In this document: positions 1 to 64,000 of the stretch, one piece after another
How positions within the stretch are numbered: position 1 is the stretch's first letter
How the letters are laid out: every line of letters starts with the position of its first letter
NCBI RefSeq assembly: GCF_024494645.1
Contig: NZ_JANHDJ010000005.1
Location: forward strand, 1 to 64,000
Source of the DNA: Halohasta litorea
GTDB lineage: Archaea > Halobacteriota > Halobacteria > Halobacteriales > Haloferacaceae
DNA length: 64,000 nt
Direction: 5' to 3'
Notes under the pieces: generated by a model
What the model was told of the DNA's origin: nothing
The model's database searches: none
The model's input: the letters and a program-made list of their open reading frames with translations, nothing else
Position numbers and translations under genes: made by a program

Positions 1-114
1 TCGCCACAGCCACTGTTGGAGCGGTTGATCGAAGACGCCCAGAAGATACACCAGCAACGGCCAATCCTTCAAGAGACGCTCGCTACCGCTACGCAACCGA
101 GGTGTGAGTCTTAA
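1..114 (+). CDS. 3' end of an unidentified gene entering from the left
   Basis: Frame 1 is open from the edge and ends at TAA 112-114, encoding a charged, probably helical tail that contains LLERLIEDAQ and ends QPRCES. It overlaps the 3' end of the antisense helicase gene by 26 bp. This suggests that whatever lies to the left (possibly a transposon) interrupted the helicase gene. I do not recognise the family, and the frame could be chance. Confidence 0.3.
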   Translation, partial: SPQPLLERLIEDAQKIHQQRPILQETLATATQPRCES

Positions 115-985
115 CTAAAGACGGATGATTAGGATCATACTTGCTTTTCTTCCACGCCTCGATAAATTTCTCATAGGTATCTGCGTACTCGTCGTCGGCT
201 TTGATGGCCCTCCAGATGGCTGCAATCTCAGTTGTTTTTGCTTCGCCGACAATAAACTCCAAGTCAGAGTACTGGTCTTCGGCGACTGATTTACTGTAAG
301 AATTGATTGTCGAGACTTCAGCACCCGTAATATCGAACGTCTCTCGGAGTTCTGTTTCCATCTCCGAGACGCCATTTCGCGTAAACGTGATCGCCAACAA
401 ATCCGATGCAGCAACGTCGTCGTATTCTGAGAGAATAAAATTTACACGACGGCCGAATGTGGTTGTCTTCCCGGTTCCAGCTGCTGCATTCACCCGGTTG
501 AAATTGTCATTCGCAAAGATAGCCCGAAACTGCTGATCTGTGTGAGTGAGGGTGTCTGCCTCAAAATAACTGTTTAGTTCATCGCCGTGGCTTGCTTTCA
601 TGATTTCAATCCACTCTTCATTGTAGCTGTCGCGGGCCTCGATAAATTCACATACTCCCTGGAGATCACTCAAAAGCGTCTCGGCTGCATCTGTGACCTC
701 GGGATCAAATTGGTCGGGTTCTTCGAGGAGTGGGGTAAGCTGATGAATTGCTCCTTGCGCCCGTTGGTATGTCTTCAGTGCTTCCTTGACTGTCAAGAAA
801 TCCTGATGATCGTCAGCATATTTTGTCTGCCAACTAGTTAGCTCATCACAAGTTGTTGCAACACCTTGAGTCGACCCCGTTCCCCTGATGACTGCCTCAC
901 CATCTACTGATATCTCATCATCAGTGGTTTCAGAGACACTCTCGGTCGAAAACAGGCCTTTGATAAAGTTGAGGATTCCAGACAC
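89..985 (-). CDS. UvrD/PcrA-like superfamily 1 helicase, truncated after the N-terminal motifs
   Basis: The 298-residue product has an N-terminal region of about 145 residues with no recognised domain. A Q-motif-like segment (THTDQQFRAIF) follows, then a Walker A motif AAAGTGKTT near 167-175 and a motif Ia-like ITFTRNGVSEME near 199. UvrD-type helicases normally run to 600 residues or more and contain Walker B (DExx), motifs III to VI and a 2A/2B region; none of these is present. The frame stops with TAG at 89-91, where an oppositely oriented reading frame comes in from the left. The gene is therefore most likely a truncated copy that can bind ATP at best. A full version would unwind DNA in repair or plasmid replication. 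Confidence 0.7.
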   Translation of the reverse strand: MSGILNFIKGLFSTESVSETTDDEISVDGEAVIRGTGSTQGVATTCDELTSWQTKYADDHQDFLTVKEALKTYQRAQGAIHQLTPLLEEPDQFDPEVTDAAETLLSDLQGVCEFIEARDSYNEEWIEIMKASHGDELNSYFEADTLTHTDQQFRAIFANDNFNRVNAAAGTGKTTTFGRRVNFILSEYDDVAASDLLAITFTRNGVSEMETELRETFDITGAEVSTINSYSKSVAEDQYSDLEFIVGEAKTTEIAAIWRAIKADDEYADTYEKFIEAWKKSKYDPNHPSLVKTHTSVA

Positions 986-1064
986 GTATACGATTGATTA
1001 CTTATCACCGGAACAAAATACTTACTGTTGATTGGGGTTTATCCATTCAAGATTGGTAAATAGT

Positions 1065-4000
1065 CTATATCTCTTCTGACCGTTTCGACTCTTCGGAAGT
1101 GACGTACTTTGGAATGTGGGCACCCCGGTCACGGAGCGCTGCAACGGCATTCCAGAACGTTTCGCCGGACGGATACTCATCAGGGCTCGAAATAAGACGC
1201 TCTTCTAACGCAACCACTTGCAGTGCATTGAGTACGTACATTCCTTTCCGGTAGACCCAGATATCATCGAGTTGGCCAAGCCGAGTTCCAGAATCGCTCG
1301 TCGTCCAGGATGGATCGAGTGATTTTGAGCCGTCCGCACGTTCGTTCGTCACTGTGCTTCGGAGTCGAATGTCGCTTGGCCGGATTTGATTGATACTGTC
1401 GAATACGTCTGCAACATCAGTTGTTTCGTCGATTGCCGAGAGTTCAGTGCGTGATTTTTCAGGTCGACTTGACCGGTCTTGGTCACCACGAGTGGTTCGT
1501 GTAGCGTGTTCTGACTGCAACCGATCAAGGAGTCCTTGGGCATCAGTCGTTCGTGATGGGGTTGCTGAGAGATGGTCGCCCGTCATAACGACGAACCGAT
1601 CTTGGTCGTAAACTTCGATTGAGAGGTCGTGATCCGGGAGGTCAGCAATCACTGCTTGGACATCGTCTGAGAGCGCCCCCCGGATAAGCAGGTGAACACC
1701 TGTGCCTGACGTGCTGATGTCGGCGTAGCTCTCGGCGTCTTCGATGTGCTGTCGAACCATCGCTGCAACCTCTCCGGTGTCTGGGTTTCTGGCGTCATCG
1801 TAATCAATGAGAACGAACGGGTCGTTTTCAGTGAGCGTGAACGCCAGCCCGTACTCAGGGTTCGAAAGCGATTCAAGATTCTCTATGGCAGTTTCAAACG
1901 AAGTCTGGTTGTCTGGGTCCATCGCACTCACGAATCTGTCATCACCGTTTTCCCACGGTGCACGCGGTATTTTTCGACCGTCGGGTTCTGGTTTCCAGAG
2001 CAGCCACTGGTCGTAGCGTGCCATATCATCTGGATACTGGCCTGAATCGATATCGAGTTGCTCCGGGAGACCGCGGCCAGTACTCGGTGGCTCATCAGCG
2101 TGGACCGTATACCGTGTGCTTCGCGTCAACCCCCACTCACTAGCGTTCGACGTGTAAATCCCGAGGTTCGTATACAGCGTCGGTTTCACCACTGCAGGAT
2201 CGTCGACAGCGAGTTCGTTAGTGAGTAGTCGATGAACACGGTGTGCATCCTCAATGTCAGCGTAGTTTGGGATTGCCACCATCAGCAGATGCTGACTGTC
2301 GCCTCGGGCAGTACAGGTGAACGCCGTTGAAATACGGGCATCATACAGCTCACCCTGAGCGACGAGATCCTGGACTGCCAACCATATCTCGTCGGCAGTC
2401 TCTGTATCAAGGAAGTACATGAGTTCACCCCGGACATCACCCTGAGCGAGTGCTTGCGCATCAAAATCTGCCTGAGTAGCATCCGTCGTCGGTGGGAATG
2501 ATTCGGTGGACAACTCGTCTGGATGTGGGACCGAGAACTGATCGAAGTATGCGATCTGATAGGCCCGTCTTGCAGGAAGGTTGTCCGATGCAATTAGATA
2601 TGGCCGTTCGTAGACGGTTGTCGGTGTCTCTTTGACTCGCTCGTTGTCGCTTTGCTCGCGGTCTTCTATCGCGCAAAACGGACAGCTAAGCCCCTCTAAT
2701 AGATATATTTGTCCGCGGTCTTCGTGGTCCGAACAGGTGTGTTTGTCGATGGTTCCAAGGGTTTCCCACGAGGTTTCTTTGAGGCCGTCATTGCCCACGG
2801 TTAGTGAGACGTATTGACCGTGGAGCGTGTCCCGGCCGACGCCAGGGTCAAAACTCGAAAATCCAACGTTGAGATATGTTCGGTCCTGTCGGCCGACAAA
2901 GTGTTCGCCTGCGATGTATGCTGCATGCTTGCCGTGCCATTGTTCTGGCCGGGCTTGGTGGGAAACGAGTACTGTGTCGCCTCCATTTAACCAAGGATTC
3001 TGTGTGAGGTAGAAATCACCGACTTCCACCCGCTCATCGATGGGAATGTACGCGACGTTGTCGGGGAGCTCTGTTGAGCGGCTGGGTGTCGGGGGTGACG
3101 GTGGTGCGTACGTATCGGTATCATCACTCCAGACTGATTCGGAACTTGCATCGACGATATACACTGGAGCCTGTTCTGAAAGGTCTGCGAGTGCTTCTAT
3201 GGTGGTGTCGGTGTGATCGCTTGTCGGTGAGTCAAGCACGACCTGCTGTGAGCCAGTGTATATGTATGCATTTACCTCGATTCCGCTTGTTTCAGCTGCG
3301 ATTTTCTCGATGATGTCGTCGTTGCCACCGACGTGTCCGAACGCGATGAAACGAGTAGGGATGCGGTCTTCCGTGTCAACCTGTCGTTCGGTTGCCGAAC
3401 GAGAATCTGGGTCCGTAGAGTGTGATCGGCGAATCGGTTCCGGAACTGATACTGGCTCAATGTCGTTCTTTTTGGCTAGTGCTTGGTACGTCTCTTTGAC
3501 AGGGTACTGTGTTTCAATACGTGTGTTTGCTGTGGTTGTACTGGGTTCTGCAGGGAACTGTGCGAGGACTCCGAGTGCCTCTTGCAACTCTGCCTTGGAG
3601 TCGACGACGACAGGCAACGGTGTGTTTGTCGTCGGAACTACTGGACGAACGACGTGAAGATCGTGGTCTGAGAGATCCGTGCTGAGTTGTTTTTTAACCG
3701 ACTCCGATAGTGGAACGGTTGTAATCGTTTGGTATTCAGTGATCCATTCGCCGTTTCCGTACGTGTCTCGGTACTCGCCGACTGCGTGGGAGACACGGTC
3801 GACGTGTTGTGGTCCATATCCAGTAGCAACATCCTGATCGAGGTACTGGTTGTTGATAACTGAATTGAGTATTGTATAATACTGTACCAGTGGGTCTTCG
3901 TAGTCATCCGACGTGGCTTTCGGATACAACCGTTTCAGAACGGTTCGAATTGAACGGAGTGATTCGTAATACTCCGTGAGAGCACACGGTGAGAGTTCGT

Positions 4001-5351
4001 CTTCGTCCGTGGTTCGCATCTGGTTGTCGACATTGGCGTCGGTTTCGCTAGTTCCATCGCAGCTGTATCGGTGCTTGGTGAGCACACGCTCGTATGTATA
4101 CTCCTTGCCGCAGTCTGGACAGGTGTAGGGTGGCTCATCTGTCGGTTCGTTTGAATCGTCATCGTTATCGTCTGTCTGGGTAGTTCCCTCACAGCTGTAT
4201 CGGTGCTTGGTGAGTACACGCTCGTATGTGAACTCCTTGCCGCAGTCTGGACAGGTGTAGGGTGGCTCACCTGTCGACTCTTCTGAGGAGTCATTAGCTT
4301 CGTCGGTGAACTCTATTGCCTCTCTGGCTGTGTCTCTGATATCCTTTGCTTGGAGTGTAATATATGGAACTGCAGTAAGCTCATCAAGAGAGGCGTCGGC
4401 AACTGAGTGCAGGTCTTCGAATCCTGCGTTGTATAATAAGTACAGGTGATACAGCGAGTGGTTTTCGAGATCCAGGACCGATTCGTCCTTAGAGAATAAT
4501 GTGTGGAGCGCGTCGATTTTGGATTGAACATCGCCTGGGCAACTCGCTATAGTTACGTACGCATCCGCAACAGTTGACTGAGGTGTACTGGTTTCTTCGG
4601 CTATTGTTTCAAGCGGGGTTCCTGAATCGCCACGGATTTGTTTTGCTCCCAATCGAATACACTGTGCCGTCTCCACAGAGAGTGAGGTCTCAGTGGCAAG
4701 TTCGGTTGCGGGTGTCTCAGCAACATTCGAGATTGTCGTGTACCCTTCGTTACGAAGCGTTTCTGCATAGACGGCTCCGACTCCAGGAATCTCTGTTAGG
4801 GATGCTTGTGGGTCCGTGGGTGAGTCTGTTTCAGAAGTCGGTTCGTCGTCTGAGTCTTGGTGAGCCTCGTCTTCTGTACTGGAGTGGCCATCTCGTTCGT
4901 TCGTCGGCGAATCGTCTGGCTCAGATGATGCAAGCCCATCAGGGATCGGTGGAAGTTCTTTGATATTCAGTTCGGATGGATCAATCGCATCTGCAATGGG
5001 TGATTCCTGAAGAACCTCACGGACACGCTGTTCGTTGCGTGCTTGAATATGAGAGTTCTTCAAATACGAGACTAACGCTGAGCAATCAGCAGCGGTGAGT
5101 GTACCTTCTGCGTGGATGTTATCTAAGATCTCTTCGACATCACGTTCGTTTGGAAACCATGCATCGCCCATCGCAATAAAAAACGGAACGAACGGGTTCG
5201 GAACCGTATCCTGCTCGGAGACTCCCAGTTGGTCGGTGAGGAAAATCACTGCCCGATCATCAAGCGATAACTGATACCGCCCACCGGGTAACGATACTTT
5301 CAGTTTGTATCGATCAGTAGAATCTCGAATAAGCCGTGTCGGCTTGGTCAT
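1065..5351 (-). CDS. Large multidomain replication-type protein: HhH, tandem zinc fingers, primase-polymerase-like C-terminus
   Basis: The product has 1428 residues. Residues 183-238 resemble a helix-hairpin-helix unit (IPGVGAVYAETLRNEGY), with a second HhH-like stretch near 310-347. Two almost identical C2HC zinc fingers (CPDCGKE...TKHRYSC) lie at about 366-387 and 410-431, separated by acidic linkers. A further Cys/His cluster (HTCSDHED...CPFC) lies in the middle. From about residue 1106 the sequence resembles the primase-polymerase (AEP) domain of NrS-1-type phage and plasmid proteins: an acidic LIDYDDARN motif near 1181, SGTGVHLLIRG near 1215, and EVYDQDRFVVMTG. The last 90 residues resemble the tail seen on such haloarchaeal proteins. 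No helicase motifs are visible. A role in replicating the element is inferred from the C-terminal domain. The gene stands alone, about 80 bp upstream of the truncated helicase gene in the same orientation. Confidence 0.65.
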   Translation of the reverse strand: MTKPTRLIRDSTDRYKLKVSLPGGRYQLSLDDRAVIFLTDQLGVSEQDTVPNPFVPFFIAMGDAWFPNERDVEEILDNIHAEGTLTAADCSALVSYLKNSHIQARNEQRVREVLQESPIADAIDPSELNIKELPPIPDGLASSEPDDSPTNERDGHSSTEDEAHQDSDDEPTSETDSPTDPQASLTEIPGVGAVYAETLRNEGYTTISNVAETPATELATETSLSVETAQCIRLGAKQIRGDSGTPLETIAEETSTPQSTVADAYVTIASCPGDVQSKIDALHTLFSKDESVLDLENHSLYHLYLLYNAGFEDLHSVADASLDELTAVPYITLQAKDIRDTAREAIEFTDEANDSSEESTGEPPYTCPDCGKEFTYERVLTKHRYSCEGTTQTDDNDDDSNEPTDEPPYTCPDCGKEYTYERVLTKHRYSCDGTSETDANVDNQMRTTDEDELSPCALTEYYESLRSIRTVLKRLYPKATSDDYEDPLVQYYTILNSVINNQYLDQDVATGYGPQHVDRVSHAVGEYRDTYGNGEWITEYQTITTVPLSESVKKQLSTDLSDHDLHVVRPVVPTTNTPLPVVVDSKAELQEALGVLAQFPAEPSTTTANTRIETQYPVKETYQALAKKNDIEPVSVPEPIRRSHSTDPDSRSATERQVDTEDRIPTRFIAFGHVGGNDDIIEKIAAETSGIEVNAYIYTGSQQVVLDSPTSDHTDTTIEALADLSEQAPVYIVDASSESVWSDDTDTYAPPSPPTPSRSTELPDNVAYIPIDERVEVGDFYLTQNPWLNGGDTVLVSHQARPEQWHGKHAAYIAGEHFVGRQDRTYLNVGFSSFDPGVGRDTLHGQYVSLTVGNDGLKETSWETLGTIDKHTCSDHEDRGQIYLLEGLSCPFCAIEDREQSDNERVKETPTTVYERPYLIASDNLPARRAYQIAYFDQFSVPHPDELSTESFPPTTDATQADFDAQALAQGDVRGELMYFLDTETADEIWLAVQDLVAQGELYDARISTAFTCTARGDSQHLLMVAIPNYADIEDAHRVHRLLTNELAVDDPAVVKPTLYTNLGIYTSNASEWGLTRSTRYTVHADEPPSTGRGLPEQLDIDSGQYPDDMARYDQWLLWKPEPDGRKIPRAPWENGDDRFVSAMDPDNQTSFETAIENLESLSNPEYGLAFTLTENDPFVLIDYDDARNPDTGEVAAMVRQHIEDAESYADISTSGTGVHLLIRGALSDDVQAVIADLPDHDLSIEVYDQDRFVVMTGDHLSATPSRTTDAQGLLDRLQSEHATRTTRGDQDRSSRPEKSRTELSAIDETTDVADVFDSINQIRPSDIRLRSTVTNERADGSKSLDPSWTTSDSGTRLGQLDDIWVYRKGMYVLNALQVVALEERLISSPDEYPSGETFWNAVAALRDRGAHIPKYVTSEESKRSEEI
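4060..4277. repeat. Direct repeat of about 85 bp encoding the duplicated zinc finger
   Basis: Positions 4060-4145 and 4192-4277 are nearly identical over the zinc-finger codons and are offset by exactly 132 bp (44 codons), so the frame is kept. Differences are mostly single bases. This indicates a recent in-frame tandem duplication inside the large replication-type gene. Confidence 0.85.
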
Positions 5352-5778
5352 GTACTACTCTCAAGCGTATAAGTCATATATCCTTATATTCTGAGTAAAA
5401 TTGATATTTTGCTGATGTTGATTTTGGAATCAGGGTATCTACTGGCCGAGACTCAGTCGCTCACATTCGTGTAAAAAAGTAAACGCTGACACAGCAACAG
5501 AGTATGTGAGTGCGATGGGTGACACTGCTGTCGCTGGTTTTGTCGCCCGTACGTGTATTAGAAATTAGTAATATCATAGATAAAATTTGTCGAACAAATA
5601 AAAATAAGTTTATTGTCTATTTATCCGGCTTTCAAATGTGGTGTGCTCACGAGGGTTCACGTAGCATCGAACAATTCGTCTTTTCTGGCATGTGAAGTTG
5701 AATTAAAATCAATAAAAATAGATGCAATATATGTAACCGGAAACTAAATGTAGATCGGATTTAATTTAGCAAAAAGGA
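5352..5778. other. AT-rich intergenic region
   Basis: This 427-bp gap separates the divergently transcribed primase-like and histidine kinase genes and presumably holds both promoters. It has many A/T runs but no single convincing TATA element and no RNA gene that I can see. Confidence 0.5.
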
Positions 5779-7458
5779 ATGATCTCAATAAGCACAGGGC
5801 TTGTTTTTGTAGAACTTTTTATTGGTCTTAGTGCTGCCATTGTAGCTTCTATCGCATGGACGCACCGAGACCGGGCTGCCGGTGTTCCAGTGTGTATTCT
5901 GTTGATCGCGGCGAGTGGATACGCGTTTATGAGCGGGCTAAACGTACTTGTTTCTGAGCCGTTATTGAAGCACCTCATTCATAATCTCACATATCCGTTT
6001 GTCACAGCTGCGGTTGCTTCCGTAATTTACATTCTAATCGAGTTCACCTACGGAGAAAAATATCGACAACCCAGAATAATCGGCATTCTTGTCGGGTATG
6101 TCTCTCTCAGTTTTGTTATTTCTATTACGGATCCTATTCACCACCTTCTGATAACAGAGCCAGTAATCACCGCGAATGGCGGGTTTTCGAGGACCGCTGA
6201 GAATGCTGGACCACTATTTTGGATTCAAGCGATCACGAATTTTACTGTCGCGTTTGTTTCGCTTGGGTGGATGGTGGCCAAATTCCCAGATACTCGTGGC
6301 ATTCATCGTCAACAGATGATGACACTTATTTTGGCATATCTGATTGCACTTGCGTTCTTCCTCTGGCAAACGCTCTCTCCACCACATCCAGCGTTTGACG
6401 TTGCTACAATTGGGCTCCTCGGAGCGAGTTTATTGATATTGTGGACGTTATTCTATTCTGATTTCCTCAAAACAACTCCGATTGAACAACGAACACTTCT
6501 AGACAACGTGCCTAGTGCCGTTATTGCGGTTGATGCTTCGGATCGTGTTCTCAATTTCAATCAAAAGGCGGGGAATCTGTATGATCTTGATACCAGTGCA
6601 ATCGGTGTCCATGCAGAACAGGTCTTCCAGACAAATCCCGAGCTTCTCGAACGACTCGGAACCGCAGATAGAAGTGAGACTCAAATCACCCTCGAACGAG
6701 ATGGTGTAAAGCGACACTACGACCTAACGATCTCACCGATTGTTGATTCTGATATGCTTAAAAACAGGTCTCGTGGGTCTCTGATTGTTCTGCAGGATAT
6801 CACGAGACTCGTGCAGCAACGAGATGAGCTTAAACAAAAGAATAAGCGTCTCGATCAGTTTGCGGGTATCGTCTCACATGATCTCCGCAATCCGCTCAAC
6901 GTTGCAGTAGGATGGCTCGAAGTTGCACGGGAGACAGGTAACACTGATCACTTAGAACGAGTTGAACGAGGTCATACCCGTATGCAAGCCCTAATTGATG
7001 ATCTTCTCATGCTTGCACGGGAAAGTGATCTCGAAGGTGACCGGGAATTAATCACATTGTCAGATGAGATTGGTACATGCTGGCAGAACGTCGATACTGA
7101 GGATGCTACTCTCGTCAACGAGGCAAATGGAATGGTGTTTGCAAACCTCGGTCGTTTCCGACAACTGATCGAGAATCTCATCCGAAATTCAATAGAACAT
7201 GGAGGAAAAACAGTGACGATCACGGTTGGTGACCTCGGACAGGGTTTCTATGTAGAAGATAATGGGTCTGGGATCCCGCAAGGAAATTACGACCGTCTGT
7301 TTGATGCTGGCCACACAACATCACAAGATGGAACAGGGCTTGGATTAGCAATAGTCAAACAAATCACTGATGATCATGGCTGGGAAATCACGGGAGCAGA
7401 GGGTGCTGATGGCGGCGTCCGATTTGAGATCACCGGTGTAGCATCTACTGCCGCATAA
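5779..7458 (+). CDS. Membrane histidine kinase: 7TM sensor, PAS, HisKA, HATPase
   Basis: The 559-residue product starts with about 230 hydrophobic residues that fit the archaeal 7TM histidine-kinase sensor domain. A PAS-like domain follows (about 235-345; VPSAVIAVDASDRVLNFN). The phosphoacceptor H box is IVSHDLRNPL with His367. The ATPase domain has the N box (NLIRNSIEHG, 464-473), G1 (DNGSGIP, 494-500) and G2 (GTGLGLAIV, 518-526). All catalytic motifs are intact, so it should autophosphorylate in response to an unknown membrane or extracellular cue. No response regulator gene is adjacent; the partner is probably encoded elsewhere. ATG at 5779 is the first start in frame and leaves a complete first membrane helix. 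Confidence 0.9.
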   Translation: MISISTGLVFVELFIGLSAAIVASIAWTHRDRAAGVPVCILLIAASGYAFMSGLNVLVSEPLLKHLIHNLTYPFVTAAVASVIYILIEFTYGEKYRQPRIIGILVGYVSLSFVISITDPIHHLLITEPVITANGGFSRTAENAGPLFWIQAITNFTVAFVSLGWMVAKFPDTRGIHRQQMMTLILAYLIALAFFLWQTLSPPHPAFDVATIGLLGASLLILWTLFYSDFLKTTPIEQRTLLDNVPSAVIAVDASDRVLNFNQKAGNLYDLDTSAIGVHAEQVFQTNPELLERLGTADRSETQITLERDGVKRHYDLTISPIVDSDMLKNRSRGSLIVLQDITRLVQQRDELKQKNKRLDQFAGIVSHDLRNPLNVAVGWLEVARETGNTDHLERVERGHTRMQALIDDLLMLARESDLEGDRELITLSDEIGTCWQNVDTEDATLVNEANGMVFANLGRFRQLIENLIRNSIEHGGKTVTITVGDLGQGFYVEDNGSGIPQGNYDRLFDAGHTTSQDGTGLGLAIVKQITDDHGWEITGAEGADGGVRFEITGVASTAA

Positions 7459-7483
7459 CCCAGGTCAAGCCCGAGAAACCCTG

Positions 7484-7648
7484 GTGGACGAAGAACGAAT
7501 TACGCTTCACCAGCATTACAAAGATGGAGAGCTGTCCAATGACGCTGCGGATATCCTACTTGGAGATACTATCGAAGGTATCGACTGCGAGCGAGGGGCT
7601 TTCGAGGAGGCTACAGAGCTTAACACGACTGATGTGTTCCTAGAGTGA
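7484..7648 (+). pseudogene. Remnant of a UPF0175/VapB-like antitoxin gene
   Basis: A 54-codon open stretch reads like the C-terminal half of a UPF0175-type antitoxin (TLHQHYKDGELSNDAADIL, then GIDCERGAFEEATEL). The frame continues upstream over the end of the kinase gene without a credible start, so the 5' part is missing or displaced. It is followed after 2 bp by a PIN-toxin-like remnant, the usual gene order of such modules. Confidence 0.5.
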
Positions 7649-7650
7649 CG

Positions 7651-7728
7651 ATGGTCGACGATAACGTATGATCTCCCGTACTCGTCGACACTGATGTCTT
7701 GATTGTTGTTGCAAACACGAGCCTGTAG
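7651..7728 (+). pseudogene. Remnant of a VapC-like PIN-domain toxin gene
   Basis: Starting with ATG two bases after the antitoxin-like stop, the frame reads MVDDNV, a TGA stop, then SPVLVDTDVLIVVANTSL and TAG. The LVDTDVLI segment matches the N-terminal first acidic motif of PIN-domain RNases. An internal stop plus loss of the remaining 100 or so residues makes it nonfunctional. The identification rests on a short motif and on its position behind the antitoxin-like remnant. Confidence 0.5.
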
Positions 7729-7931
7729 CCCCGCATTATTTCATATTCTGATATATTTTGTAACCACCAAACGTTTATGTATGTTATTCACATATTATCT
7801 ACTGTAAACACACAACCGGACAACTCACACATCCTGCGATGCGTAATCCCTGCATCCATAGTATTTTAACGGAGAGTCCGGCTCCCGTCGCCACCCGTCA
7901 GCACAGCTGACTGTCTGAGCCGTCGCTAGTG

Positions 7932-8444
7932 ATGGTGCATGACTTCAGCGTGCATATCGGTAAAGAGCGAATGCGAATCACACAGTACAGACTAGCAGGC
8001 GAACTGCTGTCTCAGAATTCAACAAAAACCATGACATCGGAACAAGTGATTGACGGCGAGGTAGAACAGACTGCACAACGCTTCGGAAACGACGAGATGC
8101 TCAAAGATGAACCGCGAGTGCTGTGTCGATCTTGTGGCGGCGGCAAGTTAGATAGAGGAATTGAAGAACGGCGAACCGCAGTCCTCGATGAAGCAGACGA
8201 ACTGTTGTGTACCGTCGAACAGGAAACCGGAGCCGAAGTCGACCATGTGAAACAGGATCTTAACATCGCAAGAGAAAATCTGTTGAATGACGGTGAGTAC
8301 AATTACTGTGTGCGGTCTGCGCTAGTCTTCCTGGAAAACGTTGTAGAGTGTTCTGAGGATGGCCAGATTGCAATTCTTGAGTGCATAGAGGAGTTCAGAG
8401 ACCGACTCGCACAGAAAGCTGCGTTACCGCCACGAAGTCAATAA
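7932..8444 (+). CDS. Unrecognised protein with a CxxC motif
   Basis: The 170-residue product has a variable N-terminus with later possible starts at 7971 and 8031. A CRSCGGGK motif could bind metal. A predominantly helical acidic second half follows (EERRTAVLDEADELL...VEQETGAEVDHVKQDL). I recognise no family. The Met at 8031 (MTSEQVIDGEV) is a plausible alternative start. It stands alone between the toxin-antitoxin remnant and the subtilase gene, with no clear operon partner. Confidence 0.5.
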   Translation: MVHDFSVHIGKERMRITQYRLAGELLSQNSTKTMTSEQVIDGEVEQTAQRFGNDEMLKDEPRVLCRSCGGGKLDRGIEERRTAVLDEADELLCTVEQETGAEVDHVKQDLNIARENLLNDGEYNYCVRSALVFLENVVECSEDGQIAILECIEEFRDRLAQKAALPPRSQ

Positions 8445-8639
8445 GTCGTTCTCAAAAATGTGCGCATCTCGTTAATTATCCCCCGATCAGGTCGGTGATC
8501 GGGTCCTGCAGTCGCAAGGTTTCGACGTGGCGACTGCCACCTCTCATCTTTTATAATTGTATTCAAAGTAGATCTAATCTGCACATAAGATTAGACAATT
8601 AGAAACAATTTTAACATTACATATTAAATAAAAATAGGT

Positions 8640-11600
8640 ATGATAAAAAAATCGGCGGCTATATTTATAATATTTTTTACATTTGTGCTTTTGCTTGGGT
8701 TTTCTGGAACGGGGATAAGTGAAACACCTAACGGGAACGAGAGTGAAATCAAACTAATCGTTCAAGTTGAGGGAGACGTTCAAGCAGACTCGATTGCAGA
8801 ATCGAAAGAGAAAGCGAAAGCATTCCAAGAACCCGTTATCAATCACATTAAATCATTGAACGGGACAACCGTAACAGGAACGCTATGGTCGTCTAACAGT
8901 ATCATCGTAAAAATTGATACTGGGAAAACCACGAAAGCTGCGGTAGGAAATCACAGTGCTGTTAAAGAAGTGATTGAGGATGAACCTGTAAAACTCCCAA
9001 ACCCACCACAAAACGAGCGTCAGGCAGGGACTCAGGATTACAGTACAATCAGTTACGGATTAGAACAGATTCGCGCTGATGATGCTCAAAAAGAGTTTAA
9101 TGCAACTGGAGAGGGTGTGAAGGTTGCAGTCATTGATACGGGTGCGAGTATTTCTCACCCGGATATCGATGTTGGTGGTGACCCGAGTAACAATTACAAA
9201 GGGTACTGGGCAGTTGTCGAAGGTGATGTTAAAGAAGGGTCAGAATTAGATGGGACACCTGAACCATTCGACCCAGAGGGCCACGGCACGCACGTGGCCG
9301 GGACTGTTATTGGTGAGAGTGATAATTCAGCCGGGACGCAAATCGGTGTCGCTCCGAATGCAACTGCAATGCACGTACAAGCATTCAATGCTAATGGGAC
9401 CAGTAATACAACAAATATTGTTAAATCAATTGAGTGGGCCGCTGAGAACGATGCAGATGTCATCACGATGAGTTTCAGTGCAGGTTCCTCATCGGCTGTC
9501 CTGGATGCAACACGAATGGCACGGAATCAGGGTGCCATTCTCGTTGGAGCGTCTGGAAACTACAAATTCGGTGGTAATGGAAACACAGCCGTACCAGCGG
9601 CGAGTGGTGATGTTATTTCAGTTGGTGCTGTTGACGGTGGTGGTACTGTCCCAACGTTTTCGGGAGGGGCAGAATACGACCCGACTGAGGAATTCACGAA
9701 TAGTTTCGCAAGCGAATGGGAGAACCCGTTAATTGCACCGTATGTGGTCGCGCCGGGTGTATCTGTTTACAGTGCAAGTCATACTGATAATGGCCTTGTG
9801 CCAAAGACTGGAACAAGTATGGCCACGCCGCACGTGGGCGGAACGTCCGCAATTGCCTTGTCGAACAACCCGTCGTTAACACAAGATGAATTTGAGTACG
9901 CGTTAATGCGAACGGCACGAAACGCAGATGGGTACAGCGAACGGAATACGCGTCAAGGGTACGGTATTGTTGACGCCTACGAAGTGCTTCAAGCGACTAA
10001 TCCGAACGGGTACTTCTCCCCTGCAAACGTGCGTGTTACCCAAATGGTTGATTCCGGTGATAACTTAGTCGTGAATGCAACGGTTTCGAATGAGAACCTT
10101 ATCGGTGACACTGGCACGCAAAACGTTAGCCTGTACGTTGGCGATAGGAAAGTCAGCGTGAAAGAAGATGTAGTGATCGAGTCTGACACGGAAACTGAAG
10201 TCGGGTTCGTGTACGAAACCACTGGTGCTGATTCTGGTGAGAAAGTTGTTACCGTTGGGACTGAAAACAAGAACGCGACGAATACCACGAGTGTACGGGC
10301 TCCCGCAGACTTTATAGTGAGTATCGCACCGGAAAGTGAACGAGAGTTTGTCACCGGAGAAGAAGCAAATATCACGGTAGGAGTGGAGAACGTCGGAGAG
10401 TCATCAGGCTCCGGGTCGCTTAACTTGTTCGTGAACGGGGAAGCGAGAGCAAATAGCAGTACAACCATCCCTGAAACCGCACCGGACGAAACAAGGATTG
10501 TTGATGTACCGTACACACCAACCAAGGACGATGTTGGAACACCCACGATTCGCGTGGAATCTGCAACAGACAGTATTGAAGCTGCATTCAATGTCATTGG
10601 ATATTCAACGTTCTCCGTTAACCTGTCGAGTGCAGAGATTGCAAATCAATCGTTCGTGATTGGTGAAACAGTGCCAGTTAACGCAACGATTGAGAACACT
10701 GGTGGAGCCGCAGGAATCGGGACTGTTGACTTGCTTGTCAACGGGACTGTGAAACCGGATGCAAGCGTGGACACGCGTGAACTATCTACTGGTGAGACAC
10801 AATCTGTGTCACTCGGGTACAACGTGAGTGTAGAGGATTACCCGGAAGCGAATGTGAGTATCCGAACCAGTGATGATGAGCAGAACACAACTGTCGGCGT
10901 GTTACGTGCTGCAGAATCGGTTGTCGGCATTAACTCAGTGAATTCTCCTACAGAGGGTGATGACATCGTTGTGAACGCGTCTGTGGAGAACGTCGGTGAT
11001 GTAAGCCTTTCACAAACGCTTACAGCGAACATTGATGGTATCGGGTCGAACGAAACAGCAGTAACAGTAGCGAATGGGAGCTCGGAAGATGTTGAGCTGC
11101 ATATCCCAACTGGTGACGGTGATGCTGGTGAGTACACGGTTACAGCTGCAACACCGGATTCGACAAGTGAGATTCCGGTGACTGTGAGAGGCCCTGCAGC
11201 ATTCGATGTAGGAATTGCGAACGCGAGTAGTGACGTGAGCGCTGGGAACAATGTCACAGTGAACGCGTCTGTGGCGAACACTGGTGGTGAAATCGGTGAG
11301 GAAACCGTGTCACTAACCACGAACACTTCAAACACGGTTCGTGACTCTGCAACGGTGGAAGTACCTGCAGGTGAGAGTGAAGTAGTTGAACTCGAATTCA
11401 AAACAACGGTAGCCGATATGGGTGATGTTCAGTTGCAGGTTACGGTAAGTGAATCGTCAGCTACTCAGAACATTGTTGTGAGTGACCCTGAGCCACCAGT
11501 CATCACGGGTGTCACGGTTAACGAATCTGTTTCGAACAATGTAGTTGAGGTGAACGGTACTGTTGCGAATGGGAGTGTTGACGTTCGCAGCATCGAAATG

Positions 11601-13520
11601 GGTGTGTCGTCCTCGTTCACGTCATTCACAGCCGAGAACGCTGTAACTGGTGATGTGAGTGATGGCGGTGAATTCAATGTCACAATCGACACGCGAAGTC
11701 TTGTCGGAGATGGAACGTATGATAGTTTCGTTGGTGTGACTGACGAATCCGGTCAATACGTCGAATCCAACGGTGAACAGGTGCGTGTCGACGCGACCGC
11801 TCCTGAAATCCAGTTAGGAACAACCGGAATCAACGGTGCTAACGGTGACGTTGTTGTTGAGAGCAGTGAAGCGTTTGAGATCACATCAATTGCTATCACT
11901 GCAGATAACGACGAAGACCGCTCTCCGCAAACAATTCCGAGTGGATTGAATACGGACAGTGTCACCGTTCCGTTTGATAGTAGTGCAACTGGTGGTGACA
12001 AGACCGAGTTCAACATCACTGTTACCGCACGTGATGAAGTCGAGAACACGGTGACTGAAACACTATCGAGTAGTGTTTCGAACTACGAACTCACCAATGG
12101 TGATGGTCGTGTTTCAGTTAGTAACTTCACCAATATCACGGTGAATGGGAACGAAACCGAGTTAGGTACCGGGTCGCTGGTCCGTCAAGCCGTGGTTAGT
12201 AGTGGTTCGAGTACACCAGCCGGAACTAATCTTGATTCGAATCGTGTGAGCGGCGGGTACGTGAATGTTGCAGACATTGGGGTATCCGATAGTGAACTTG
12301 ATAATGCAACCATTCGGATTCCGGTTGAGAATCTTAACGAGGACGCGATTAACGGCTTCGAGTCTGACGAGCTAACGATTTTCAAGTCGGAAGATGGTGA
12401 GCAAGGGTACAGTGAGGTTCCAACCGAGTACGATAGTGAGACTGGTGAACTGGTCGCGGTTGTTGACGGGTTCAGTCAGTTTGTTGCTGGTGGTACGGAT
12501 ACGACACCGCCATCGATTGATGCAGTGGATGTGACGCCCGGTGAGGACGTGACAGCTGCAGACGGACCTGTGACGGTTCGATTCGAGTACTCGGAGGAAA
12601 CGTCGTCAGTTAACGTGAGTGCAACCGACGTTACTGCCGATGTGAGTAATGCTCGTGTGACCAAGCAAGTAACGCAGAACAATGCTGAACTCACCGTTGA
12701 CGGGTTGAGTAATGGTGAAACGATCACGGTGGATGTGGTTGTGGCTGATGAAGCAGGGAACAGTGTAGAAGACACTGTCACAATCACTGTGAGCGAGGAT
12801 AGTAACGAAGAGAACAATAACGAGAACAACAATGCTGGCGGCGGCGGTGGTGGCAGTAGCGGTGGTGGCGGTGGCGGCGGTGGTGGCGGTGCTGGTGTTC
12901 CAGAACCACCGTCTCTTTCGACGCTGCCAGATGATGTGAACCTCCTGACGGATGCTGACGGGACCATCCGAGGCGGAGCAAACGAGAGTACGTTCAGCTT
13001 CGGCGCGTTCACTCAGTCCCCGATTGTCGAAGGCGGAACGCTTCACCAAGGCGGGTTTGACGGTATAGCTCGTGTCCTTGATTTCGATGGAGTGCCATCG
13101 AGTGTTGGGAGTCCACCGGGTGAAGTGTTCTCCACAACGGATGTCATGGTTCCACGAGAAATATCGGACTCGTCGGCTACGCTAACGTTCAATCTCGGAA
13201 ATGTTGAGTATAAAAACATCGCGTACAGCGAGTTGAATACTGAGGAGTTAACGGTGTGGCGTCACACTGGCGAGGATTGGGAACCGCTTGAGACACGTGT
13301 TGTCGAGCAGAGTGCCGATGGTATCACGCTTGAAGCAGATACTACAGGGTTCTCGTACTTTGTCGTCACGGACGAAAGCGAACTCCCAGAAGAAGCAGGT
13401 GCCGATGATGCAGCGAGTGATGAATCACCTGTAACTAATGATGACACGCCCGGGTTCGGAGTGGTAGTCACACTCATTGCAGTGTTGATGAGTGTTATAG
13501 CCGTGAGATCCAGACACTGA
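8640..13520 (+). CDS. Giant secreted subtilisin-like protease with CARDB-like repeats and PGF-CTERM anchor
   Basis: The 1626-residue product has an N-terminal hydrophobic signal (MIKKSAAIFIIFFTF) without a twin-arginine motif, so Sec export is likely. An inhibitor-like propeptide spans about 35-120. The S8 catalytic domain covers about 138-455: Asp166 (VAVIDTGAS), His215 (GHGTHVAGT), oxyanion Asn307 (GASGN) and Ser393 (GTSMATPHV). Then come several CARDB/Ig-like beta repeats of roughly 100 residues, each with 'VENVGESSGSG'- or 'VANTGGEIGEE'-like cores and many N-x-S/T sites, a Gly-rich linker near 1399-1420, a further domain, and a C-terminal PGFGVVVTL segment with a hydrophobic helix and basic RSRH. 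The C-terminus fits PGF-CTERM, which archaeosortase A processes for lipid anchoring. It therefore looks like a cell-surface protease that survives as a tethered enzyme. An ISH3-type element sits immediately after the stop codon. Confidence 0.9.
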   Translation: MIKKSAAIFIIFFTFVLLLGFSGTGISETPNGNESEIKLIVQVEGDVQADSIAESKEKAKAFQEPVINHIKSLNGTTVTGTLWSSNSIIVKIDTGKTTKAAVGNHSAVKEVIEDEPVKLPNPPQNERQAGTQDYSTISYGLEQIRADDAQKEFNATGEGVKVAVIDTGASISHPDIDVGGDPSNNYKGYWAVVEGDVKEGSELDGTPEPFDPEGHGTHVAGTVIGESDNSAGTQIGVAPNATAMHVQAFNANGTSNTTNIVKSIEWAAENDADVITMSFSAGSSSAVLDATRMARNQGAILVGASGNYKFGGNGNTAVPAASGDVISVGAVDGGGTVPTFSGGAEYDPTEEFTNSFASEWENPLIAPYVVAPGVSVYSASHTDNGLVPKTGTSMATPHVGGTSAIALSNNPSLTQDEFEYALMRTARNADGYSERNTRQGYGIVDAYEVLQATNPNGYFSPANVRVTQMVDSGDNLVVNATVSNENLIGDTGTQNVSLYVGDRKVSVKEDVVIESDTETEVGFVYETTGADSGEKVVTVGTENKNATNTTSVRAPADFIVSIAPESEREFVTGEEANITVGVENVGESSGSGSLNLFVNGEARANSSTTIPETAPDETRIVDVPYTPTKDDVGTPTIRVESATDSIEAAFNVIGYSTFSVNLSSAEIANQSFVIGETVPVNATIENTGGAAGIGTVDLLVNGTVKPDASVDTRELSTGETQSVSLGYNVSVEDYPEANVSIRTSDDEQNTTVGVLRAAESVVGINSVNSPTEGDDIVVNASVENVGDVSLSQTLTANIDGIGSNETAVTVANGSSEDVELHIPTGDGDAGEYTVTAATPDSTSEIPVTVRGPAAFDVGIANASSDVSAGNNVTVNASVANTGGEIGEETVSLTTNTSNTVRDSATVEVPAGESEVVELEFKTTVADMGDVQLQVTVSESSATQNIVVSDPEPPVITGVTVNESVSNNVVEVNGTVANGSVDVRSIEMGVSSSFTSFTAENAVTGDVSDGGEFNVTIDTRSLVGDGTYDSFVGVTDESGQYVESNGEQVRVDATAPEIQLGTTGINGANGDVVVESSEAFEITSIAITADNDEDRSPQTIPSGLNTDSVTVPFDSSATGGDKTEFNITVTARDEVENTVTETLSSSVSNYELTNGDGRVSVSNFTNITVNGNETELGTGSLVRQAVVSSGSSTPAGTNLDSNRVSGGYVNVADIGVSDSELDNATIRIPVENLNEDAINGFESDELTIFKSEDGEQGYSEVPTEYDSETGELVAVVDGFSQFVAGGTDTTPPSIDAVDVTPGEDVTAADGPVTVRFEYSEETSSVNVSATDVTADVSNARVTKQVTQNNAELTVDGLSNGETITVDVVVADEAGNSVEDTVTITVSEDSNEENNNENNNAGGGGGGSSGGGGGGGGGGAGVPEPPSLSTLPDDVNLLTDADGTIRGGANESTFSFGAFTQSPIVEGGTLHQGGFDGIARVLDFDGVPSSVGSPPGEVFSTTDVMVPREISDSSATLTFNLGNVEYKNIAYSELNTEELTVWRHTGEDWEPLETRVVEQSADGITLEADTTGFSYFVVTDESELPEEAGADDAASDESPVTNDDTPGFGVVVTLIAVLMSVIAVRSRH
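12838..12892 (+). repeat. GGN-rich simple repeat encoding the poly-Gly linker
   Basis: A run of GGC/GGT codons within the protease gene encodes two Gly tracts separated by two Ser residues. It follows an Asn/Glu-rich stretch and probably forms a flexible hinge between the repeat stalk and the membrane-proximal domain. Such tracts are prone to slippage and length variation. Confidence 0.8.
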
Positions 13521-13524
13521 TTGA

Positions 13525-14960
13525 CGGTACTTCCCCAACGCTGCTTCGTGAGCTGTGCTGAGTCACGCTCCATTAGATCAAACGCTTCGTGATTGCTCTG
13601 TGAAGAGTGGAATAGAGTTCACAAATCAAGAGAACCAAGCAGAAAGAACTCATGTAGCCCTCAAAGAAGGGTGCTGTAGCTCAGGAGACGCTTACCCGAG
13701 GCCGCGGGCTGGCTCAGCCCGCGGCCGGTGCGTACGCTTCTGGTACACCAACGCCGTTCATTTCGATCTCCCAACTCCGCTCTAATTCCTCTTCTAATGC
13801 GTGTCTGATCCAGTCAGAGAAGGTTTTGAATGTGAACTCTTCGGGCAGGTCGCGCCCGCCCCGCCGTGGGCGGGCGACGACCGCCCATCGAAGCACAAGC
13901 CAGAGGTTCTCCAGCAAGAATCCAACTAGGACGAACCCAAAGCGGACGATTGGATCCTGAGTCGTCGTTACCACTCGTGCTTGGCGGAACACACGATAGC
14001 TGGTCTCAATCGCCGAGCGTTTCCGGTAAAGCCGTTCGACCTGTTTGGGCGTGCGATCAGCCAGATCGCACGCCACATAACCTCGAACAACCTCTCCACT
14101 CTTGCCACGATCTCCAGCTTGGTAGGAGACAGCGACTGCAAGCGGGAATTCCAGTTCCCGCTTGCAGTCTTTGTACATTCGATAGGTCGTCATGTACGAA
14201 CAGTGCGTGTCTAGCTTCTTCTTCATGCGTTTGCCCTTCTTTTGGACGGGGACGACAGTCGCAGCAATTTCACGTGATCGACGCAGGATACGTTCGTTGT
14301 AGAAGCCACGGTCAGCCAATAGAAGGTCTATCTCGAAGGGATAGGCCACGATGCGGTCGAGGATACGCTCGACCGCATCGGCCTCTTTCTCATCGCTTCG
14401 CACGTACGTTGTTGCCAGTGTTACCGGTTTCCCGTTTGAGACGAGATATGCTGTGCAGTAGCGGTGACACGTTGTTGTACCGTCTTTGGCTGCCATACGA
14501 CAGAGTTCTCCGCTTTCATCGCTGTGCGTTCCATGGTAGGGGTTATCGACGAAGTCAATGGAGACGATCCTCGACCGGTTAGGGTCGAGGATCGTCATTG
14601 CCATCTCCTTGAGAAGGTCGTTAGCAATCCGCTCTAGCCACTCTCGGTTGAGTGTATGGAGCCAATCCATGACAGTGTCGTCACAGGGTGCGTTGTCGTT
14701 GTCTTTGCAGGTTTCCCAGATAGACGTCTGATTGACTGCTGCAAGGGTGACAGCAGGCCAAATCTCGCCGGGATCGAGGGGCGAGCCCTCGATTCCCGGC
14801 AGCGGAAGTTGTCCAACAAGATCTTTCGCTAGTTCTTTCACGTCTGTGGCTGAAAGACAGCCGTCTGGCTGAGGTATGGTGAACACATTTCCTCAACCAG
14901 ACATCTTCATCATGAGAGCTACGTTTTAGCTACAGCTCTCAAATCGGTTGGGAAGTACCG
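13525..14960 (-). mobile_element. ISH3-family insertion sequence (1436 bp) with 5-bp target duplication
   Basis: Imperfect terminal inverted repeats bound the element. The left end begins CGGTACTTCCCCAACG and the right end, read on the opposite strand, begins CGGTACTTCCCAACCG. The 5 bp ATTGA at 13520-13524 is repeated at 14961-14965, a clean target-site duplication. One complete transposase gene fills the interior. The size, inverted repeats and 5-bp duplication agree with the ISH3 family. The element inserted at the last base of the protease stop codon, leaving the stop intact. Confidence 0.9.
13714..14886 (-). CDS. ISH3-type DDE transposase
   Basis: The 390-residue product is a DDE transposase of the IS4 superfamily, ISH3 type. 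The likely catalytic residues are Asp111 (SIDFVDNPYHG), Asp192 (LLADRGFYNER) and Glu294 within the Y-x2-R-x3-E signature (YRKRSAIETS, Tyr287, Arg290, Glu294). It starts about 75 bp inside the right inverted repeat and ends about 190 bp from the left one. The gene shows no frameshift or internal stop, and the flanking target duplication is perfect. The element may therefore be active or recently inserted. It would cut and paste its own inverted repeats. Confidence 0.93.
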   Translation of the reverse strand: MFTIPQPDGCLSATDVKELAKDLVGQLPLPGIEGSPLDPGEIWPAVTLAAVNQTSIWETCKDNDNAPCDDTVMDWLHTLNREWLERIANDLLKEMAMTILDPNRSRIVSIDFVDNPYHGTHSDESGELCRMAAKDGTTTCHRYCTAYLVSNGKPVTLATTYVRSDEKEADAVERILDRIVAYPFEIDLLLADRGFYNERILRRSREIAATVVPVQKKGKRMKKKLDTHCSYMTTYRMYKDCKRELEFPLAVAVSYQAGDRGKSGEVVRGYVACDLADRTPKQVERLYRKRSAIETSYRVFRQARVVTTTQDPIVRFGFVLVGFLLENLWLVLRWAVVARPRRGGRDLPEEFTFKTFSDWIRHALEEELERSWEIEMNGVGVPEAYAPAAG

Positions 14961-14965
14961 ATTGA

Positions 14966-15585
14966 CGGACTATACAGTAGCAAGTGATGACTGGAAGTTG
15001 ATCGGTGCTGGGACACCGGATCGGGCTTCTGCACCGATTGATGTACTTGTAGATCAAAGCAGTTTGCAGCTCATTTGAACGCGGGGATTGTATCTCGGTA
15101 AGCAGGATTTCGAAAGCCGAGCGGTCAGGTTCTCGTCATAGTAACTCTTGTCGACTGTTCCGTTTGTGTACCAGGTAGCGGCTCAATGAACGAACACTAA
15201 GGATTCAACACATGATCATCTACTGCGTTACAAGTAACATACGTTCATCTGAAAGTAGGCAGTACGGCTCCGTCATAGGAGCCTTGTTTGGACGCGGGGA
15301 AATTGTCCTCTACAACCGTTATCCAAACAACGAGATCGGGCTAAGAAACACTCGCGGACTGGCTTGTTCACTATAGATAGCCGCTAACCGTCGCTTTCAG
15401 GAGCGTCGAAATGAGTAACGGTATCTGGTATTGACGAACTAGACACCTGAGTAGGCCTAAGGTATTGGTCGGATTACCATGGCAACTGTTGACGCTGACT
15501 CTGAGGAAGTCCAGAAAAACGGTTAGTAAACCATAACTCGCTTACATCGGGTCAACGACACGGTAGTCAGAGGATGTCCTAGTTA
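14966..15585. other. Region of decayed coding sequence
   Basis: This 620-bp stretch has no intact gene. Short open stretches remain on both strands. One reads DYTVASDDWKLIGAG on the plus strand just after the insertion sequence. One on the minus strand contains WYTNGTVDKSYYDENL (about 15080-15180), which looks like a secreted-protein fragment. A 15-codon frame begins at ATG 15480 (MATVDADSEE). I read these as relics of genes lost before the ISH3 insertion. Confidence 0.35.
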
Positions 15586-16599
15586 ATGCAGCAGTTACTA
15601 CGATTTGGTGTTGGAATTACTGCAGGGCTTGGTATTTTAGTAGGGTATCTCTACACCGTTGGTGCAGAGACCGTGCTGTCCCGAATGACCGTGATTGCTC
15701 CATGGGCACTTGCGGTTGTTGCCCTCCTTGTGATTTTGGAGGGGTTAGCAGATGGAATCGGTGTTTGGGCGTCGATTGCACCCCTGGGAGATGGTATTTC
15801 GAAAACCAGAAGCGTTCAATTCGCACTTGCGGGTGATTTCTTCGATACACTGAGTCCGGCAGGGCCGGTCAGTTCGGAGCCGATCATGGCTCGATTTTTC
15901 AGTGTCGAAACGGAGACTGGCTATTCTGAAGCACTTGGTGTCCGGTCGACCGCAAAATACGTCAAATCAGGCGTTCAGATTCTCTTTTCAGGAGCTCTTG
16001 GACTGTTTATTCTTCTCGATTCACCCGATGCAACACCAATTTTATTCATGCTCGGCATTTCATTCACAGGTCTCGTACTGTTCGGTGGCATTCTTCTTAG
16101 ATCACGAACTCGTCTCTCTACTGGCCTCGTCGTTGGTCTCACACCACTTGTCAGTTGGATTTCTGGCTTGTACCGTGACCAACCTTATGATCGGATGTTC
16201 GTCGCTACTGCTGTCGACCAGTATTGGCAACGGATCGTCGACTTTCGAGAGACACCGCGATTGTTGTTGTTCATCGCTGTTGGGGGGCTCCTCGAACAGC
16301 TCTTGACAGCCACAGCATTGTGGGTTGCACTCACTGGGTTGGGCGTCGACAGTGTCTTTCTTCCAATACTCGTCGTAATCCCATTACCTCAGGTCGCAAG
16401 CGCGATTCCGATTCCGGGTAGCCTCGGGGCTTACGACCTGTTGCTCGGTGGAGCGTTAGTGGTGGTTACTGGTGTCCCGAGTGCCATTGCAACAGCCGCA
16501 GTGCTTCTGTTCCGGACGCTCTCACTCCCATTTAGCGCTCTTGTTGGAGGAATCTGTGTGGGCTATTTGTGTGGATGGCGACCGAGAGACAAGCCATAG
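15586..16599 (+). CDS. Flippase-like integral membrane protein (LPG synthase TM / UPF0104 family)
   Basis: The 337-residue product has about eight hydrophobic segments and the conserved features of the lysylphosphatidylglycerol-synthase transmembrane family. These include GDFFDTLSPAGPVSSEPIMARF near 82-105 and IPLPQVASAIPIPGSLGAYD near 264-283, where GSLGAYD is typical. In haloarchaea such proteins are annotated as flippases or AglD-like proteins involved in polyisoprenol-linked glycan or lipid translocation; the substrate cannot be told here. It is monocistronic and convergent with the HalOD1 gene downstream. ATG at 15586 precedes the first helix directly. Confidence 0.8.
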   Translation: MQQLLRFGVGITAGLGILVGYLYTVGAETVLSRMTVIAPWALAVVALLVILEGLADGIGVWASIAPLGDGISKTRSVQFALAGDFFDTLSPAGPVSSEPIMARFFSVETETGYSEALGVRSTAKYVKSGVQILFSGALGLFILLDSPDATPILFMLGISFTGLVLFGGILLRSRTRLSTGLVVGLTPLVSWISGLYRDQPYDRMFVATAVDQYWQRIVDFRETPRLLLFIAVGGLLEQLLTATALWVALTGLGVDSVFLPILVVIPLPQVASAIPIPGSLGAYDLLLGGALVVVTGVPSAIATAAVLLFRTLSLPFSALVGGICVGYLCGWRPRDKP

Positions 16600-16757
16600 T
16601 AAGCAATGTACCAATTCAAACGGGTAGCTGGCCGCCGGTTGGTTGAGTTAAAAATATTTGCTATACTGCGAGCGCAACTGTAGTATTTTATGTTAGTTGT
16701 TAAATTGGTTAATAACCTTACAAGCAATTTTTTGATTGTCCTCACAAATAATCTGGT

Positions 16758-16797
16758 GCCTGAGAGAGCCCCCCTGAAAGCCCCCACTCTCTCGGGC
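16758..16797 (-). terminator. Hairpin with G-tract loop behind the HalOD1 gene
   Basis: An 11-bp inverted repeat (GCCTGAGAGAG / CTCTCTCGGGC on the plus strand, one wobble) encloses two C tracts of 6 and 5. On the HalOD1 coding (minus) strand the loop therefore carries GGGGG and GGGGGG. It lies between two convergent genes, 5 bp after the HalOD1 stop. A terminator or mRNA 3'-end stabiliser is likely; G-tract structure is an inference. Confidence 0.45.
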
Positions 16798-16801
16798 ATA
16801 A

Positions 16802-17182
16802 TTAATCAGAGGTGGATTGAACTGTGATTCCCCCATAGCTACTAACGGTTACATCGTGATCGTGATATCTGAACGAGATATGTCGATCTCCATTACGAGC
16901 GCTGTGAGGTGACAGGAGTGCATCTAATGCATCTATATCCACTGTGTTGTGCAGTGGTTCCATGTCGATTGGATCGGTGTCAGCGGCTTCTGCCACCGTA
17001 CTGATCACTGCTGTACTTGTTTCGGTTCTATCGTGATCATAGAGTGCGCGGTACATGTTCTGGTCTGGAAAGTATTCAAACGATTCAAATGTACAGATAC
17101 TCCATTTCGGAGTATACTCCTCTCTGTGCGCTGGTTGTTCGGATTGTGTATTCGAAGGTGCTTGGTCAATCATCAGCATCAC
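16802..17182 (-). CDS. HalOD1 output-domain protein
   Basis: The 126-residue product has a short variable N-terminus and a HalOD1 domain from about residue 38: NMYRALYDHDRTETSTAVIST, DTDPIDMEPLHNTVDIDALDALL, and a C-terminal beta-rich VTVSSYGGITV. HalOD1 is a haloarchaeal output domain found fused to response regulators or alone, thought to act in signalling; its biochemical role is not established. Several Met codons cluster at the start (ATGATGCTGATG), so the exact start is uncertain by a few residues. The promoter upstream (17192-17239) belongs to a module repeated at 18538-18585. Confidence 0.75.
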   Translation of the reverse strand: MMLMIDQAPSNTQSEQPAHREEYTPKWSICTFESFEYFPDQNMYRALYDHDRTETSTAVISTVAEAADTDPIDMEPLHNTVDIDALDALLSPHSARNGDRHISFRYHDHDVTVSSYGGITVQSTSD

Positions 17183-17191
17183 CTGATAGGC

Positions 17192-17239
17192 GGCTTACAC
17201 AGGTGAGTCTGCTTGTTTCAGCTACAATACGATATTTAA
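17192..17239 (-). promoter_or_regulatory. Promoter module copy A, upstream of HalOD1
   Basis: A TATA-like TTTAAATATC (17231-17240 on the minus strand) lies about 50 bp upstream of the HalOD1 start. The 48-bp block that follows it on the minus strand matches 41 of 48 positions with 18538-18585, including TTGTAGCTGAAAC-like and AGACTCAC segments. Conservation beyond the TATA box suggests a shared regulatory site or leader RNA. Confidence 0.55.
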
Positions 17240-17286
17240 ACTATCTCTCTGTCACATTCAACAGCGAAATCAGCTTGGAGCGGTAA

Positions 17287-18123
17287 TCACTCGGTCTCAG
17301 CCAACTCGGATATGTCTTCGAGGCTCTGTTTGAGATGGTAGGTGAATATCCGCTCAGTGAAGGTTGCAAAGCCGTGATTGATGCCGTCGCTCCAGGCGGC
17401 GGTTTCGTTCGGTATTCCCGGGAGTGTTTCCTCGTGAAGCGCACTCACCAAGACGGGATCACGGTCGACCATGAGCAGTCGACCCATTCGAGGAGAATCG
17501 GACATGCCAGTAAACCACTTAATGAGCTCCGTCTCAAACAGCTGTGCATCGATCTCGGCGGTCATGATACGGTCTCGAACCGGCTCAGCCGCCGTTCCGA
17601 TATACAGACTAACTCCACGGCTATCAGCTTCATCCAACGCCTCGAATATCTTCCTATCCAGCAGGTTCTCGTCTAAGACGATCAGTACGATTTCCTCGCT
17701 TGCCTCCGAAATCAAGTCGATGATGCGTCCAGTGACCTGTTCGTGGGAATCGATTGCCCAGACCCCCTGAACGGTTTGTCTGAATTCAGGTTCCAGTTCC
17801 TGGAGCGAGTTATCGAGGGTCTCCAGATACGAATCGTACCGCGCACGAAACGTTCGAAGAGTCGTGTCAATCGAGACGCTCTGGTAGGCCCGTGGATCGG
17901 CTTGATGGAGTTCGACCAGCCCGCGATTTTGTAACCGATCCATCGTCTCGTACACTTGTGAGCGTGGTATGTCTGCTACCTGTGAGATCTCCTTGGCGGT
18001 GCCGTGGGGTAACTCTGAAAGAGCAACAAAACACCGGGCTTCGTAGGATGTGAGTCCAAGGTTTTCGAGGGCACTGATTGCATTCTCGGTTGCATTCACG
18101 GATGGCCGTAGGAGATTAACCAT
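17287..18123 (-). CDS. TrmB-family transcriptional regulator
   Basis: The 278-residue product has an N-terminal winged helix (about 15-85; LGLTSYEARCFVALSELPHGTAKEISQVADIPRSQVYETMDRLQNRG), the classic TrmB-type DNA-binding unit. It is followed by a coiled region and a TrmB regulatory domain with a phospholipase-D-like fold (EQVTGRIIDLISEASEEIVLIVL). Such regulators usually respond to sugars or act as global regulators. No sugar transport genes are nearby, so the target is unknown. It heads a block of regulatory genes all on the minus strand. Confidence 0.88.
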   Translation of the reverse strand: MVNLLRPSVNATENAISALENLGLTSYEARCFVALSELPHGTAKEISQVADIPRSQVYETMDRLQNRGLVELHQADPRAYQSVSIDTTLRTFRARYDSYLETLDNSLQELEPEFRQTVQGVWAIDSHEQVTGRIIDLISEASEEIVLIVLDENLLDRKIFEALDEADSRGVSLYIGTAAEPVRDRIMTAEIDAQLFETELIKWFTGMSDSPRMGRLLMVDRDPVLVSALHEETLPGIPNETAAWSDGINHGFATFTERIFTYHLKQSLEDISELAETE

Positions 18124-18537
18124 AATTGTATGTTTTTCAAGTTTACATGAGAGTAACAGTAGACAGTGTGTTTTCCCGATTAGTACGGCAGTAACAACGG
18201 GCGAGTTGTTCTTCGGAAAATATACGAACGAATATATTGGGGTACAGTGTACTACTATGTAGTCAGGTGATAGTGCCTATCTTTCCCCCTTCCCCCTGGA
18301 GGCGATACTCACCTGACCGCTATATGACCGGACAGTTTCCCCCCCCTCTTCGTTCGGTCTACTCAAAGATCGGATAAATAGTTGGGTGTCCCCCAGTTTG
18401 GTGATTGGTCGCCCCCACGAGCCAATCACACAGCGTCCAATGAGTCAGTAACCGAATCCCCCACTGCATACGGATACGTTCATCTGACAATTCTTCACTC
18501 GCTGCTTCTCCCCCTCTGTCCGCATTGCACTATTGGG
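18124..18537 (-). other. Non-coding region with regularly spaced G5 tracts; candidate ncRNA
   Basis: On the plus strand, C tracts of five to eight begin at 18285, 18292, 18339, 18390, 18412, 18458 and 18510; many gaps are 46-52 bp. On the minus strand these are G tracts lying downstream of promoter copy B. The only frame there is a short one of about 26 codons. A transcript from promoter B would be a G-tract-rich RNA of up to about 350 nt. Function and transcription are inferred only. Confidence 0.35.
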
Positions 18538-18585
18538 GGCTTACATGCGTGAGTCTGATTGTTTCAGCTACAACGGGATATTTAA
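18538..18585 (-). repeat. Promoter module copy B with no gene behind it
   Basis: The block matches the HalOD1 promoter module at 17192-17239 in 41 of 48 positions and has the same orientation, with a TTAAATATC TATA-like element. Downstream on the minus strand there is no coding sequence of normal length, only the G-tract region. It also lies just behind the Bat-like gene, so it could alternatively act as that gene's 3' untranslated region. Confidence 0.6.
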
Positions 18586-18601
18586 CTCCCCCATCGAATC
18601 T

Positions 18602-19249
18602 TCACTTGTTACGTGTGTTGAACAGAACTTGTTCGATAAGTCGACGGTTCCCGCGGCGCAACCGAGAACCAAGTGCTTGTTGAGAAATATCAAGTTCGTC
18701 AGCGATCTCTTCGAGAGTCGTCTCTCGTGGGGATTTGAAATAGCCGCGTTCATATGCGAGTAGAAGTGCTTCACGTTGTGGCTCTGTGAGATCATGTTTC
18801 GCATTGAGGGGTTGGAGCCCATGGATTTTGGTCAGAGTGACAGGGGCACTGTGATTGTGGCAGTATTCTTGGAATTCGGCGATAGCTCCGCGGCTCTCGC
18901 CTCGAAGTTCGAACTTCCATTCCTCAGCGGTTCCAATAGCAGACAGGAGGACCACTTCTGGGGATATTAACGCATCAAGGACACCATCATACTCTGGTAT
19001 CCATTCACACCGCATGAGATACTCGCTGTCGACCTGATCAACCAACCGAATATCACGTACGCCTGGATGGTCAGTGAACTGCTCGACAATAGCGTCTGTC
19101 TCGGTTCCTCGGACCCAAAAATACGGGACAACACCGTTTGTATCCGGGATAACTCGCTCTAATTGTATTGCCACCTCCGGAAGTTGACTGAATACAGTTC
19201 CTAACGGAAACTTATCTGCCGCCAACGTAAACTCAGCTACCGTCGACAT
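18602..19249 (-). CDS. Bat-type helix-turn-helix transcriptional regulator
   Basis: The 215-residue product has the N-terminal bacterioopsin-activator-like sensor part and a C-terminal HTH_10 domain (about 155-206; LTEPQREALLLAYERGYF...TLEEIADELDISQQALGSRLRRG). This architecture is frequent in haloarchaea, where Bat itself activates bacterioopsin and gas-phase responses. The target of this copy is unknown because no opsin or carotenoid gene is nearby. A short direct repeat about 55 bp upstream of its start may be an operator. Confidence 0.88.
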   Translation of the reverse strand: MSTVAEFTLAADKFPLGTVFSQLPEVAIQLERVIPDTNGVVPYFWVRGTETDAIVEQFTDHPGVRDIRLVDQVDSEYLMRCEWIPEYDGVLDALISPEVVLLSAIGTAEEWKFELRGESRGAIAEFQEYCHNHSAPVTLTKIHGLQPLNAKHDLTEPQREALLLAYERGYFKSPRETTLEEIADELDISQQALGSRLRRGNRRLIEQVLFNTRNK

Positions 19250-19303
19250 CTCTCTCCCTGTTGACTGTTACTGATGGATTCAGTTGCAATGCAGTAGGAG
19301 ATA

Positions 19304-19332
19304 GCACAGATTGGATACTGGGCACAGATTGG
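19304..19332. promoter_or_regulatory. Direct repeat upstream of the Bat-like gene
   Basis: GCACAGATTGG occurs at 19304-19314 and again at 19322-19332 with an 18-bp period, 55-85 bp upstream of the Bat-like start codon at 19249. The position suits an activator or autoregulation site. The rest of the 289-bp gap to the Lrp gene shows nothing else clear. Confidence 0.4.
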
Positions 19333-19538
19333 GGGGGACGCCTGAACAGAAAACTCACATATCCACTGTGTGTGCCCGGTTTGGGAATCCACAGCCATAC
19401 TTGTATAATGGACCTATGACCCGAATTGCGTTGTGGATTCCACACCACCAAACCCTGCGTATTTCGTAGTCTATTCCATATACAGCCCGGATTCAGCAAT
19501 TGGTGGTGGAATGCTATGATCACCGAGTGACAGTATCG

Positions 19539-20027
19539 CTACTGGTCGCTGTTGTTGGTCTGTGGGGCAGGACCAAAGTGATCGAATGGCTGTACGTGTG
19601 TCTCTTTCACGACTTCAATACTTGTGATTTCGAGGTCAAGAGATTCTATCTTTTCAGAAATGGTATCGACGGCACTGGCGTCCTCGGCTACTGCTTCAAT
19701 ATGGAGGTTATTCGACCCAGTAAGCATTTCGCGGACAGTTACGGTCCCAACAATATCTAACGCATCTTCGGCACGGGCTGCACGCTCTGCCCGAGGAACT
19801 CGACAAATAATGAAGAGATGAAGATGGTAGCCTGCCTGGGCATAATCAATCTGTGGGTGATAGTCCTGGATCACACCAGCCTGTTCCAATTTTTCGATCC
19901 GATTCCGAACTGTGCTCGCAGAGACATCGGCTACCTCTCCCATTTCTTCAGCTGTAACTGTTCGTGCACCTTCCTGGAGTAAATGAAGAATCGTTCGGTC
20001 GACGGTGTCGAGTTCGATTCCGACCAT
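19539..20027 (-). CDS. Lrp/AsnC-family transcriptional regulator
   Basis: The 162-residue product has an AsnC-type winged helix (about 5-60; DTVDRTILHLLQEGARTVTAEEMGEVADVSASTVRNRIEKLEQAGVI) and a ligand-binding RAM-like domain (about 70-145). I chose ATG 20027 (MVGIELDTVDR), which matches the normal distance to the HTH, over ATG 20081. It is a clear paralogue of the regulator at 35539-36003, sharing the DxVDR-IL--LQE-AR, STVR-RI--LE and IDY--GY motifs. Lrp proteins form octamers and respond to amino acids or other small molecules. Confidence 0.88.
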   Translation of the reverse strand: MVGIELDTVDRTILHLLQEGARTVTAEEMGEVADVSASTVRNRIEKLEQAGVIQDYHPQIDYAQAGYHLHLFIICRVPRAERAARAEDALDIVGTVTVREMLTGSNNLHIEAVAEDASAVDTISEKIESLDLEITSIEVVKETHVQPFDHFGPAPQTNNSDQ

Positions 20028-20337
20028 TAACGTACATAGTGTCTGATAACTCATGAGTATTTTCGATGGTGCCATTGACATTCTAAATTATCGAATCGGA
20101 AACAAGAGTGAAATATTGGGCGGAGGATCTTATTTTGTTATATTCAGACTCTGAGTGTTGCATTGAGTCATGTAATCGAGTTCTTCGAATCTCAGTCAAG
20201 CTCAGATGTGCAAGACTGCAGACGCAAGTGTAGCACGATAACCTCATTCTAGGGATGTTAGTATTACTTTACAACCATTGTTGATTATTTTCAAAAACAG
20301 TATCTTATATATGACAAGTATATTTTCATATGCTATT

Positions 20338-20574
20338 ATGGAGCAGTCTCCGGTTCCGGATATTGTCGAAGCTATTGCTGAAGCAAAAGAGACTGAATCT
20401 TCCGAACTCGACCTTGCTCTCTACGAGTATATTGATCCCGAGGCAATTCAGCGTTTGACATCACATGGAACTGCGTCGTGGACACTGACATTTGAACTCC
20501 CTGAGCACGAAGTAACCGTCACAAGCGATGGGGGAATCTTCGTAGACGGGACTCAAGAAGGACTTTGGATGTGA
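20338..20574 (+). CDS. Small HalOD1-type protein
   Basis: The 78-residue product is a minimal HalOD1 domain: PVPDIVEAIAEAKETESSELD, LYEYIDPEAIQRLT, then a beta-rich WTLTFELPEHEVTVTSDGGIFV. ATG 20338 is chosen because the preceding 20 codons are AT-rich, hydrophobic and lack family similarity. The AT-rich sequence before it (20281-20337) should hold the promoter. Together with 16802-17182 this gives two free-standing HalOD1 proteins within 4 kb around TrmB, Bat-like and Lrp regulators. Confidence 0.78.
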   Translation: MEQSPVPDIVEAIAEAKETESSELDLALYEYIDPEAIQRLTSHGTASWTLTFELPEHEVTVTSDGGIFVDGTQEGLWM

Positions 20575-20661
20575 CCTCTACAACGGATGTCGACTGAGGG
20601 ATCTGAATCTAGGCGTACTAACTGACGTTCTCCAGCAGTTACCTGCAAAAGTTGTAGATCC

Positions 20662-21021
20662 CTAGAGTTGTTTAGTGCAGTGATTTATAGAGTCACTAAG
20701 TAAAGCACAGTTGAATCTGCTCGACTCAAGACGCGTCTTGATCAATGAGAACGGATTTTTGACCTCAATAAAAATGGTAGGGATGGATAATATAAGACAG
20801 ATGTATATTTCGCGGAAGTCTGTTTTTTCTCCGACGATAACTTCGAGCTCGTTGAGTTCGTACTGCTTGAATAACTCCAGCAGCATTTGTGGAGACGTAC
20901 AGTAGCTAACGATGCGCATTGAATTGGCGCGGGCAAGATATTTCTCGAATGACTCGAAACTTCGAATTATCTTGAAGAGGCTCTCTGACTGTGTTATAGT
21001 TGGACTATTCGTTTGAGCCAT
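20662..21021 (-). pseudogene. Truncated phospholipase-D-like domain protein
   Basis: The first 75 or so residues (from MAQTNSP; SFESFEKYLARANSMRIVSYCTSPQMLLELF, ELNELEVIVGEKTDFRE) resemble the N-terminal part of haloarchaeal PLD-like or helicase-associated proteins, which are several hundred residues long. After DFRE the sequence becomes AT-rich and dissimilar, ending after 119 residues without an HKD motif. It therefore looks like a 3'-truncated copy, and the TnpB element starts about 75 bp upstream. An alternative start lies at 21075. Confidence 0.5.
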
Positions 21022-21096
21022 GCCGTTCAGTACGCGAAGTATAGCCTTTTTTCTTATTAACAAATAATATAACACATTGTACCGGAAATTGGCGAT

Positions 21097-21230
21097 GTGA
21101 ACTACCCCACCCTACTCGCTCACCGCTAACGCGCTTCGCTCCTTGAGGGTGTCGTCAGAAGCAAGGCTTCTGACTGCTAACCAGAACCTCCGGTTCTGGT
21201 GATGGGGCTTCCTGTTTCCACGACGCGCTT
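21097..21230 (-). ncRNA. Candidate omega RNA (reRNA) of the TnpB element
   Basis: The 3' end of tnpB and the right end contain two strong hairpins: CCAGAACC/GGTTCTGG at 21181-21199 and GTCAGAAGC/GCTTCTGAC at 21154-21174. A palindromic region follows, ending with the transposon end. TnpB omega RNAs are made from exactly this position and use the flanking DNA beyond the right end as guide. The guide would then be the minus-strand sequence just below 21097. Transcription is inferred. Confidence 0.5.
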
Positions 21231-22397
21231 TGCAGACACCGAATCGGTGTCCGTAGGGAGCGCAGTCTCCACAGGCGTTGATTCGGAGTATACCACTCCT
21301 ATGTGTTCAAGACCGCGAGAAAGAATGTTCCACGCCGCATTCGCGTCCCTGTCCGCCTCGAACCCACACGACGGGCACGTATGTTCGCGTACCCACAGCG
21401 GCTTATCCGTCTTGACGCCGCAGGAAGCGCACTCCTTCGTCGTATCTTTCGGGTCAACTGCAACAAAGTGCGTCCCCTTACGTTCGCACTTGTATTCGAG
21501 CATCCGGAGAAACGTCCCCCAAGCTGCTCCTGCCCGGTTGCGTGAGTTGCCCGGCAGTTCGATCAACCCCTTCGCGTCCAAGTCCTCGACCGCCACGAAG
21601 TCGTACTCGCAGGCGTAGTAGTTCGACAACTTGTGAAGGAAGTCCCGACGCTTCCGCTTGAGGTCGGCGTGGCATTCGGCCACAACTCGGCGTTGTTTCT
21701 CCCAATTCGCAGAGCCGTGTTCCTTCCGCGAGAGGTCGCGCTGTGCGCGTTCGAGTCGCTCACGTTCCTCGCTGAAATTGGGACTCTCGATGGCGTACCC
21801 GTCGGTGTCGTGTACGTATTTGAGGATTCCCACGTCGATGCCGACGAGCCGCTCGGGATTCTGCGGCTTCTCTGGTGTATCCTCGTCCACGTCGATGCCG
21901 AACGTGGCATACCACTCGCCCGTGGGTTCGCGTTTGACCGCGACCTGTTTGATGGTCGCATTCTCGGGGATGTCTCGGTGGAGGTGAATCGGAATCTCGC
22001 CAATCTTGCTCAACCACAACGTGGGCCGACCACTCGTATTCTTGAGTTCGAAGCCGGACTGGTTGTAGGTGAGCGACCGATACTCCCGAGGCGGTTTCCA
22101 CTTGAGCATTCCCACGGCGCGTCCGTTCTCCTTCTGTGCTTTGAGCGTAGAGAGGTTGTCGTAGACGCGCTTGACAACCATCTGGAGAACTTTCGAGTGG
22201 ACATCTCCGAGGTCGTCCCACCACGATTTGAGGTCGGGGAGTCGCCCCTGCACCTCGTAGCGGGCGGGGATGTTGTCTGCCTCGTTGAACAGGTGGAGGA
22301 CGTGATTGTACAGTTGCCTACAAGTATCGACGTGGTACAGAAGCTCCTCTTCGAGGGCTTCTGGCGGGTTGAGTCGATACTTGTAGTTGTAGTGCAT
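21177..22397 (-). CDS. tnpB: RNA-guided endonuclease TnpB
   Basis: The 406-residue product has an N-terminal HTH_OrfB-type domain and an RuvC-like nuclease with the three acidic residues Asp188 (GIDVGI), Glu271 (VAVEDLDAKGL) and Asp351 (DRDANAAWN). A zinc ribbon lies between the second and third (Cys323, Cys326, Cys341, Cys344). All catalytic positions are present and the frame is uninterrupted, so it may be active. TnpB cleaves DNA next to a target-adjacent motif using an omega RNA from the element's right end, helping the element persist. It starts three bases after the DUF2080 stop, so the two genes form an operon. Confidence 0.93.
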   Translation of the reverse strand: MHYNYKYRLNPPEALEEELLYHVDTCRQLYNHVLHLFNEADNIPARYEVQGRLPDLKSWWDDLGDVHSKVLQMVVKRVYDNLSTLKAQKENGRAVGMLKWKPPREYRSLTYNQSGFELKNTSGRPTLWLSKIGEIPIHLHRDIPENATIKQVAVKREPTGEWYATFGIDVDEDTPEKPQNPERLVGIDVGILKYVHDTDGYAIESPNFSEERERLERAQRDLSRKEHGSANWEKQRRVVAECHADLKRKRRDFLHKLSNYYACEYDFVAVEDLDAKGLIELPGNSRNRAGAAWGTFLRMLEYKCERKGTHFVAVDPKDTTKECASCGVKTDKPLWVREHTCPSCGFEADRDANAAWNILSRGLEHIGVVYSESTPVETALPTDTDSVSAKRVVETGSPITRTGGSG

Positions 22398-22400
22398 GGG

Positions 22401-22547
22401 CTATTCGTCTGAGTCGGGATCGGAGACGCGGACGACTTTCACGTCGGCCCCGCGCCAGCGTTTCGGGACGATGACGTGGGCACTGTTCCCCGAAGGTTTT
22501 GCGGTTCCGTCGAGGACTTCTTCGCCTTCGATTTCAAACCTATCCAT
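22401..22547 (-). CDS. DUF2080 transposon-encoded small protein
   Basis: The 48-residue product (MDRFEIEGEEVLDGTAKPSG, then NSAHVIVPKRWRGADVKVVRV) matches the DUF2080 family, which haloarchaeal IS1341-type elements encode directly upstream of tnpB. VIVPKRWRG suggests an AbrB-like or small RNA/DNA-binding fold, but the function is unknown. The 3-bp gap to tnpB shows cotranscription. Confidence 0.85.
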   Translation of the reverse strand: MDRFEIEGEEVLDGTAKPSGNSAHVIVPKRWRGADVKVVRVSDPDSDE

Positions 22548-22673
22548 CACTGATGTATATACTATGGATAGACATAAAGGTGGCGGTGGGCCTGTGGGGC
22601 GAGCGGCGAACGTGTTTGAGAATCGTGCGGCGCTGTATCCCCTCCCTACTGCGCTACTCGGTCGCTTCGCTCC

Positions 22674-22704
<31 letters not shown>

Positions 22705-22748
22705 GCCTAATTCCAGTTAAAGAACTGTATGCAGATTGTGGTTTGGAG

Positions 22749-23195
22749 TTAGTTGTGAGAGGACTCTGAGGTTGTCTCATGTTCAGACGAGGTGTGTGAG
22801 TTGATTGTTGAGAACTGGCTTCTAAGGGCTCGAATCTCGAATTCGTTTGCGATTGCTGAGATACCTAGTGCGGCCCCGAGTAGGAGTGTTGGTACTCCTG
22901 GATTGGAATTCAGGAACTGTTGGACGAGTCCAGAGGTAAGGAGTGCAATTGTGAAACAAGATTTGATGAACTGTCCTTGCCGCATGCCGCCATCTGTTAC
23001 GCTGCCAATGATGAGATTAAGTTTGTCGCGTTGCTCGACAGTTGGCAATGACCGAATACCTAACAGGGTTACTGTGCCGATTGCGATAGCAACACCTGTG
23101 TCGTGGCTTATCGGTCCGTTGAGAATAATCGATAGTATACAGAGTCCAACACCCAATAAGTGTAGGTAGACTGTTTTACGTGGGAGTCTACTCAT
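22749..23195 (-). CDS. Small integral membrane protein of unknown function
   Basis: The 148-residue product from ATG 23195 (MSRLPRKTVYLHLL) has about four hydrophobic segments and a polar Ser/Thr/Glu-rich tail. An upstream start at 23252 would add 19 residues and overlap the amidase gene by 41 bp. I recognise no family. Being 16 bp after the amidase gene on the same strand, it may belong to that transcription unit. Confidence 0.55.
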   Translation of the reverse strand: MSRLPRKTVYLHLLGVGLCILSIILNGPISHDTGVAIAIGTVTLLGIRSLPTVEQRDKLNLIIGSVTDGGMRQGQFIKSCFTIALLTSGLVQQFLNSNPGVPTLLLGAALGISAIANEFEIRALRSQFSTINSHTSSEHETTSESSHN

Positions 23196-23211
23196 GGGAT
23201 TACCACTCTGA

Positions 23212-24570
23212 TTAGCTGCTGGTTTCGCCGGTTGCAGCGCATATTTTTTCACCGACTGTGGTTACCAGATGATCCTCTCCAGTGTCCCCTAGTAGAGTTA
23301 GTCCGAAGCCAGGGCCGTCAGCAAAGTTTCCGGTTGGGATTGCAATTGCTGAGAGATCGAGGAGATTCACGTAGTCTGTGTAGTAGCCCAAATTTGAGTT
23401 GCGTTCGATTGGTTTTTCGCGTATTTCTGAGATGGTGTAGACAGTCCCTGTCGTCGGGGTAGCCAAGATATCGATGTCGTTGGCTACAAAGACTTCTTGA
23501 CATCGTTTTTTGAGTTTTTCGAGCTTGTAAAATGAATTGAATGTCTCAACTGCAGAGTATTCTTTACCTCCAGCGAGGATCTCTCGCACTACTGGATGTA
23601 TTTCTTCAGCTTGTTCATTAACGAACTGTTCAACAGCAGCTAATCGTTCAGCAACCCACGGACCACCGTAAAGAAGATCTGCAGTCTCAGTGAACACCTC
23701 GAAATCGACTGTAACGACCTCACCGAAAACCGCCTTCACATCCGCTATAGCATCTTGGTAGAGGTTTTCGGCTTCTTGATCGCCAAAGAATTCGAGTGAA
23801 GCTACGTTCGGGACTCCAACAGTGACTGATTCCACATCAAGGGATTCGGATGTCTCGCCTTCTGTATTGAGAGAAAGCTCAGGGCGTGAGTACGGATCGG
23901 CTGAATCATAGCCTGCAGCGATCTCTTCGACTAACAACGCGTCCTTGCATGTGTGAGTGAAGACTGATACGCAGTCAAGACTCTTGCAAGCAGGAACGAC
24001 GCCATCTGTGCTTAGCAATCCGCGGCTGGGTTTCAGTCCAACAAGGCCGTTGAATGCTGCAGGCACGCGTCCCGATCCAGCTGTATCTGTTCCCAATGAG
24101 AATGCAACGTGACCGCGGGCGACAGCAACGGCTGATCCCGAGCTTGAGCCACCGCTAATATATGATTCGTTGTGAACATTCCGGCAGGCTCCGTGGGGGG
24201 TTCTTGTTCCGACGAGCCCAGTGGCAAACTGATCCATATTTGTTTTCCCGATCAGTAATGCCCCTGCCTCGATGAGTTTCGAGACGACAGTCGCATCTTC
24301 GTACGGTTCGTAAGCATACGCTGGACACCCTGCAGTGGTGGGTAACCCAGCGAAGTCTATGTTATCTTTCACCGCAAAGGGAATGCCGTGTAATGGATTT
24401 TCTGCAGGTGTCTCAAGTGCGTCTACGTCAGCGAGGACTGCATCTTTCTCACGGACGGATATCCAGGCATTCGTCTCATCGGTTTTAATTCGATCATAAA
24501 TTTGTTCAACCGTCTCTTCGGGAGTCTTTTCTCCGGTTTGGTACTGGGTTAAGAGATCGTGTACTTGCAT
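23212..24570 (-). CDS. Amidase-signature hydrolase, allophanate hydrolase-like (copy 1)
   Basis: The 452-residue product carries the Ser-cisSer-Lys triad of amidase-signature enzymes: Lys68 (FAVKDNID), the Ser142-144 run (GGSSSGSA) and nucleophile Ser166 (TDTAGSGR). GCPAYAYEP, GLVGTRTPHGACRN and GLKPSRGLLSTDGVVPACKS are typical of AtzF/allophanate hydrolase N-terminal halves. Full-length allophanate hydrolases are near 600 residues; the C-terminal decarboxylating domain is absent here. It may act on allophanate, biuret-like or ureido acids. ATG 24570 (MQVHDLLTQY) aligns with its paralogue; the 30 codons upstream do not. Confidence 0.82.
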   Translation of the reverse strand: MQVHDLLTQYQTGEKTPEETVEQIYDRIKTDETNAWISVREKDAVLADVDALETPAENPLHGIPFAVKDNIDFAGLPTTAGCPAYAYEPYEDATVVSKLIEAGALLIGKTNMDQFATGLVGTRTPHGACRNVHNESYISGGSSSGSAVAVARGHVAFSLGTDTAGSGRVPAAFNGLVGLKPSRGLLSTDGVVPACKSLDCVSVFTHTCKDALLVEEIAAGYDSADPYSRPELSLNTEGETSESLDVESVTVGVPNVASLEFFGDQEAENLYQDAIADVKAVFGEVVTVDFEVFTETADLLYGGPWVAERLAAVEQFVNEQAEEIHPVVREILAGGKEYSAVETFNSFYKLEKLKKRCQEVFVANDIDILATPTTGTVYTISEIREKPIERNSNLGYYTDYVNLLDLSAIAIPTGNFADGPGFGLTLLGDTGEDHLVTTVGEKICAATGETSS

Positions 24571-24694
24571 TGTTGCTATAGTGTGTTTTGTGGTACGCTG
24601 GTGGTCTGTAGAATCGGTGCAACTCGGCTTCGGTAATTGCGGGTAAAGTCGAGTAGACAATCAAATAACTCCGCAGAATCCAGTGTAATATCGC

Positions 24695-26056
24695 TCATTT
24701 GCCAAGCTCTCGGTCGTGAAGTGTGTCACCGATTGATGCGATTTGCAGGTCATCGAACGCTTCTCCAATAACGCTCACGCTGAACGTCGGTCCAGCAGTG
24801 TACTTGCCTGTTGGGACCGAGACTGCCGAGAGATCAAGCAGATTAACGAAATTAGTGTAGTACCCGAGTTCACTGTTGATTTCGAGTGGATGGAGTTGCT
24901 CACCTTCGATAGTATATATTGTCCCAATCGTTGGCACAACTAACGCATCAATATCTTCGAATATTACTGCCGCATCTTTACGGAGTCGTTCAAGCCGATG
25001 AAATGCGTCGAAGGCGTCAGAGGCGGAGTACATTTCTCCGTCTCGAATGATGCCTCGAACCGTAATGTCGATATCATCAGGGTGTTCCTTGATGAACTCT
25101 CCAACATTCGTTAGTCGCTCGGCGACCCACGGTCCGTTGTACAAGAGGTCGGAAGCTTCCTCAAAAATGGAAAAATCGATGCGTTCGACGCTACTGAACG
25201 AGGCCGTGAGATCGTCGACCACAGATTCAAACTGCTGCTTGGCCTCCTTATTCTGGTAGAACTCCAGATCGTCTTCGGCTGGGACACCGATTCGAAGCGT
25301 CTCTACTGCTGGTGTTGTCGATTCGAACGTCCCTTTCGAGTGTCGAGAGTATTGATCTGTTTGATCATATCCAGCGGCAATCTGTTCAACACGGACAGCA
25401 TCATCGATAGTGTGTGCAAGGACTGATACACACGAGAGACTGGCACAGCCAGGGACAACTCCACTGTTGCTGAGTACTCCTCGTGTTGGTTTCAATCCGA
25501 TAAGCCCATTCAGTGCTGCTGGCACACGGCCGGAGCCAGCGGTATCCGTTCCTAAAGCGAACGAAACATGACCAGTGGCGACCGCAACGGCCGATCCGCT
25601 GGAGGAGCCTCCGGAGATGAAATCTGAATTGAAGACGTTTTTGCAGACGCCGTAGGGACTTCGCGTTCCGACCAGTCCGGTCGCAAACTGGTCCATATTC
25701 GTTTTTCCAATGAGAAGTGCGCCAGCATCGAGGAGCTTCTCAACGACTGGGGCACTCTCATCGGGCTTGTACGTGTATGCAGGGCAGCCAGCACTCGTGG
25801 GTAACTCGCTGTAATCGATATTATCTTTCACTGCGAATGGAATGCCGTACAACGGTTTCTCATCTATCGACACCGAAGCTAGCGCCTCTGCTTCGTCCAG
25901 AACATCAGCTTTGTCCCGCGTTGCAATCCAAGCGTTGGTGTCCTCAGTCGCTAATTGATAGTAGACCTGCTGGACAACCTCCTTTGGGGTTGTTTCATTT
26001 CGCTTGTAGCGCTCCAACAGTTCACTTACGCCCGGGATTGTCGTGTCGAAAGTCAT
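24695..26056 (-). CDS. Amidase-signature hydrolase, allophanate hydrolase-like (copy 2)
   Basis: The 453-residue product is a tandem paralogue of the next gene downstream. They share most motifs: Lys77 (FAVKDNID), Ser151-153 (GGSSSGSA), Ser175 (TDTAGSGR), GCPAYTY and GPWVAERL. Divergence across the C-terminal half shows the duplication is not recent. The second half, which confers substrate choice, differs, so the two may use different acylureas or act together. It lies 90 bp downstream of an NCS2 purine/pyrimidine permease gene on the same strand. This suggests uptake of a nucleobase-like compound and hydrolysis of its ring-opened products. Confidence 0.82.
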   Translation of the reverse strand: MTFDTTIPGVSELLERYKRNETTPKEVVQQVYYQLATEDTNAWIATRDKADVLDEAEALASVSIDEKPLYGIPFAVKDNIDYSELPTSAGCPAYTYKPDESAPVVEKLLDAGALLIGKTNMDQFATGLVGTRSPYGVCKNVFNSDFISGGSSSGSAVAVATGHVSFALGTDTAGSGRVPAALNGLIGLKPTRGVLSNSGVVPGCASLSCVSVLAHTIDDAVRVEQIAAGYDQTDQYSRHSKGTFESTTPAVETLRIGVPAEDDLEFYQNKEAKQQFESVVDDLTASFSSVERIDFSIFEEASDLLYNGPWVAERLTNVGEFIKEHPDDIDITVRGIIRDGEMYSASDAFDAFHRLERLRKDAAVIFEDIDALVVPTIGTIYTIEGEQLHPLEINSELGYYTNFVNLLDLSAVSVPTGKYTAGPTFSVSVIGEAFDDLQIASIGDTLHDRELGK

Positions 26057-26146
26057 TGTAGAGGGTTACCGTTTGATGTACGGCAGTTGATACAGTCTCT
26101 TTGAGAGGTGTGGCAAATAGATCTTCACACCTAGTGGCTCGTTTGA

Positions 26147-27550
26147 TTAGTCATCAGCTTCGATAGTGTCCGCTGGGGTCTCCTGTCCAGACATTATGTC
26201 GCTCAGGTTGAACGGAGGCTCTTCTGGAAGAGTAATGTTCAATACGAGTGCAGTTGCGGTTCCGGCAGCGAGTGCAGAGCCAAAGATCACCTGAATATCC
26301 TCTGGCAGTTGTCCGATTACTTCAGGACGAATTTCGACACCTAATCCGACAAGTAGTGATGTCCCGACAACGATCATGTTTCGCAGATCCAGGTCGACAT
26401 TTTTAACGATGATTCGGATTCCGAGTGCGAGAATCATCCCGAACAGAATGATGGTTGCACCACCAAGGACAGGCGTCGGCGTGATACTGAAGATGGCACC
26501 AACTTTTGGACTGAGACCCATCAGGACTAAGATAACACCACCAATACCGACGACAAACCGGCTCAGCACGCCTGTGTAGCTTACCATCCCTACGTTACCC
26601 GAGAAGGACGTGTTGGGGAACATTCCGACGACACCGGCGAAAGCACTGAGTACACCGTCGGCGATTAACCCACCTTTTATTTCTTCATCTTTTGGATTCC
26701 GATTTGCTGCTTGCGTGATGCCGTTCACATCTCCAACCGTTTCAACGGCGACAATAATGTAAATGAAAAGCAGTGTGAGAATTGCCGTGATGTTTATTTC
26801 GAACCCATGCGGCATGAAGGAGGGAAGTGCAACCCAGCCTGCTTCGAAAACTGGAGTGAAATCAACCATTCCCAGTGGGATCGCTACCACGTATCCAACG
26901 GCTAAACCGGCGAGGATACTTGCAGCTCGCATTGCACCGTCGAAAAACTGGTTGAAGAACAACGAGACGATGAGTACCAAGGTCCCGAGCCCTAAGTTGG
27001 TGAGGCTTCCGTAGCCTGGTTCTCCAGGCCCTCCAGCGGCCCCAGCGAAGTAATCAATTGCAACAGGTGCCAGCGAGAGTCCAATAAGTGTAACCACGAT
27101 CCCACCAAGAAGGGGTGGGAAGACTTTCCGGAATTTGTCGAAGTGGTAGCCGACCAGTATTTCGACTGGTGCTGCTATGATTATGGCTGTAAACATCGCA
27201 GCCAACCCGAATGAGTCAGCGATAATAATTAACGGTGCTATGAAAGATGCGCTGGTACCCATGACAATAGGCAGTTTCGCACCGACTGGGAATCCGAGTT
27301 TGCCACCGAACGGGTAACACTGAACGATTGTTCCGACTCCGGCGACCAATAATGCCATTTGGATAATGTAAGCTTGTCCAGATCCTACTGTGAGACCAAC
27401 GCCACCTGCAATTACGATTGCAAGTGACAAGTTGATCACGATCATGAACATGACGTGTTGAACCCCCATCGGAATGGCTTCGCTTAGCGGGGGTCGGTCA
27501 TCAAGACCGTATACGATGCTACTGCTTTCTTCATTTTGGCCAGATGCCAT
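26147..27550 (-). CDS. NCS2-family xanthine/uracil permease
   Basis: The 467-residue product has about 14 hydrophobic segments and NCS2 features: LPIVMGTSASFIAP near 95, AVETVGDVNGITQAA near 266 and the NAT signature region GNVGMVSYTGVLSRF near 318. NCS2 carriers import uracil, xanthine or urate with protons. Its place upstream of two allophanate-type amidases fits a purine or pyrimidine catabolic locus. ATG 27550 is the only start near the first helix. A TATA-like element (ATATAA near 27600, minus strand) lies at suitable distance. Confidence 0.88.
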   Translation of the reverse strand: MASGQNEESSSIVYGLDDRPPLSEAIPMGVQHVMFMIVINLSLAIVIAGGVGLTVGSGQAYIIQMALLVAGVGTIVQCYPFGGKLGFPVGAKLPIVMGTSASFIAPLIIIADSFGLAAMFTAIIIAAPVEILVGYHFDKFRKVFPPLLGGIVVTLIGLSLAPVAIDYFAGAAGGPGEPGYGSLTNLGLGTLVLIVSLFFNQFFDGAMRAASILAGLAVGYVVAIPLGMVDFTPVFEAGWVALPSFMPHGFEINITAILTLLFIYIIVAVETVGDVNGITQAANRNPKDEEIKGGLIADGVLSAFAGVVGMFPNTSFSGNVGMVSYTGVLSRFVVGIGGVILVLMGLSPKVGAIFSITPTPVLGGATIILFGMILALGIRIIVKNVDLDLRNMIVVGTSLLVGLGVEIRPEVIGQLPEDIQVIFGSALAAGTATALVLNITLPEEPPFNLSDIMSGQETPADTIEADD

Positions 27551-28016
27551 ACCAACTCAAATTTCGCCCTAACATATAGTGTTTGTCAAGGTATGAGTTA
27601 TATTAGGCATTGAATATTAGGCAACTCACCGATAAACTTTACAATCGGGTTTTTCTCCGAGCCCTTTTTGTTGGTGTGTGTGATAAATCATGTCTGGTCT
27701 GCTGACTATCGAAGAAAGGTGTGACAACCACACACTTGGGCCAGTGTTGAACGGGTATAATTTGAAATAACCAGATTCCACTCTCTCCCGTTTATATGCG
27801 TACCATAGGTGGACCAACTCGCTCACTAATCAAACAACAAAATAAAACTGAGTTCACGTTAGAGTGTTCGTCACGACTAACTGGTGTCTGTGGAAAACAG
27901 TAAGTCAAGGTCTCTGAGTTTGGATCGTCAGCCAGGAGTGACAACCCAAGTCACAACTCGCTTGTACTACTTTTATATTAAACCGTATCGGGTATCTAAC
28001 TAGTCTGATCCAATTT
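27551..28016. other. Divergent promoter region between permease and TBP genes
   Basis: This 466-bp AT-rich gap separates the divergent permease and TBP genes. Only a 66-codon minus-strand frame without family similarity is present, and I treat it as chance. No repeats or RNA structure stand out apart from the TBP promoter at its right end. Confidence 0.5.
27972..27979 (+). promoter_or_regulatory. TATA box of the TBP gene
   Basis: TTTATATT lies 38-45 bp before the ATG at 28017. With the archaeal TATA-to-start distance of about 25 bp, transcription would begin near 28001 and give a short leader of about 16 nt, typical for haloarchaea. Confidence 0.6.
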
Positions 28017-28577
28017 ATGAACGCGCCTACAGAAACAATCGAAATTCAGAACGTTGTCGCATCAACCGCAATCGACCAGGAACTCGACCTCGAAACACTC
28101 GTCGACGACATTCCCGGTGCCGAGTTCAACCCAGACAACTTCCCTGGACTCGTTGATCGGACACAAGACCCAAAAGCTGCAGCACTGATTTTCCGCTCTG
28201 GAAAAATCGTGTGTACCGGCGCTGCAAGTGTTGCTGATGTTCACGAGGCCCTCGGGATCATCTTCGAGAAGCTTCGTGGGCTGGGGATCCCAGTTGCTGA
28301 GTCTCCAGAAATCACTGTCCAAAACATTGTTTCAAGTGCAGACCTCGGCCACGACCTCAATTTGAATGCGCTTGCAATCGGGCTTGGGTTGGAGGACGTT
28401 GAGTACGAACCCGAACAGTTCCCCGGCCTCGTCTACCGAATGGACGATCCAGGGGTCGTACTCCTCCTGTTTGGGAGTGGCAAAATCGTGATTACGGGCG
28501 GGAAATTCGCTGAGGATGCAACTGCCGCAGTTGAGAATATCGTCGAACGCCTCAATGATCTGGGCCTCCTAGGGTGA
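28017..28577 (+). CDS. tbp: TATA-box-binding protein (element-borne copy)
   Basis: The 186-residue product is a complete archaeal TBP with two direct repeats (about 8-93 and 99-184). Each contains IQNVVAS/VQNIVSS, FPGLV-R--DP and the strand SGKIV-TG. TBP binds the TATA box and recruits TFB. Haloarchaea carry several tbp and tfb genes that steer transcription. This copy lies on the AT-rich element and may serve the element's own promoters. Compared with typical chromosomal copies, the second repeat starts unusually (LGLEDVEYEPEQF), though no key residue is obviously missing. Confidence 0.93.
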   Translation: MNAPTETIEIQNVVASTAIDQELDLETLVDDIPGAEFNPDNFPGLVDRTQDPKAAALIFRSGKIVCTGAASVADVHEALGIIFEKLRGLGIPVAESPEITVQNIVSSADLGHDLNLNALAIGLGLEDVEYEPEQFPGLVYRMDDPGVVLLLFGSGKIVITGGKFAEDATAAVENIVERLNDLGLLG

Positions 28578-28586
28578 ACTTCAGCG

Positions 28587-28997
28587 TTAGTCGAAGTAGC
28601 TGAGTCGTTCTACCACGGTTGCGAACGCGACGTTTTCTTGGACGGTGTCGATTTTGATTCGGACTTGTTCTCCTTTCTCAGTGTCGGCGACAATGATAAC
28701 GAATCCCCGTTCGACGCGAGTGATCCCGTCTCCTTGATCGCCGATATCTTCGATCTCGACAGTTCGAGTCTCGCCTTCGGTCACCGGCGGTTGCGGTGAG
28801 TCCTGGCTTGTGTCTGGGCTGGGTTCGACTGTGTCATCCGATTCAGTCGACGATGTTAACACTGCAACGCGATAGTTGTGGTCTAGGTTCACGTACCCGG
28901 TTTCGATCTCGTTCTTTGGGATCTCGATAGCGTATGAGTCATCTTGGGCTTGCACTTCAGCGGTAAACAGACAGGAGAGTTGCTCTGGAATATTCAT
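28587..28997 (-). CDS. TRAM-domain protein
   Basis: The 136-residue product has a haloarchaeal-type N-terminus (MNIPEQLSCLFTAEV), an acidic linker, and a C-terminal TRAM domain (about 75-130; VTEGETRTVEIEDIGDQGDG and KIDTVQENVAFATVV). TRAM domains bind RNA; small stand-alone versions in archaea are cold-shock-like RNA chaperones. I chose ATG 28997 because it matches the usual N-terminus of these proteins; ATGs at 29033 and 29048 would add a non-conserved extension. It is convergent with tbp, with only 9 bp between the stops. Confidence 0.85.
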   Translation of the reverse strand: MNIPEQLSCLFTAEVQAQDDSYAIEIPKNEIETGYVNLDHNYRVAVLTSSTESDDTVEPSPDTSQDSPQPPVTEGETRTVEIEDIGDQGDGITRVERGFVIIVADTEKGEQVRIKIDTVQENVAFATVVERLSYFD

Positions 28998-29188
28998 CTC
29001 TTGATTCTGATTATGTGTTTGTGTTATTGGCATCTTGACTCTACTCATTATGAGTAACACTGTACGAGACACACGTTGTCGAGTCAATGGTGTCTTTGAC
29101 CTTGATCCGAATTACTTAATGCTTTAATTAGGATTGAACTTTGAGTAGTTTTACAGAGATTTAAGTAGGTATGTCCACTAACAAAGAT

Positions 29189-29256
29189 GTCGTACGTTGC
29201 AGTGACGTGCGACTACAAAGCCCCCAATGTGTCGTGCGTTGTGGTGGACGCACGAC
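29189..29256. repeat. Two tandem hairpins (inverted repeats) upstream of the unknown operon
   Basis: Stem 1 is GTCGTACGT/ACGTGCGAC (29189-29197 with 29205-29213, one wobble). Stem 2 is GTCGTGCGT/ACGCACGAC (29231-29239 with 29248-29256, perfect). Both have 9-bp arms and 7-8-nt loops, share the arm sequence, and are 42 bp apart. They lie 40-107 bp upstream of a TATA-like TTTTATAA (29296-29303). They could be a dimer operator or structured RNA elements. Confidence 0.65.
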
Positions 29257-29422
29257 CCCTCCATTTTCCTTTGAAACCTGTGTGTGAGGGCAGAGTTTTA
29301 TAAGTGAGTGGTTATTGTGATTGTTTGCTACACGGCGGTCTAAGAGCTTTTACACAGTGATTCCGCCGGTATCGTCGAACAACTATGACAACAATAACGC
29401 GACCATCGACGAGGCGAACAAA

Positions 29423-30694
29423 ATGGGTTTAGAATCGGACAATAACCAGTATCAACTCAACGATTACCAACCGGTATCGAAAAACGAAAATGAATGGACG
29501 TGCCGTGTGTGCGGGTTTGGAAGCCCGAATAAATCTGTTGTAGAGAACTGTCACCCAGTCTCTCAACTCGATAGAGAACGCAACACAGCAATCACTAACA
29601 CAGAGAATGGACACGTAGGGTTTGTTTTCCCACCACAAATGGAGTCAAGCACCAAGGATCTGTTAGAGGAAATCCGCGCTGCGATCCGGCAAACTAGCGA
29701 AGCAACCGTGTTGTCTGCTGCAGCTGACGTGATCGTTCGTCACTTACCAGCCCGGTCAGACGAAAGACAAGCATTCGATGTATTCACGCACCTCATTTGG
29801 TTACAACAATATCAAATACTTCCTGGATACCCGATTTTCAGGAATATAACTGAAAGTGAGAGAGTCTCGATTCAAGAATTCTGTAACGCTGAGGGTCGAT
29901 TTAATGGCAGTGTTACTGAAGCGCAGATTCGTGAATCAAATTTGCTCAAAGAGGGTAGAATATACCGAGCGAAAGTTCTCTCGGTGACACAAGCGTTCTT
30001 TGATCAGTTTAAACACACAGACAATGGGTTCAACCTCCTGTCGAAGTGGGAAATGTCTAACCCACCGCAGTGGGCTGAAATTGAGTTCCCAATGTCTGTT
30101 CCGTTCGCTCAACCCACATCGCACAATACAATCGTTTGTGAGGCCCGTAACTGGCTTGCTACCCATCCGGTGATTGATTGGGCTTGTGCCCCACACGTGA
30201 TTGGTTCACCGCAAGTAACCGAAGGAGAAACAAAAACACAATCACCACCAAACCCCGGAAAAGAACCATCGGCAGACTCTATTTACATGTTCGATTTCGC
30301 TGGATTTACTGGCGAGTCACGCTCGAATATAGCCGTCATCGGGTGTGTCGTCGCGGATGAAGACAATAGAGAATTGGTGACTAAATTGAAACATATTCGG
30401 GCGACCACGGCTGTCGCGTTGGTTGTTGTTCCTAATCGAAAAGCGATACACAAACTCATCTATCAGTTTGATGCAGATGAGTTATTGGCAACACCTGCTG
30501 CACCGGTTGAGGACACGAAAGAGTACTACGCTCGCCAACCAAGCATTCAAGCAGTCAACAATGAACTCACGACACGTGTCCCGGAGCTTGATCACATCAA
30601 GTTCGTGACGGCAAAGCAGCTCATTGATGAGATCGTTACACCGGTTGATGTGTTCTCCGACCAGTTCCGAGAAAACAGTTCTGTGAGCGAATGA
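29423..30694 (+). CDS. Unrecognised protein with an N-terminal zinc-binding motif (operon gene 1)
   Basis: The 423-residue product has a CRVCGFGSPN...CHPVSQ motif near the N-terminus that could bind zinc. A mixed alpha/beta body follows, with a Rossmann-like or PIN-like stretch (SNIAVIGCVVADE, TAVALVVVPNRKAI) near 310-350. I know no family. The frame is open upstream to TTG 29321, with GTG at 29357 as another start. The TATA-like TTTTATAA at 29296-29303 would start transcription near 29325. Its last four bases overlap the next gene (ATGA), so the two are translationally coupled. Confidence 0.6.
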   Translation: MGLESDNNQYQLNDYQPVSKNENEWTCRVCGFGSPNKSVVENCHPVSQLDRERNTAITNTENGHVGFVFPPQMESSTKDLLEEIRAAIRQTSEATVLSAAADVIVRHLPARSDERQAFDVFTHLIWLQQYQILPGYPIFRNITESERVSIQEFCNAEGRFNGSVTEAQIRESNLLKEGRIYRAKVLSVTQAFFDQFKHTDNGFNLLSKWEMSNPPQWAEIEFPMSVPFAQPTSHNTIVCEARNWLATHPVIDWACAPHVIGSPQVTEGETKTQSPPNPGKEPSADSIYMFDFAGFTGESRSNIAVIGCVVADEDNRELVTKLKHIRATTAVALVVVPNRKAIHKLIYQFDADELLATPAAPVEDTKEYYARQPSIQAVNNELTTRVPELDHIKFVTAKQLIDEIVTPVDVFSDQFRENSSVSE

Positions 30695-32997
30695 ACCCGG
30701 TAAAAAACACGCGAGATGCTGTCAGAGCAGCATTCCTCCCGTTAGATTGTCCGCGAGAGTCACTTGAAGCGTTATTTCGAAACCAGCCTGAAGCTCTCCT
30801 CACTAACGCAGACGGGTTCGAACAGTATGTACGAACCGGGCTTGCCCATGTAAACATCACGCCGCAAACTGTTACTGGAATTAACACAGTACAAGAACTC
30901 GTAACGTTCCCGGCAGTCACCCCGCTTCGCATCCAACATGCAGACCCACTTGTTGGAACGAAATACGAAACACGAGAACCAGAACAGAGCGCCGAACGAC
31001 GCATGCTTCAACAACCATTACTGAAACATCCCGGCCTCACATGGTTCGAACTCAACGCGCGTGAATATTACATCGCCACACTCACCGATTTTTTCGAACA
31101 GGAACTCCCAACAGAACTCCAATCAGAAATCGCAGCAGTACTACTCGCACCAGACCCAGCAGACTCAACGAAAAACACGGATTACCAAACGTACACAGAG
31201 ACGGAGCCTGAAGCCGTTCACCAGCGGTACAAAAACCGAGTGGAAATCACAGACAATGGAGATATCCGTATCCCAAGCGACCACATTTCACGATGTTGCC
31301 AACTACTCCAGAAATCAGAGAGTCAAATCGGTCACGACTACCCTGAACGACTCTCGTACGTGGAATTCAAACGTGGTGGTTTCGAGATCCCGCAAAAACA
31401 GTTCCGGCTGCATCTCGCTGAATACGCATGGCACGCATGGGGAAAACTCGTTAACATCGCGTACAACACACTCACATCACACGACCTAACCCGTCTCGTA
31501 ACGGCAACCCCGAACGTTGACGAAGACTTATTCACACGTTTCCAATCGAAAAGCACGGTCTTCATACCGTACTACGGGACCACAAACACAGAGAACCCAA
31601 AACGCGACTGGACAACCAGTACGGACTCAACACTCACGAACCACTCAATAGAGATCGAAGACAAACGACTCATCACCGTCATTGATTGTATCCGCGCGAA
31701 CACCGATCTTGAATTCGGTAAACCAATACGTATCAACACGTTGTTTGACCGGATTCGAACGTTTTTCCCAGCGCCACACCGCCCAGGGAACGATATTGGA
31801 ACGAAAGAGACACTGCGAAACGCGCTTCAAGCCGCCGCGAACGACCAGTTCAAAGTCTTCAACCACTCAAACAGTAACGCACTCGGCTGTACCATCCCGG
31901 CACCGAAACCCTCTCCGTATCACCCTCAAATGAGAGTAAACCCTTGGGAACAGTATCAGGTGACTCTCGCTAAACAAAGTCAAGCTAAACGGGGACAACA
32001 AGCAACGAACAGACACCGAAGCCAAGGAATTCGCCCGGTTCTCCCACCTAAATACTCACAGGCGCACCTACAACCGTACGAGACGCAATTAACGCACGCC
32101 CAACGAGCCGCAGTCACAACCCAACCCGCGGTCACCGCACTGCACGACACTGAGCCACTCGTCGACGCAGAATCGTTCCAACGTCTCACATACGACGAAG
32201 TCGTTTTCCTCACCCGGATCAGCCTAGCAATGGAGCGATTACTCAATAACGCATCCCTGACGCGCAGCATGCGGCCGTTAAGATACGATGCAGACGGAAA
32301 CGAGTTACAAATCAATGAAGCGAAATTAATTGATGATGAATGGCTGGAAAAACACACCGAAGGCACCGACGTCTTGTACACCGTTCCGTACCGAAAACGT
32401 CGTGATTTAGGGATCGAAAATATCTCACACGACGGGTACGGCGAAAAAACACCGAGTGAGAAATCTCTGCATCGCAAAGGCGTTGATTACTGCGCTGCCG
32501 CACTCGCCGCAAAGCCAGACGTGACACGAGTCATTCGGTACTGCGACCTCTGGCGACTCCGCGCAACATCGTGCGAACCAGCACTCGCCGACCAACACTT
32601 GTTTTCAACGCGTGTCGACGTTATCGCATTCAACGGAACAACTCCAAAGTACGCAGTTGGTGTCGAAACAGCATCAAATGCAGCATCAAAATCACAACGA
32701 TGCGTTCAAAAACTCTCTGCACTCTCAGAAACAATCGAAACATGGTTTATCACCCCGAACAGTCAACACCTCTGGAGAGTGATGAATCATTTGAACGATC
32801 CAAATCATCTTGACTTCAAAACATTCCCTGACTCTACTGCAGACTCTTATGGCCGATCAAACTGGGAGCGGGAACTAATCGCCGAAGGATTCCTCGGAGA
32901 ATACTTCGATACACTCCACACGTACCGGTCTCTCAACACCGAACACATCAATGCTGGAACAAGTGACCACCAACACAAAATCGTTGGGCACGTTTAA
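30691..32997 (+). CDS. Large unrecognised protein with a possible nuclease-like C-terminal domain (operon gene 2)
   Basis: The 768-residue product overlaps gene 1 by four bases. Residues about 1-600 show no motif I know. The C-terminal part (about 590-690) reads KSLHRKGVDYCAAALAAK, RVIRYCDLWRLRA, STRVDVIAFN, YAVGVETASNAASKSQR, ETWFITPN. This arrangement (Asp, then E-x-A after a beta strand, then a late strand) recalls haloarchaeal virus and plasmid proteins of a restriction-endonuclease-like fold. The classic E-x-K is not present, so catalysis is uncertain. AT-rich third positions match the element rather than the chromosome. Confidence 0.6.
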   Translation: MNPVKNTRDAVRAAFLPLDCPRESLEALFRNQPEALLTNADGFEQYVRTGLAHVNITPQTVTGINTVQELVTFPAVTPLRIQHADPLVGTKYETREPEQSAERRMLQQPLLKHPGLTWFELNAREYYIATLTDFFEQELPTELQSEIAAVLLAPDPADSTKNTDYQTYTETEPEAVHQRYKNRVEITDNGDIRIPSDHISRCCQLLQKSESQIGHDYPERLSYVEFKRGGFEIPQKQFRLHLAEYAWHAWGKLVNIAYNTLTSHDLTRLVTATPNVDEDLFTRFQSKSTVFIPYYGTTNTENPKRDWTTSTDSTLTNHSIEIEDKRLITVIDCIRANTDLEFGKPIRINTLFDRIRTFFPAPHRPGNDIGTKETLRNALQAAANDQFKVFNHSNSNALGCTIPAPKPSPYHPQMRVNPWEQYQVTLAKQSQAKRGQQATNRHRSQGIRPVLPPKYSQAHLQPYETQLTHAQRAAVTTQPAVTALHDTEPLVDAESFQRLTYDEVVFLTRISLAMERLLNNASLTRSMRPLRYDADGNELQINEAKLIDDEWLEKHTEGTDVLYTVPYRKRRDLGIENISHDGYGEKTPSEKSLHRKGVDYCAAALAAKPDVTRVIRYCDLWRLRATSCEPALADQHLFSTRVDVIAFNGTTPKYAVGVETASNAASKSQRCVQKLSALSETIETWFITPNSQHLWRVMNHLNDPNHLDFKTFPDSTADSYGRSNWERELIAEGFLGEYFDTLHTYRSLNTEHINAGTSDHQHKIVGHV

Positions 32998-33030
32998 CAA
33001 ACACACGACTAGGAAGTTACTTCAACAAAA

Positions 33031-33449
33031 GTGATAGCGTGAAATCCCCTTCCAAGGGCGAGCGGAGCAAGCAGGAAGGAGGGAAAAAGAGCGTGTGAAT
33101 GTTAATATCCAATATCCAAGTGTGACGACCCTTTGAGTATCCATGACGGGCCACAGACAGTCCGCGAGGGCCAGCGTGCCAACAAGGCCACGGTACGTTT
33201 CTCGGCATAGACGGTTCTCGCAATCAACCCCCCGAAAGACGGACCGAGGAAGTGAACATGACGCCACGTGCCTCTCCGTCACCCGTGACCTCAGTCGCGG
33301 GGTAAAGTGGAGGTCACGTCTAATCAAATTGCTGCTGGCGTTTGTCTGTGCGCCACAAGCGTCTTTCGTCGAGACGAATCCCATCCCGAGAAGCCGCACG
33401 CAAGCCCCACTCCCAGAGCGCCGCAGGCGCTCAGGGTGGGGTAGTTGAC
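33031..33449 (+). mobile_element. Internally deleted IS200/IS605-type element (PATE-like, about 420 bp)
   Basis: This GC-rich insert sits in AT-rich DNA. Its left end (AATCCCCTTCCAAGGGCG...GGAGGGA) resembles the left end of the TnpB element at 22.7 kb. Its right end (CTCAGGGTGGGGTAGTTGAC, 33430-33449) resembles that element's right end, preceded by a GAGCGCC/GGCGCTC palindrome. No intact gene remains inside. Such palindrome-associated non-autonomous elements are known from haloarchaea. Confidence 0.6.
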
Positions 33450-34106
33450 TCCGATTTGCTTCCATACCAAGTATTCTCACACGAATTCAGACTAGTCTCA
33501 CTCAGGCCCTGCTAAACAAACCAGTCCACAATAATACACATCAAACGAACAATAAAAACACCCTCTACATACGAAGATCAACAACCGGACAACACCAAGC
33601 TCTCAGTGACACATGTATACGGATAAATATCCTCAAATCTAATGTACCAAAACAGAATTTAAGAGCTATTTGGAACATTTAGCTGGCAGAAAATCTGTTT
33701 GAACACCCAAAGATTGGACTCTCAGAGAAAGAGATTTTTCATCATCCACGAATAATTTTCCAAAAACAGTTTATTCGTCTCAAAAGCACCTCTCAACTTG
33801 TCTCGTACAAGTGATTCGAACTGAGTTTATTGTGTGGTTCCACAAAACATCTTAAAAACAATGGAAACGTCTCAAAAGAGCGTGTGATTGCCTGATAGGA
33901 TTCATACCTATGAAATGTAAATAAAATTTGGATTCTATCTGATAATTTTTGTGGTGAACCATTTCGGTGTAGAACCCATACGGAATACTGCGGTTAGTAG
34001 TTGTATAAGAATAGTCGACAGGTCGTGTATTGATATTCAAAGACGGTCGTGACCGGATTAATCCAACTACACAAAGATTTATTCCGTGTTAGAGTCTACA
34101 GTCGGT
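33450..34106. other. AT-rich intergenic region without recognisable genes
   Basis: About 650 bp with no credible coding frame. A 62-codon minus-strand frame near 33852-34040 lacks any family feature. The last 35 bp before 34107 contain a TATA-like GATTTATT (34073-34080), which would give a nearly leaderless transcript for the next gene. Confidence 0.5.
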
Positions 34107-34682
34107 ATGGAGGAACCGCGCCCTGAACAGACCGCAGACGCTGACGAGCGCGTTAAGTCGCCGGATTTCGATTCGCTGACGCCACCCGAAGAGCTTGTTC
34201 GAGGAGATCGAACACGCGATGATTTCTTCGATGCTATCCTTGGATTAGACAGCCCGTCGACGGCGAGCGAAGTTGCTGAGCTCGCAGGTCACGGGGTTGA
34301 TGCCGCCCGAGAGTACTTAGAGTGGTTCGAACGGATGGGGATCGTCAAGCAAGTCACTGATTCGCCAGCAACGTACCAGCGGAATCAAGCGTATTTGAAC
34401 TGGCGGCGCGTGCAAAAACTTCGAGACCAGTACACATCCGGGAAGCTACTTGAGTTCTTGAAGACCGAAACCGAGCGTGACGAAGCGTATACCGAGCAGT
34501 TCGGTGTTACAGCTCCTGAGGCCGTGTCAATCACGAGCGCTGCTGCAGACACTGATCGTTCGGTGGAGGATGTGTGGGAGGCCGTTTCAGCGTGGAAAAC
34601 AACTCAGCGACGGATTACGTTGCTCGAACGAGCACTGGCGAGTGGCGCTGGTGATCACGTCGATCAGTCGACTGCCGTATGA
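34107..34682 (+). CDS. HTH protein of the DUF7342 type, possible antitoxin
   Basis: The 191-residue product has a winged-helix region (about 45-105; DDFFDAILGLDSPSTASEVAEL, AREYLEWFERMGIVKQV) followed by a helical, charged C-terminal half. I recognise it as the haloarchaeal DUF7342 type, often found in mobile regions. ATG 34107 (MEEPRPEQ) is preferred over GTG 34086 because a TATA-like element lies about 30 bp upstream. It overlaps the next gene by four bases, a toxin-antitoxin-like arrangement, though the pair could also be an ordinary regulator and partner. Confidence 0.72.
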   Translation: MEEPRPEQTADADERVKSPDFDSLTPPEELVRGDRTRDDFFDAILGLDSPSTASEVAELAGHGVDAAREYLEWFERMGIVKQVTDSPATYQRNQAYLNWRRVQKLRDQYTSGKLLEFLKTETERDEAYTEQFGVTAPEAVSITSAAADTDRSVEDVWEAVSAWKTTQRRITLLERALASGAGDHVDQSTAV

Positions 34683-35128
34683 CCGGCACGGACGACCGTG
34701 TCGGATCGGCTAATGAGGGGAGTGGTGCGCCGATTGATTTTGAACGGCTGGCCGTGATCAAAGAGCGATTCGGTTCCGACAGGCGGTTTCGTCGAATCGA
34801 TGAACAACCCGAGTTCGCACCGGATCGGTTGGTGTGCGTGTACGATCCTAAATTCTATCCTGAAAGCGTTCAGACGTCCCGATTAGAGATTGCGTGGTAC
34901 GAGAACGGTGACTTCTCGCTGCATTACCACGAAGACCACGGTGACGATGCCTTCGATCATCGGTGGGACCGACATCCCTCAACTCATAACACGCTAGATC
35001 ACATCCATCCGGGTCCGGATGCACCGACACCAGGAACAGATGCGACACATCCACGCGATTGGCGTGACGTCCTTTCGATGGCTCTCAACGAGATCGAAAA
35101 CCGCCAACGAGGATTCTGGACTGAGTAA
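34679..35128 (+). CDS. Haloarchaeal TumE/DUF6516-like protein, possible toxin
   Basis: The 149-residue product contains LEIAWYENGDFSLHYHEDH, then HRWDRHPSTHNTLDHIHPG. The pattern (a W/Y-rich strand, RWD, then a His-rich PH..H..H stretch) resembles TumE/DUF6516 toxins, where RWDNAPHHP and HHKH motifs occur. The C-terminal helix is DVLSMALNEIENRQ. The ATGA overlap with the upstream DUF7342 gene supports a two-gene module. Assignment as toxin is an inference from motif resemblance only. Confidence 0.6.
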   Translation: MTGTDDRVGSANEGSGAPIDFERLAVIKERFGSDRRFRRIDEQPEFAPDRLVCVYDPKFYPESVQTSRLEIAWYENGDFSLHYHEDHGDDAFDHRWDRHPSTHNTLDHIHPGPDAPTPGTDATHPRDWRDVLSMALNEIENRQRGFWTE

Positions 35129-35417
35129 CTCTTCATCCACAGACACTCATTTGACCTGCGTTGCTTCTATTTTTGAGTTATGTGCCGTTCCACGAACGAG
35201 TGAGAATAGCTGGTACTGGTTTATAGCTTGAATTTCTAGATTTCGTATAGTTCGTTGGTTTGGGTAGGAGAATCCTTTGAACCGTACTTGGCAGGTGGAC
35301 AATCATCTGGGTAGTTTAAGTGGTAAGGCTACGTATTAGCTATTGTAAGCGGCCGAAAACCGCACTTGGGCGAGTTTGGATGTGTTCGAAACACCTCATC
35401 ATCCGCTGATGGATAGA
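35129..35417. other. Non-coding edge of the element
   Basis: About 290 bp between the TumE-like gene and the tRNA fragment without a coding frame. It is AT-rich on the left side and shows no inverted repeats that I can see. Integrase arm-type sites would be expected here or at the other end, but none can be assigned by eye. Confidence 0.4.
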
Positions 35418-35461
35418 GGCCTTTCGAGCCGAGGACCAGGGTTCGAATCCCTGATCGAGCA
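35418..35461 (+). other. Attachment site: 3' fragment of tRNA-Glu(UUC)
   Basis: Forty-four bases correspond to the tRNA-Glu 3' half. They include the anticodon loop CTTTCGA (anticodon TTC), the GCCGA side of the anticodon stem, the variable loop, a perfect T arm (CAGGG, TTCGAAT, CCCTG) and the acceptor strand ATCGAGC with discriminator A. The 5' half is missing: the upstream sequence does not pair to form D or acceptor arms. This is what integration into a tRNA gene leaves behind. An intact tRNA-Glu should flank the element further left. Confidence 0.8.
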
Positions 35462-35538
35462 TTCTCTCAGCACTGTTCCATTGAGCGAGGGCTCCGTCGA
35501 GCCAAAGTGACTTTATCAATGCCGTGAGACAATCAATC

Positions 35539-36003
35539 ATGACCGGCGAGGATATCGACGACGTCGACCGGGCGATCCTCCAGGCGCTCCAGGAGGACGC
35601 ACGGAATATGTCGTCGGGCGACATCGCGGAGCGAACGGGGACCTCCGGCAGTACAGTCCGCAAGCGTATTCAGCGGCTCGAAACCGACGAGATCATCAAA
35701 GGCTACAGCGCGGAGATTGATTATCAGAAATCCGGCTATCCGCTCCGAATGTTGCTGTTCTGTACGGCCACGATCCCCGAACGCGGGGAGCTGATTCCGG
35801 AGATCCTCGCCATCGACGGCGTCGTCTCGGTCCAGGAGCTCGTCACCGGCGAGCAGAACCTCCTGGTCATGGCTGTCGGGGAGACCGACAGCGACATTAC
35901 ACCAGTCGCCCAGGAGCTGCTCGATATGGGCCTGACCGTCGCCGACGAGGTGCTGGTCAGAAGCCACGAGACCACGCCGTTCGGCGGCTTCGACCCCGAG
36001 TAA
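35539..36003 (+). CDS. Lrp/AsnC-family transcriptional regulator
   Basis: The 154-residue product has an AsnC-type HTH (about 4-58; DDVDRAILQALQEDARNMSSGDIAER, GSTVRKRIQRLETDEII) and a C-terminal RAM-like domain (about 65-140). It is the first chromosomal gene after the attachment site. ATG 35539 is favoured over GTG 35524 by a TATA-like CTTTATC about 30 bp upstream. It is paralogous to the element-borne regulator at 19539-20027. Tail-to-tail with the amidohydrolase gene (10 bp apart). Its targets cannot be deduced; nearby carbon-uptake genes are possible. Confidence 0.9.
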   Translation: MTGEDIDDVDRAILQALQEDARNMSSGDIAERTGTSGSTVRKRIQRLETDEIIKGYSAEIDYQKSGYPLRMLLFCTATIPERGELIPEILAIDGVVSVQELVTGEQNLLVMAVGETDSDITPVAQELLDMGLTVADEVLVRSHETTPFGGFDPE

Positions 36004-36012
36004 TTCTGTCGC

Positions 36013-37029
36013 CTACAACACAACGCGGTCGACGTCGAGGGCGGTCGCCCGCCGCACAACCGCCTCGACCGGGTCGGCGGTCCCCACGAGGTTGTCCGAC
36101 TCGCCGTCCAGGACAAGCAGTGCCGCCCGGCGGCCGGGTTCGATGACGCCGCAGTCGAGCCCGGCGATCTCCGCGCCCGCGGTCGTCGCCATCCGGAGGA
36201 CCGCCCGTGAACTGACATCGAACTCCTTGGCCGTGTAGGCCATCTCACGGAACATCGACGGCTCGTTGAGCATGACGTTGTCCGTCCCCAGCGCGACAGT
36301 CGTGTGATCGAGCAGCTCGCCGATTGGCGGGCGGCCGACACCGAGCACGGAGTTCGCGCGGGGACAGACCGCGATCGGAATCGACTGCTCGTCGACGCGG
36401 TCGAGATGTGGCTGCTCCGCGTGGACCATATGAACGAGGAGCTCCGGTTCCAGATCGATCGCCGGGTGGATGTCCGTGGCGTCGGGTTCGCCCGCATGAA
36501 TCGCGAAGGGGGCCCCTGCCTCACGGACGGCAGCACGCTCGGCGGAGAAGTCGGCGTCGTTCGCGCCGCTCGCACCGAACCCGTCGGCGACCTCCAGGAC
36601 GGCAGGATCGTCACTGCCGAAGATGAACGCGTCGACGTCCCGCCCGTCTTCGGCCGCCCGGAGCGCCCGCGCGCCTTCGAGTCCCGACTCGCGGAAGTCG
36701 AGGAACGCCGCGGTTCCCGTCTGCTCCATGAATCCCATCGTTCGGCCCATCGCCTCGACCAGCTCCTCGCGGCTCGCGGCGGCCAGTCGTCGGTGTTTGC
36801 GGCTGTCGGGTGGAGCGACCGCCTCATCCAGCGAGAGGCCGACGGCGGCCTCCTTGGCGACAGAATCGCCGATGTGGGTGTGGGCGTTGACGAACGCGGG
36901 GAGGATGATGGCCGTCGAGTCGGTGTCGACCCGTTCGACGGCCTCGATCCGCCCGTCGTCGACCACGACACGGCCATCGATCGGTTCAAACGACGCTCCC
37001 GCAAGGATCGTTCCCTCGAACTGTTCCAT
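36013..37029 (-). CDS. Amidohydrolase-family deaminase/hydrolase
   Basis: The 338-residue product has metal-binding motifs of the amidohydrolase superfamily: NAHTHIGD (HxH, about 55-60), FAIHAGE (about 187), LVHMVHA (about 213) and ALGTDNVML (Asp near 265). This fits the cytosine deaminase/MTA-SAH deaminase-like subgroup, but the substrate is unclear. ATG 37029 (MEQFEGTILAGA) begins the conserved N-terminal beta strand. The frame is open 84 codons further upstream with arginine-rich, non-conserved sequence, so the later start is better. Confidence 0.85.
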   Translation of the reverse strand: MEQFEGTILAGASFEPIDGRVVVDDGRIEAVERVDTDSTAIILPAFVNAHTHIGDSVAKEAAVGLSLDEAVAPPDSRKHRRLAAASREELVEAMGRTMGFMEQTGTAAFLDFRESGLEGARALRAAEDGRDVDAFIFGSDDPAVLEVADGFGASGANDADFSAERAAVREAGAPFAIHAGEPDATDIHPAIDLEPELLVHMVHAEQPHLDRVDEQSIPIAVCPRANSVLGVGRPPIGELLDHTTVALGTDNVMLNEPSMFREMAYTAKEFDVSSRAVLRMATTAGAEIAGLDCGVIEPGRRAALLVLDGESDNLVGTADPVEAVVRRATALDVDRVVL

Positions 37030-37181
37030 ACAGTGTGGCGCAGTCGGATCACGATATGGGTTTCTATATCTGAATATCGAACAGATCGGTAGAATTATGT
37101 CCGAATGGAGACCGATATGACTTCGAACAGGTGATTTCGAGTGGACCAACCGACCGGTCGAAAAAAAGAGGGTGCGTCCGG

Positions 37182-37862
37182 ATGACTGACGACGGTCTCG
37201 ACTCGCTTTTGGCGGGACTCGACGCGCAGACTCGATCTCCCGCCGAAGATGGTCGTGTGGACGCCGAATCGGGGACTGCACTCGTCGTGTCGTGTTCGAT
37301 GAGTCACCGGCCGGAGCTGTCGCTGTGGCCGATCGATTCCTCCTGGACCACCCACCGGGTCACGACACTCGGCGGCGTGAGCTGGCGCAGCCGGGACGGC
37401 CAGCGGGTCGTCGACGGGACGGTGACCCATCTCGTTGACGAGCGTGACGTCAGCGCCGTGATCGTCGTCGGACACACCCAGTGTGAGGTGATCGCTGACC
37501 TCTACGAGCGATGGCTCGCCCCGCCCACACGGGAGCCAGCGGGGATCGAGTCACGGTTCGGGCCACTGGAGTCGGTTGTCGACGACGCCGTCGAGGCTGG
37601 CGTTGTTGATCGGACGACGCCGCTTCGCTCTGCACGCCACCGCCTCGTCGAGTGTACCGTCGTTCGGGGGGTCGAACTGTTGGCCGAACAGCTCCCGTCG
37701 ACGATCACCGTCGCGGGCTACGTGCACGATCAGGACGGCGTCTACGGCACGTTCCCCGGAAAGCGGTATCTGGTGGCTGTCGACGGCGACACTGACACTG
37801 CCGAACTCGCTGCCAGACTCCCTGACGACGAGTCGATCCCCGTCGGGAGTCTGTGTCAGTGA
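37182..37862 (+). CDS. Beta-carbonic-anhydrase-like protein with altered active site
   Basis: The 226-residue product has the beta-CA Zn-ligand pattern: Cys38 in VVSCSMSHRP, then His98 and Cys101 in VVGHTQC. The usual CxDxR motif reads CSMSHR: the Asp that pairs with Arg and gates the zinc is replaced by Met40, and Arg is shifted one place. The spacing and fold-associated segments (ELSLWPIDSS, HLVDERDVSAVIVVGH) are kept. It may be a non-catalytic or modified enzyme. Located 211 bp upstream of dabB on the same strand, it probably functions with the DabAB bicarbonate/CO2 system. ATG 37182 is preferred over GTG 37131. Confidence 0.75.
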   Translation: MTDDGLDSLLAGLDAQTRSPAEDGRVDAESGTALVVSCSMSHRPELSLWPIDSSWTTHRVTTLGGVSWRSRDGQRVVDGTVTHLVDERDVSAVIVVGHTQCEVIADLYERWLAPPTREPAGIESRFGPLESVVDDAVEAGVVDRTTPLRSARHRLVECTVVRGVELLAEQLPSTITVAGYVHDQDGVYGTFPGKRYLVAVDGDTDTAELAARLPDDESIPVGSLCQ

Positions 37863-37964
37863 GAGTCCCCGGCTATCCGTCGACCGATTACCACGTCTGT
37901 GAGAACAAAAAACATAATGTTCTTTGATGCTATTTTTGCCGAACAATCTGGGAGGATAAAAGGA

Positions 37965-37972
37965 TTTAATAC
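37965..37972 (+). promoter_or_regulatory. Possible TATA box upstream of dabB
   Basis: TTTAATAC, preceded by purine-rich AAAAGGA resembling a BRE, lies about 100 bp before the dabB start in an AT-rich gap of the otherwise GC-rich half. It would give a leader of roughly 75 nt, longer than usual for haloarchaea. Confidence 0.35.
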
Positions 37973-38073
37973 ACAGTTTGTTCGTATAGAGTAGTGAAGG
38001 CGACGGCCTCCATTCAACCGGGTGTTTCGCAACGCGCCCGGTTGTCGCAGGCGGTCGGTGACAGAACCAAACG

Positions 38074-39564
38074 ATGAACCAACAGGATCAGCTGACGACG
38101 GTTGGATCGCTTCCGAACAGGACGCCATCGACGGGGCCACTCCCGGCGACGCTTACGCGGGTCGTCTGGCTGCTGTGGGTCGCGGCACTGGGTGTACTCG
38201 GCCTGCGGGTTGCGACCGGCGAGAGCTGGTCGTTGGCGGGTGTGATCGCCGTTGATGGCCTGACAGTCGTGATGTGGGTGGCGGTGACCTTTTTCAGCGG
38301 AATCGTTCACAGCTACTCGCGCCGGTATCTGGCCGCCCACGACCGCGTCGATCGGTTTTTCGCCACCGTCTTTGGCTTCACGCTGGTCGTCCTGGCACTG
38401 GTCGCGGCCGACCATATCGCGCTGTTCGCGCTGGCGTGGGTGGCGATGGGCCTGCTGATGGCCGAGTTGATCGGCCACGTGGAGGGATGGCCGCAGGCAC
38501 AGGCGGCGGCCTCGCTGGCCCGTCGCTACTTCCTCGCCAGCGGCGGGCTGCTGGCCGTTGCCCTTGCCGTGCTGTGGTCGGCGACCGGCACAACCACCGT
38601 CTCCGGAATCGCGGCGGCGGCAGACACGATCCCGCAGACGATGTGGCTCGTCGCCGCGGGCACGCTCCTGTTGGCGGCGATGATCCAGTCGGCGCTGGTG
38701 CCGTTCCACACCTGGCTGTTGGCCTCGATGACCGCCCCGACTCCGGCGTCGGCGCTGATGCACGCCGGGTTCGTCAACGCTGGCGGGGTGCTGCTGGTTC
38801 GCTTCGCGCCCGTGATCTCGGTCGACGCCGGGTTCATGCTGCTGGTCGTGGCCGTCGGCGCGGCCAGCGCGCTGGGCGGCAAGCTCCTGAAATCCGTCCA
38901 GGCCGATATCAAAAGCCAGCTCGGCTGTTCGACGGTCGGCCAGATGGGGTTCATGATCATGCAGGCGGGGCTGGGATTTTTCGGCGCGGCGATCACCCAC
39001 CTCGTACTCCACGGCTTTTATAAGGCCTACCAGTTCCTCTCGGCGGGCGAGGCGGTCGATCAGACCAGCCCGACCGACACCGGCCACGCTCCCGACTCGC
39101 TCGGCGCGGTCGGCTTCGTCGTCACCGTGCTGACGGCGCTGGCCGGTGGCGTTCTGTTCGCCGTTCTCACCGGCAAGGGAACGAGCCTCGACAGCGGCCT
39201 CCTGTTGGCGCTTTTGGTCGTGTTGACGACGCTGCATGCGACCCGCAACGCTCTCGCCCAAACATCGGTCCCACTGTCAGCGCGCTACGGCCTCATCCCA
39301 CTGGTGTTCCTGCCCGCCATCACGCTTTATGCGGCGGCATACAACGCCATCGCGGGCGTGATGAGCGGGACGATGCTCGTTTCGGCCCCCGCAGAGCTGA
39401 CAGTCGTCCACGGCCTCGTCGCGGCGGCATTCGGGGTCGCCTACATCGCAATCGAGACCGGCCTCTACCAGCGCAGCCAGCGACTGTATGTCGCCCTCCT
39501 GAACGCAACTCAGCCACCAGCCAGCACTGTCCTGACTTCCACGGAGGACTACAATGAGTACTAA
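38074..39564 (+). CDS. dabB: DabB-like membrane subunit of an inorganic-carbon transporter
   Basis: The 496-residue product is a NuoL/NdhF-type (proton-conducting antiporter) membrane protein with about 13 helices. It includes VTFFSGIVHSYSRRYL, LVPFHTWLLASMTAPTPASALMHAGFVNAGG (TM7-like) and STVGQMGFMIMQ. Alone it could be taken for a complex I or Mrp subunit. It overlaps by 11 bp the gene for a DabA-type protein, which is the diagnostic partner. DabAB energises bicarbonate or CO2 capture with cation flux. No other Nuo or Mrp subunit genes are nearby, which supports DabB. Confidence 0.88.
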   Translation: MNQQDQLTTVGSLPNRTPSTGPLPATLTRVVWLLWVAALGVLGLRVATGESWSLAGVIAVDGLTVVMWVAVTFFSGIVHSYSRRYLAAHDRVDRFFATVFGFTLVVLALVAADHIALFALAWVAMGLLMAELIGHVEGWPQAQAAASLARRYFLASGGLLAVALAVLWSATGTTTVSGIAAAADTIPQTMWLVAAGTLLLAAMIQSALVPFHTWLLASMTAPTPASALMHAGFVNAGGVLLVRFAPVISVDAGFMLLVVAVGAASALGGKLLKSVQADIKSQLGCSTVGQMGFMIMQAGLGFFGAAITHLVLHGFYKAYQFLSAGEAVDQTSPTDTGHAPDSLGAVGFVVTVLTALAGGVLFAVLTGKGTSLDSGLLLALLVVLTTLHATRNALAQTSVPLSARYGLIPLVFLPAITLYAAAYNAIAGVMSGTMLVSAPAELTVVHGLVAAAFGVAYIAIETGLYQRSQRLYVALLNATQPPASTVLTSTEDYNEY

Positions 39565-41983
39565 CACCACGATCGAAGACAGCATCGACCACGCAGCAAC
39601 CGCGGTCGGCGCGGCGTGGCCGCTCCCCTCCTTTGTGACGGCCAACCCGCTGGCCGGTTTCGAGGACCGACCGTTCCACGAGGCCGCCGCCGAGGCCGAG
39701 CGGCTGTTCGGCAGCGACGGCTACCCCAGTGCTGAGGTGTTCCAGGCGGCCTTCGACGAGGGACTCATCGAGCGCGAGCTCCTGGAGACCGAACTCGCCG
39801 ACTACGGCTACGACGCCTCGCCCGAGGCGCTGCTGGAGCAGCTGGCTGCGGCCGATGCCGACGCCGAAACCACGGACTCCGGTGACGACCCCCAGCAGCC
39901 GGTCGATCACCTGCTGACCAAGTGGCTGGCGGCGTTCCTCGACCAGGGCCACACCGAGTGGTCGATGCCGAACCGCGAGGACGGCTTTTATAACGCATTC
40001 CGCGCAGTGGCTCGCCACGACGGCGAGATTCCCGACAGCCGAACGATTGCCGACCTGCCCGAAGACCCGATTGCGGCCATTCAAGAGGTCCTCGCCGAGC
40101 ACCACATCGGCGACTGGTCGGCGATCTTCGAGTACCACCTGACGGCGCTGCCGGGGTGGACCGGACTCATCAAACAGCAGGCCGACGGCGGGGACGCCTG
40201 GCAGTCGGCGTATCCGATCTCGTTGGCCGACTACCTCGCGGTCCGTCTCGTCGTGGCTGATCTCCTGGACGCCCCCATCGAGCCACCGGCCGAGTGGGCT
40301 GCGAGCGACGAACCGAGCGACGGGGTTCCGCTGGCCGAAATCTGGCTAACTGCGTGGGAGCGCAGCTACCGCGGGGAACTGGTCGAGGCCGTCGCCGAAG
40401 CCAGCCAGTCGCAGGCTGATTCCGGCGACGATGGCCGCCCGGACGCACAACTCGTCTTCTGTATCGACACCCGCTCGGAGATTATCCGCCGCCACATCGA
40501 ATCGACTGGCAACTACGAAACCCACGGCTACGCCGGCTTCTTCGGCGTTCCGATGCGCTACGAGGGGTACGACTCCGAGGTGAGCGTCGATGCCTGTCCG
40601 CCGATCGTCGACGCTCAGCACCGCATCACTGACCGCCCCACGGCGGGCCACGACAGCAAACACGACGCCCACGACCGCTGGCACGACGCCCTCGGGATGG
40701 GCAAAGACGTCGTCAAAGCGCTCAAATCCAACGCTGCGACGGCTTTCAGTTTCGTCGAGAGTGCTGGCGCTGGCTACGGGGCCGCGCTGGCTGCCAAAAC
40801 GCTGGTGCCCGACCGCTTTGCGGCGGCCAAAGATGCGGCCGACAGCGCGCCACACGCCCACGAGTTCTGCGAGCCATCGGTCGACTACAACCCCGACGGG
40901 GTACACGAGCTCCGCGAGGGGCTGACCCACGAGGAAAAAGTCGAGTACGCCGAAACAGCCTTCGAGTTCATGGGCTGGGAACAGTTCGCTCGCCTCGTCG
41001 TCTTCACCGGCCACGCCAGCGAGACGTCGAACAACCCCTTCGACGCAAGCCTCGACTGCGGGGCCTGCGCCGGCAACCCCGGCGGGCCGAGCGCCCGGGT
41101 GCTGGCGGCGATCTGCAACGACGAGGACGTGAAAGACGCACTCCGTGCCCACGGCCACGATATCCCGGAGGACACCGTCTTCCTCGCCGCCGAGCACAAC
41201 ACGACGACCGACGAGATCACGCTGTACGACAGCGCGGTCCCCGAGAGCCACGCCGACGATCTCGACGGGCTACAGGCCGATCTCGAAACGGCTCGCGCTG
41301 GAGCAGCCACCGAGCGCGCCGACTCGCTGGGCGCAGGCGGCGACGGTGTCGCAGCGACCGACCGCCGCGCGGCCGACTGGGCCGAGACCCGCCCCGAGTG
41401 GGGGCTGGCTGGCAATGCTGGCTTCGTCGTCGGGCCGCGCGATCTCACGGCCGACTACGACCTCGACGGCCGGGCGTTCCTCCACTCCTACGACTGGGCG
41501 ACCGATCCCGACGGCGAGGCCCTTGAAGCGATCATGGCCGGGCCGATGGTCGTCACCCAGTGGATCAACAACCAGTACTACTTCGCTACCGTCGACACCG
41601 CGGCCTTCGGCAGCGGCTCGAAAGTCACCCACAACCCGGTCGGCAACGTCGGCGTCTATCAGGGCAACGGCGGTGACCTGATGACCGGCCTGCCGCTCCA
41701 GTCGGTGATGGCCGCCGACGGCCAGCCCCACCACCAGCCGCTCCGCCTCTCGACGGTGATCCACGCACCTGTCGAACGCGTGACCGAGATCCTCACCGAC
41801 AACGAGAACGTCGCCGAACTCCTGGACAACGGTTGGCTCTCGCTGACGGTCGTCGACCCAACCCAGGATCACAGCGCATTCCACTATGCGGGCGACCTCG
41901 AATGGACCGCTGTGGATGCCGACGAACGGATCACGGAGCCGATAGCGACGACGACGAGAGTAGCTCCCACTGCCGACGACTAG
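39554..41983 (+). CDS. dabA: DabA-like zinc subunit of an inorganic-carbon transporter (UPF0753/DUF2309)
   Basis: The 809-residue product is a UPF0753/DUF2309 (PF10070) protein. The metal ligands described for bacterial DabA can be mapped: Cys303 and Asp305 (LVFCIDTRSEIIRRH), His487 (FTGHASETSNNP) and Cys502 (LDCGACAGNPGG); the His-to-Cys spacing of 15 equals that of the bacterial protein. DabA is a cytoplasmic beta-CA-like protein that works with DabB to trap inorganic carbon. The start (ATG 39554, MSTNTTIEDS) overlaps dabB, so the two are coupled. The N-terminal CoA-binding-like motif SFVTANPLAGF is conserved. Confidence 0.92.
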   Translation: MSTNTTIEDSIDHAATAVGAAWPLPSFVTANPLAGFEDRPFHEAAAEAERLFGSDGYPSAEVFQAAFDEGLIERELLETELADYGYDASPEALLEQLAAADADAETTDSGDDPQQPVDHLLTKWLAAFLDQGHTEWSMPNREDGFYNAFRAVARHDGEIPDSRTIADLPEDPIAAIQEVLAEHHIGDWSAIFEYHLTALPGWTGLIKQQADGGDAWQSAYPISLADYLAVRLVVADLLDAPIEPPAEWAASDEPSDGVPLAEIWLTAWERSYRGELVEAVAEASQSQADSGDDGRPDAQLVFCIDTRSEIIRRHIESTGNYETHGYAGFFGVPMRYEGYDSEVSVDACPPIVDAQHRITDRPTAGHDSKHDAHDRWHDALGMGKDVVKALKSNAATAFSFVESAGAGYGAALAAKTLVPDRFAAAKDAADSAPHAHEFCEPSVDYNPDGVHELREGLTHEEKVEYAETAFEFMGWEQFARLVVFTGHASETSNNPFDASLDCGACAGNPGGPSARVLAAICNDEDVKDALRAHGHDIPEDTVFLAAEHNTTTDEITLYDSAVPESHADDLDGLQADLETARAGAATERADSLGAGGDGVAATDRRAADWAETRPEWGLAGNAGFVVGPRDLTADYDLDGRAFLHSYDWATDPDGEALEAIMAGPMVVTQWINNQYYFATVDTAAFGSGSKVTHNPVGNVGVYQGNGGDLMTGLPLQSVMAADGQPHHQPLRLSTVIHAPVERVTEILTDNENVAELLDNGWLSLTVVDPTQDHSAFHYAGDLEWTAVDADERITEPIATTTRVAPTADD

Positions 41984-42017
41984 CCTCGCTGACGCCTCGC
42001 CAGCGTACGGCCCCCAC

Positions 42018-42326
42018 TTACCCGTCACAACAGACGGTGTAGAACACGTCGCTCGTCAGGACAGTTTCGAGTTGGTCGCCGAGTTCCGCGGCTGACTCGT
42101 AGGGACCGAACTTGCTCACTGTCTCGCCGTCGGCTCGGAGCGTAAGCAGCCAGTGGGCCGCCTCCTCGGGGCCCTCGTACTGGCTGATTTCGAGTTCTCG
42201 GTCGGGGAGAGTGATCCGGTAGCCGTCGGCAGTCTCGGTGAGCGTCCAGGAGACAGTCGCATCGAGGGTTTTGTCGACCGTGGTGCGAACCTGCTCCTCG
42301 ACTGCTGATCGGCTGTCGACGGCCAT
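42018..42326 (-). CDS. Small conserved haloarchaeal protein, unknown function
   Basis: The 102-residue acidic protein (MAVDSRSAVEEQVRTTVDKT) has a central beta-rich region (VSWTLTETADGYRITLPDRE, EISQYEGPEEAAHWLLTLR) and ends FYTVCCDG with a Cys pair. I do not recognise a characterised family. It is convergent with dabA (34 bp) and divergent from the DUF6360-like gene, so it probably has its own promoter in the 63-bp gap. Confidence 0.6.
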   Translation of the reverse strand: MAVDSRSAVEEQVRTTVDKTLDATVSWTLTETADGYRITLPDRELEISQYEGPEEAAHWLLTLRADGETVSKFGPYESAAELGDQLETVLTSDVFYTVCCDG

Positions 42327-42389
42327 TATCGAATTGATCGTGCTCCCAACCCATAAAGGCTCAAGAGTCAGCCCGTCTTTGGTCCCCCT

Positions 42390-42683
42390 ATGTCCGACCG
42401 ACTCCTCTCAGTCAACGCCTACACGACCCTCGACCTGATCGACGGCGAGGCCGAGGCCCACGACTTTACCGAATCGGCCTATGCCGTCGTCAACGCCACC
42501 GCGCCGCGAAAGAAGCCCGACCACGTCAAACTGGAACTGGAGCTCGACAACGCCGAGTTGGAGCACCTTCCGGCCCACGCCGACCGTGTTCGGCTTACGC
42601 CGGAGCAGGCCCGCGAGCTGGCCTCGGAGCTCGAACGGTACGCCGCCAAAGTCGACTCGTATCTCGACGAAAGCGAGGATTAG
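42390..42683 (+). CDS. DUF6360-type small haloarchaeal protein
   Basis: The 97-residue product (MSDRLLSVNAYTTLDLID, then VKLELELDNAELEHLPAHAD, LTPEQARELASELERYAAKV) matches what I know as the DUF6360 family, a conserved haloarchaeal protein of unknown function. It contains a beta-rich core followed by a helix. It ends four bases inside the 3' end of the convergent next gene. Confidence 0.75.
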   Translation: MSDRLLSVNAYTTLDLIDGEAEAHDFTESAYAVVNATAPRKKPDHVKLELELDNAELEHLPAHADRVRLTPEQARELASELERYAAKVDSYLDESED

Positions 42684-43078
42684 GGCTCCCAGTCGACGCG
42701 CTCGCGCCACTCGTCCTGTTGTTCGCTCTCGGTGATGTGGTGGTCGCCGTCTGCGAGGTCGGCCCGGATCCGGTCGTCGAAGTCGGTGATATCCGAGAGA
42801 AAGCCGTGGCGGAACGTCTCGACGACCTCGTAGGTCCACATATCGTCGACCGCCCCGGAGGGGAGATGCTTCTCGCGGAGTTCGTCGGCGAACTCCTCGT
42901 GGCCCGCCTCGCGGAGGGCCTCCTCGGCGCGGGCGAGTTTGTCCATCGCGCGGCCGACTTTGTGGTGGAACGCGAGAAGGTCGCCGAACCCCTGATAAAT
43001 GTGTTCGGTCGCGTGCTGGATGTCGTGGAGGGCTTTCTTTTCGGCCGCCGAGAGATCAGGGTCGTCCTGGTCAGCCAT
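42680..43078 (-). CDS. Conserved haloarchaeal helical protein, unknown function
   Basis: The 132-residue, strongly acidic product is predicted to be mostly helical (SAAEKKALHDIQHATEHIYQ, GFGDLLAFHHKVGRAMDKLARAEEALREAG). It ends with a His/Glu-rich tail. No catalytic motif or membrane segment is visible. It overlaps the end of the DUF6360-like gene by four bases in the opposite direction. Confidence 0.65.
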   Translation of the reverse strand: MADQDDPDLSAAEKKALHDIQHATEHIYQGFGDLLAFHHKVGRAMDKLARAEEALREAGHEEFADELREKHLPSGAVDDMWTYEVVETFRHGFLSDITDFDDRIRADLADGDHHITESEQQDEWRERVDWEP

Positions 43079-43372
43079 AGGCTTGTCTTGGGGCTTGCGA
43101 GCTAAAGGGCTGATTCAGGCACCGAGACAGGTCTGTCGACACAGAACGTCGGACAGAAAAGCAGTGACCGTCGACCAACGCAGATCGGTCTGAGAGGCAG
43201 TTATATCAGCGAAATACGGTTATCAGGGAGTTGTATTCACTATTATTTCAAAAACTTTTTCCATGCAGGAATCAATATCCGAATCCGTTATGAACCGTGA
43301 TACGCACCAGCTATGGCTGCGTACCGGGTCTTTCAACAACTCCTCACGCGCCAGTTCAACGAGGGGTGAGTA

Positions 43373-44815
43373 ATGATGAACTCGATACTGGACGGACCGG
43401 CTCGCTCCGAGCCGATCCGCGTGTTGCACGTCGACGACGAACCGGATTTCGGGGACCTCGTTGCGCTGTATCTCGAACGGATCGATCCCGTGCTACAGGT
43501 GACTACCGTGACGAACGTCGAGGACGCTTGGACTCATCTCGAAGAAAACACCGTCGACTGTCTGGTCAGCGACTACGAGATGCCCGAGACCGACGGTATC
43601 GAGCTCCTCCGGGACGTCCGCGAGGAGTATCCGAACCTCCCGTATATCCTCTTTACCGGGCAGGGAAGCGAAAAAGTCGCCTCGGAGGCGATCTCGGCTG
43701 GAGTGACCGATTACCTCCAAAAATCGGGCAACAGGGAAGTCTACGAACTGTTAGCCAATCGCATCACACAAGCCGTCGGACACAGCCAGTCCGAGCGGTA
43801 CGCAACGCTGGCCCGCGAGCAGTTGCAGTCGCTGTTCGACCAGATTGATGGTTTTTATGCGGTCGACGGCGAGTGGACGGTCACCTACTGGAACGAGCAG
43901 ATGGCCGACCGAACCGGGTCGACGCCCGAGGACGTCATCGGCGAGCCGTTGTGGGAGGTTCATCCGACCATCAGCGAGACGGGGGTCGAAGACGCGCTCC
44001 GGTCGGTCTCGGAGACGGGCGAGACCGTCGAAACCGAAGCCTATCTCGAGGCGGCCGATCGCTGGGTGACGATCCGTGCCCATCCGGTCGGCGACAACGT
44101 CTTCGTTCATTCGACCGACGTGACTGGGGATAAACGCCGGGTTCAGGAGCTCACGCGGCGTAATCAGCGGCTCGAATCGGTCGCTCGGACGCTCTCGCAC
44201 GACCTCAAAACACCACTCAACGTCGCTGAAGGCCGACTCGAACTGGCCGAAGAGACCGGCGAGCTCACCCACTTGGAAACAGTGGCCTCGGCGCACAACC
44301 GGATGCAGAACCTGATCAACGAGCTGTTGCGCATGGCCCGCCAGGAGGAGTTCGAGAAAACGACGGTCGAACTCACAGAACTGCTCACGGAGGCGTGGGC
44401 GTTTGCGGAGACCGGCGATGCGGAGCTGCGGATCGACGTCGCGGAGACGGCCTCGCTGCGGGCCGACGAAAGCCAGCTCCAGCGCATCTTCGAGAACCTC
44501 TTCGAGAACGCCGTCGAACACGGCGATGCCGAGCGGATTACGGTCGGCTCGGGGATGAGCGAGACGGCTCTGTACGTCGCCGACGACGGTAGCGGCTTAC
44601 CCGAAATCACCAAGGATATGTTCGAGTCGGGGGTGACGACCGCCGACGAGGGTACGGGCTACGGTCTCTCTATCGTCAAGCAGATCGTCCACGAACACGA
44701 CTGGGAGATCGAGTCGACGACCGCCGCGAGTGGCGGGGTTCGGTTCAATATCAAGGGTATCGAGAGTCTCCAGTCGGCGTCGGTGGATGCGGTGTCGACG
44801 AAACATACCGGATAA
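43373..44815 (+). CDS. Hybrid signal transducer: receiver, PAS, HisKA, HATPase
   Basis: The 480-residue soluble product has a receiver domain (about 14-135) with the acidic pair DD21-22, phosphoacceptor Asp67 (CLVSDYEMPE) and Lys117. A PAS domain follows (about 147-255). The histidine-kinase core has His276 (TLSHDLKTPLN) and an ATPase domain with ENLFENAVEHG, DDGSGLP and GTGYGLSIV. The H-box and the ATPase resemble those of the membrane kinase at 5779-7458. The receiver at the N-terminus suggests it is itself phosphorylated by another kinase. ATG 43373 or 43376 starts it. Confidence 0.9.
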   Translation: MMNSILDGPARSEPIRVLHVDDEPDFGDLVALYLERIDPVLQVTTVTNVEDAWTHLEENTVDCLVSDYEMPETDGIELLRDVREEYPNLPYILFTGQGSEKVASEAISAGVTDYLQKSGNREVYELLANRITQAVGHSQSERYATLAREQLQSLFDQIDGFYAVDGEWTVTYWNEQMADRTGSTPEDVIGEPLWEVHPTISETGVEDALRSVSETGETVETEAYLEAADRWVTIRAHPVGDNVFVHSTDVTGDKRRVQELTRRNQRLESVARTLSHDLKTPLNVAEGRLELAEETGELTHLETVASAHNRMQNLINELLRMARQEEFEKTTVELTELLTEAWAFAETGDAELRIDVAETASLRADESQLQRIFENLFENAVEHGDAERITVGSGMSETALYVADDGSGLPEITKDMFESGVTTADEGTGYGLSIVKQIVHEHDWEIESTTAASGGVRFNIKGIESLQSASVDAVSTKHTG

Positions 44816-44855
44816 TCCAACAAACGAGCCAGTAGGTTGGCCGGTCGCACAGCCC

Positions 44856-46088
44856 TCAACACTCGATTGTCTCGCCAAGCTCCGGAGCTTGCGCCTCGTA
44901 CCCATCTTCACGCAATTCCTCGGCGAACGCCGCACACGAATCACCGTGGTTCACCAGCACCGTCGACCCCTCATACTCACTTAAAAAGGACCGCAGCCCA
45001 TCGTGATCGGCGTGCGCCGAGAAGTCGAACAGATCGGTCTGGGCCGACACCGGATAGATCCCACCGTTGAGTTCACAGCGGCCCGTCTCCAGGAGCTCCC
45101 GTCCGGGCGTCCCCTCGACCTGATACCCAGTCAACGAAATTCGATTCACCGGGCCGGTCCGGATTTCAGGGATGTAGGTCATCGCCGGGCCACCGGAGAG
45201 CATCCCGCTGGTGGTGACGATCACCGTGTTCTGGTCGGCGATCCGCTTGCGCTGGCCGTCCCGTCCGGTGACCTCTCGGGCGTGGCGGGCCGCGCGACCC
45301 AGGGCGTCGCCGTCCCGCAGGAACTCGGGGTACTGCCGGAGCATCGACAGTACTTCGGTACCCATCCCGTCGACATAACAGTCCAGATCATGGGCTTCGC
45401 AGACCAGCAGCAACTCCTGGGTCCGGCCGATGGCGAACGCCGGGACGACAACCGTGCCGCCCTCCCACATCGTCGTCCGGGCGGTCTCCGCAAACCGCGA
45501 TTCGACCCCGCTGCGGTCGTCGTGGCGTACGTCGGCGTAAGTCGACTCACAGAGCACCACGTCCGCCTCGGGCCGCGCTGTCGACCCCTCTAGGAGCCGG
45601 GTGTCGTCCGTGTGGAAATCAGCGGTATATAAAAGGCGAGTGTCACCGTCGTCGACGAGCACGTGCGCCGAGCCGGGGATGTGGCCCGCATTATAAAAGG
45701 TGATCTCGTGGCCCGCCGCCTCGAAGGTCTCGGCGTAGCCGTGGCGGGTGTCGACCTCGCCCATCCGGGCGACGTGTGTTTCAGTAAACGGACACTGCAT
45801 GGTACCCCCATGCAGTTTCAGGGTGTCACGCGCGAGAATTCGAGCGAGTTCGGCAGTCGGCGGCGTCCAGTGGATTTCGGGGCGTTTCGAGCCCGACAGC
45901 AGCGAGGGAACCGCGCCGACGTGGTCGAGGTGGCCGTGGGAGACGACGACTGCCTCGGGCTCTACGTCGCCGACGGGGTACTGCGGTGGGGTCGCAGTGA
46001 GGGTGCCGTAATCCAGGAGAAGCCGATCGTTGACGAGGATCGCGCTCCGGCCGACCTCTCGTGCCCCGCCGAGAAACTGCACATCCAT
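44856..46088 (-). CDS. Metallo-beta-lactamase/beta-CASP nuclease (aCPSF2-like)
   Basis: The 410-residue product has MBL motifs HGHLDH (about 53-58), HIPGSAH and DFHTDD. The beta-CASP motifs are PAFAIGRTQELL, a conserved TTSGMLSGGPA, and HADHDGL near the C-terminus. It lacks N-terminal KH domains, so it is not aCPSF1; it resembles aCPSF2-type RNases. These act as archaeal RNA endo- or exonucleases. ATG 46088 (MDVQFLGGAREVGRSA) starts the classic first strand, so the 37 upstream codons are excluded. Confidence 0.88.
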   Translation of the reverse strand: MDVQFLGGAREVGRSAILVNDRLLLDYGTLTATPPQYPVGDVEPEAVVVSHGHLDHVGAVPSLLSGSKRPEIHWTPPTAELARILARDTLKLHGGTMQCPFTETHVARMGEVDTRHGYAETFEAAGHEITFYNAGHIPGSAHVLVDDGDTRLLYTADFHTDDTRLLEGSTARPEADVVLCESTYADVRHDDRSGVESRFAETARTTMWEGGTVVVPAFAIGRTQELLLVCEAHDLDCYVDGMGTEVLSMLRQYPEFLRDGDALGRAARHAREVTGRDGQRKRIADQNTVIVTTSGMLSGGPAMTYIPEIRTGPVNRISLTGYQVEGTPGRELLETGRCELNGGIYPVSAQTDLFDFSAHADHDGLRSFLSEYEGSTVLVNHGDSCAAFAEELREDGYEAQAPELGETIEC

Positions 46089-46488
46089 TACTGGTTTGTC
46101 GCCGCTGCAGACGTTTTCATCCGTCGGTTCGCGTACGTGCTTACGTTCCCGACTCCTGCAGATACAACAGCGAAAGAACGAACGAAATACCGCCCGCAAC
46201 CCCTGATAGTACTACATTCGATAACAACGGTGGCGAGAGAACAGTCAGAACAACAAATACTGTTGTCTATATCGCCACAATCACCACCATATTCAGTACC
46301 GACAACTCTAATTCGATCGCTGTCACGAATCCAACCTTTCTGACAATCATATAAAAATTCACGATAGCTAATCAACTGTGCTGAACGATCTTCCAGACCA
46401 ACTCCGGAAAAGCGTCCGCGCCACAGTCTGTTGATACCGGGCTCGGTCGTTGGCTACCGCTCTGGGACCGCGAGGAGGGCGGGCAACG
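46089..46488. other. AT-rich intergenic region
   Basis: A 400-bp AT-rich gap in the GC-rich half, between the beta-CASP gene (promoter here) and the 3' end of the next gene. Overlapping weak frames on both strands lack family features. Short A/T runs may be promoters or terminators; I see no RNA gene. Confidence 0.45.
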
Positions 46489-46821
46489 CTACGTGTTCAC
46501 ACCCGATTCGTCGTTTCTGAGGAAGCGCACCGAGAACCGTTCGTAGCCACCGTAGGCGACATCGAGCGCGCCCATCCACCAGTTCCACCGCTCGATGAGA
46601 TCCGACCCTTCGGGGGCATCCTGGAGATGATCGACAAGCTCGTCGACGGTCAACTCCCGGCCGCGATCCGCGACGACCTGCCCGGAGTCGACGAGGTCTC
46701 GGACCTGGCGAGTGACGACACGGAGTTCGGCCTCACTGCCGCCGAACTCCTCGTTGAGGGTGTGTGTGAGGCGATTCGTGTCCACACCTACTGGTGGGGG
46801 CTCAGCGGATAAGACGCTCAC
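46489..46821 (-). CDS. Conserved haloarchaeal protein, unknown function
   Basis: The 110-residue acidic product starts with GTG 46821 (MSVLSAEPPPVGVDTNRLTH). It contains a helical DNA-binding-like stretch (ELRVVTRQVRDLVDSGQVVADRG, ELTVDELVDHL) and a Trp/Tyr-rich tail (RWNWWMGALDVAYGGYERF). I know it only as a haloarchaeal hypothetical. A second frame on the plus strand here is its shadow. Confidence 0.6.
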   Translation of the reverse strand: MSVLSAEPPPVGVDTNRLTHTLNEEFGGSEAELRVVTRQVRDLVDSGQVVADRGRELTVDELVDHLQDAPEGSDLIERWNWWMGALDVAYGGYERFSVRFLRNDESGVNT

Positions 46822-46890
46822 GAATTCGTGCTACGGAATCACATCACAAACAGCAACGAACGACGAAACCAGCCGGAGGCTATCCGGGAA

Positions 46891-49278
46891 CTACTGGTCG
46901 GGTTCGGCCGGTTCGACGCCCGCCAGTCGCATCGCGTTGCCGGTGACCCCGAGGCTCATCCCCATATCGCCGATGACGATGGCCATGAGCACCGAGACGT
47001 AGCCCAGCGGCGCGCCGACGCCGAGCAGGAGTTTGACCCCCAGGCTCGACCAGATATTTTGCCGGATGACGCCGCTGGCTGCGGTCGACAGATCGTAGAG
47101 ATACGGCAGCCGACTCAGCTCGTCGGCCATCAGCGCGATGTCCGCCGTCTCTAAGGCCGCGTCGGTCCCCGCTGCTCCCATGGCGATCCCCACGGAGGCG
47201 GTCGCCAGCGCCGGAGCATCATTAATGCCGTCGCCGACCATCGCCACGCCACCGTCGTGGGCTTCCCGGAGTTCTTGGACCGCATCGACCTTCTCCTCGG
47301 GCAGCAGATCTGCCCGCACCTCGTCGACGCCGACCTGCTGGCCGATCGCCTGGGCTGTGCGCTCGTTGTCGCCGGTCAGCATGACGACGCGCTCGATGCC
47401 CGCCTTTTTAAGCCGGTCGACGGCCCACGCCGACTCCGGCCGGACGGTATCGGCGATAGCGATGACACCCTCCAGTTCGTCTTCGGTCCCGACGAGGACG
47501 ACCGTCTTCCCCTCGCGTTGGAGTCGGGGGATCGTCTTCGAGACGAGATCGACGTAGCTGCCGTGTTCGCAGGCTGCCAGTTCCTCCTGGAGCGTGGCTG
47601 CGTCCTCGCTCTCGCCCGCAGCGAGATCGGCAGCAACGCCGCCGTCGGCCTCCAAATGGGCGTGTTCGAGATCGAAGCCGAGGTCGGCGAACAGCCCCGG
47701 TTTGCCCGCGTAGTGGGTGACCCCGTCCAGCTCCGCACGGACGCCCTCGCCCGTGATCGCCTCGAAGTTCGTCACGCTCCGCCCCTCGCGCTCCGACAAC
47801 TGGTGGTCGGCGTAGTCGACCACGGCGTCGGCGATCGGGTGCTCACTCCGCCGTTCGAGGGCCCCGGCGCAGGCCAGCACGTCGGATTCGCTGTTGCCGT
47901 TGAGCGCGATGACGTCGGTGACGCCGAGATCGCCCGTGGTGAGCGTCCCGGTCTTGTCGACGGCCACCGCCTCGATCTCGCCCATCGCTTCGAGGTGGGT
48001 GCCGCCTTTGATCAGGACGCCGTTGCGGGCCGCACTCGTCAGCCCCGAGACGACCGAGACGGGCGTCGAGATGACGAACGCGCAGGGACAGGCGACCACC
48101 AGCAGGGTCAGCCCGCGGACGAACCACTGGGTGAACGGCCCGCCGAACAGCAGCGGCGGGATCGCCATCGTCGCCAGCGCGGCCACGACGACGATCGGGG
48201 TGTAGACCGCTGCGAAGCGGTCGACGAACTGCTCGGTTTCCGTTTGCTGGCCCTCGGCGGCCTCAACGAGTTCGATCACGCGGGCGATGGTCGACTCGTC
48301 AGCCGGGGCAGTCGCCTCGATCTCCAGATAGCCCGCCTCGGTCAGGCTGCCCGCGTACACCTCGTCGCCCGGTCCCTTGTCGGCGGGGACGCTCTCGCCG
48401 GTAATTGGGGATTCGTCGAGCGCGCTGTCGCCCTCGCGGATGATCCCATCGACCGGGACCTTCTCGCCCGGCCGGACGGCCACGCGGTCGCCGACGGTTA
48501 CTTCCTCGGCGGGGACGACGCGTTCCTCGCCGTCTTCGAGGATCGTCGCGGTTTCGGGCGACAGTTCCATCAGTTCCCGCAGGGAGCCGCGGGCCCGATC
48601 CATCGAGTAGCGTTCGAGCAACTCGGCGATGCTAAACAGCACCGCGAGCGTGGCGGCCTCGAAGGGGAGATTAACCGCCAGCGCGCCAAGGATACCGCCG
48701 GTCATCAGCAGGTCGATATCCAGGCTCCAGTTGCGGATCGAGTAGTAGCCGTTCCGGACGATTTCGGTACCGGCGACCCCGGCCGCGGCGACGTAGGCCA
48801 GCCAGTCGAGTCCGAGTTCCGCGCCGAGGACGGTCCCGATGGTCGCGTTCGCGCCGGGGACGAGCCACTCGAAGGTGATCCCGACGAGCATGAGCAGGGC
48901 TCCAAGTCCGGTCCGGATCGCGCGGCTGCTTTTCCAGACCGCCCTCGGCTCGTGTGGTGTCTCGTCGTCCTCGATCTCGTAGCCAGCGGCTTCGACGCGG
49001 TCGCGGATCGCCTCGGGCGTCGCCTTCTCTGGGTCGTAGCCGACGAGCAGCGTCCCCGAGGTGGGTCGGGGATCGATCTCGCCCACGTCGAGTTTCGAGA
49101 CGCTCGACTCGACTTTGTTTGCACAGGATGCGCAGTCCATCGACGGCACCGACAGCGAGACGGTTTCAGCCGCCTCGCTCGGCCGACCGGCTGTCGCACC
49201 GCTGTCGACCGAGGCGCTACAGCTGTCGCTGTCACAACAGCTGTCGGCCGGCTCCTCGATGGCGTCATCTGCAGTCAT
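46891..49278 (-). CDS. Zn/Cd/Pb-type heavy-metal P1B-ATPase
   Basis: The 795-residue product has a Cys-rich N-terminus (CCDSDSC), a heavy-metal-associated domain (MDCASC near 48-53) and eight membrane helices. It carries SPITGES and the transmembrane CPC motif near residue 397 (VACPCAFVIS), the phosphorylation site DKTGTLTTG near 441, and GDGINDAPAL. The last helices contain a Lys and DMG (VKLLLG...IGDMGMSL), typical of the Zn2+/Cd2+/Pb2+ exporters. It should pump divalent metal out of the cell. ATG 49278 places the CCDSDSC cluster near the start. No metalloregulator gene is adjacent. Confidence 0.93.
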   Translation of the reverse strand: MTADDAIEEPADSCCDSDSCSASVDSGATAGRPSEAAETVSLSVPSMDCASCANKVESSVSKLDVGEIDPRPTSGTLLVGYDPEKATPEAIRDRVEAAGYEIEDDETPHEPRAVWKSSRAIRTGLGALLMLVGITFEWLVPGANATIGTVLGAELGLDWLAYVAAAGVAGTEIVRNGYYSIRNWSLDIDLLMTGGILGALAVNLPFEAATLAVLFSIAELLERYSMDRARGSLRELMELSPETATILEDGEERVVPAEEVTVGDRVAVRPGEKVPVDGIIREGDSALDESPITGESVPADKGPGDEVYAGSLTEAGYLEIEATAPADESTIARVIELVEAAEGQQTETEQFVDRFAAVYTPIVVVAALATMAIPPLLFGGPFTQWFVRGLTLLVVACPCAFVISTPVSVVSGLTSAARNGVLIKGGTHLEAMGEIEAVAVDKTGTLTTGDLGVTDVIALNGNSESDVLACAGALERRSEHPIADAVVDYADHQLSEREGRSVTNFEAITGEGVRAELDGVTHYAGKPGLFADLGFDLEHAHLEADGGVAADLAAGESEDAATLQEELAACEHGSYVDLVSKTIPRLQREGKTVVLVGTEDELEGVIAIADTVRPESAWAVDRLKKAGIERVVMLTGDNERTAQAIGQQVGVDEVRADLLPEEKVDAVQELREAHDGGVAMVGDGINDAPALATASVGIAMGAAGTDAALETADIALMADELSRLPYLYDLSTAASGVIRQNIWSSLGVKLLLGVGAPLGYVSVLMAIVIGDMGMSLGVTGNAMRLAGVEPAEPDQ

Positions 49279-49462
49279 TACTAGGGCGTAGCTGCTCGAA
49301 GGTTATTAACTCAACTGCTAAAACAGGGGGTTAGTTGCTAGAATAATTGGCTATCAGGGACCTCTTTTTAATAATATGTCCGGAGGATTCGTCGAGACAG
49401 GGGTAGTTGGCTGCCCCAGCGGTCGCCGTCGGGCTTTTGCTCTGGGACCGCCTACAGCAGGT

Positions 49463-49822
49463 ATGACAAACTGGCGAGCGGTCGGTATCGGCTTTCTCGT
49501 GATCGTGATCACAGGTGCCTTGGCGACAGGATTTCCTGTTGTCGGCCACATCGGAGCCGGGATTATCGGCGGGCTGGCAGCGGGCTACGTCGCCGGTGGC
49601 GGGCTGATGAGTGGTGCGTGGCACGGCCTGCTTGCGGGCTCGGTTGCCGGACTCGTACTCACGGTCGGCTTCGCGGTCGTGGTGGGCGTGTTGGGATTAG
49701 CTGGCGGGCCACTCGGCGGCGCGCTCGGCTTCGGCGGCGTGCTCGTCGGTGGGCTAGTCGTGACGCTTATTTTCGCCGTCGACAGTGCCCTCGCTGGCGC
49801 ACTCGGTGCCGTCTTCTCGTGA
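49463..49822 (+). CDS. DUF5518-type small membrane protein
   Basis: The 119-residue product has about four Gly/Ala/Val-rich transmembrane helices (AVGIGFLVIVITGALATG, GGLAAGYVAGGGLMSGAWHG), as in the haloarchaeal DUF5518 family of unknown function. ATG 49463 (MTNWRAVGIG) is placed directly before the first helix. The preceding 29 codons of the longer frame are unrelated to the family. Confidence 0.75.
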   Translation: MTNWRAVGIGFLVIVITGALATGFPVVGHIGAGIIGGLAAGYVAGGGLMSGAWHGLLAGSVAGLVLTVGFAVVVGVLGLAGGPLGGALGFGGVLVGGLVVTLIFAVDSALAGALGAVFS

Positions 49823-49833
49823 CTCCTGGACGG

Positions 49834-50991
49834 TTACAGTCCGAGCCCGCAGGCGTATTCGAGCGTGCCGAACCCCTGTCCCATCGACTCTCGATTTATG
49901 TGCCGTCCCTCGATCTCGCCTGTTAAATCATCCATCCGGAACAGGTACTCGTTGTAGCTCCAGTGGCTTTCGGTTAGCCCGCCGAGTATGGGGCGGTCGA
50001 TGTAGTTGCGCGCGTGACCGTAGCTGGTCGCCGTGAACGCCACCCGGTTACCGTCGCCATCGCTCACCTCGACCTCGAAATCCGGGTGCGGGCCGCCGTC
50101 GAACACCGGCTCGATGGTCGCCGACTCGAACTCGACGATCCGGTCGCCGGTGGCCGAATCCCACAGGGCCGACTGCCTGACAGGGAGCGTCGACCGCTCC
50201 AGGCGCTTGGAGTCGAAAAAGCGATAGCCCCGCCGGAGCACCTGCGGGCCGAGGAACGGTATAAACGCCGAAAACGCCGTCCCGTCGGGGAAAAACGCCC
50301 AGATCCACTTCCAGGGGAACAGCGGGAGGTTGAGACAGACGCGCTGGAAGTAGCAGATCCCCTCTAACTGTTCGGGGCCGTCGGGGAGGTCGAACTCGCC
50401 TTCGAACTGCATCCGTCGCCAGGCGACGAGATCCATGCCGCCGACCGCGGTGTCGGTATCCATCGCCTGGACCGGCGAGTCGACGCGGTTTTCGAGGTCG
50501 CCCCACGCCTCGAATCTCGCCTCGCCCTTTTTTCCGGCGAAGTGGGCCTCCAGTCCGAGTGGCCGGTCGGCTGCGTCCCGGATTTCGCCGCCGCGCCTGG
50601 TTCCGTCCTCGCTTTCTGCCCACGCCGTGATCGACCCATCGGGCGAGAGCCGTGCGGTGGCGGGTTGATTGACGAGGCCCTCCTGGACCGCCTCGTCGTC
50701 GCCGTACCAGCCCACCGAGATCGCGCTGAACTCGTCGACACCTCCCACAACCGAGCGGTCGAGATCGAGTCCAGCCATCGGGATATCGTTGACCCGAATG
50801 TCGTCGCCTGCACGCGAGGCGATCGAAAACATCAGCTGTTCGGGACCGTACCCTTCGTCGCCCTCCGGAAACAGGATGAACCACCACCACGACGAGGAGG
50901 TACGGTTCTGTCGGTCGGGATACTGCGTCCAGATGCGGTCGACAACGCGCTGGTGGTCGGCCAGCGAACGCTCCGGGACGGGATCGCTCAT
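49834..50991 (-). CDS. Conserved haloarchaeal protein, beta-rich, unknown function
   Basis: The 385-residue product is rich in beta strands and Trp/Tyr: SSSWWWFILFPEGDEGYGPEQ, KGEARFEAWGD, CYFQRVCLNLPLFPWKWIWAFFPDG, and GHARNYIDRPILGGLTESHWSYNEYLF. The general pattern recalls lipocalin-like CrtC/hydroxyneurosporene-synthase folds. The resemblance is loose and no carotenoid genes are near, so I assign no function. It is transcribed ahead of nothing obvious and is convergent with the DUF5518 gene. Confidence 0.6.
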   Translation of the reverse strand: MSDPVPERSLADHQRVVDRIWTQYPDRQNRTSSSWWWFILFPEGDEGYGPEQLMFSIASRAGDDIRVNDIPMAGLDLDRSVVGGVDEFSAISVGWYGDDEAVQEGLVNQPATARLSPDGSITAWAESEDGTRRGGEIRDAADRPLGLEAHFAGKKGEARFEAWGDLENRVDSPVQAMDTDTAVGGMDLVAWRRMQFEGEFDLPDGPEQLEGICYFQRVCLNLPLFPWKWIWAFFPDGTAFSAFIPFLGPQVLRRGYRFFDSKRLERSTLPVRQSALWDSATGDRIVEFESATIEPVFDGGPHPDFEVEVSDGDGNRVAFTATSYGHARNYIDRPILGGLTESHWSYNEYLFRMDDLTGEIEGRHINRESMGQGFGTLEYACGLGL

Positions 50992-51056
50992 TGGCTTCGT
51001 CTCAAACCGGCTGGTGATAGGCTATTCGTTCTCGGGTGACTGTCGCGGTAGAAGCG

Positions 51057-51557
51057 TCACCGGTCGAGGTATTCCTGCTGGATGTCGACGATTTCCCCCG
51101 AGTCTTCACAGTCCGCGTAGCGTCGGAGGGGTTCGTCGTTGAGCTCCAGGAACGTCTCGCCCCACGTGAATTTCGAGAGGATATCCTCGGCCTGCTCGCG
51201 CTCGCCGAAAATACAGAGGGCCGCGGCGAGCGCTTCGACAGTTGTGAGTTGCATCGGTCGACCGAAGTTGACGGGATTGGCGGCCACCAGATACGGCAGC
51301 GCGCGGTGCTCGCCAGCCAGGGAAAATTGGGCCTCGCCCGCGGATTCCCACGAGCAATCCAGGGCAACGAGTGCGCCGTCCTCGGCAACCAAGCGATCGG
51401 CAGGCGAGAGGGCCTGCTCGGCGTGGGGGTTGAGGACGATCCCGTAGGGGGTGGCCCGGTGGCTACGGTGGAGTTCAGCGCGGTCGAACTTGGCCAGCTT
51501 CCGGGCCGTACACTTCTGGGGGTCGTCGTCGCCCTCGTACCGGATGTGGAGGTCCAC
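51057..51557 (-). CDS. tsr3: Tsr3: 18S/16S rRNA aminocarboxypropyltransferase (DUF367)
   Basis: The 166-residue product has the DUF367/Tsr3 motifs: [13 protein letters not shown] near the start, [49 protein letters not shown] and [10 protein letters not shown]. Tsr3 transfers the aminocarboxypropyl group from SAM to N1-methylpseudouridine or uridine of small-subunit rRNA. The start must be GTG 51557, where the family N-terminus ([16 protein letters not shown]) begins. An ATG far upstream would add about 80 arginine- and serine-rich residues. Confidence 0.9.
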
Positions 51558-51664
51558 AGTGGCCTCATTTCGGTTCCCGACCGCTAAAAACGGCGCGTTC
51601 GAGATCGGTGGCGACCGACTCGGCCGGGGAGAAGCCTCTTTGTTGATCCACCCCACCGGCGAGT

Positions 51665-51988
51665 ATGGATCAGTCGACGCTCGTCGCCGACTACTACCGG
51701 TGTCTCGATGACGACGAGTACGAAACCCTGCGGTCGATCCTTCACCCCGAGTTCGTCCAACAGCGCCCCGACCGCAGCTTCGAGAGCCGCGAGGCATTCG
51801 TCGAGTTCATGCAGACCGGCCGCCCCAATACCGATACGACCCACCGCGTCGACACCCTCCTCGAATCGGCCGAGGGTCTCGCGGCCTCCGGCCGACTGTT
51901 CGATGCGGCGGGCTCCGAACTGTTCGCGTTCATCGACGTGTTTCGGTTCGAGGAGGGGCGAATTCGAGCGGTCGAGACGTTCTCGTAA
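51665..51988 (+). CDS. SnoaL/NTF2-like protein
   Basis: The 107-residue product has the NTF2/SnoaL fold pattern: [45 protein letters not shown], then [32 protein letters not shown]. Such proteins are polyketide-cyclase-like or unknown-ligand folds; the substrate is not deducible. It starts 107 bp upstream-divergent from tsr3 and is followed by a T tract. Confidence 0.82.
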
Positions 51989-51991
51989 TCC

Positions 51992-51997
51992 TTTTTT
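51992..51997 (+). terminator. T-tract terminator after the SnoaL-like gene
   Basis: Six consecutive T residues follow the stop codon by three bases in otherwise GC-rich DNA. Archaeal transcription commonly ends at such T-rich runs. The next gene is convergent and also ends close by. Confidence 0.5.
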
Positions 51998-52005
51998 AAT
52001 AGAGG

Positions 52006-52368
52006 TCAGACACGCTGAACGAGTTTCGAGACTGGCGTGAAAAACAGGAACACGACCAGCCCGGGGAGGACGATCAAAGCGAGATCCGCACTCACAGATC
52101 CAGTTCCCAATTCACGATAGGTAACTACTACTGAAAGCCCGATTGAGACCGCAGCAAACGCCCACAGAGCCGCGGATTTTAACGATTGGAACTCGGCGGT
52201 CATCTCTGCCTCGGTAAGACCCATATTGATCCCGATGACCGCACCAACTGGTATCCCCCATATCGTCGCAATTCTCGGTGGCCCAGTAGATCCGATGAGC
52301 ACGGACACAACGCTCCCAACGCCTGCCATCACTGCGAAGATCGCGATATTGTATTTAAGCAGCCGCAT
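52006..52368 (-). CDS. Small membrane protein, unknown function
   Basis: The 120-residue product from ATG 52368 (MRLLKYNIAIFAVMAGVG) has about four transmembrane segments. A further ATG lies at 52386. The middle loop contains NMGLTEAEMTAEFQSLKSAA. I recognise no family. It appears AT-richer than its neighbours, which may mean later acquisition. Confidence 0.6.
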   Translation of the reverse strand: MRLLKYNIAIFAVMAGVGSVVSVLIGSTGPPRIATIWGIPVGAVIGINMGLTEAEMTAEFQSLKSAALWAFAAVSIGLSVVVTYRELGTGSVSADLALIVLPGLVVFLFFTPVSKLVQRV

Positions 52369-52418
52369 CTCCAAATAATTCAACAAATTGGTTGATAGGC
52401 GTTCCTATCGACCGACAT

Positions 52419-53294
52419 CTACTCCCCACGAGCGGTCTCTTTGATAAGTGCTGCCAGCCGATCGTAGAAATCCGGTTCATACTTCGTCGCGGCGTCGACC
52501 GTCGGCCGGGCGTTGGTCTCGTTGACCACGAGCCGGTCGGGGGTCTCCAGGAGGTCGACACCTACATACGAAATCCCAAGCTCCACGGCGACCTGCTCGG
52601 CGAGCCGCCGATGCTCGGCCGGTAGCTCCACACCGGTCGCCGCCGCGCCGCGGTGGACGTTGTGTTTCCACCGGCCCTCGCCCAGCTCTTCGGGCAGCCG
52701 ACGTTCGACCGCGCCGACGTACTCGCCGTCGACGACCATCACCCGGTAGTCTCGTGCGTTGGGGAGGTACTCCTGGAGCAGATAGGATTTGTCGCCGGTC
52801 GCCCGGTAGTCGTGGACGAGATCGAGGTAGTCGACGATCCCGAGCAGCGAGTCCACATCGCCCGCTTTCGCAACCCCGACTCCCCGCGTTGCGGAGTTGG
52901 GTTTGACGACCACCGGAAACGAGAGGTCGGAAACGGCCTCGGTGACGACCGACTCGTCGACCGGGTTCGAGAGCATCACCGTCTCGGGGACCGGCAGGTC
53001 GGCCGCATCGAGAGCGGCGATCACGCCGCCCTTGTTGCGGGAGGTGAGGACTGCTTCGCGGCTGTTGACCCACGGCAGATCATAGATGGCGTCGACCGCG
53101 GTGCCCTCCATCAGCCGACCGGGAAAGACGAAGCCGACATCGAAGCGGTCGGCGGGGTCGACTGGCTCGCGGTCGGTCAGTCGGATCGACCGCTCTTTGG
53201 CCTGAAGGTGGCCGACCTCGATGCCGCGGTCGGCGAGTGGCTCGCGGAGTCGGTCGAAGGTTTCGGCGGTGGTCGAGACGGCGAGCCGGAGCAT
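52419..53294 (-). CDS. RimK-type ATP-grasp ligase
   Basis: The 291-residue product has the ATP-grasp pattern of RimK/LysX proteins: FPVVVKPNSATRGVGVAKAG (about 130), YLLQEYLPNARDYRVMVVDGEYVGAVERR (about 185-213), WKHNVHRGA, GVDLL and NETNARPTV near the C-terminus with the metal-binding Asn/Glu. Such enzymes join an amino acid, often Glu, to a protein or small molecule. The substrate is unknown. The start is ATG 53294 (MLRLAVSTTAETFDRL), just before the first strand. L10e follows upstream on the same strand with 45 bp between. Confidence 0.88.
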   Translation of the reverse strand: MLRLAVSTTAETFDRLREPLADRGIEVGHLQAKERSIRLTDREPVDPADRFDVGFVFPGRLMEGTAVDAIYDLPWVNSREAVLTSRNKGGVIAALDAADLPVPETVMLSNPVDESVVTEAVSDLSFPVVVKPNSATRGVGVAKAGDVDSLLGIVDYLDLVHDYRATGDKSYLLQEYLPNARDYRVMVVDGEYVGAVERRLPEELGEGRWKHNVHRGAAATGVELPAEHRRLAEQVAVELGISYVGVDLLETPDRLVVNETNARPTVDAATKYEPDFYDRLAALIKETARGE

Positions 53295-53339
53295 ACGCTC
53301 GCGGTTCGAGGGAGACGGCAAAAGTGGTGCTGGTTCGCG

Positions 53340-53870
53340 CTACGAGACGAGCAGCTGCTCGCCACGCTCGACGACGATGCGGCACGGCGGCGAGATCTTG
53401 TTGTAGGCGCGTCGGAACGCTTCCTTGACGACCGGAGCCTGCTCGGCGGTACAGTAGGCCGTGAAGATCGGCTCGTCGGCACCGATTCGGGCGGCCGTGC
53501 CGACGATCTTGCCGAACGACTGGCGCATTCCGTCCGAAACACGGTCCGCACCCGCGCCGGTTGCCTGTTTGTTCTCCCGGAGGATCTGGTGGGGGAACTT
53601 CCGGAGGAGCATCTTGTACTCGCCCTCACCGAGGGTTTTCAGCAGGTGGCGGTTCGCCGAGAGCCGCGAGGACTCGAGCGAGCCGTGACGGAGCTGGACG
53701 GCCTCCTCGGAGACGAGGCTGATCTCGACGGGATAGTCGTCGGGATCGGCCTGCAGGTCACCCATGCTGTGCTGTGCGATCTTCGAGCCGGGAATCCCGG
53801 TGATGTAGTCACGTCGTGTGTACGAGGGCTTGTCGATATCCCTGTACATTGAGGCGGGTTTCTCTCCCAT
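53340..53870 (-). CDS. rpl10e: 50S ribosomal protein L10e (L16 family)
   Basis: The 176-residue product has the L10e signature: [68 protein letters not shown] and [20 protein letters not shown]10e lies at the base of the large-subunit stalk near the P-site tRNA. The gene being solitary and core-like argues that this half is chromosomal. ATG 53870 ([10 protein letters not shown]) is the standard start. Confidence 0.97.
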
Positions 53871-54000
53871 GGTTACTTGTCGAGTCGAACGCCACAGCCC
53901 CGAATAAAGCCTTCGATGGCATCCGGCGATTTCGGGGCCTGTGAGGCTGTCACACGGACGAACACGCCGCCCCGCCTCGCCGATGAGTCGGTGTCGACGT

Positions 54001-54885
54001 TCAGGTCACCAGATAGTAGGGATCGGTCGCCAGCTTCGGCGCGAGCGCTTCTCGCATCTCACGGGCGTTGAACGCGAATATCCGGAGCCCGTTGCAGTTG
54101 TAGCGGTCGAGGACGCCCGCCTCGGCGAGGTCATCGGCGACCTTGGCGCGGTTCCACGTCACCGACCGCTGGTACTCGTGGGTCCGCTGGGTGATCTCCT
54201 CGTGGGTGGTCTCGTCGTGATAAATGACGCCGTCGTAGTCGACCATCTCCACGTACGGGAGCTCACGAAAACACTCCGTGTAGTGGAGTTGGGAGGCAGT
54301 AAGCCAGTCGGTGCCGATATTCAGATACTGGACGTTATCGTCGTCGAGCGCGCCGAAACAGCTCGATTTTCCCCAGGAGTCGTGGTGGTCACAGTCCTCG
54401 AAGCGGTAGGGGCCGCGAACCAGAATCGAGTTGGTCGCGTCGTCGGTCCGGTAGTCGGCGGCCGAGTGAAACAGCTGTGAGAACGTCCCGAACCGAGGTT
54501 TCGAGTACTGTTTGTGGTAGACGCGGCCGTCGTCTTTCCGGAACGAGGGTGTGAAGCCGGGCGTCAGGATACTGTCGAACTGCTCGTCGAGTTTGTCGAC
54601 GATGAACTCGAAGGGGTTGCCCTCGAAAGCGGCGTTGATATCGCTGAGCCCGATATGGACGAAGACGGTCTCGTCGCTGTACTGGTCTAAGATTTGATCC
54701 AGCCGTGCTTCAGCAACGGAGCCAGCCGATCCCGCCCGGCGCCGACGCCGGGCGACCATCGCCGCACGGTTCCGGATCGTCCGGGCAGCCTGATACTGTT
54801 CGATCAGCCTGTCGGGCGAGAGGAGCCTCTCGGAGATGGGAAGGCGGCGTTCCGACCCAGACAACATCTGTCTCACTGTGTCCAT
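54001..54885 (-). CDS. AAC(3)-family N-acetyltransferase-like protein
   Basis: The 294-residue product resembles aminoglycoside 3-N-acetyltransferase-type proteins: [80 protein letters not shown] and SQLHYTE. Family members transfer acetyl groups to aminoglycosides, but archaeal homologues more likely modify sugars or surface glycans. An N-terminal basic extension (about 70 residues) is atypical. The start is uncertain among ATGs at 54885, 54894 and 54930. It is divergent from the antiporter gene. Confidence 0.7.
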
Positions 54886-55009
54886 ACTCGCCATTAGCCG
54901 TTGTGCCCAACTACCCAGTGATAACGCCATTCAGTTGCGTCGTTGTTTCCATTCATATATCACCGGACAGACCGACTAATGTGGCTTCGACCGATGGAGT
55001 AGCCCCCGT

Positions 55010-56251
55010 ATGAGCGACCTCAACATCGCCCTCGCGCTGATCAGTGGGCTGCTCTTGGTACTCGATCTTTCGACGGGGCTGCTGCAAAGCCGCCAGTACC
55101 TCCCCTCCGAGCCGATCATGGCGGTCGGCTTTGGCATTGCAATCGGTCCACACGGACTCGACGCCTTTCAGTTGTCGACGTGGGCCGATCCCCTGATCGT
55201 GATCGAGCAGGCGGCCAGACTGACGGTTGCCCTCGCGGTGACGAGTATCGCCTTACGGCTGCCGGAGAACTACGTTCGACGCCGCTGGAAGTCGATGACG
55301 GCCCTCCTCGGTCCGGGGATGGTCATCATGTGGCTCGTCAGTGGGCTCGTGACGTACGCGGTGCTTCCGGTGTCGTTTCTCGTCGCCATGCTGGTCGGCG
55401 CAGTTATTACGCCGACCGATCCGGTGTTGGCCAACTCCATCGTCATCGGTAAGACGGCCGAACGGAACATTCCGAAGCGAATCCGGTATCTCCTCTCGGC
55501 GGAGGCCGGGGCGAACGACGGCGGTGCCTACCCGTTCGTCTTTCTGGCGATTCTGCTGGTCGGAGAGTCGCTCCGTCCAGCCCTTGTCGAGTGGTCGACG
55601 CAAATCCTGTTGATCGAGGTCGTCGGTGCGATACTGCTTGGGGCCCTGATCGGTGCGGTTGTCGGTCGGCTCGAACGCTGGGTGAGCGGCGAGCAGTATC
55701 TGGAGGAAACGTCGGTGTTCACGATCACGGTCGCACTCACGCTCGGTGTCGTCGGCTTCGTCACGCTGCTCGGGGGCAACGAAATCCTCGCGGTGTTCGC
55801 TGCCGGACTCGCCTACAACTGGCAGGCCGACCCGGAGGACGAAGCCAAAGAACAGCGCATCGAGGAGGTGTTCAACCGGCTGTTCACGCTCCCCGTGTTC
55901 GTCCTCTTCGGCATGGTGATTCCGTGGAGCGAGTGGCAGGCCCTCGGCTGGGCTGGCGTCGCCCTTGTCGTCGGGATTCTCCTCCTTCGACGCCTCCCGA
56001 TGATGGTCGCGGTGAGTCCAGCGATCGACCCCCTCGACCGACCCGCCGCGATGCTCTTTATGGGCTGGTTCGGCCCTATCGGGATCGCTGCGGTCTTCTA
56101 TGCGACACTCGCTGTCAGGGAGACTGGTATCGAAGCTATCTGGCCGATCGTGACGCTCGTCGTCGCTGGCTCGATTCTGGCTCACGGGGCGACTGGAACG
56201 CTGCTCACGCTCCGCTACGGCCGACTCGATGACGACGCCGACTGGTGGTGA
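55010..56251 (+). CDS. CPA1-type cation:proton antiporter
   Basis: The 413-residue product has about 12 transmembrane helices and the CPA1 motifs TPTDPVLANS (about 133-142), SAEAGANDGGAYPF (about 163-176) and GWFGPIGIAAVFYA. In haloarchaea such antiporters exchange Na+ or K+ for H+, essential in high salt. A TATA-like CATATATC lies near 54954-54961, about 50 bp upstream of ATG 55010. The gene is monocistronic. Confidence 0.93.
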   Translation: MSDLNIALALISGLLLVLDLSTGLLQSRQYLPSEPIMAVGFGIAIGPHGLDAFQLSTWADPLIVIEQAARLTVALAVTSIALRLPENYVRRRWKSMTALLGPGMVIMWLVSGLVTYAVLPVSFLVAMLVGAVITPTDPVLANSIVIGKTAERNIPKRIRYLLSAEAGANDGGAYPFVFLAILLVGESLRPALVEWSTQILLIEVVGAILLGALIGAVVGRLERWVSGEQYLEETSVFTITVALTLGVVGFVTLLGGNEILAVFAAGLAYNWQADPEDEAKEQRIEEVFNRLFTLPVFVLFGMVIPWSEWQALGWAGVALVVGILLLRRLPMMVAVSPAIDPLDRPAAMLFMGWFGPIGIAAVFYATLAVRETGIEAIWPIVTLVVAGSILAHGATGTLLTLRYGRLDDDADWW

Positions 56252-56338
56252 GCGCAAACGACGAGCTGCTACAATCCCAAACACGGCGTAACGTGGGGTC
56301 GCGCTTCGGAGCGCGTCCCGGTTTCGAGGCAGTCGTAG

Positions 56339-56614
56339 TTATTTATACGGATACCGCTGGGTTGCGCCACAGTCACACCGAATCACGACGTGGCCGTTAT
56401 TGAGGCGCACGCGGGCGTTGACGCCGGGGCGGAGGGCGACATCACACCGGCTACAGGTAAAGCGCTTGAACTCCCGTGGGAGGCCACACCGGTTCCGCTC
56501 GGCGATCCGGCGGGCCAGCCGGACGTACTTTCGGGAGCGGTCGAACTCGCCGTCGGAGGCAGCCGACCGGGCGAGATCGAACAGGATATCGATCCGCTCC
56601 TCGGCGATACTCAT
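56339..56614 (-). CDS. rnp4: Ribonuclease P protein component 4 (Rpr2/Rpp21)
   Basis: The 91-residue product has the Rpr2/Rpp21 fold: N-terminal helices (RIDILFDLARSAASDGEFDRSRKYVRLARRIAERN) followed by the zinc ribbon CSRC...CDCG (about 53-82). Component 4 supports the RNA subunit in pre-tRNA 5' processing. It is one of the standard chromosomal genes that mark this part as core genome. It is transcribed after the Gly-rich coiled-coil gene. Confidence 0.93.
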   Translation of the reverse strand: MSIAEERIDILFDLARSAASDGEFDRSRKYVRLARRIAERNRCGLPREFKRFTCSRCDVALRPGVNARVRLNNGHVVIRCDCGATQRYPYK

Positions 56615-56663
56615 CAGCTACAAAGCGAGGTGGGTGTCGGTTAGGTGTTCCGAACCGCAGTGG

Positions 56664-57071
56664 TCAGTCTTCGAGCGCGTCGGCGATCCGGCGGAGCTCG
56701 CGGTTGGCGTCGCGGACCTCATCGCGGAGCTGTCGGACCTCGCGGACGAGTTCCTCGTTGCCGACGCCGGACTCCTCGCTTTGACCGCCGGGACCGCCGG
56801 GGCCGCCGCCCATGCCGGGTGGGCCGCCACCGCCGCCCATCATCCCGCCCATCATCTGGGCGAAGGGGTTGCCGCCACCGCCGCCCATGCCGCCCGGACC
56901 GCCACCGCCCATCATCTCTTCGGGGTTCGGCGCGCCGCCCTCGCCGCGTTCCTCGCGTTCCTGCTGACGTTTCTCGCGGATCTCCTCGACCCGCTCGCGG
57001 AACGATTTCTCCTCGTCGTCGCCCTCGGTGGGCTCCTCATCGACATCCGATTGGTCTGGCTCGTCTGTCAT
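56664..57071 (-). CDS. Acidic coiled-coil protein with Met/Gly-rich middle
   Basis: The 135-residue product has an acidic N-terminus, a basic/acidic helix (FRERVEEIREKRQQEREERG), a long Gly/Met-rich low-complexity segment (MMGGGGPGG, MMGGMMGGGG) and a C-terminal coiled coil (ELVREVRQLRDEVRDANREL). I know it as a haloarchaeal hypothetical. It lies 49 bp upstream of rnp4 on the same strand, so the two may be cotranscribed. Confidence 0.7.
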   Translation of the reverse strand: MTDEPDQSDVDEEPTEGDDEEKSFRERVEEIREKRQQEREERGEGGAPNPEEMMGGGGPGGMGGGGGNPFAQMMGGMMGGGGGPPGMGGGPGGPGGQSEESGVGNEELVREVRQLRDEVRDANRELRRIADALED

Positions 57072-57275
57072 GGTCTCCCGTTGGCTGGGGGGACGGAAAA
57101 CGGTTGTTCATCGATACGTGTGGCGTGACCCGCGACACCGAGCGCCGGTCGGAGGCACAAATCATGGCCGAGGACTGCGCGGCCGACGCGCGTGGTATCA
57201 GCCAAAGCGGACCACTATCAGGACAGATAATTGAGCCAGCAGGTTATTTCCTGTTGGGATACCAGTATAACTGAT

Positions 57276-58610
57276 ATGAGTCAGTCAGGCGAGTTGCCAT
57301 CGTCGCAGTACCGGTTGGACGAGTCCTACAGCGGGCTGGGCGAGACGGAAGCCAAGGTCGAACTCCAGGAGCGAACCAAGGAACTGGAAGCAGTCACGCG
57401 GGCGACCGACCTCTTTGTCGGCTCCGACCGGCCGATCGGCGAGCTGATCGACAGCTACGTGGGCGAACTGACCCAGTGGTTCCAGTACCCGAGCGTGACC
57501 GAGGCGCAGATCGCGGCGGGAGACCGGATCGCCGAATCGGCGGGGTTCGAGCGAACCGGCGAACCGCTGACCCACGAGACGGTGACCGACAGCGGGACCC
57601 GGATCGTGATCGATGTCGTCTACACCGAGGAGCGGCCGCCAGCCGACGACGGCCCGTGGCTCCAGGAGGAACACGATCTCCTGGAGACGCTGCTCGGGAT
57701 CATCGAAAGCGCCCTCACACAGCGGGAACACCTCCAACAGATCGAACAGCAGCGCCAACAGCAGCGGCTCGTCGCCGATGACATCGAATCCGGCGTCGAG
57801 GCGATCAGACAGACGGTCGACGAGCTGAGCGACAGTACCGACGAGATCAGTGACCACGCCCACAACTCCGCGGATTCGATGAGCGAGGTCGCCACAGAGA
57901 TCGCCGATATGTCGGCGACCGTCGAGGAGATCGCCTCGACGGCCGAAGAGGTTGCCGCGACGAGTGCGAACGCCGAGGAGCTCGCCAACGAGGGACGGGA
58001 CGCCGCCACCGAAGCCATCGACGTGATGCAGCGCGTCGACGAGTCCACCCAGGACGTCTCGACCGACGTGGGCACCCTCCAGGACCGGATCGACGAGATC
58101 GACGAGATCGTCGAGGTCATCAACGACATCGCCGACCAGACGAACATCCTCGCACTCAACGCCTCGATCGAGGCCGCCCGGGCCGGGGAGGCAGGCGAGG
58201 GCTTTGCGGTGGTCGCCGATGAGGTGAAATCGCTGGCCGGGGAGTCCCAGGAACACGCCACCGAGATCGAGAAGATGATCGAGGAGATCAAATCCGATGC
58301 CGACGACACCGTCGAGAGCCTCGAAGAGACCACCGAGCAGGTCGACGAGGGGATCGAAAAGGTCCAAAACGCGATGGACACCCTCCAGGATATCGCCCAG
58401 GCCGTCCAGGAGTCCTCCCAGGGGATCCAGGAGGTCTCAAGTGCGACCGACGATCAGGCCGTCTCGACCGAGGAGGTCGCCAGCATGGTGACCGAACTCG
58501 TCGAGGAGACCGAAACCGTCGCCGAGGAGATCGAATCGATCGCCGCGGCCAACGAGAAACAGGCCGACAACGTCGAGGAGATCAGCCGGAGCGTCCAGCA
58601 GCTACACTAG
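57276..58610 (+). CDS. Soluble methyl-accepting chemotaxis-type transducer
   Basis: The 444-residue product lacks transmembrane segments. A predicted N-terminal sensor domain of unclear type (about 25-145) is followed by a long coiled-coil signalling domain whose tip reads [20 protein letters not shown] and [20 protein letters not shown]. This is the conserved hairpin that binds CheA/CheW. It should therefore be a cytoplasmic Htr-type transducer that senses an intracellular signal. ATG 57276 ([10 protein letters not shown]) is preferred over the start at 57231. The stop overlaps the channel gene on the other strand by four bases. Confidence 0.92.
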
Positions 58611-59767
58611 TCGAGTTCCTCGCCGAGTAGTTGCTGGGAGGCCGCTTCGGCGTCCCGCTTGCCGATCGCGGAGTTCGCCAGCAGTCGGCCGCCGATCTCG
58701 CTGGGGCTGATCACGCGGTCGGCTCCGGCGTGGCGGAGCTTAGCGACGTTCTCCCGCTGCATCGCCGCCGCGAGGATCTGCATCTCGTCGTTGAGCTGTC
58801 TGGCGGTGAGAATCGCCAGGGCGTCTTTGGCGTCGTTTTCGGTGGCGACGATGGCGGCTCTGGCGTCCGCAATTCCGGCCCGCTGGAGCGGCTCTTCGTC
58901 GCTTGGGTCCGCCGTAAGAACGGGGATATCACGGTCAGAGAGCCGTCGGGCGACGCTTTCGTCGGTCGTGATGACCGCGAACTGGACGCTGTCGCTGAGG
59001 TTTTCGATGATCGGTTCGGTCAGATCCCCGTAGCCGAGGATCACGACGTGTTCGTCGAGGAGGTTGAACTGGCTGTCTGTCATTCTTCCGAGTGCTTTGG
59101 AGAGCTGGGCTTCGATGGCGGGCGTCAGTAGGACACCGAGGGCGACCGCGAAGGCGGCGACGTTGATAAGCAGGACGGAGATCGAAAACAGTTTTCCGAG
59201 CTCCGAGGAGGGTGCAGCCGTCACGTCGCCGTAACCGACGGTACTCGCGGTGACGATGGTATAATAAAAGGCGTCGGTGAGCGTGACGATGCCGTCGAAC
59301 TCCTCGCGGAGCGCGTAGGAGCCGAAGGTGCCGTACGACAGCGCCGTGACCAGGGCGATCCCCGCCGCGAGCTGTGTCGGCGACGGCGAGAACGTCCGGT
59401 CGAACCGTGTACGATTATAAAAGAGCGCGGGCACCGAGACGACCGAAACGGCGACCAGCGGCACCGAAAACGGCGAGACCTGCAACAGGCCCTGGATCGC
59501 CGTGATCGGCAGGAGGATCGCCGTGGCGTACCAGCCGACCCGGAACCGCTGTTTGAGGGCGTAGGCGCTGCCGAGCATCGTAAAGCCGGTCAGCGTCCCC
59601 GTAAACCCGACCGCACGCCGAACCCCATCCGGGACGTACATCGCCAGCGCGCTGTCGACGCCGCCGGTCGAGATGTGGACGAGCCCGACGATGATCGAGA
59701 GGACCGCGACCGCGAACGTCAGCAGGATCGACGCCCGGACGGTCACCCAGTCGTGTGTCCACTTCAT
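58607..59767 (-). CDS. K+-channel-like protein with RCK (TrkA-N) domain
   Basis: The 386-residue product has about six hydrophobic segments including a pore with TVGYGD (176-181), followed by an RCK/TrkA-N domain (from about 240; [18 protein letters not shown]) and a C-terminal TrkA-C-like part ([16 protein letters not shown]). It should gate K+ by ligand binding. ATG 59767 ([10 protein letters not shown]) precedes the first helix; the 40 codons upstream are arginine-rich and not conserved. The MCP gene is convergent with a 4-bp overlap. Confidence 0.9.
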
Positions 59768-59964
59768 CGCTCGTCCCTCTGTGAGCGGCCTACTAATAGC
59801 CGTGGAATCGTGGTCGACGCGTTCATGGTCGACGTATCGACTGTGGCGGTTACGTTGGTAGAGTCCGACGACAGCTGCAGGCGGCATCGAGCGACGACGG
59901 CACCGACCCTCGCCGACAGCGGCGAACAGTTGGATTTTTCAGGATAGACTTCCGTCGGTTGTGT

Positions 59965-60279
59965 ATGGCTGTCCATGACACACGGAACCAGTGTGGCCGA
60001 CTCCCCGCGGCCGTACCGCTCGATATCGCCCATACGACGCGGCTGAGCTGGGAGCTGGGCTCCCGCGTCATCGACGACGAGGAGTCGACGCTCGAAGGCC
60101 AGTGGCACCGGACCGAGGCGGGGTGGATGCTCAGCGTTTATCGAGTCACGAACCACACGGACCTCCTCCAGGTGCGAACCCCCGTCGGCAGAGAGCAGTT
60201 TTACGGCGTCACCCAATCGGAGTTCGAGTCGGCGGTCTCGACGCTCGAAGCGGCCGACGGCTGGCAGCGGGCCGACTGA
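59965..60279 (+). CDS. Small haloarchaeal protein, unknown function
   Basis: The 104-residue product (MAVHDTRNQCGRLPAAVPLD) has a central beta-rich part (RLSWELGSRVIDDEESTLEGQWHR, GWMLSVYRVTNHTDLLQVR). I do not recognise the family. A start two codons upstream (MCM) is possible. It lies divergently from the K+-channel-like gene and 109 bp upstream of the TrkA-like pair, so it might respond to ion or redox conditions; this is speculation. Confidence 0.55.
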   Translation: MAVHDTRNQCGRLPAAVPLDIAHTTRLSWELGSRVIDDEESTLEGQWHRTEAGWMLSVYRVTNHTDLLQVRTPVGREQFYGVTQSEFESAVSTLEAADGWQRAD

Positions 60280-60388
60280 AATCGGCCGACTGCGATCGAC
60301 AGACTGCGATCGACCCCCAGCTGTCTCACGGGACGTGACAATCGGCCTCAACCGACACTTTAAGCCGGAGTACCGATAGAAGCGGCCA

Positions 60389-61624
60389 ATGACTGCGCTT
60401 CCGTTCGAGATCCTGCTGGGCATCTATCTCGGCGTCCTCACCGGGATCATTCCGGCGCTGATCGCTGGCGTTCTCGGCTTCCTATTTAAATACGTCACGA
60501 ACGTCTCGATCCCCGGCCTCGGTGTCGTCGTCCTCGCACTCGGAATCGCGGGCGTCAACGGCGGGCTCATGGCGCTCAACGACGAGAACATCCGCACCTC
60601 GCAGAACGCCGTCGCCCTCCTGACGGCGATCATCGTCGTCCTCATGCTCGCCTTATATGCCCATTCGCAGGGAGACAAACTCGGCGGCTCGGTGCCCAAA
60701 CGGATCTCGCTGCGCCAGCTCCGGGATCGAACGCTGAACACGGACGTGATCGAACTCGTCGGCGGCCGGAACCAGGTCCGGGTGACCGTCACCGGCGAGG
60801 TCAATGATATCGAGGGCTACCCGCCGCTGCCCGCCGACCTCCAGGAGGAGATCAAAACCGGCCAGTGGACGTTCCCGGCCGATCTGCCGGTCGACGAGCT
60901 GGAAACTCGCTTTGCGGACCGGCTGCAATCCGAGCTGGATCTCGCCGATGTGACGGTATCGGTCGACGAGCGCGCCCGCGCGTCGGTCGCGGCGGCCCCG
61001 CCGATCGGGAGCACCTCGAAACGCGTCCCCGACGGCAAGCGGGCGGTCTCGCTGTCGGCGCTGGTTCCCAGCGGGATGACCCGCGGGGAGTCGGTCCGGA
61101 TCGTCACCGCCGACGACACGGTCACCGGGACGCTGATCGCGGCCCGCTCCGGCGACAAACCTGCCGATCCCGCCCCGAAACCGACTGACGATCTTGCGAC
61201 CGACGGCGGAATTGACCCCGAGCCGTCCGTGCCGAAGCCGCCGACCGCCTCGACGACGACCGGCGGCGAGGGACGCGTGACGGTTGTGGTCGACCGGACG
61301 GCCGCCAAGACACTCTTGGCGGCGAGTGAGCCACAGGTGATCGTTCTCTCGCGGGGGACACGCCGGGAGTTCGAACTCGTCTCGCTGCTCCGCCGGTCGG
61401 GTATCCGCTTCCGGAAGCAGACCGTCAAACCCGGCGGGCCGCTCGATGGCCATACGATCGGCGAGGCCGACGTGCGGGACCGCTACGGCGTGCTGATCGT
61501 CGCCGCCAACCACGATGGCTGGCAGGTCGCTCCCCGCGGGAGCCAACTGCTGTCGGCCGGTGACAGCCTCTATCTGATCGGCAGCCGCGAGGCGCTGGCA
61601 GCGTTCGCGGAGGTGGCCGTATGA
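60389..61624 (+). CDS. Membrane protein with C-terminal TrkA-C (RCK_C) domain, copy 1
   Basis: The 411-residue product has about three transmembrane helices in its first 95 residues, then a long soluble part with LVPSGMTRGESVRIVTADDTVTGT and a C-terminal RCK_C domain (about 330-405; KQTVKPGGPLDGHTIGEADV, LLSAGDSLYLIGS). In haloarchaea such proteins are annotated as potassium transporter TrkA. ATGA overlap with the next gene shows coupling. The two products probably form a hetero-oligomer related to K+ or other ion regulation. Confidence 0.72.
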   Translation: MTALPFEILLGIYLGVLTGIIPALIAGVLGFLFKYVTNVSIPGLGVVVLALGIAGVNGGLMALNDENIRTSQNAVALLTAIIVVLMLALYAHSQGDKLGGSVPKRISLRQLRDRTLNTDVIELVGGRNQVRVTVTGEVNDIEGYPPLPADLQEEIKTGQWTFPADLPVDELETRFADRLQSELDLADVTVSVDERARASVAAAPPIGSTSKRVPDGKRAVSLSALVPSGMTRGESVRIVTADDTVTGTLIAARSGDKPADPAPKPTDDLATDGGIDPEPSVPKPPTASTTTGGEGRVTVVVDRTAAKTLLAASEPQVIVLSRGTRREFELVSLLRRSGIRFRKQTVKPGGPLDGHTIGEADVRDRYGVLIVAANHDGWQVAPRGSQLLSAGDSLYLIGSREALAAFAEVAV

Positions 61625-62913
61625 GTCTCCCACCTCTCGGCTCTCTCGACACGCTCTCGGCCAGCCCAGTCGACCCCTTGGCCCTCTTGCAGTCGGGTGT
61701 CACCTTCGAGCAGCCGACAACCGCGGCGGTCAATCTGGTCGTCTTCGCCGTCCTCTCGGTTCTCACTGCGGGCGGGCTGACGGTCGCCTACCGCTGGTAT
61801 TTCAAGTCGCTCATTCCGGAGGGGATCGCGATCCTCGCGGGCGTCGCGGTGGTCGCCCTCTATATCAATACGGCCTCCCTCGGCGTGGTCGTCGGCCAAG
61901 GGTCGGTCGACCTGTTTCGGCCCGGCGTCGTCTTCTTCAACGTCGTTGCGCTCGGCGTCTCGACGGTGGCGGCCCCGGTCGGCCGTCGAATCGGCGACAC
62001 CATCGCCTCCCAGCTGTTTTCGCTGGTCGGCCTCGGCGAGATCGACGCCGAGGTATCGACGATGGTCCGGTCGGTCGGCCGGGTGACCTCCGTGCGGCTC
62101 CCCTCGGAGATCGAGGACATGGAGAGCTACGATCCGGTCACCGAGGAGACGAAGGCCGAACTCGCGAGCAAGACGCTGGTGTTCCCCCGGCGGCTGACCG
62201 TCGAGGAACTCCGGAGTCGGCTCGTCAGCCGGTTGAAGGAGGACTACGGCGTGGGCTACGTCGACGTCGATCTCACTGCCGAGGGAGGCGTCGACTATCT
62301 CGCGGTCGGCTCGCGCGCGGCGGGGGTCGGGGCGACGATCGCCCCCGGGACGGTTGCGGTGGCGATCCGGGCCGATCCGCCGAACAACGCCACCTCGGGC
62401 GATCAGGTACAGGTCTGGTCGACCGCCGAGCCCACCGAGCGGCTCACCAGCGGGGAGATCCGCGGCGTCGCTGGCGATGTCGTGACTCTCGCGGTCGACG
62501 AGGCCGACGCGGGCCTGCTGTCGCCCACCGAGCGCTACCGACTGCTGACGATGCCCGCCGAGCCACAGGCCGACCGGGAGTTCGCGACCTTGCTGCGGAG
62601 CGTCGACGAGACGATGGGGACCGTAACAGTCGAGGCCAACAGCATGCTGGTCGGCGAGACGGCCGACACGGTAGCGGCGGCCGTGTTGGCGATCCGCCCG
62701 TCGGGTGAGAAACTGACTGCCCTCCCCGAGTCGGCCCGCCAGTTCGAGAGCGGCGACACGATCTACGTCCTCGCACGGCCCGACGTGCTTCGCCAACTCG
62801 AAGGCTGGGCGACAACTCCTGCCCCGGTGTCAGACGACGAGGCCGACGCCGAGCCGACCGAACAGGCCGAGCCCGATTCTGGGGCTCCGGTCGACCTCGA
62901 CGATTCCGAGTAG
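61621..62913 (+). CDS. Membrane protein related to copy 1 (TrkA-like), copy 2
   Basis: The 430-residue product has the same layout as its upstream partner: helices in the first 115 residues, then a soluble region with VTSVRLPSEIEDMESYDPVT matching VNDIEGYPPLPADLQ. The last part (ALPESARQFESGDTIYVLARP) is RCK_C-like, followed by an acidic tail. It starts in an ATGA overlap. The two diverge strongly in sequence, so the duplication is old. A regulatory role for K+ uptake is inferred. Confidence 0.68.
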   Translation: MSLPPLGSLDTLSASPVDPLALLQSGVTFEQPTTAAVNLVVFAVLSVLTAGGLTVAYRWYFKSLIPEGIAILAGVAVVALYINTASLGVVVGQGSVDLFRPGVVFFNVVALGVSTVAAPVGRRIGDTIASQLFSLVGLGEIDAEVSTMVRSVGRVTSVRLPSEIEDMESYDPVTEETKAELASKTLVFPRRLTVEELRSRLVSRLKEDYGVGYVDVDLTAEGGVDYLAVGSRAAGVGATIAPGTVAVAIRADPPNNATSGDQVQVWSTAEPTERLTSGEIRGVAGDVVTLAVDEADAGLLSPTERYRLLTMPAEPQADREFATLLRSVDETMGTVTVEANSMLVGETADTVAAAVLAIRPSGEKLTALPESARQFESGDTIYVLARPDVLRQLEGWATTPAPVSDDEADAEPTEQAEPDSGAPVDLDDSE

Positions 62914-62957
62914 GCGACCGTCGCAATTCTCATACTCGCGGGGCCGTGAGTGGCGGT

Positions 62958-63236
62958 ATGCACTGGAAGCTGTTTGCCGATCTCGCGGAGGTCGCCAGCG
63001 ACGACGAGGTGACGGTCGACCTCGCCGCGGACGAGCCGACCGTCGCCGACGCGCTCGACGGGCTGATCGAGGTCCATCCGGTCCTGGAGCCGCGTATCTA
63101 TACTGACGACGGCGAGATCGAACCCCATCTGAATCTGCTTCGAAACGGCGTGAACGTTCGGGAATCCGAAGGCCTGTCGACGCCAGTTGAGGAAGACGAC
63201 GAGTTGGCGCTGTTTCCGCCCGTCAGCGGTGGTTGA
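62958..63236 (+). CDS. Ubiquitin-like small archaeal modifier protein (SAMP1/MoaD type)
   Basis: The 92-residue product (MHWKLFADLAEVAS) has the beta-grasp pattern of MoaD/SAMP1 and ends in VSGG, the diglycine tail that UbaA adenylates. Inner motifs are VADALDGLIEVHPVLEPRIY, HLNLLRNGVNV and DDELALFPPVSGG. SAMP1 modifies protein lysines (sampylation) and can also serve molybdopterin synthesis. ATG 62958 is used; GTG 62946 would add four residues. Confidence 0.9.
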   Translation: MHWKLFADLAEVASDDEVTVDLAADEPTVADALDGLIEVHPVLEPRIYTDDGEIEPHLNLLRNGVNVRESEGLSTPVEEDDELALFPPVSGG

Positions 63237-63343
63237 TCCGCTGGAGTGGGGGATATGTGCGCCCGGACAGGAGTTATAACGGTTCTTCAATCACTCTTTC
63301 GTCTGTCACAAAAATTTAATTCAACCCTCATTCTACTCGAAGT

Positions 63344-63508
63344 ATGTTTAGAACGCCCTCCTGTCCGAACTGTGGGTGTGTGTATCTCGTTATACGAATG
63401 CGAACGAATGGATACCCTCGAACGGAGAGCGGGAGCGTCAAAAAGTATTATCGGTGTTTTCGATGCTTTCACAAGTTCTCCGAGGACGATACGGAGCCGC
63501 CGGTATAG
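63344..63508 (+). CDS. 54-residue zinc-ribbon protein
   Basis: The product reads MFRTPSCPNCGCVYLVIRMR, continues, then KKYYRCFRCFHKFSEDD. CPNCG and CFRC with a 26-residue gap form a four-Cys zinc ribbon; such tiny CPxCG-type proteins are widespread in haloarchaea. A TATA-like AAATTTAA at 63312-63319 lies about 25 bp before ATG 63344, giving a leaderless transcript. Its function is unknown, but some of these proteins regulate swarming, biofilm or stress. The pattern also resembles transposase zinc ribbons. Confidence 0.75.
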   Translation: MFRTPSCPNCGCVYLVIRMRTNGYPRTESGSVKKYYRCFRCFHKFSEDDTEPPV

Positions 63509-63634
63509 AACCGATGTTCACTCTGTTACCAGTAGTGACCCTAATCGAGTCTGAAAGCGTTATTTGGCGAGTATTTAAATAAAGCTACGAGGATTTATAC
63601 CGGATCGGGCGGGCATCCCTTCCCAGACGAGCCA

Positions 63635-64000
63635 ATGGGATTTCGCTCAGCACGCCGAACCGAGAGACAAGCGTCGACTGACACCGGAGGCGGAGGCTCC
63701 GCCCGGCAGGCGTCGACCGCTGGCGGTGGCCAGTCGACTGGTGTCGGATGGATTGACGATATCGATCGCGGTGAGAACCGCTATGGGATGACGATCCCCG
63801 ACACTGAGACCCTTCAGCGGTTACAGCAACACGAGTCGACCTTCGGAGCGGAAGTCCACGACTGGATCGCGGAGGGGATGCCGACCGAGATCATGGGCAA
63901 AACGCGGGATATGGAGGCCTTCCGCCAGCGGCAGGCCGACCGCCCGCCGGAGGTACCGACGAATATCGAGCGGCAAAACAAGCGGTCGGTCCAGCGCAGC
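63635..64000 (+). CDS. eCIS core-like protein, N-terminal part, cut by the window edge
   Basis: The 122 visible residues start MGFRSARRTERQAST. A Gly/Ser/Gln-rich N-terminus is followed by TFGAEVHDWIAEGMPTEIMG and KTRDMEAFRQRQADRPPEVP. This GMP..MG..RDM..FR.RQ pattern is what I recall from haloarchaeal proteins of the eCIS (contractile injection system) core, DUF4157-associated type. The 3' end lies outside the window. A TATA-like element (GAGTATTTAAATAAAG near 63570-63585) precedes the gene by about 55 bp. Confidence 0.55.
   Translation, partial: MGFRSARRTERQASTDTGGGGSARQASTAGGGQSTGVGWIDDIDRGENRYGMTIPDTETLQRLQQHESTFGAEVHDWIAEGMPTEIMGKTRDMEAFRQRQADRPPEVPTNIERQNKRSVQRS

Follow-up and report, generated by a model that had tools for sequence, protein, structure and literature searches.

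A DabBA locus of a haloarchaeon with a carbonic-anhydrase-like neighbor and a conserved dabB control region

The dab locus of Halohasta litorea, located within a 64,000-nucleotide stretch of contig NZ_JANHDJ010000005.1 (the window), contained the dabB and dabA genes, a carbonic-anhydrase-like gene (CA*), and a conserved dabB control region. The dabAB pair itself is known, common, and ordinary; for its surroundings, namely CA* and the control region, no earlier description was found. With a probability of about 0.7, DabBA is a regulated bicarbonate-supply system for carboxylases that is accompanied by a probably non-catalytic accessory protein. This reading draws on family membership, residue conservation, synteny, a conserved promoter, and hairpin covariation, all taken from sequence.

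Overall organization of the dab locus

DabA covered the entire PF10070 profile in a Pfam search (E 6.9e-263), and its sole solved relative was DabA2 of the DAB2 complex (9rd0_A, E 1e-102). DabB belonged to the PF00361 family (Pfam search, E 1.7e-36), with 9rd0_B as its top match among all solved chains. The two genes overlapped, as the sequence-only reading had noted, by 11 bp. That reading had assigned everything from 37182 to 41983 to DabAB; dabB and dabA are real, but position 37182 is the start of the separate CA* gene, which was absent from its text.

Of 71 haloarchaeal dab loci, 70 had the gene of an Lrp/AsnC-family regulator upstream of dabB, and the remaining one was cut by a contig end. 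The regulators at the dab loci were orthologs, with best matches of 210–334 bits compared with 95 bits for a paralogue within the window. The amidohydrolase-family gene was found by synteny at many, not all, dab loci.

Table 1. Features of the dab locus and its control region (positions in the window)
Feature	Position	Strand	Description and basis
Lrp/AsnC-family regulator	35524..36003	+	Pfam AsnC-type HTH; ortholog of the regulator upstream of haloarchaeal dabB
Amidohydrolase-family gene	36013..37038	-	PF01979, E 8e-29; divergent from CA*; synteny
Weak partial copy of dabB element ahead of CA*	37078..37097	+	Pattern match, suggestive only
CA*	37182..37862	+	Fold of a beta-carbonic anhydrase; C38/H98/C101 retained as zinc ligands; no catalytic Asp or Gln
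Upstream conserved box CATAATGTTCT of dabB promoter	37913..37923	+	Enriched k-mers and consensus, 70 loci
46-bp promoter/operator of dabB	37938..37983	+	Consensus, 70 loci; PWM
CGAAC box	37940-37950	+	Within dabB promoter/operator
TATA box TTTAATA	37965-37971	+	Within dabB promoter/operator
TGTTC box	37979-37983	+	Within dabB promoter/operator
dabB 5' leader with hairpin	37988..38073	+	Start inferred from TATA position; folding and arm-pairing test
Leader hairpin, outer arms	~37999-38010 and 38049-38059	+	Folding
Leader inner hairpin	38015-38044	+	Folding
dabB	38074..39564	+	496 aa, NuoL/Mrp-like membrane subunit; PF00361, 9rd0_B, proton-path residues conserved
dabA	39554..41983	+	809 aa, vectorial carbonic anhydrase subunit; PF10070, 9rd0_A, catalytic residues conserved

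Active site of DabA and proton path of DabB

Residues C303, D305, H487, and C502 of the window DabA corresponded to C351, D353, H524, and C539 of DabA2 and were conserved in all 71 haloarchaeal DabA proteins compared. The C, D, R, S, H, C, finger Glu, and Leu residues of DabA2 were identical in 71/71. The DabA subunit showed the whole profile and the Cys-Asp-Arg-His-Cys active site of a DAB/DAC complex, and DabB, a PF00361 member that adjoins dabA, kept the proton path of such a complex; path residues S256, H260, K310, S316, H339, H343, and K347 were conserved in 71/71 haloarchaeal proteins. In the solved DAB2 structure, the zinc was held only by C351, H524, and C539, while D353 was part of an Asp-Arg dyad, and substitutions of this Asp and Arg greatly impaired DabA2 function (PMC13144422). 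The four DabA residues previously described as metal ligands with identical spacing were therefore conserved, but one of them belongs to the dyad and is not a zinc ligand. The spacing was the same as in DabA2 only within C-x-D-x-R and from the His to the last Cys (15 residues), and the Cys-to-His distance was 184 in the window compared with 173 in DabA2.

As in Halothiobacillus, DabB and DabA would form a CO2 hydrase driven by membrane energy. CO2 would reach the zinc site buried in DabA and leave as cytoplasmic bicarbonate, and ion flow through DabB, together with the 'finger' glutamate of DabA, would make the reaction one-way. The coupling ion is presumably the proton.

DabB2 has a Lys235/Asp185 ion pair that tunes the DAB complex without strictly defining it; this pair was Gln/Gly in the window and occurred in 0/71 haloarchaeal DabB proteins. 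The K235 position was Gln in 70/71, and the D185 position was never acidic. The pair (Lys/Arg and Asp) was kept in seven of eight bacterial DabB proteins; the lone staphylococcal DabB examined was without it. Removal of the pair from DAB2 led to the loss of 30-60% of growth yield in a complementation assay (PMC13144422). As a counterpoint to the hydrase reading, haloarchaeal DabB lacks a pair that is required for full DAB2 activity (PMC13144422).

Distribution and physiological role

Of the 242 Halobacteria genomes sampled, 162 (two thirds) carried dabA, which ruled out rarity of dabAB within the class. The earlier view that dabAB is unusual outside autotrophs was not supported, on further grounds as well: HVO_2410/HVO_2411 had previously been named dabAB (PMC8305020), Halobacteria with DAB complexes are heterotrophs according to a review (PMC10880623), and MpsAB of Staphylococcus is a second heterotroph case (PMC8552792). 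Reports of experiments with a haloarchaeal DabAB were not found in the literature.

The distributions of dabA and of beta-carbonic anhydrase (beta-CA) were complementary across Halobacteria. Among 27 genomes without beta-CA, 25 carried dabA, and the full table (n = 242; both genes 137, dabA only 25, beta-CA only 78, neither 2) gave a Fisher p value of 0.0019, with related genomes counted as independent. The genome encoded PEP carboxylase, a biotin-type carboxyltransferase, and one RuBisCO-like large subunit. These carboxylases and the complementarity with beta-CA make the feeding of carboxylases by DabAB, which the sequence-only reading had suggested, the most likely reading. In the heterotroph host, the bicarbonate would most likely pass to PEP carboxylase and a biotin-type acyl-CoA carboxylase.

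The carbonic-anhydrase-like protein

CA* scored 20.5 bits against Pfam Pro_CA (PF00484), below the curated cut-off of 25.7. Its AlphaFold2 model (pLDDT 84.5) had the beta-CA fold, with a Foldseek E of 2e-7 and TM-scores of ~0.5 against beta-CAs. The Cys-His-Cys zinc ligands were kept in 18/18 copies. At the C-x-D-x-R dyad, Asp was found in 0/18 copies, with Met or Leu in its place in all of them, and Arg in 2/18. The transition-state Gln/His, located nine residues ahead of the first Cys in canonical haloarchaeal beta-CAs, was found in 0/18. A conserved Cys five residues past the first ligand was rejected as a fourth zinc ligand; it was missing in the window and at loci L148, L150, and L151, and is therefore not general in CA*. 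Judged from these residues, CA* is probably non-catalytic: it would be a zinc-binding protein of beta-CA fold, most likely without CO2 hydration, and would serve DabBA as an optional accessory or regulator. The one public record examined names it 'carbonic anhydrase'. No description of a carbonic-anhydrase-like companion without catalytic residues beside dabBA was found in the literature.

The 18 intact copies formed one clade (support 100/100), and in each case dabB was the next gene downstream, on the same strand. CA* was present in 13/392 genomes, which ruled out that it is common to all dab loci. At least 11 gains or losses were placed on the DabA tree, and one copy was broken by a stop codon; CA* is dispensable because of this patchiness, turnover, and interruption. 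No credible match to a CA* remnant was found by tblastn in two same-genus loci without CA*. A canonical beta-CA was found elsewhere in every CA* genome checked, with two in the genome of the window. In addition to the zinc ligands, some 30 columns did not vary among ten divergent copies. The dN/dS of CA* was ~0.2-0.4 in the better-separated pairs, and it was higher than that of dabA and dabB in most close pairs.

Promoter and leader of dabB

Across 2.28 million positions, nearly all PWM matches of the dabB element were dabB promoters, and a search of the 3.8-Mb genome that allowed up to three mismatches found the element once. Expression of dabBA would be set by this dedicated element, the probable target of the neighboring Lrp-family regulator. 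The promoter lies between CA* and dabB, and CA* may therefore have separate transcription. The pattern of the partial copy ahead of CA* had two matches with up to two mismatches in the window, compared with 0.16 expected. Control of CA* by the dabB operator was rejected, as this match was weak and partial and the PWM scan gave none. No bacterial sigma-70 promoters were found, as expected for an archaeon.

The leader of the window folded with a z value of -3.48, and the mean over 70 leaders was -1.53. Sequence-based alignment of the leaders contained only four nearly invariant pairs, and covariation was therefore tested alignment-free. The hairpin arms paired with their own partners beyond chance (p <= 1e-4), and pairing was kept while the sequence and spacing of the arms varied. 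The hairpin possibly tunes expression. A leader peptide was rejected, as the frame from a common GTG was not kept between loci. Neither the window nor seven other dab loci contained a credible Rfam match, and no description of a class-wide dabB control region with a folded mRNA leader was found in the literature.

Alternative explanations

Haloarchaea live with large sodium gradients. These gradients, and the missing ion pair that haloarchaeal DabB has in common with the staphylococcal protein and not with most bacterial ones, would suit a sodium/bicarbonate symporter like Staphylococcus MpsAB in place of a proton-driven CO2 hydrase. We consider such symport quite unlikely, since DabA keeps its entire CO2-hydrase active site with the gating residues, and DabB its proton path, in every haloarchaeal protein compared, and the mode of action of MpsAB is itself disputed (PMC13144422). 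The leader hairpin could also be a DNA operator dyad and not an RNA structure. Proteins bind inverted repeats, and the reverse complement of the leaders folded above chance, with a mean z of -0.97; however, the transcribed strand folded better, the arms still pair despite their variation, and the hairpin lies downstream of the TATA box, inside the inferred transcript. A dyad is a serious but minority possibility, and the RNA hairpin is preferred.

CA* might be an active, ordinary carbonic anhydrase of the same operon in which Met/Leu and neighboring residues replace the Asp-Arg dyad. The fold and the three zinc ligands agree with this, as do canonical beta-CAs that other haloarchaea encode beside dabBA (downstream on the same strand, convergent, or divergent) and a beta-CA beside the pair in some Firmicutes (PMC8552792). 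Activity is nevertheless improbable, given the loss of Asp and of the transition-state Gln in every copy and of Arg in all but two, the impairment of DabA2 by Asp and Arg substitutions (PMC13144422), and the canonical enzyme already encoded in each CA* genome checked. It is also doubtful that CA* is a decaying relic of an ancestral operon enzyme. The patchy distribution with many losses, the interrupted copy, and the dN/dS above that of dabA and dabB in most pairs would fit decay, whereas the dN/dS stays well below 1 across deep divergence, the position is always the same, the ligands and the some 30 columns are invariant, and a relic should lose its zinc ligands as well. A probably non-catalytic accessory protein remains the preferred reading of CA*.

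Implications

In a bolder reading, to which we give only tentative credence, CA* is a zinc-binding pseudo-carbonic-anhydrase that acts as a dedicated bicarbonate/CO2-sensing or gating DAB subunit in some haloarchaea, and dabBA is controlled throughout the class by a dedicated Lrp operator and a structured leader RNA. If true, archaea would have a control circuit that is built from these elements and responds to inorganic carbon. As argued in PMC8552792, a bicarbonate pump should be short-circuited by carbonic anhydrase in the cytoplasm; CA*, with fold and zinc ligands kept and catalytic residues lost, is a possible answer to this problem. Most work on DabAB concerns autotrophs and pathogens. 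It is also widespread, with a conserved control region, in this class of heterotrophic archaea, and Haloferax-type laboratory strains could therefore reveal its role outside carbon fixers and how inorganic carbon is sensed.

Comparison with known systems

The DAB2 complex of Halothiobacillus neapolitanus (DabA2/DabB2, Hneap_0211/0212, PDB 9rd0) was matched in both subunits, the zinc site, the Asp-Arg dyad, finger Glu444, Leu658, most tunnel residues, and the DabB proton-path residues. The locus differed in its heterotrophic archaeal host, in tunnel residues of haloarchaeal DabA (Phe375 to Tyr and Ala703 to Gly), in the missing DabB K235/D185 pair, and in the CA* gene upstream of dabB. The regulator genes were of Lrp type at haloarchaeal dab loci and of LysR type beside several bacterial copies. 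HVO_2410/HVO_2411 (dabA/dabB) of Haloferax volcanii belong to the same family and class and were named dabAB; carbonic anhydrase is absent from the main text of that paper (PMC8305020). MpsAB of Staphylococcus aureus is of the same two-gene family in a heterotroph host, and supplies inorganic carbon interchangeably with carbonic anhydrase (PMC8552792). It differs as a proposed sodium/bicarbonate symporter, and CA* was not upstream in the one staphylococcal locus examined.

CA* shares the fold and Cys-His-Cys zinc ligands of canonical beta-CAs (PF00484) and differs by its lost Asp (18/18), Gln (18/18), and Arg (16/18) and its score below the Pfam cut-off. Mammalian CA VIII, according to PMC13253706, is similarly a catalytically silent carbonic anhydrase kept as a regulator. 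It is of the alpha class with an unrelated fold, and CA VIII has lost a zinc ligand, whereas CA* has lost the Asp and Gln.

DabA and DabB

The two genes of the dab locus lay on the same strand and overlapped by 11 bp; an overlap had been noted in the sequence-only reading. Residues were numbered according to the DabA2/DabB2 complex of Halothiobacillus neapolitanus (DAB2, PDB code 9rd0), with functional residues taken from PMC13144422; the numbered segments were those in the alignments to the solved structure and were verified against named residues. In the window protein and in each of 71 haloarchaeal DabA proteins, the zinc ligands of DabA2, its Asp-Arg dyad, its finger glutamate (Glu444), and Leu658 were all conserved, as were most tunnel residues. 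Four metal ligands with identical spacing had been proposed for DabA. The residues were all kept, but the solved structure shows zinc bound by only three of them, and the distance from Cys to His was 184 in the window versus 173 in DabA2.

Features of the dab locus and other genes of the window
Feature	Coordinates	Strand	Observation
Subtilase-family protein, 1626 aa	8640-13520	+	Probably a large secreted protease
IS605-type transposase	21180-22397	-	Cas12f1-like TNB domain (TnpB/OrfB type)
ORF of 768 aa	30691-32997	+	No Pfam match at E 1e-5
Lrp/AsnC regulator gene	35524-36003		Ortholog upstream of dabB in 70/71 loci
Amidohydrolase-family gene	36013-37038	-	Many dab loci of haloarchaea have it between the Lrp gene and dabB; closest NCBIfam model chlorohydrolase, under cut-off; no obvious tie to carbon uptake
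CA* gene, 226 aa	37182-37862	+	Pro_CA match of 20.5 bits, under the cut-off of 25.7
Promoter consensus match	37940-37983		Only match with at most 3 mismatches in the 3.8-Mb genome; reversed control 0
dabB	38074-39564	+	Best solved match DabB2 of DAB2
dabA	39554-41983	+	Full-length PF10070 match, E 6.9e-263; sole solved match DabA2 of DAB2
Small gene downstream of dabA	42018-42326	-	Kept in same-genus loci L109 and L110
Small gene downstream of dabA	42390-42683	+	Kept in L109 and L110; DUF6360, function unknown, the one Pfam match among the three
Small gene downstream of dabA	42680-43078	-	Kept in L109 and L110

The proton-path residues Ser256, His260, Lys310, Ser316, His339, His343, and Lys347 of DabB were kept in all 71 haloarchaeal proteins. 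The ion pairs of DAB2, whose loss lowers growth yield by 30–60%, include Lys235/Asp185 of DabB2 (PMC13144422). This pair was absent from the 71 haloarchaeal DabB proteins compared, in which position 235 was Gln (70/71) or Arg (1/71) and position 185 was Ser, Gly, Thr, or Ala. Lys or Arg together with Asp was retained in seven of the eight bacterial DabB proteins compared, with the exception of staphylococcal DabB. With the ion pair missing, coupling in haloarchaeal DabB may differ from that in DAB2.

A carbonic anhydrase-like companion of dabB

The gene adjoining dabB, which lay inside the interval of the sequence-only reading and was overlooked there, encoded a protein of the β-carbonic anhydrase (β-CA) fold, termed CA* together with its relatives lacking catalytic residues. 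The AlphaFold2 model had a pLDDT of 84.5 (21-row alignment), and a PDB structure search with this model gave β-CAs (best E 2.4e-7, probability 1.00, TM about 0.53). Searched with a profile of ten copies, 392 Halobacteria genomes yielded 13 loci scoring at least 200 bits; the next score was 170 bits, a level at which the copies inspected were canonical β-CAs. In the alignment of 18 intact copies, from which the residue states of L100, L145, and L147 were read, the three zinc ligands were present in all, the catalytic Asp was replaced by Met or Leu in all, and the Gln located nine positions N-terminal of the first Cys was missing from all; the dyad Arg persisted in two (loci L099 and L151). Canonical β-CAs of the same order, including that of the window genome, retained Gln, Asp, and Arg, and the dyad was intact in all canonical β-CA loci retrieved from ten CA* genomes. 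By these residues, CA* is a dyad-less β-CA-like companion keeping the zinc site. A Halorussus pelagicus plasmid record labels the CA* gene plain 'carbonic anhydrase' (WP_128478739.1).

CA* was the immediate upstream neighbour of dabB, on the same strand, in 18/18 intact copies, and the copies formed a single clade against 37 canonical sequences (support 100/100). The 14 changes of CA* on the DabA tree, at least 11 of them on strongly supported branches, indicate that it was lost or moved many times. The Halobaculum gomorrense copy (L005/L111) was interrupted by a stop codon. The dN/dS values, mostly 0.2–0.4 in pairs with enough divergence, were low but usually above those of dabA and dabB, which represents a constrained, though more loosely constrained, gene. 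One genome (G147) contained two dab loci, L101 and L113, one with CA* and one without, and a second dabA match was also found in genomes G059, G100, G105, G115, and G179.

Control region and leader of dabB

The control region was compared in 71 loci picked for spread over genera, yet enriched in CA* loci. The sole locus without an Lrp ortholog upstream of dabB was truncated by a contig end. Upstream of dabB, CATAATGTTCT, a CGAACgaTTTG box, a TTTAATA TATA box, and a TGTTC box were conserved class-wide with fixed spacing. A 46-bp position weight matrix gave 83 matches over 2.28 million positions, 70 of which were dabB promoters; since the scanned sequences were part of the training set, the match number is no independent test. 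A 57-bit match in locus L194 was consistent with its dabB promoter, the start being misjudged, and most of the others were weak matches to the same element read in reverse. It is gene position that suggests binding of the Lrp protein to this element.

The distance from the TATA region to the dabB start was 54–95 nt. For 70 leaders, folding of the transcribed strand had a mean z of -1.53 ± 0.16 (standard error) and that of the reverse strand -0.97, versus -0.27 upstream of the promoter and +0.26 in the first dabB codons. Among 18 leaders selected for dissimilarity, the mean pairing of a 5' arm was stronger with the 3' part of the same leader than with the 3' parts of the other leaders (permutation p ≤ 1e-4, z -4.3). 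These values support a hairpin of varying sequence retained in dabB leaders, a candidate RNA or DNA element. The leader matched no Rfam family. A literature search, without subscription papers and preprints, gave no description of CA*, the promoter element with structured leader, or the missing ion pair.

Distribution and comparison with known systems

In a profile search, PF10070 was present in 110/148 genomes of the same family and 162/242 of the class. The earlier view, that most known traps of this kind come from autotrophic or CO2-dependent bacteria, is a poor guide to this class. The name dabAB was already given to HVO_2410/2411 of Haloferax volcanii (PMC8305020), and a 2024 review mentions heterotrophic Halobacteria carrying these complexes (PMC10880623). 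The window genome encodes a PEP carboxylase, a biotin-type carboxyltransferase, and a RuBisCO-like large subunit; users of bicarbonate and CO2 therefore exist, which fits the suggestion that DabAB may feed carboxylases.

Among the 242 genomes, 137 had both dabA and β-CA, 25 only dabA, 78 only β-CA, and 2 neither (Fisher p 0.0019), as compiled by hand from genome lists with one genome lacking both deduced from totals. Because related genomes are non-independent, this is support, not proof, that dabA and β-CA can replace each other in haloarchaea. In Staphylococcus, the two systems were shown to stand in for one another (PMC8552792).

In haloarchaea without CA*, dyad-bearing canonical β-CA genes often adjoined dabBA, either 3' on the same strand (L104, L107, and L114), convergent (L158, L154, and L189 among examples), or upstream on either strand (L105, L106, L174, L180, and L188). 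On a Mycolicibacterium aubagnense plasmid (L222:6526-7465), four genes stood in a row: dabB, dabA, a small one annotated as a transcriptional regulator, and one for a carbonic anhydrase. In Nitrobacter (L224:6586-6912), a P-II-type gene followed dabA. A putative carbonic anhydrase was reported next to the gene pair in three Firmicutes (PMC8552792). The repeated adjacency indicates a recurrent link between the two functions; coexistence of a carbonic anhydrase with the pump has been argued to be wasteful. Neither DabAB nor its occurrence here is new; the novelty lies in its surroundings.
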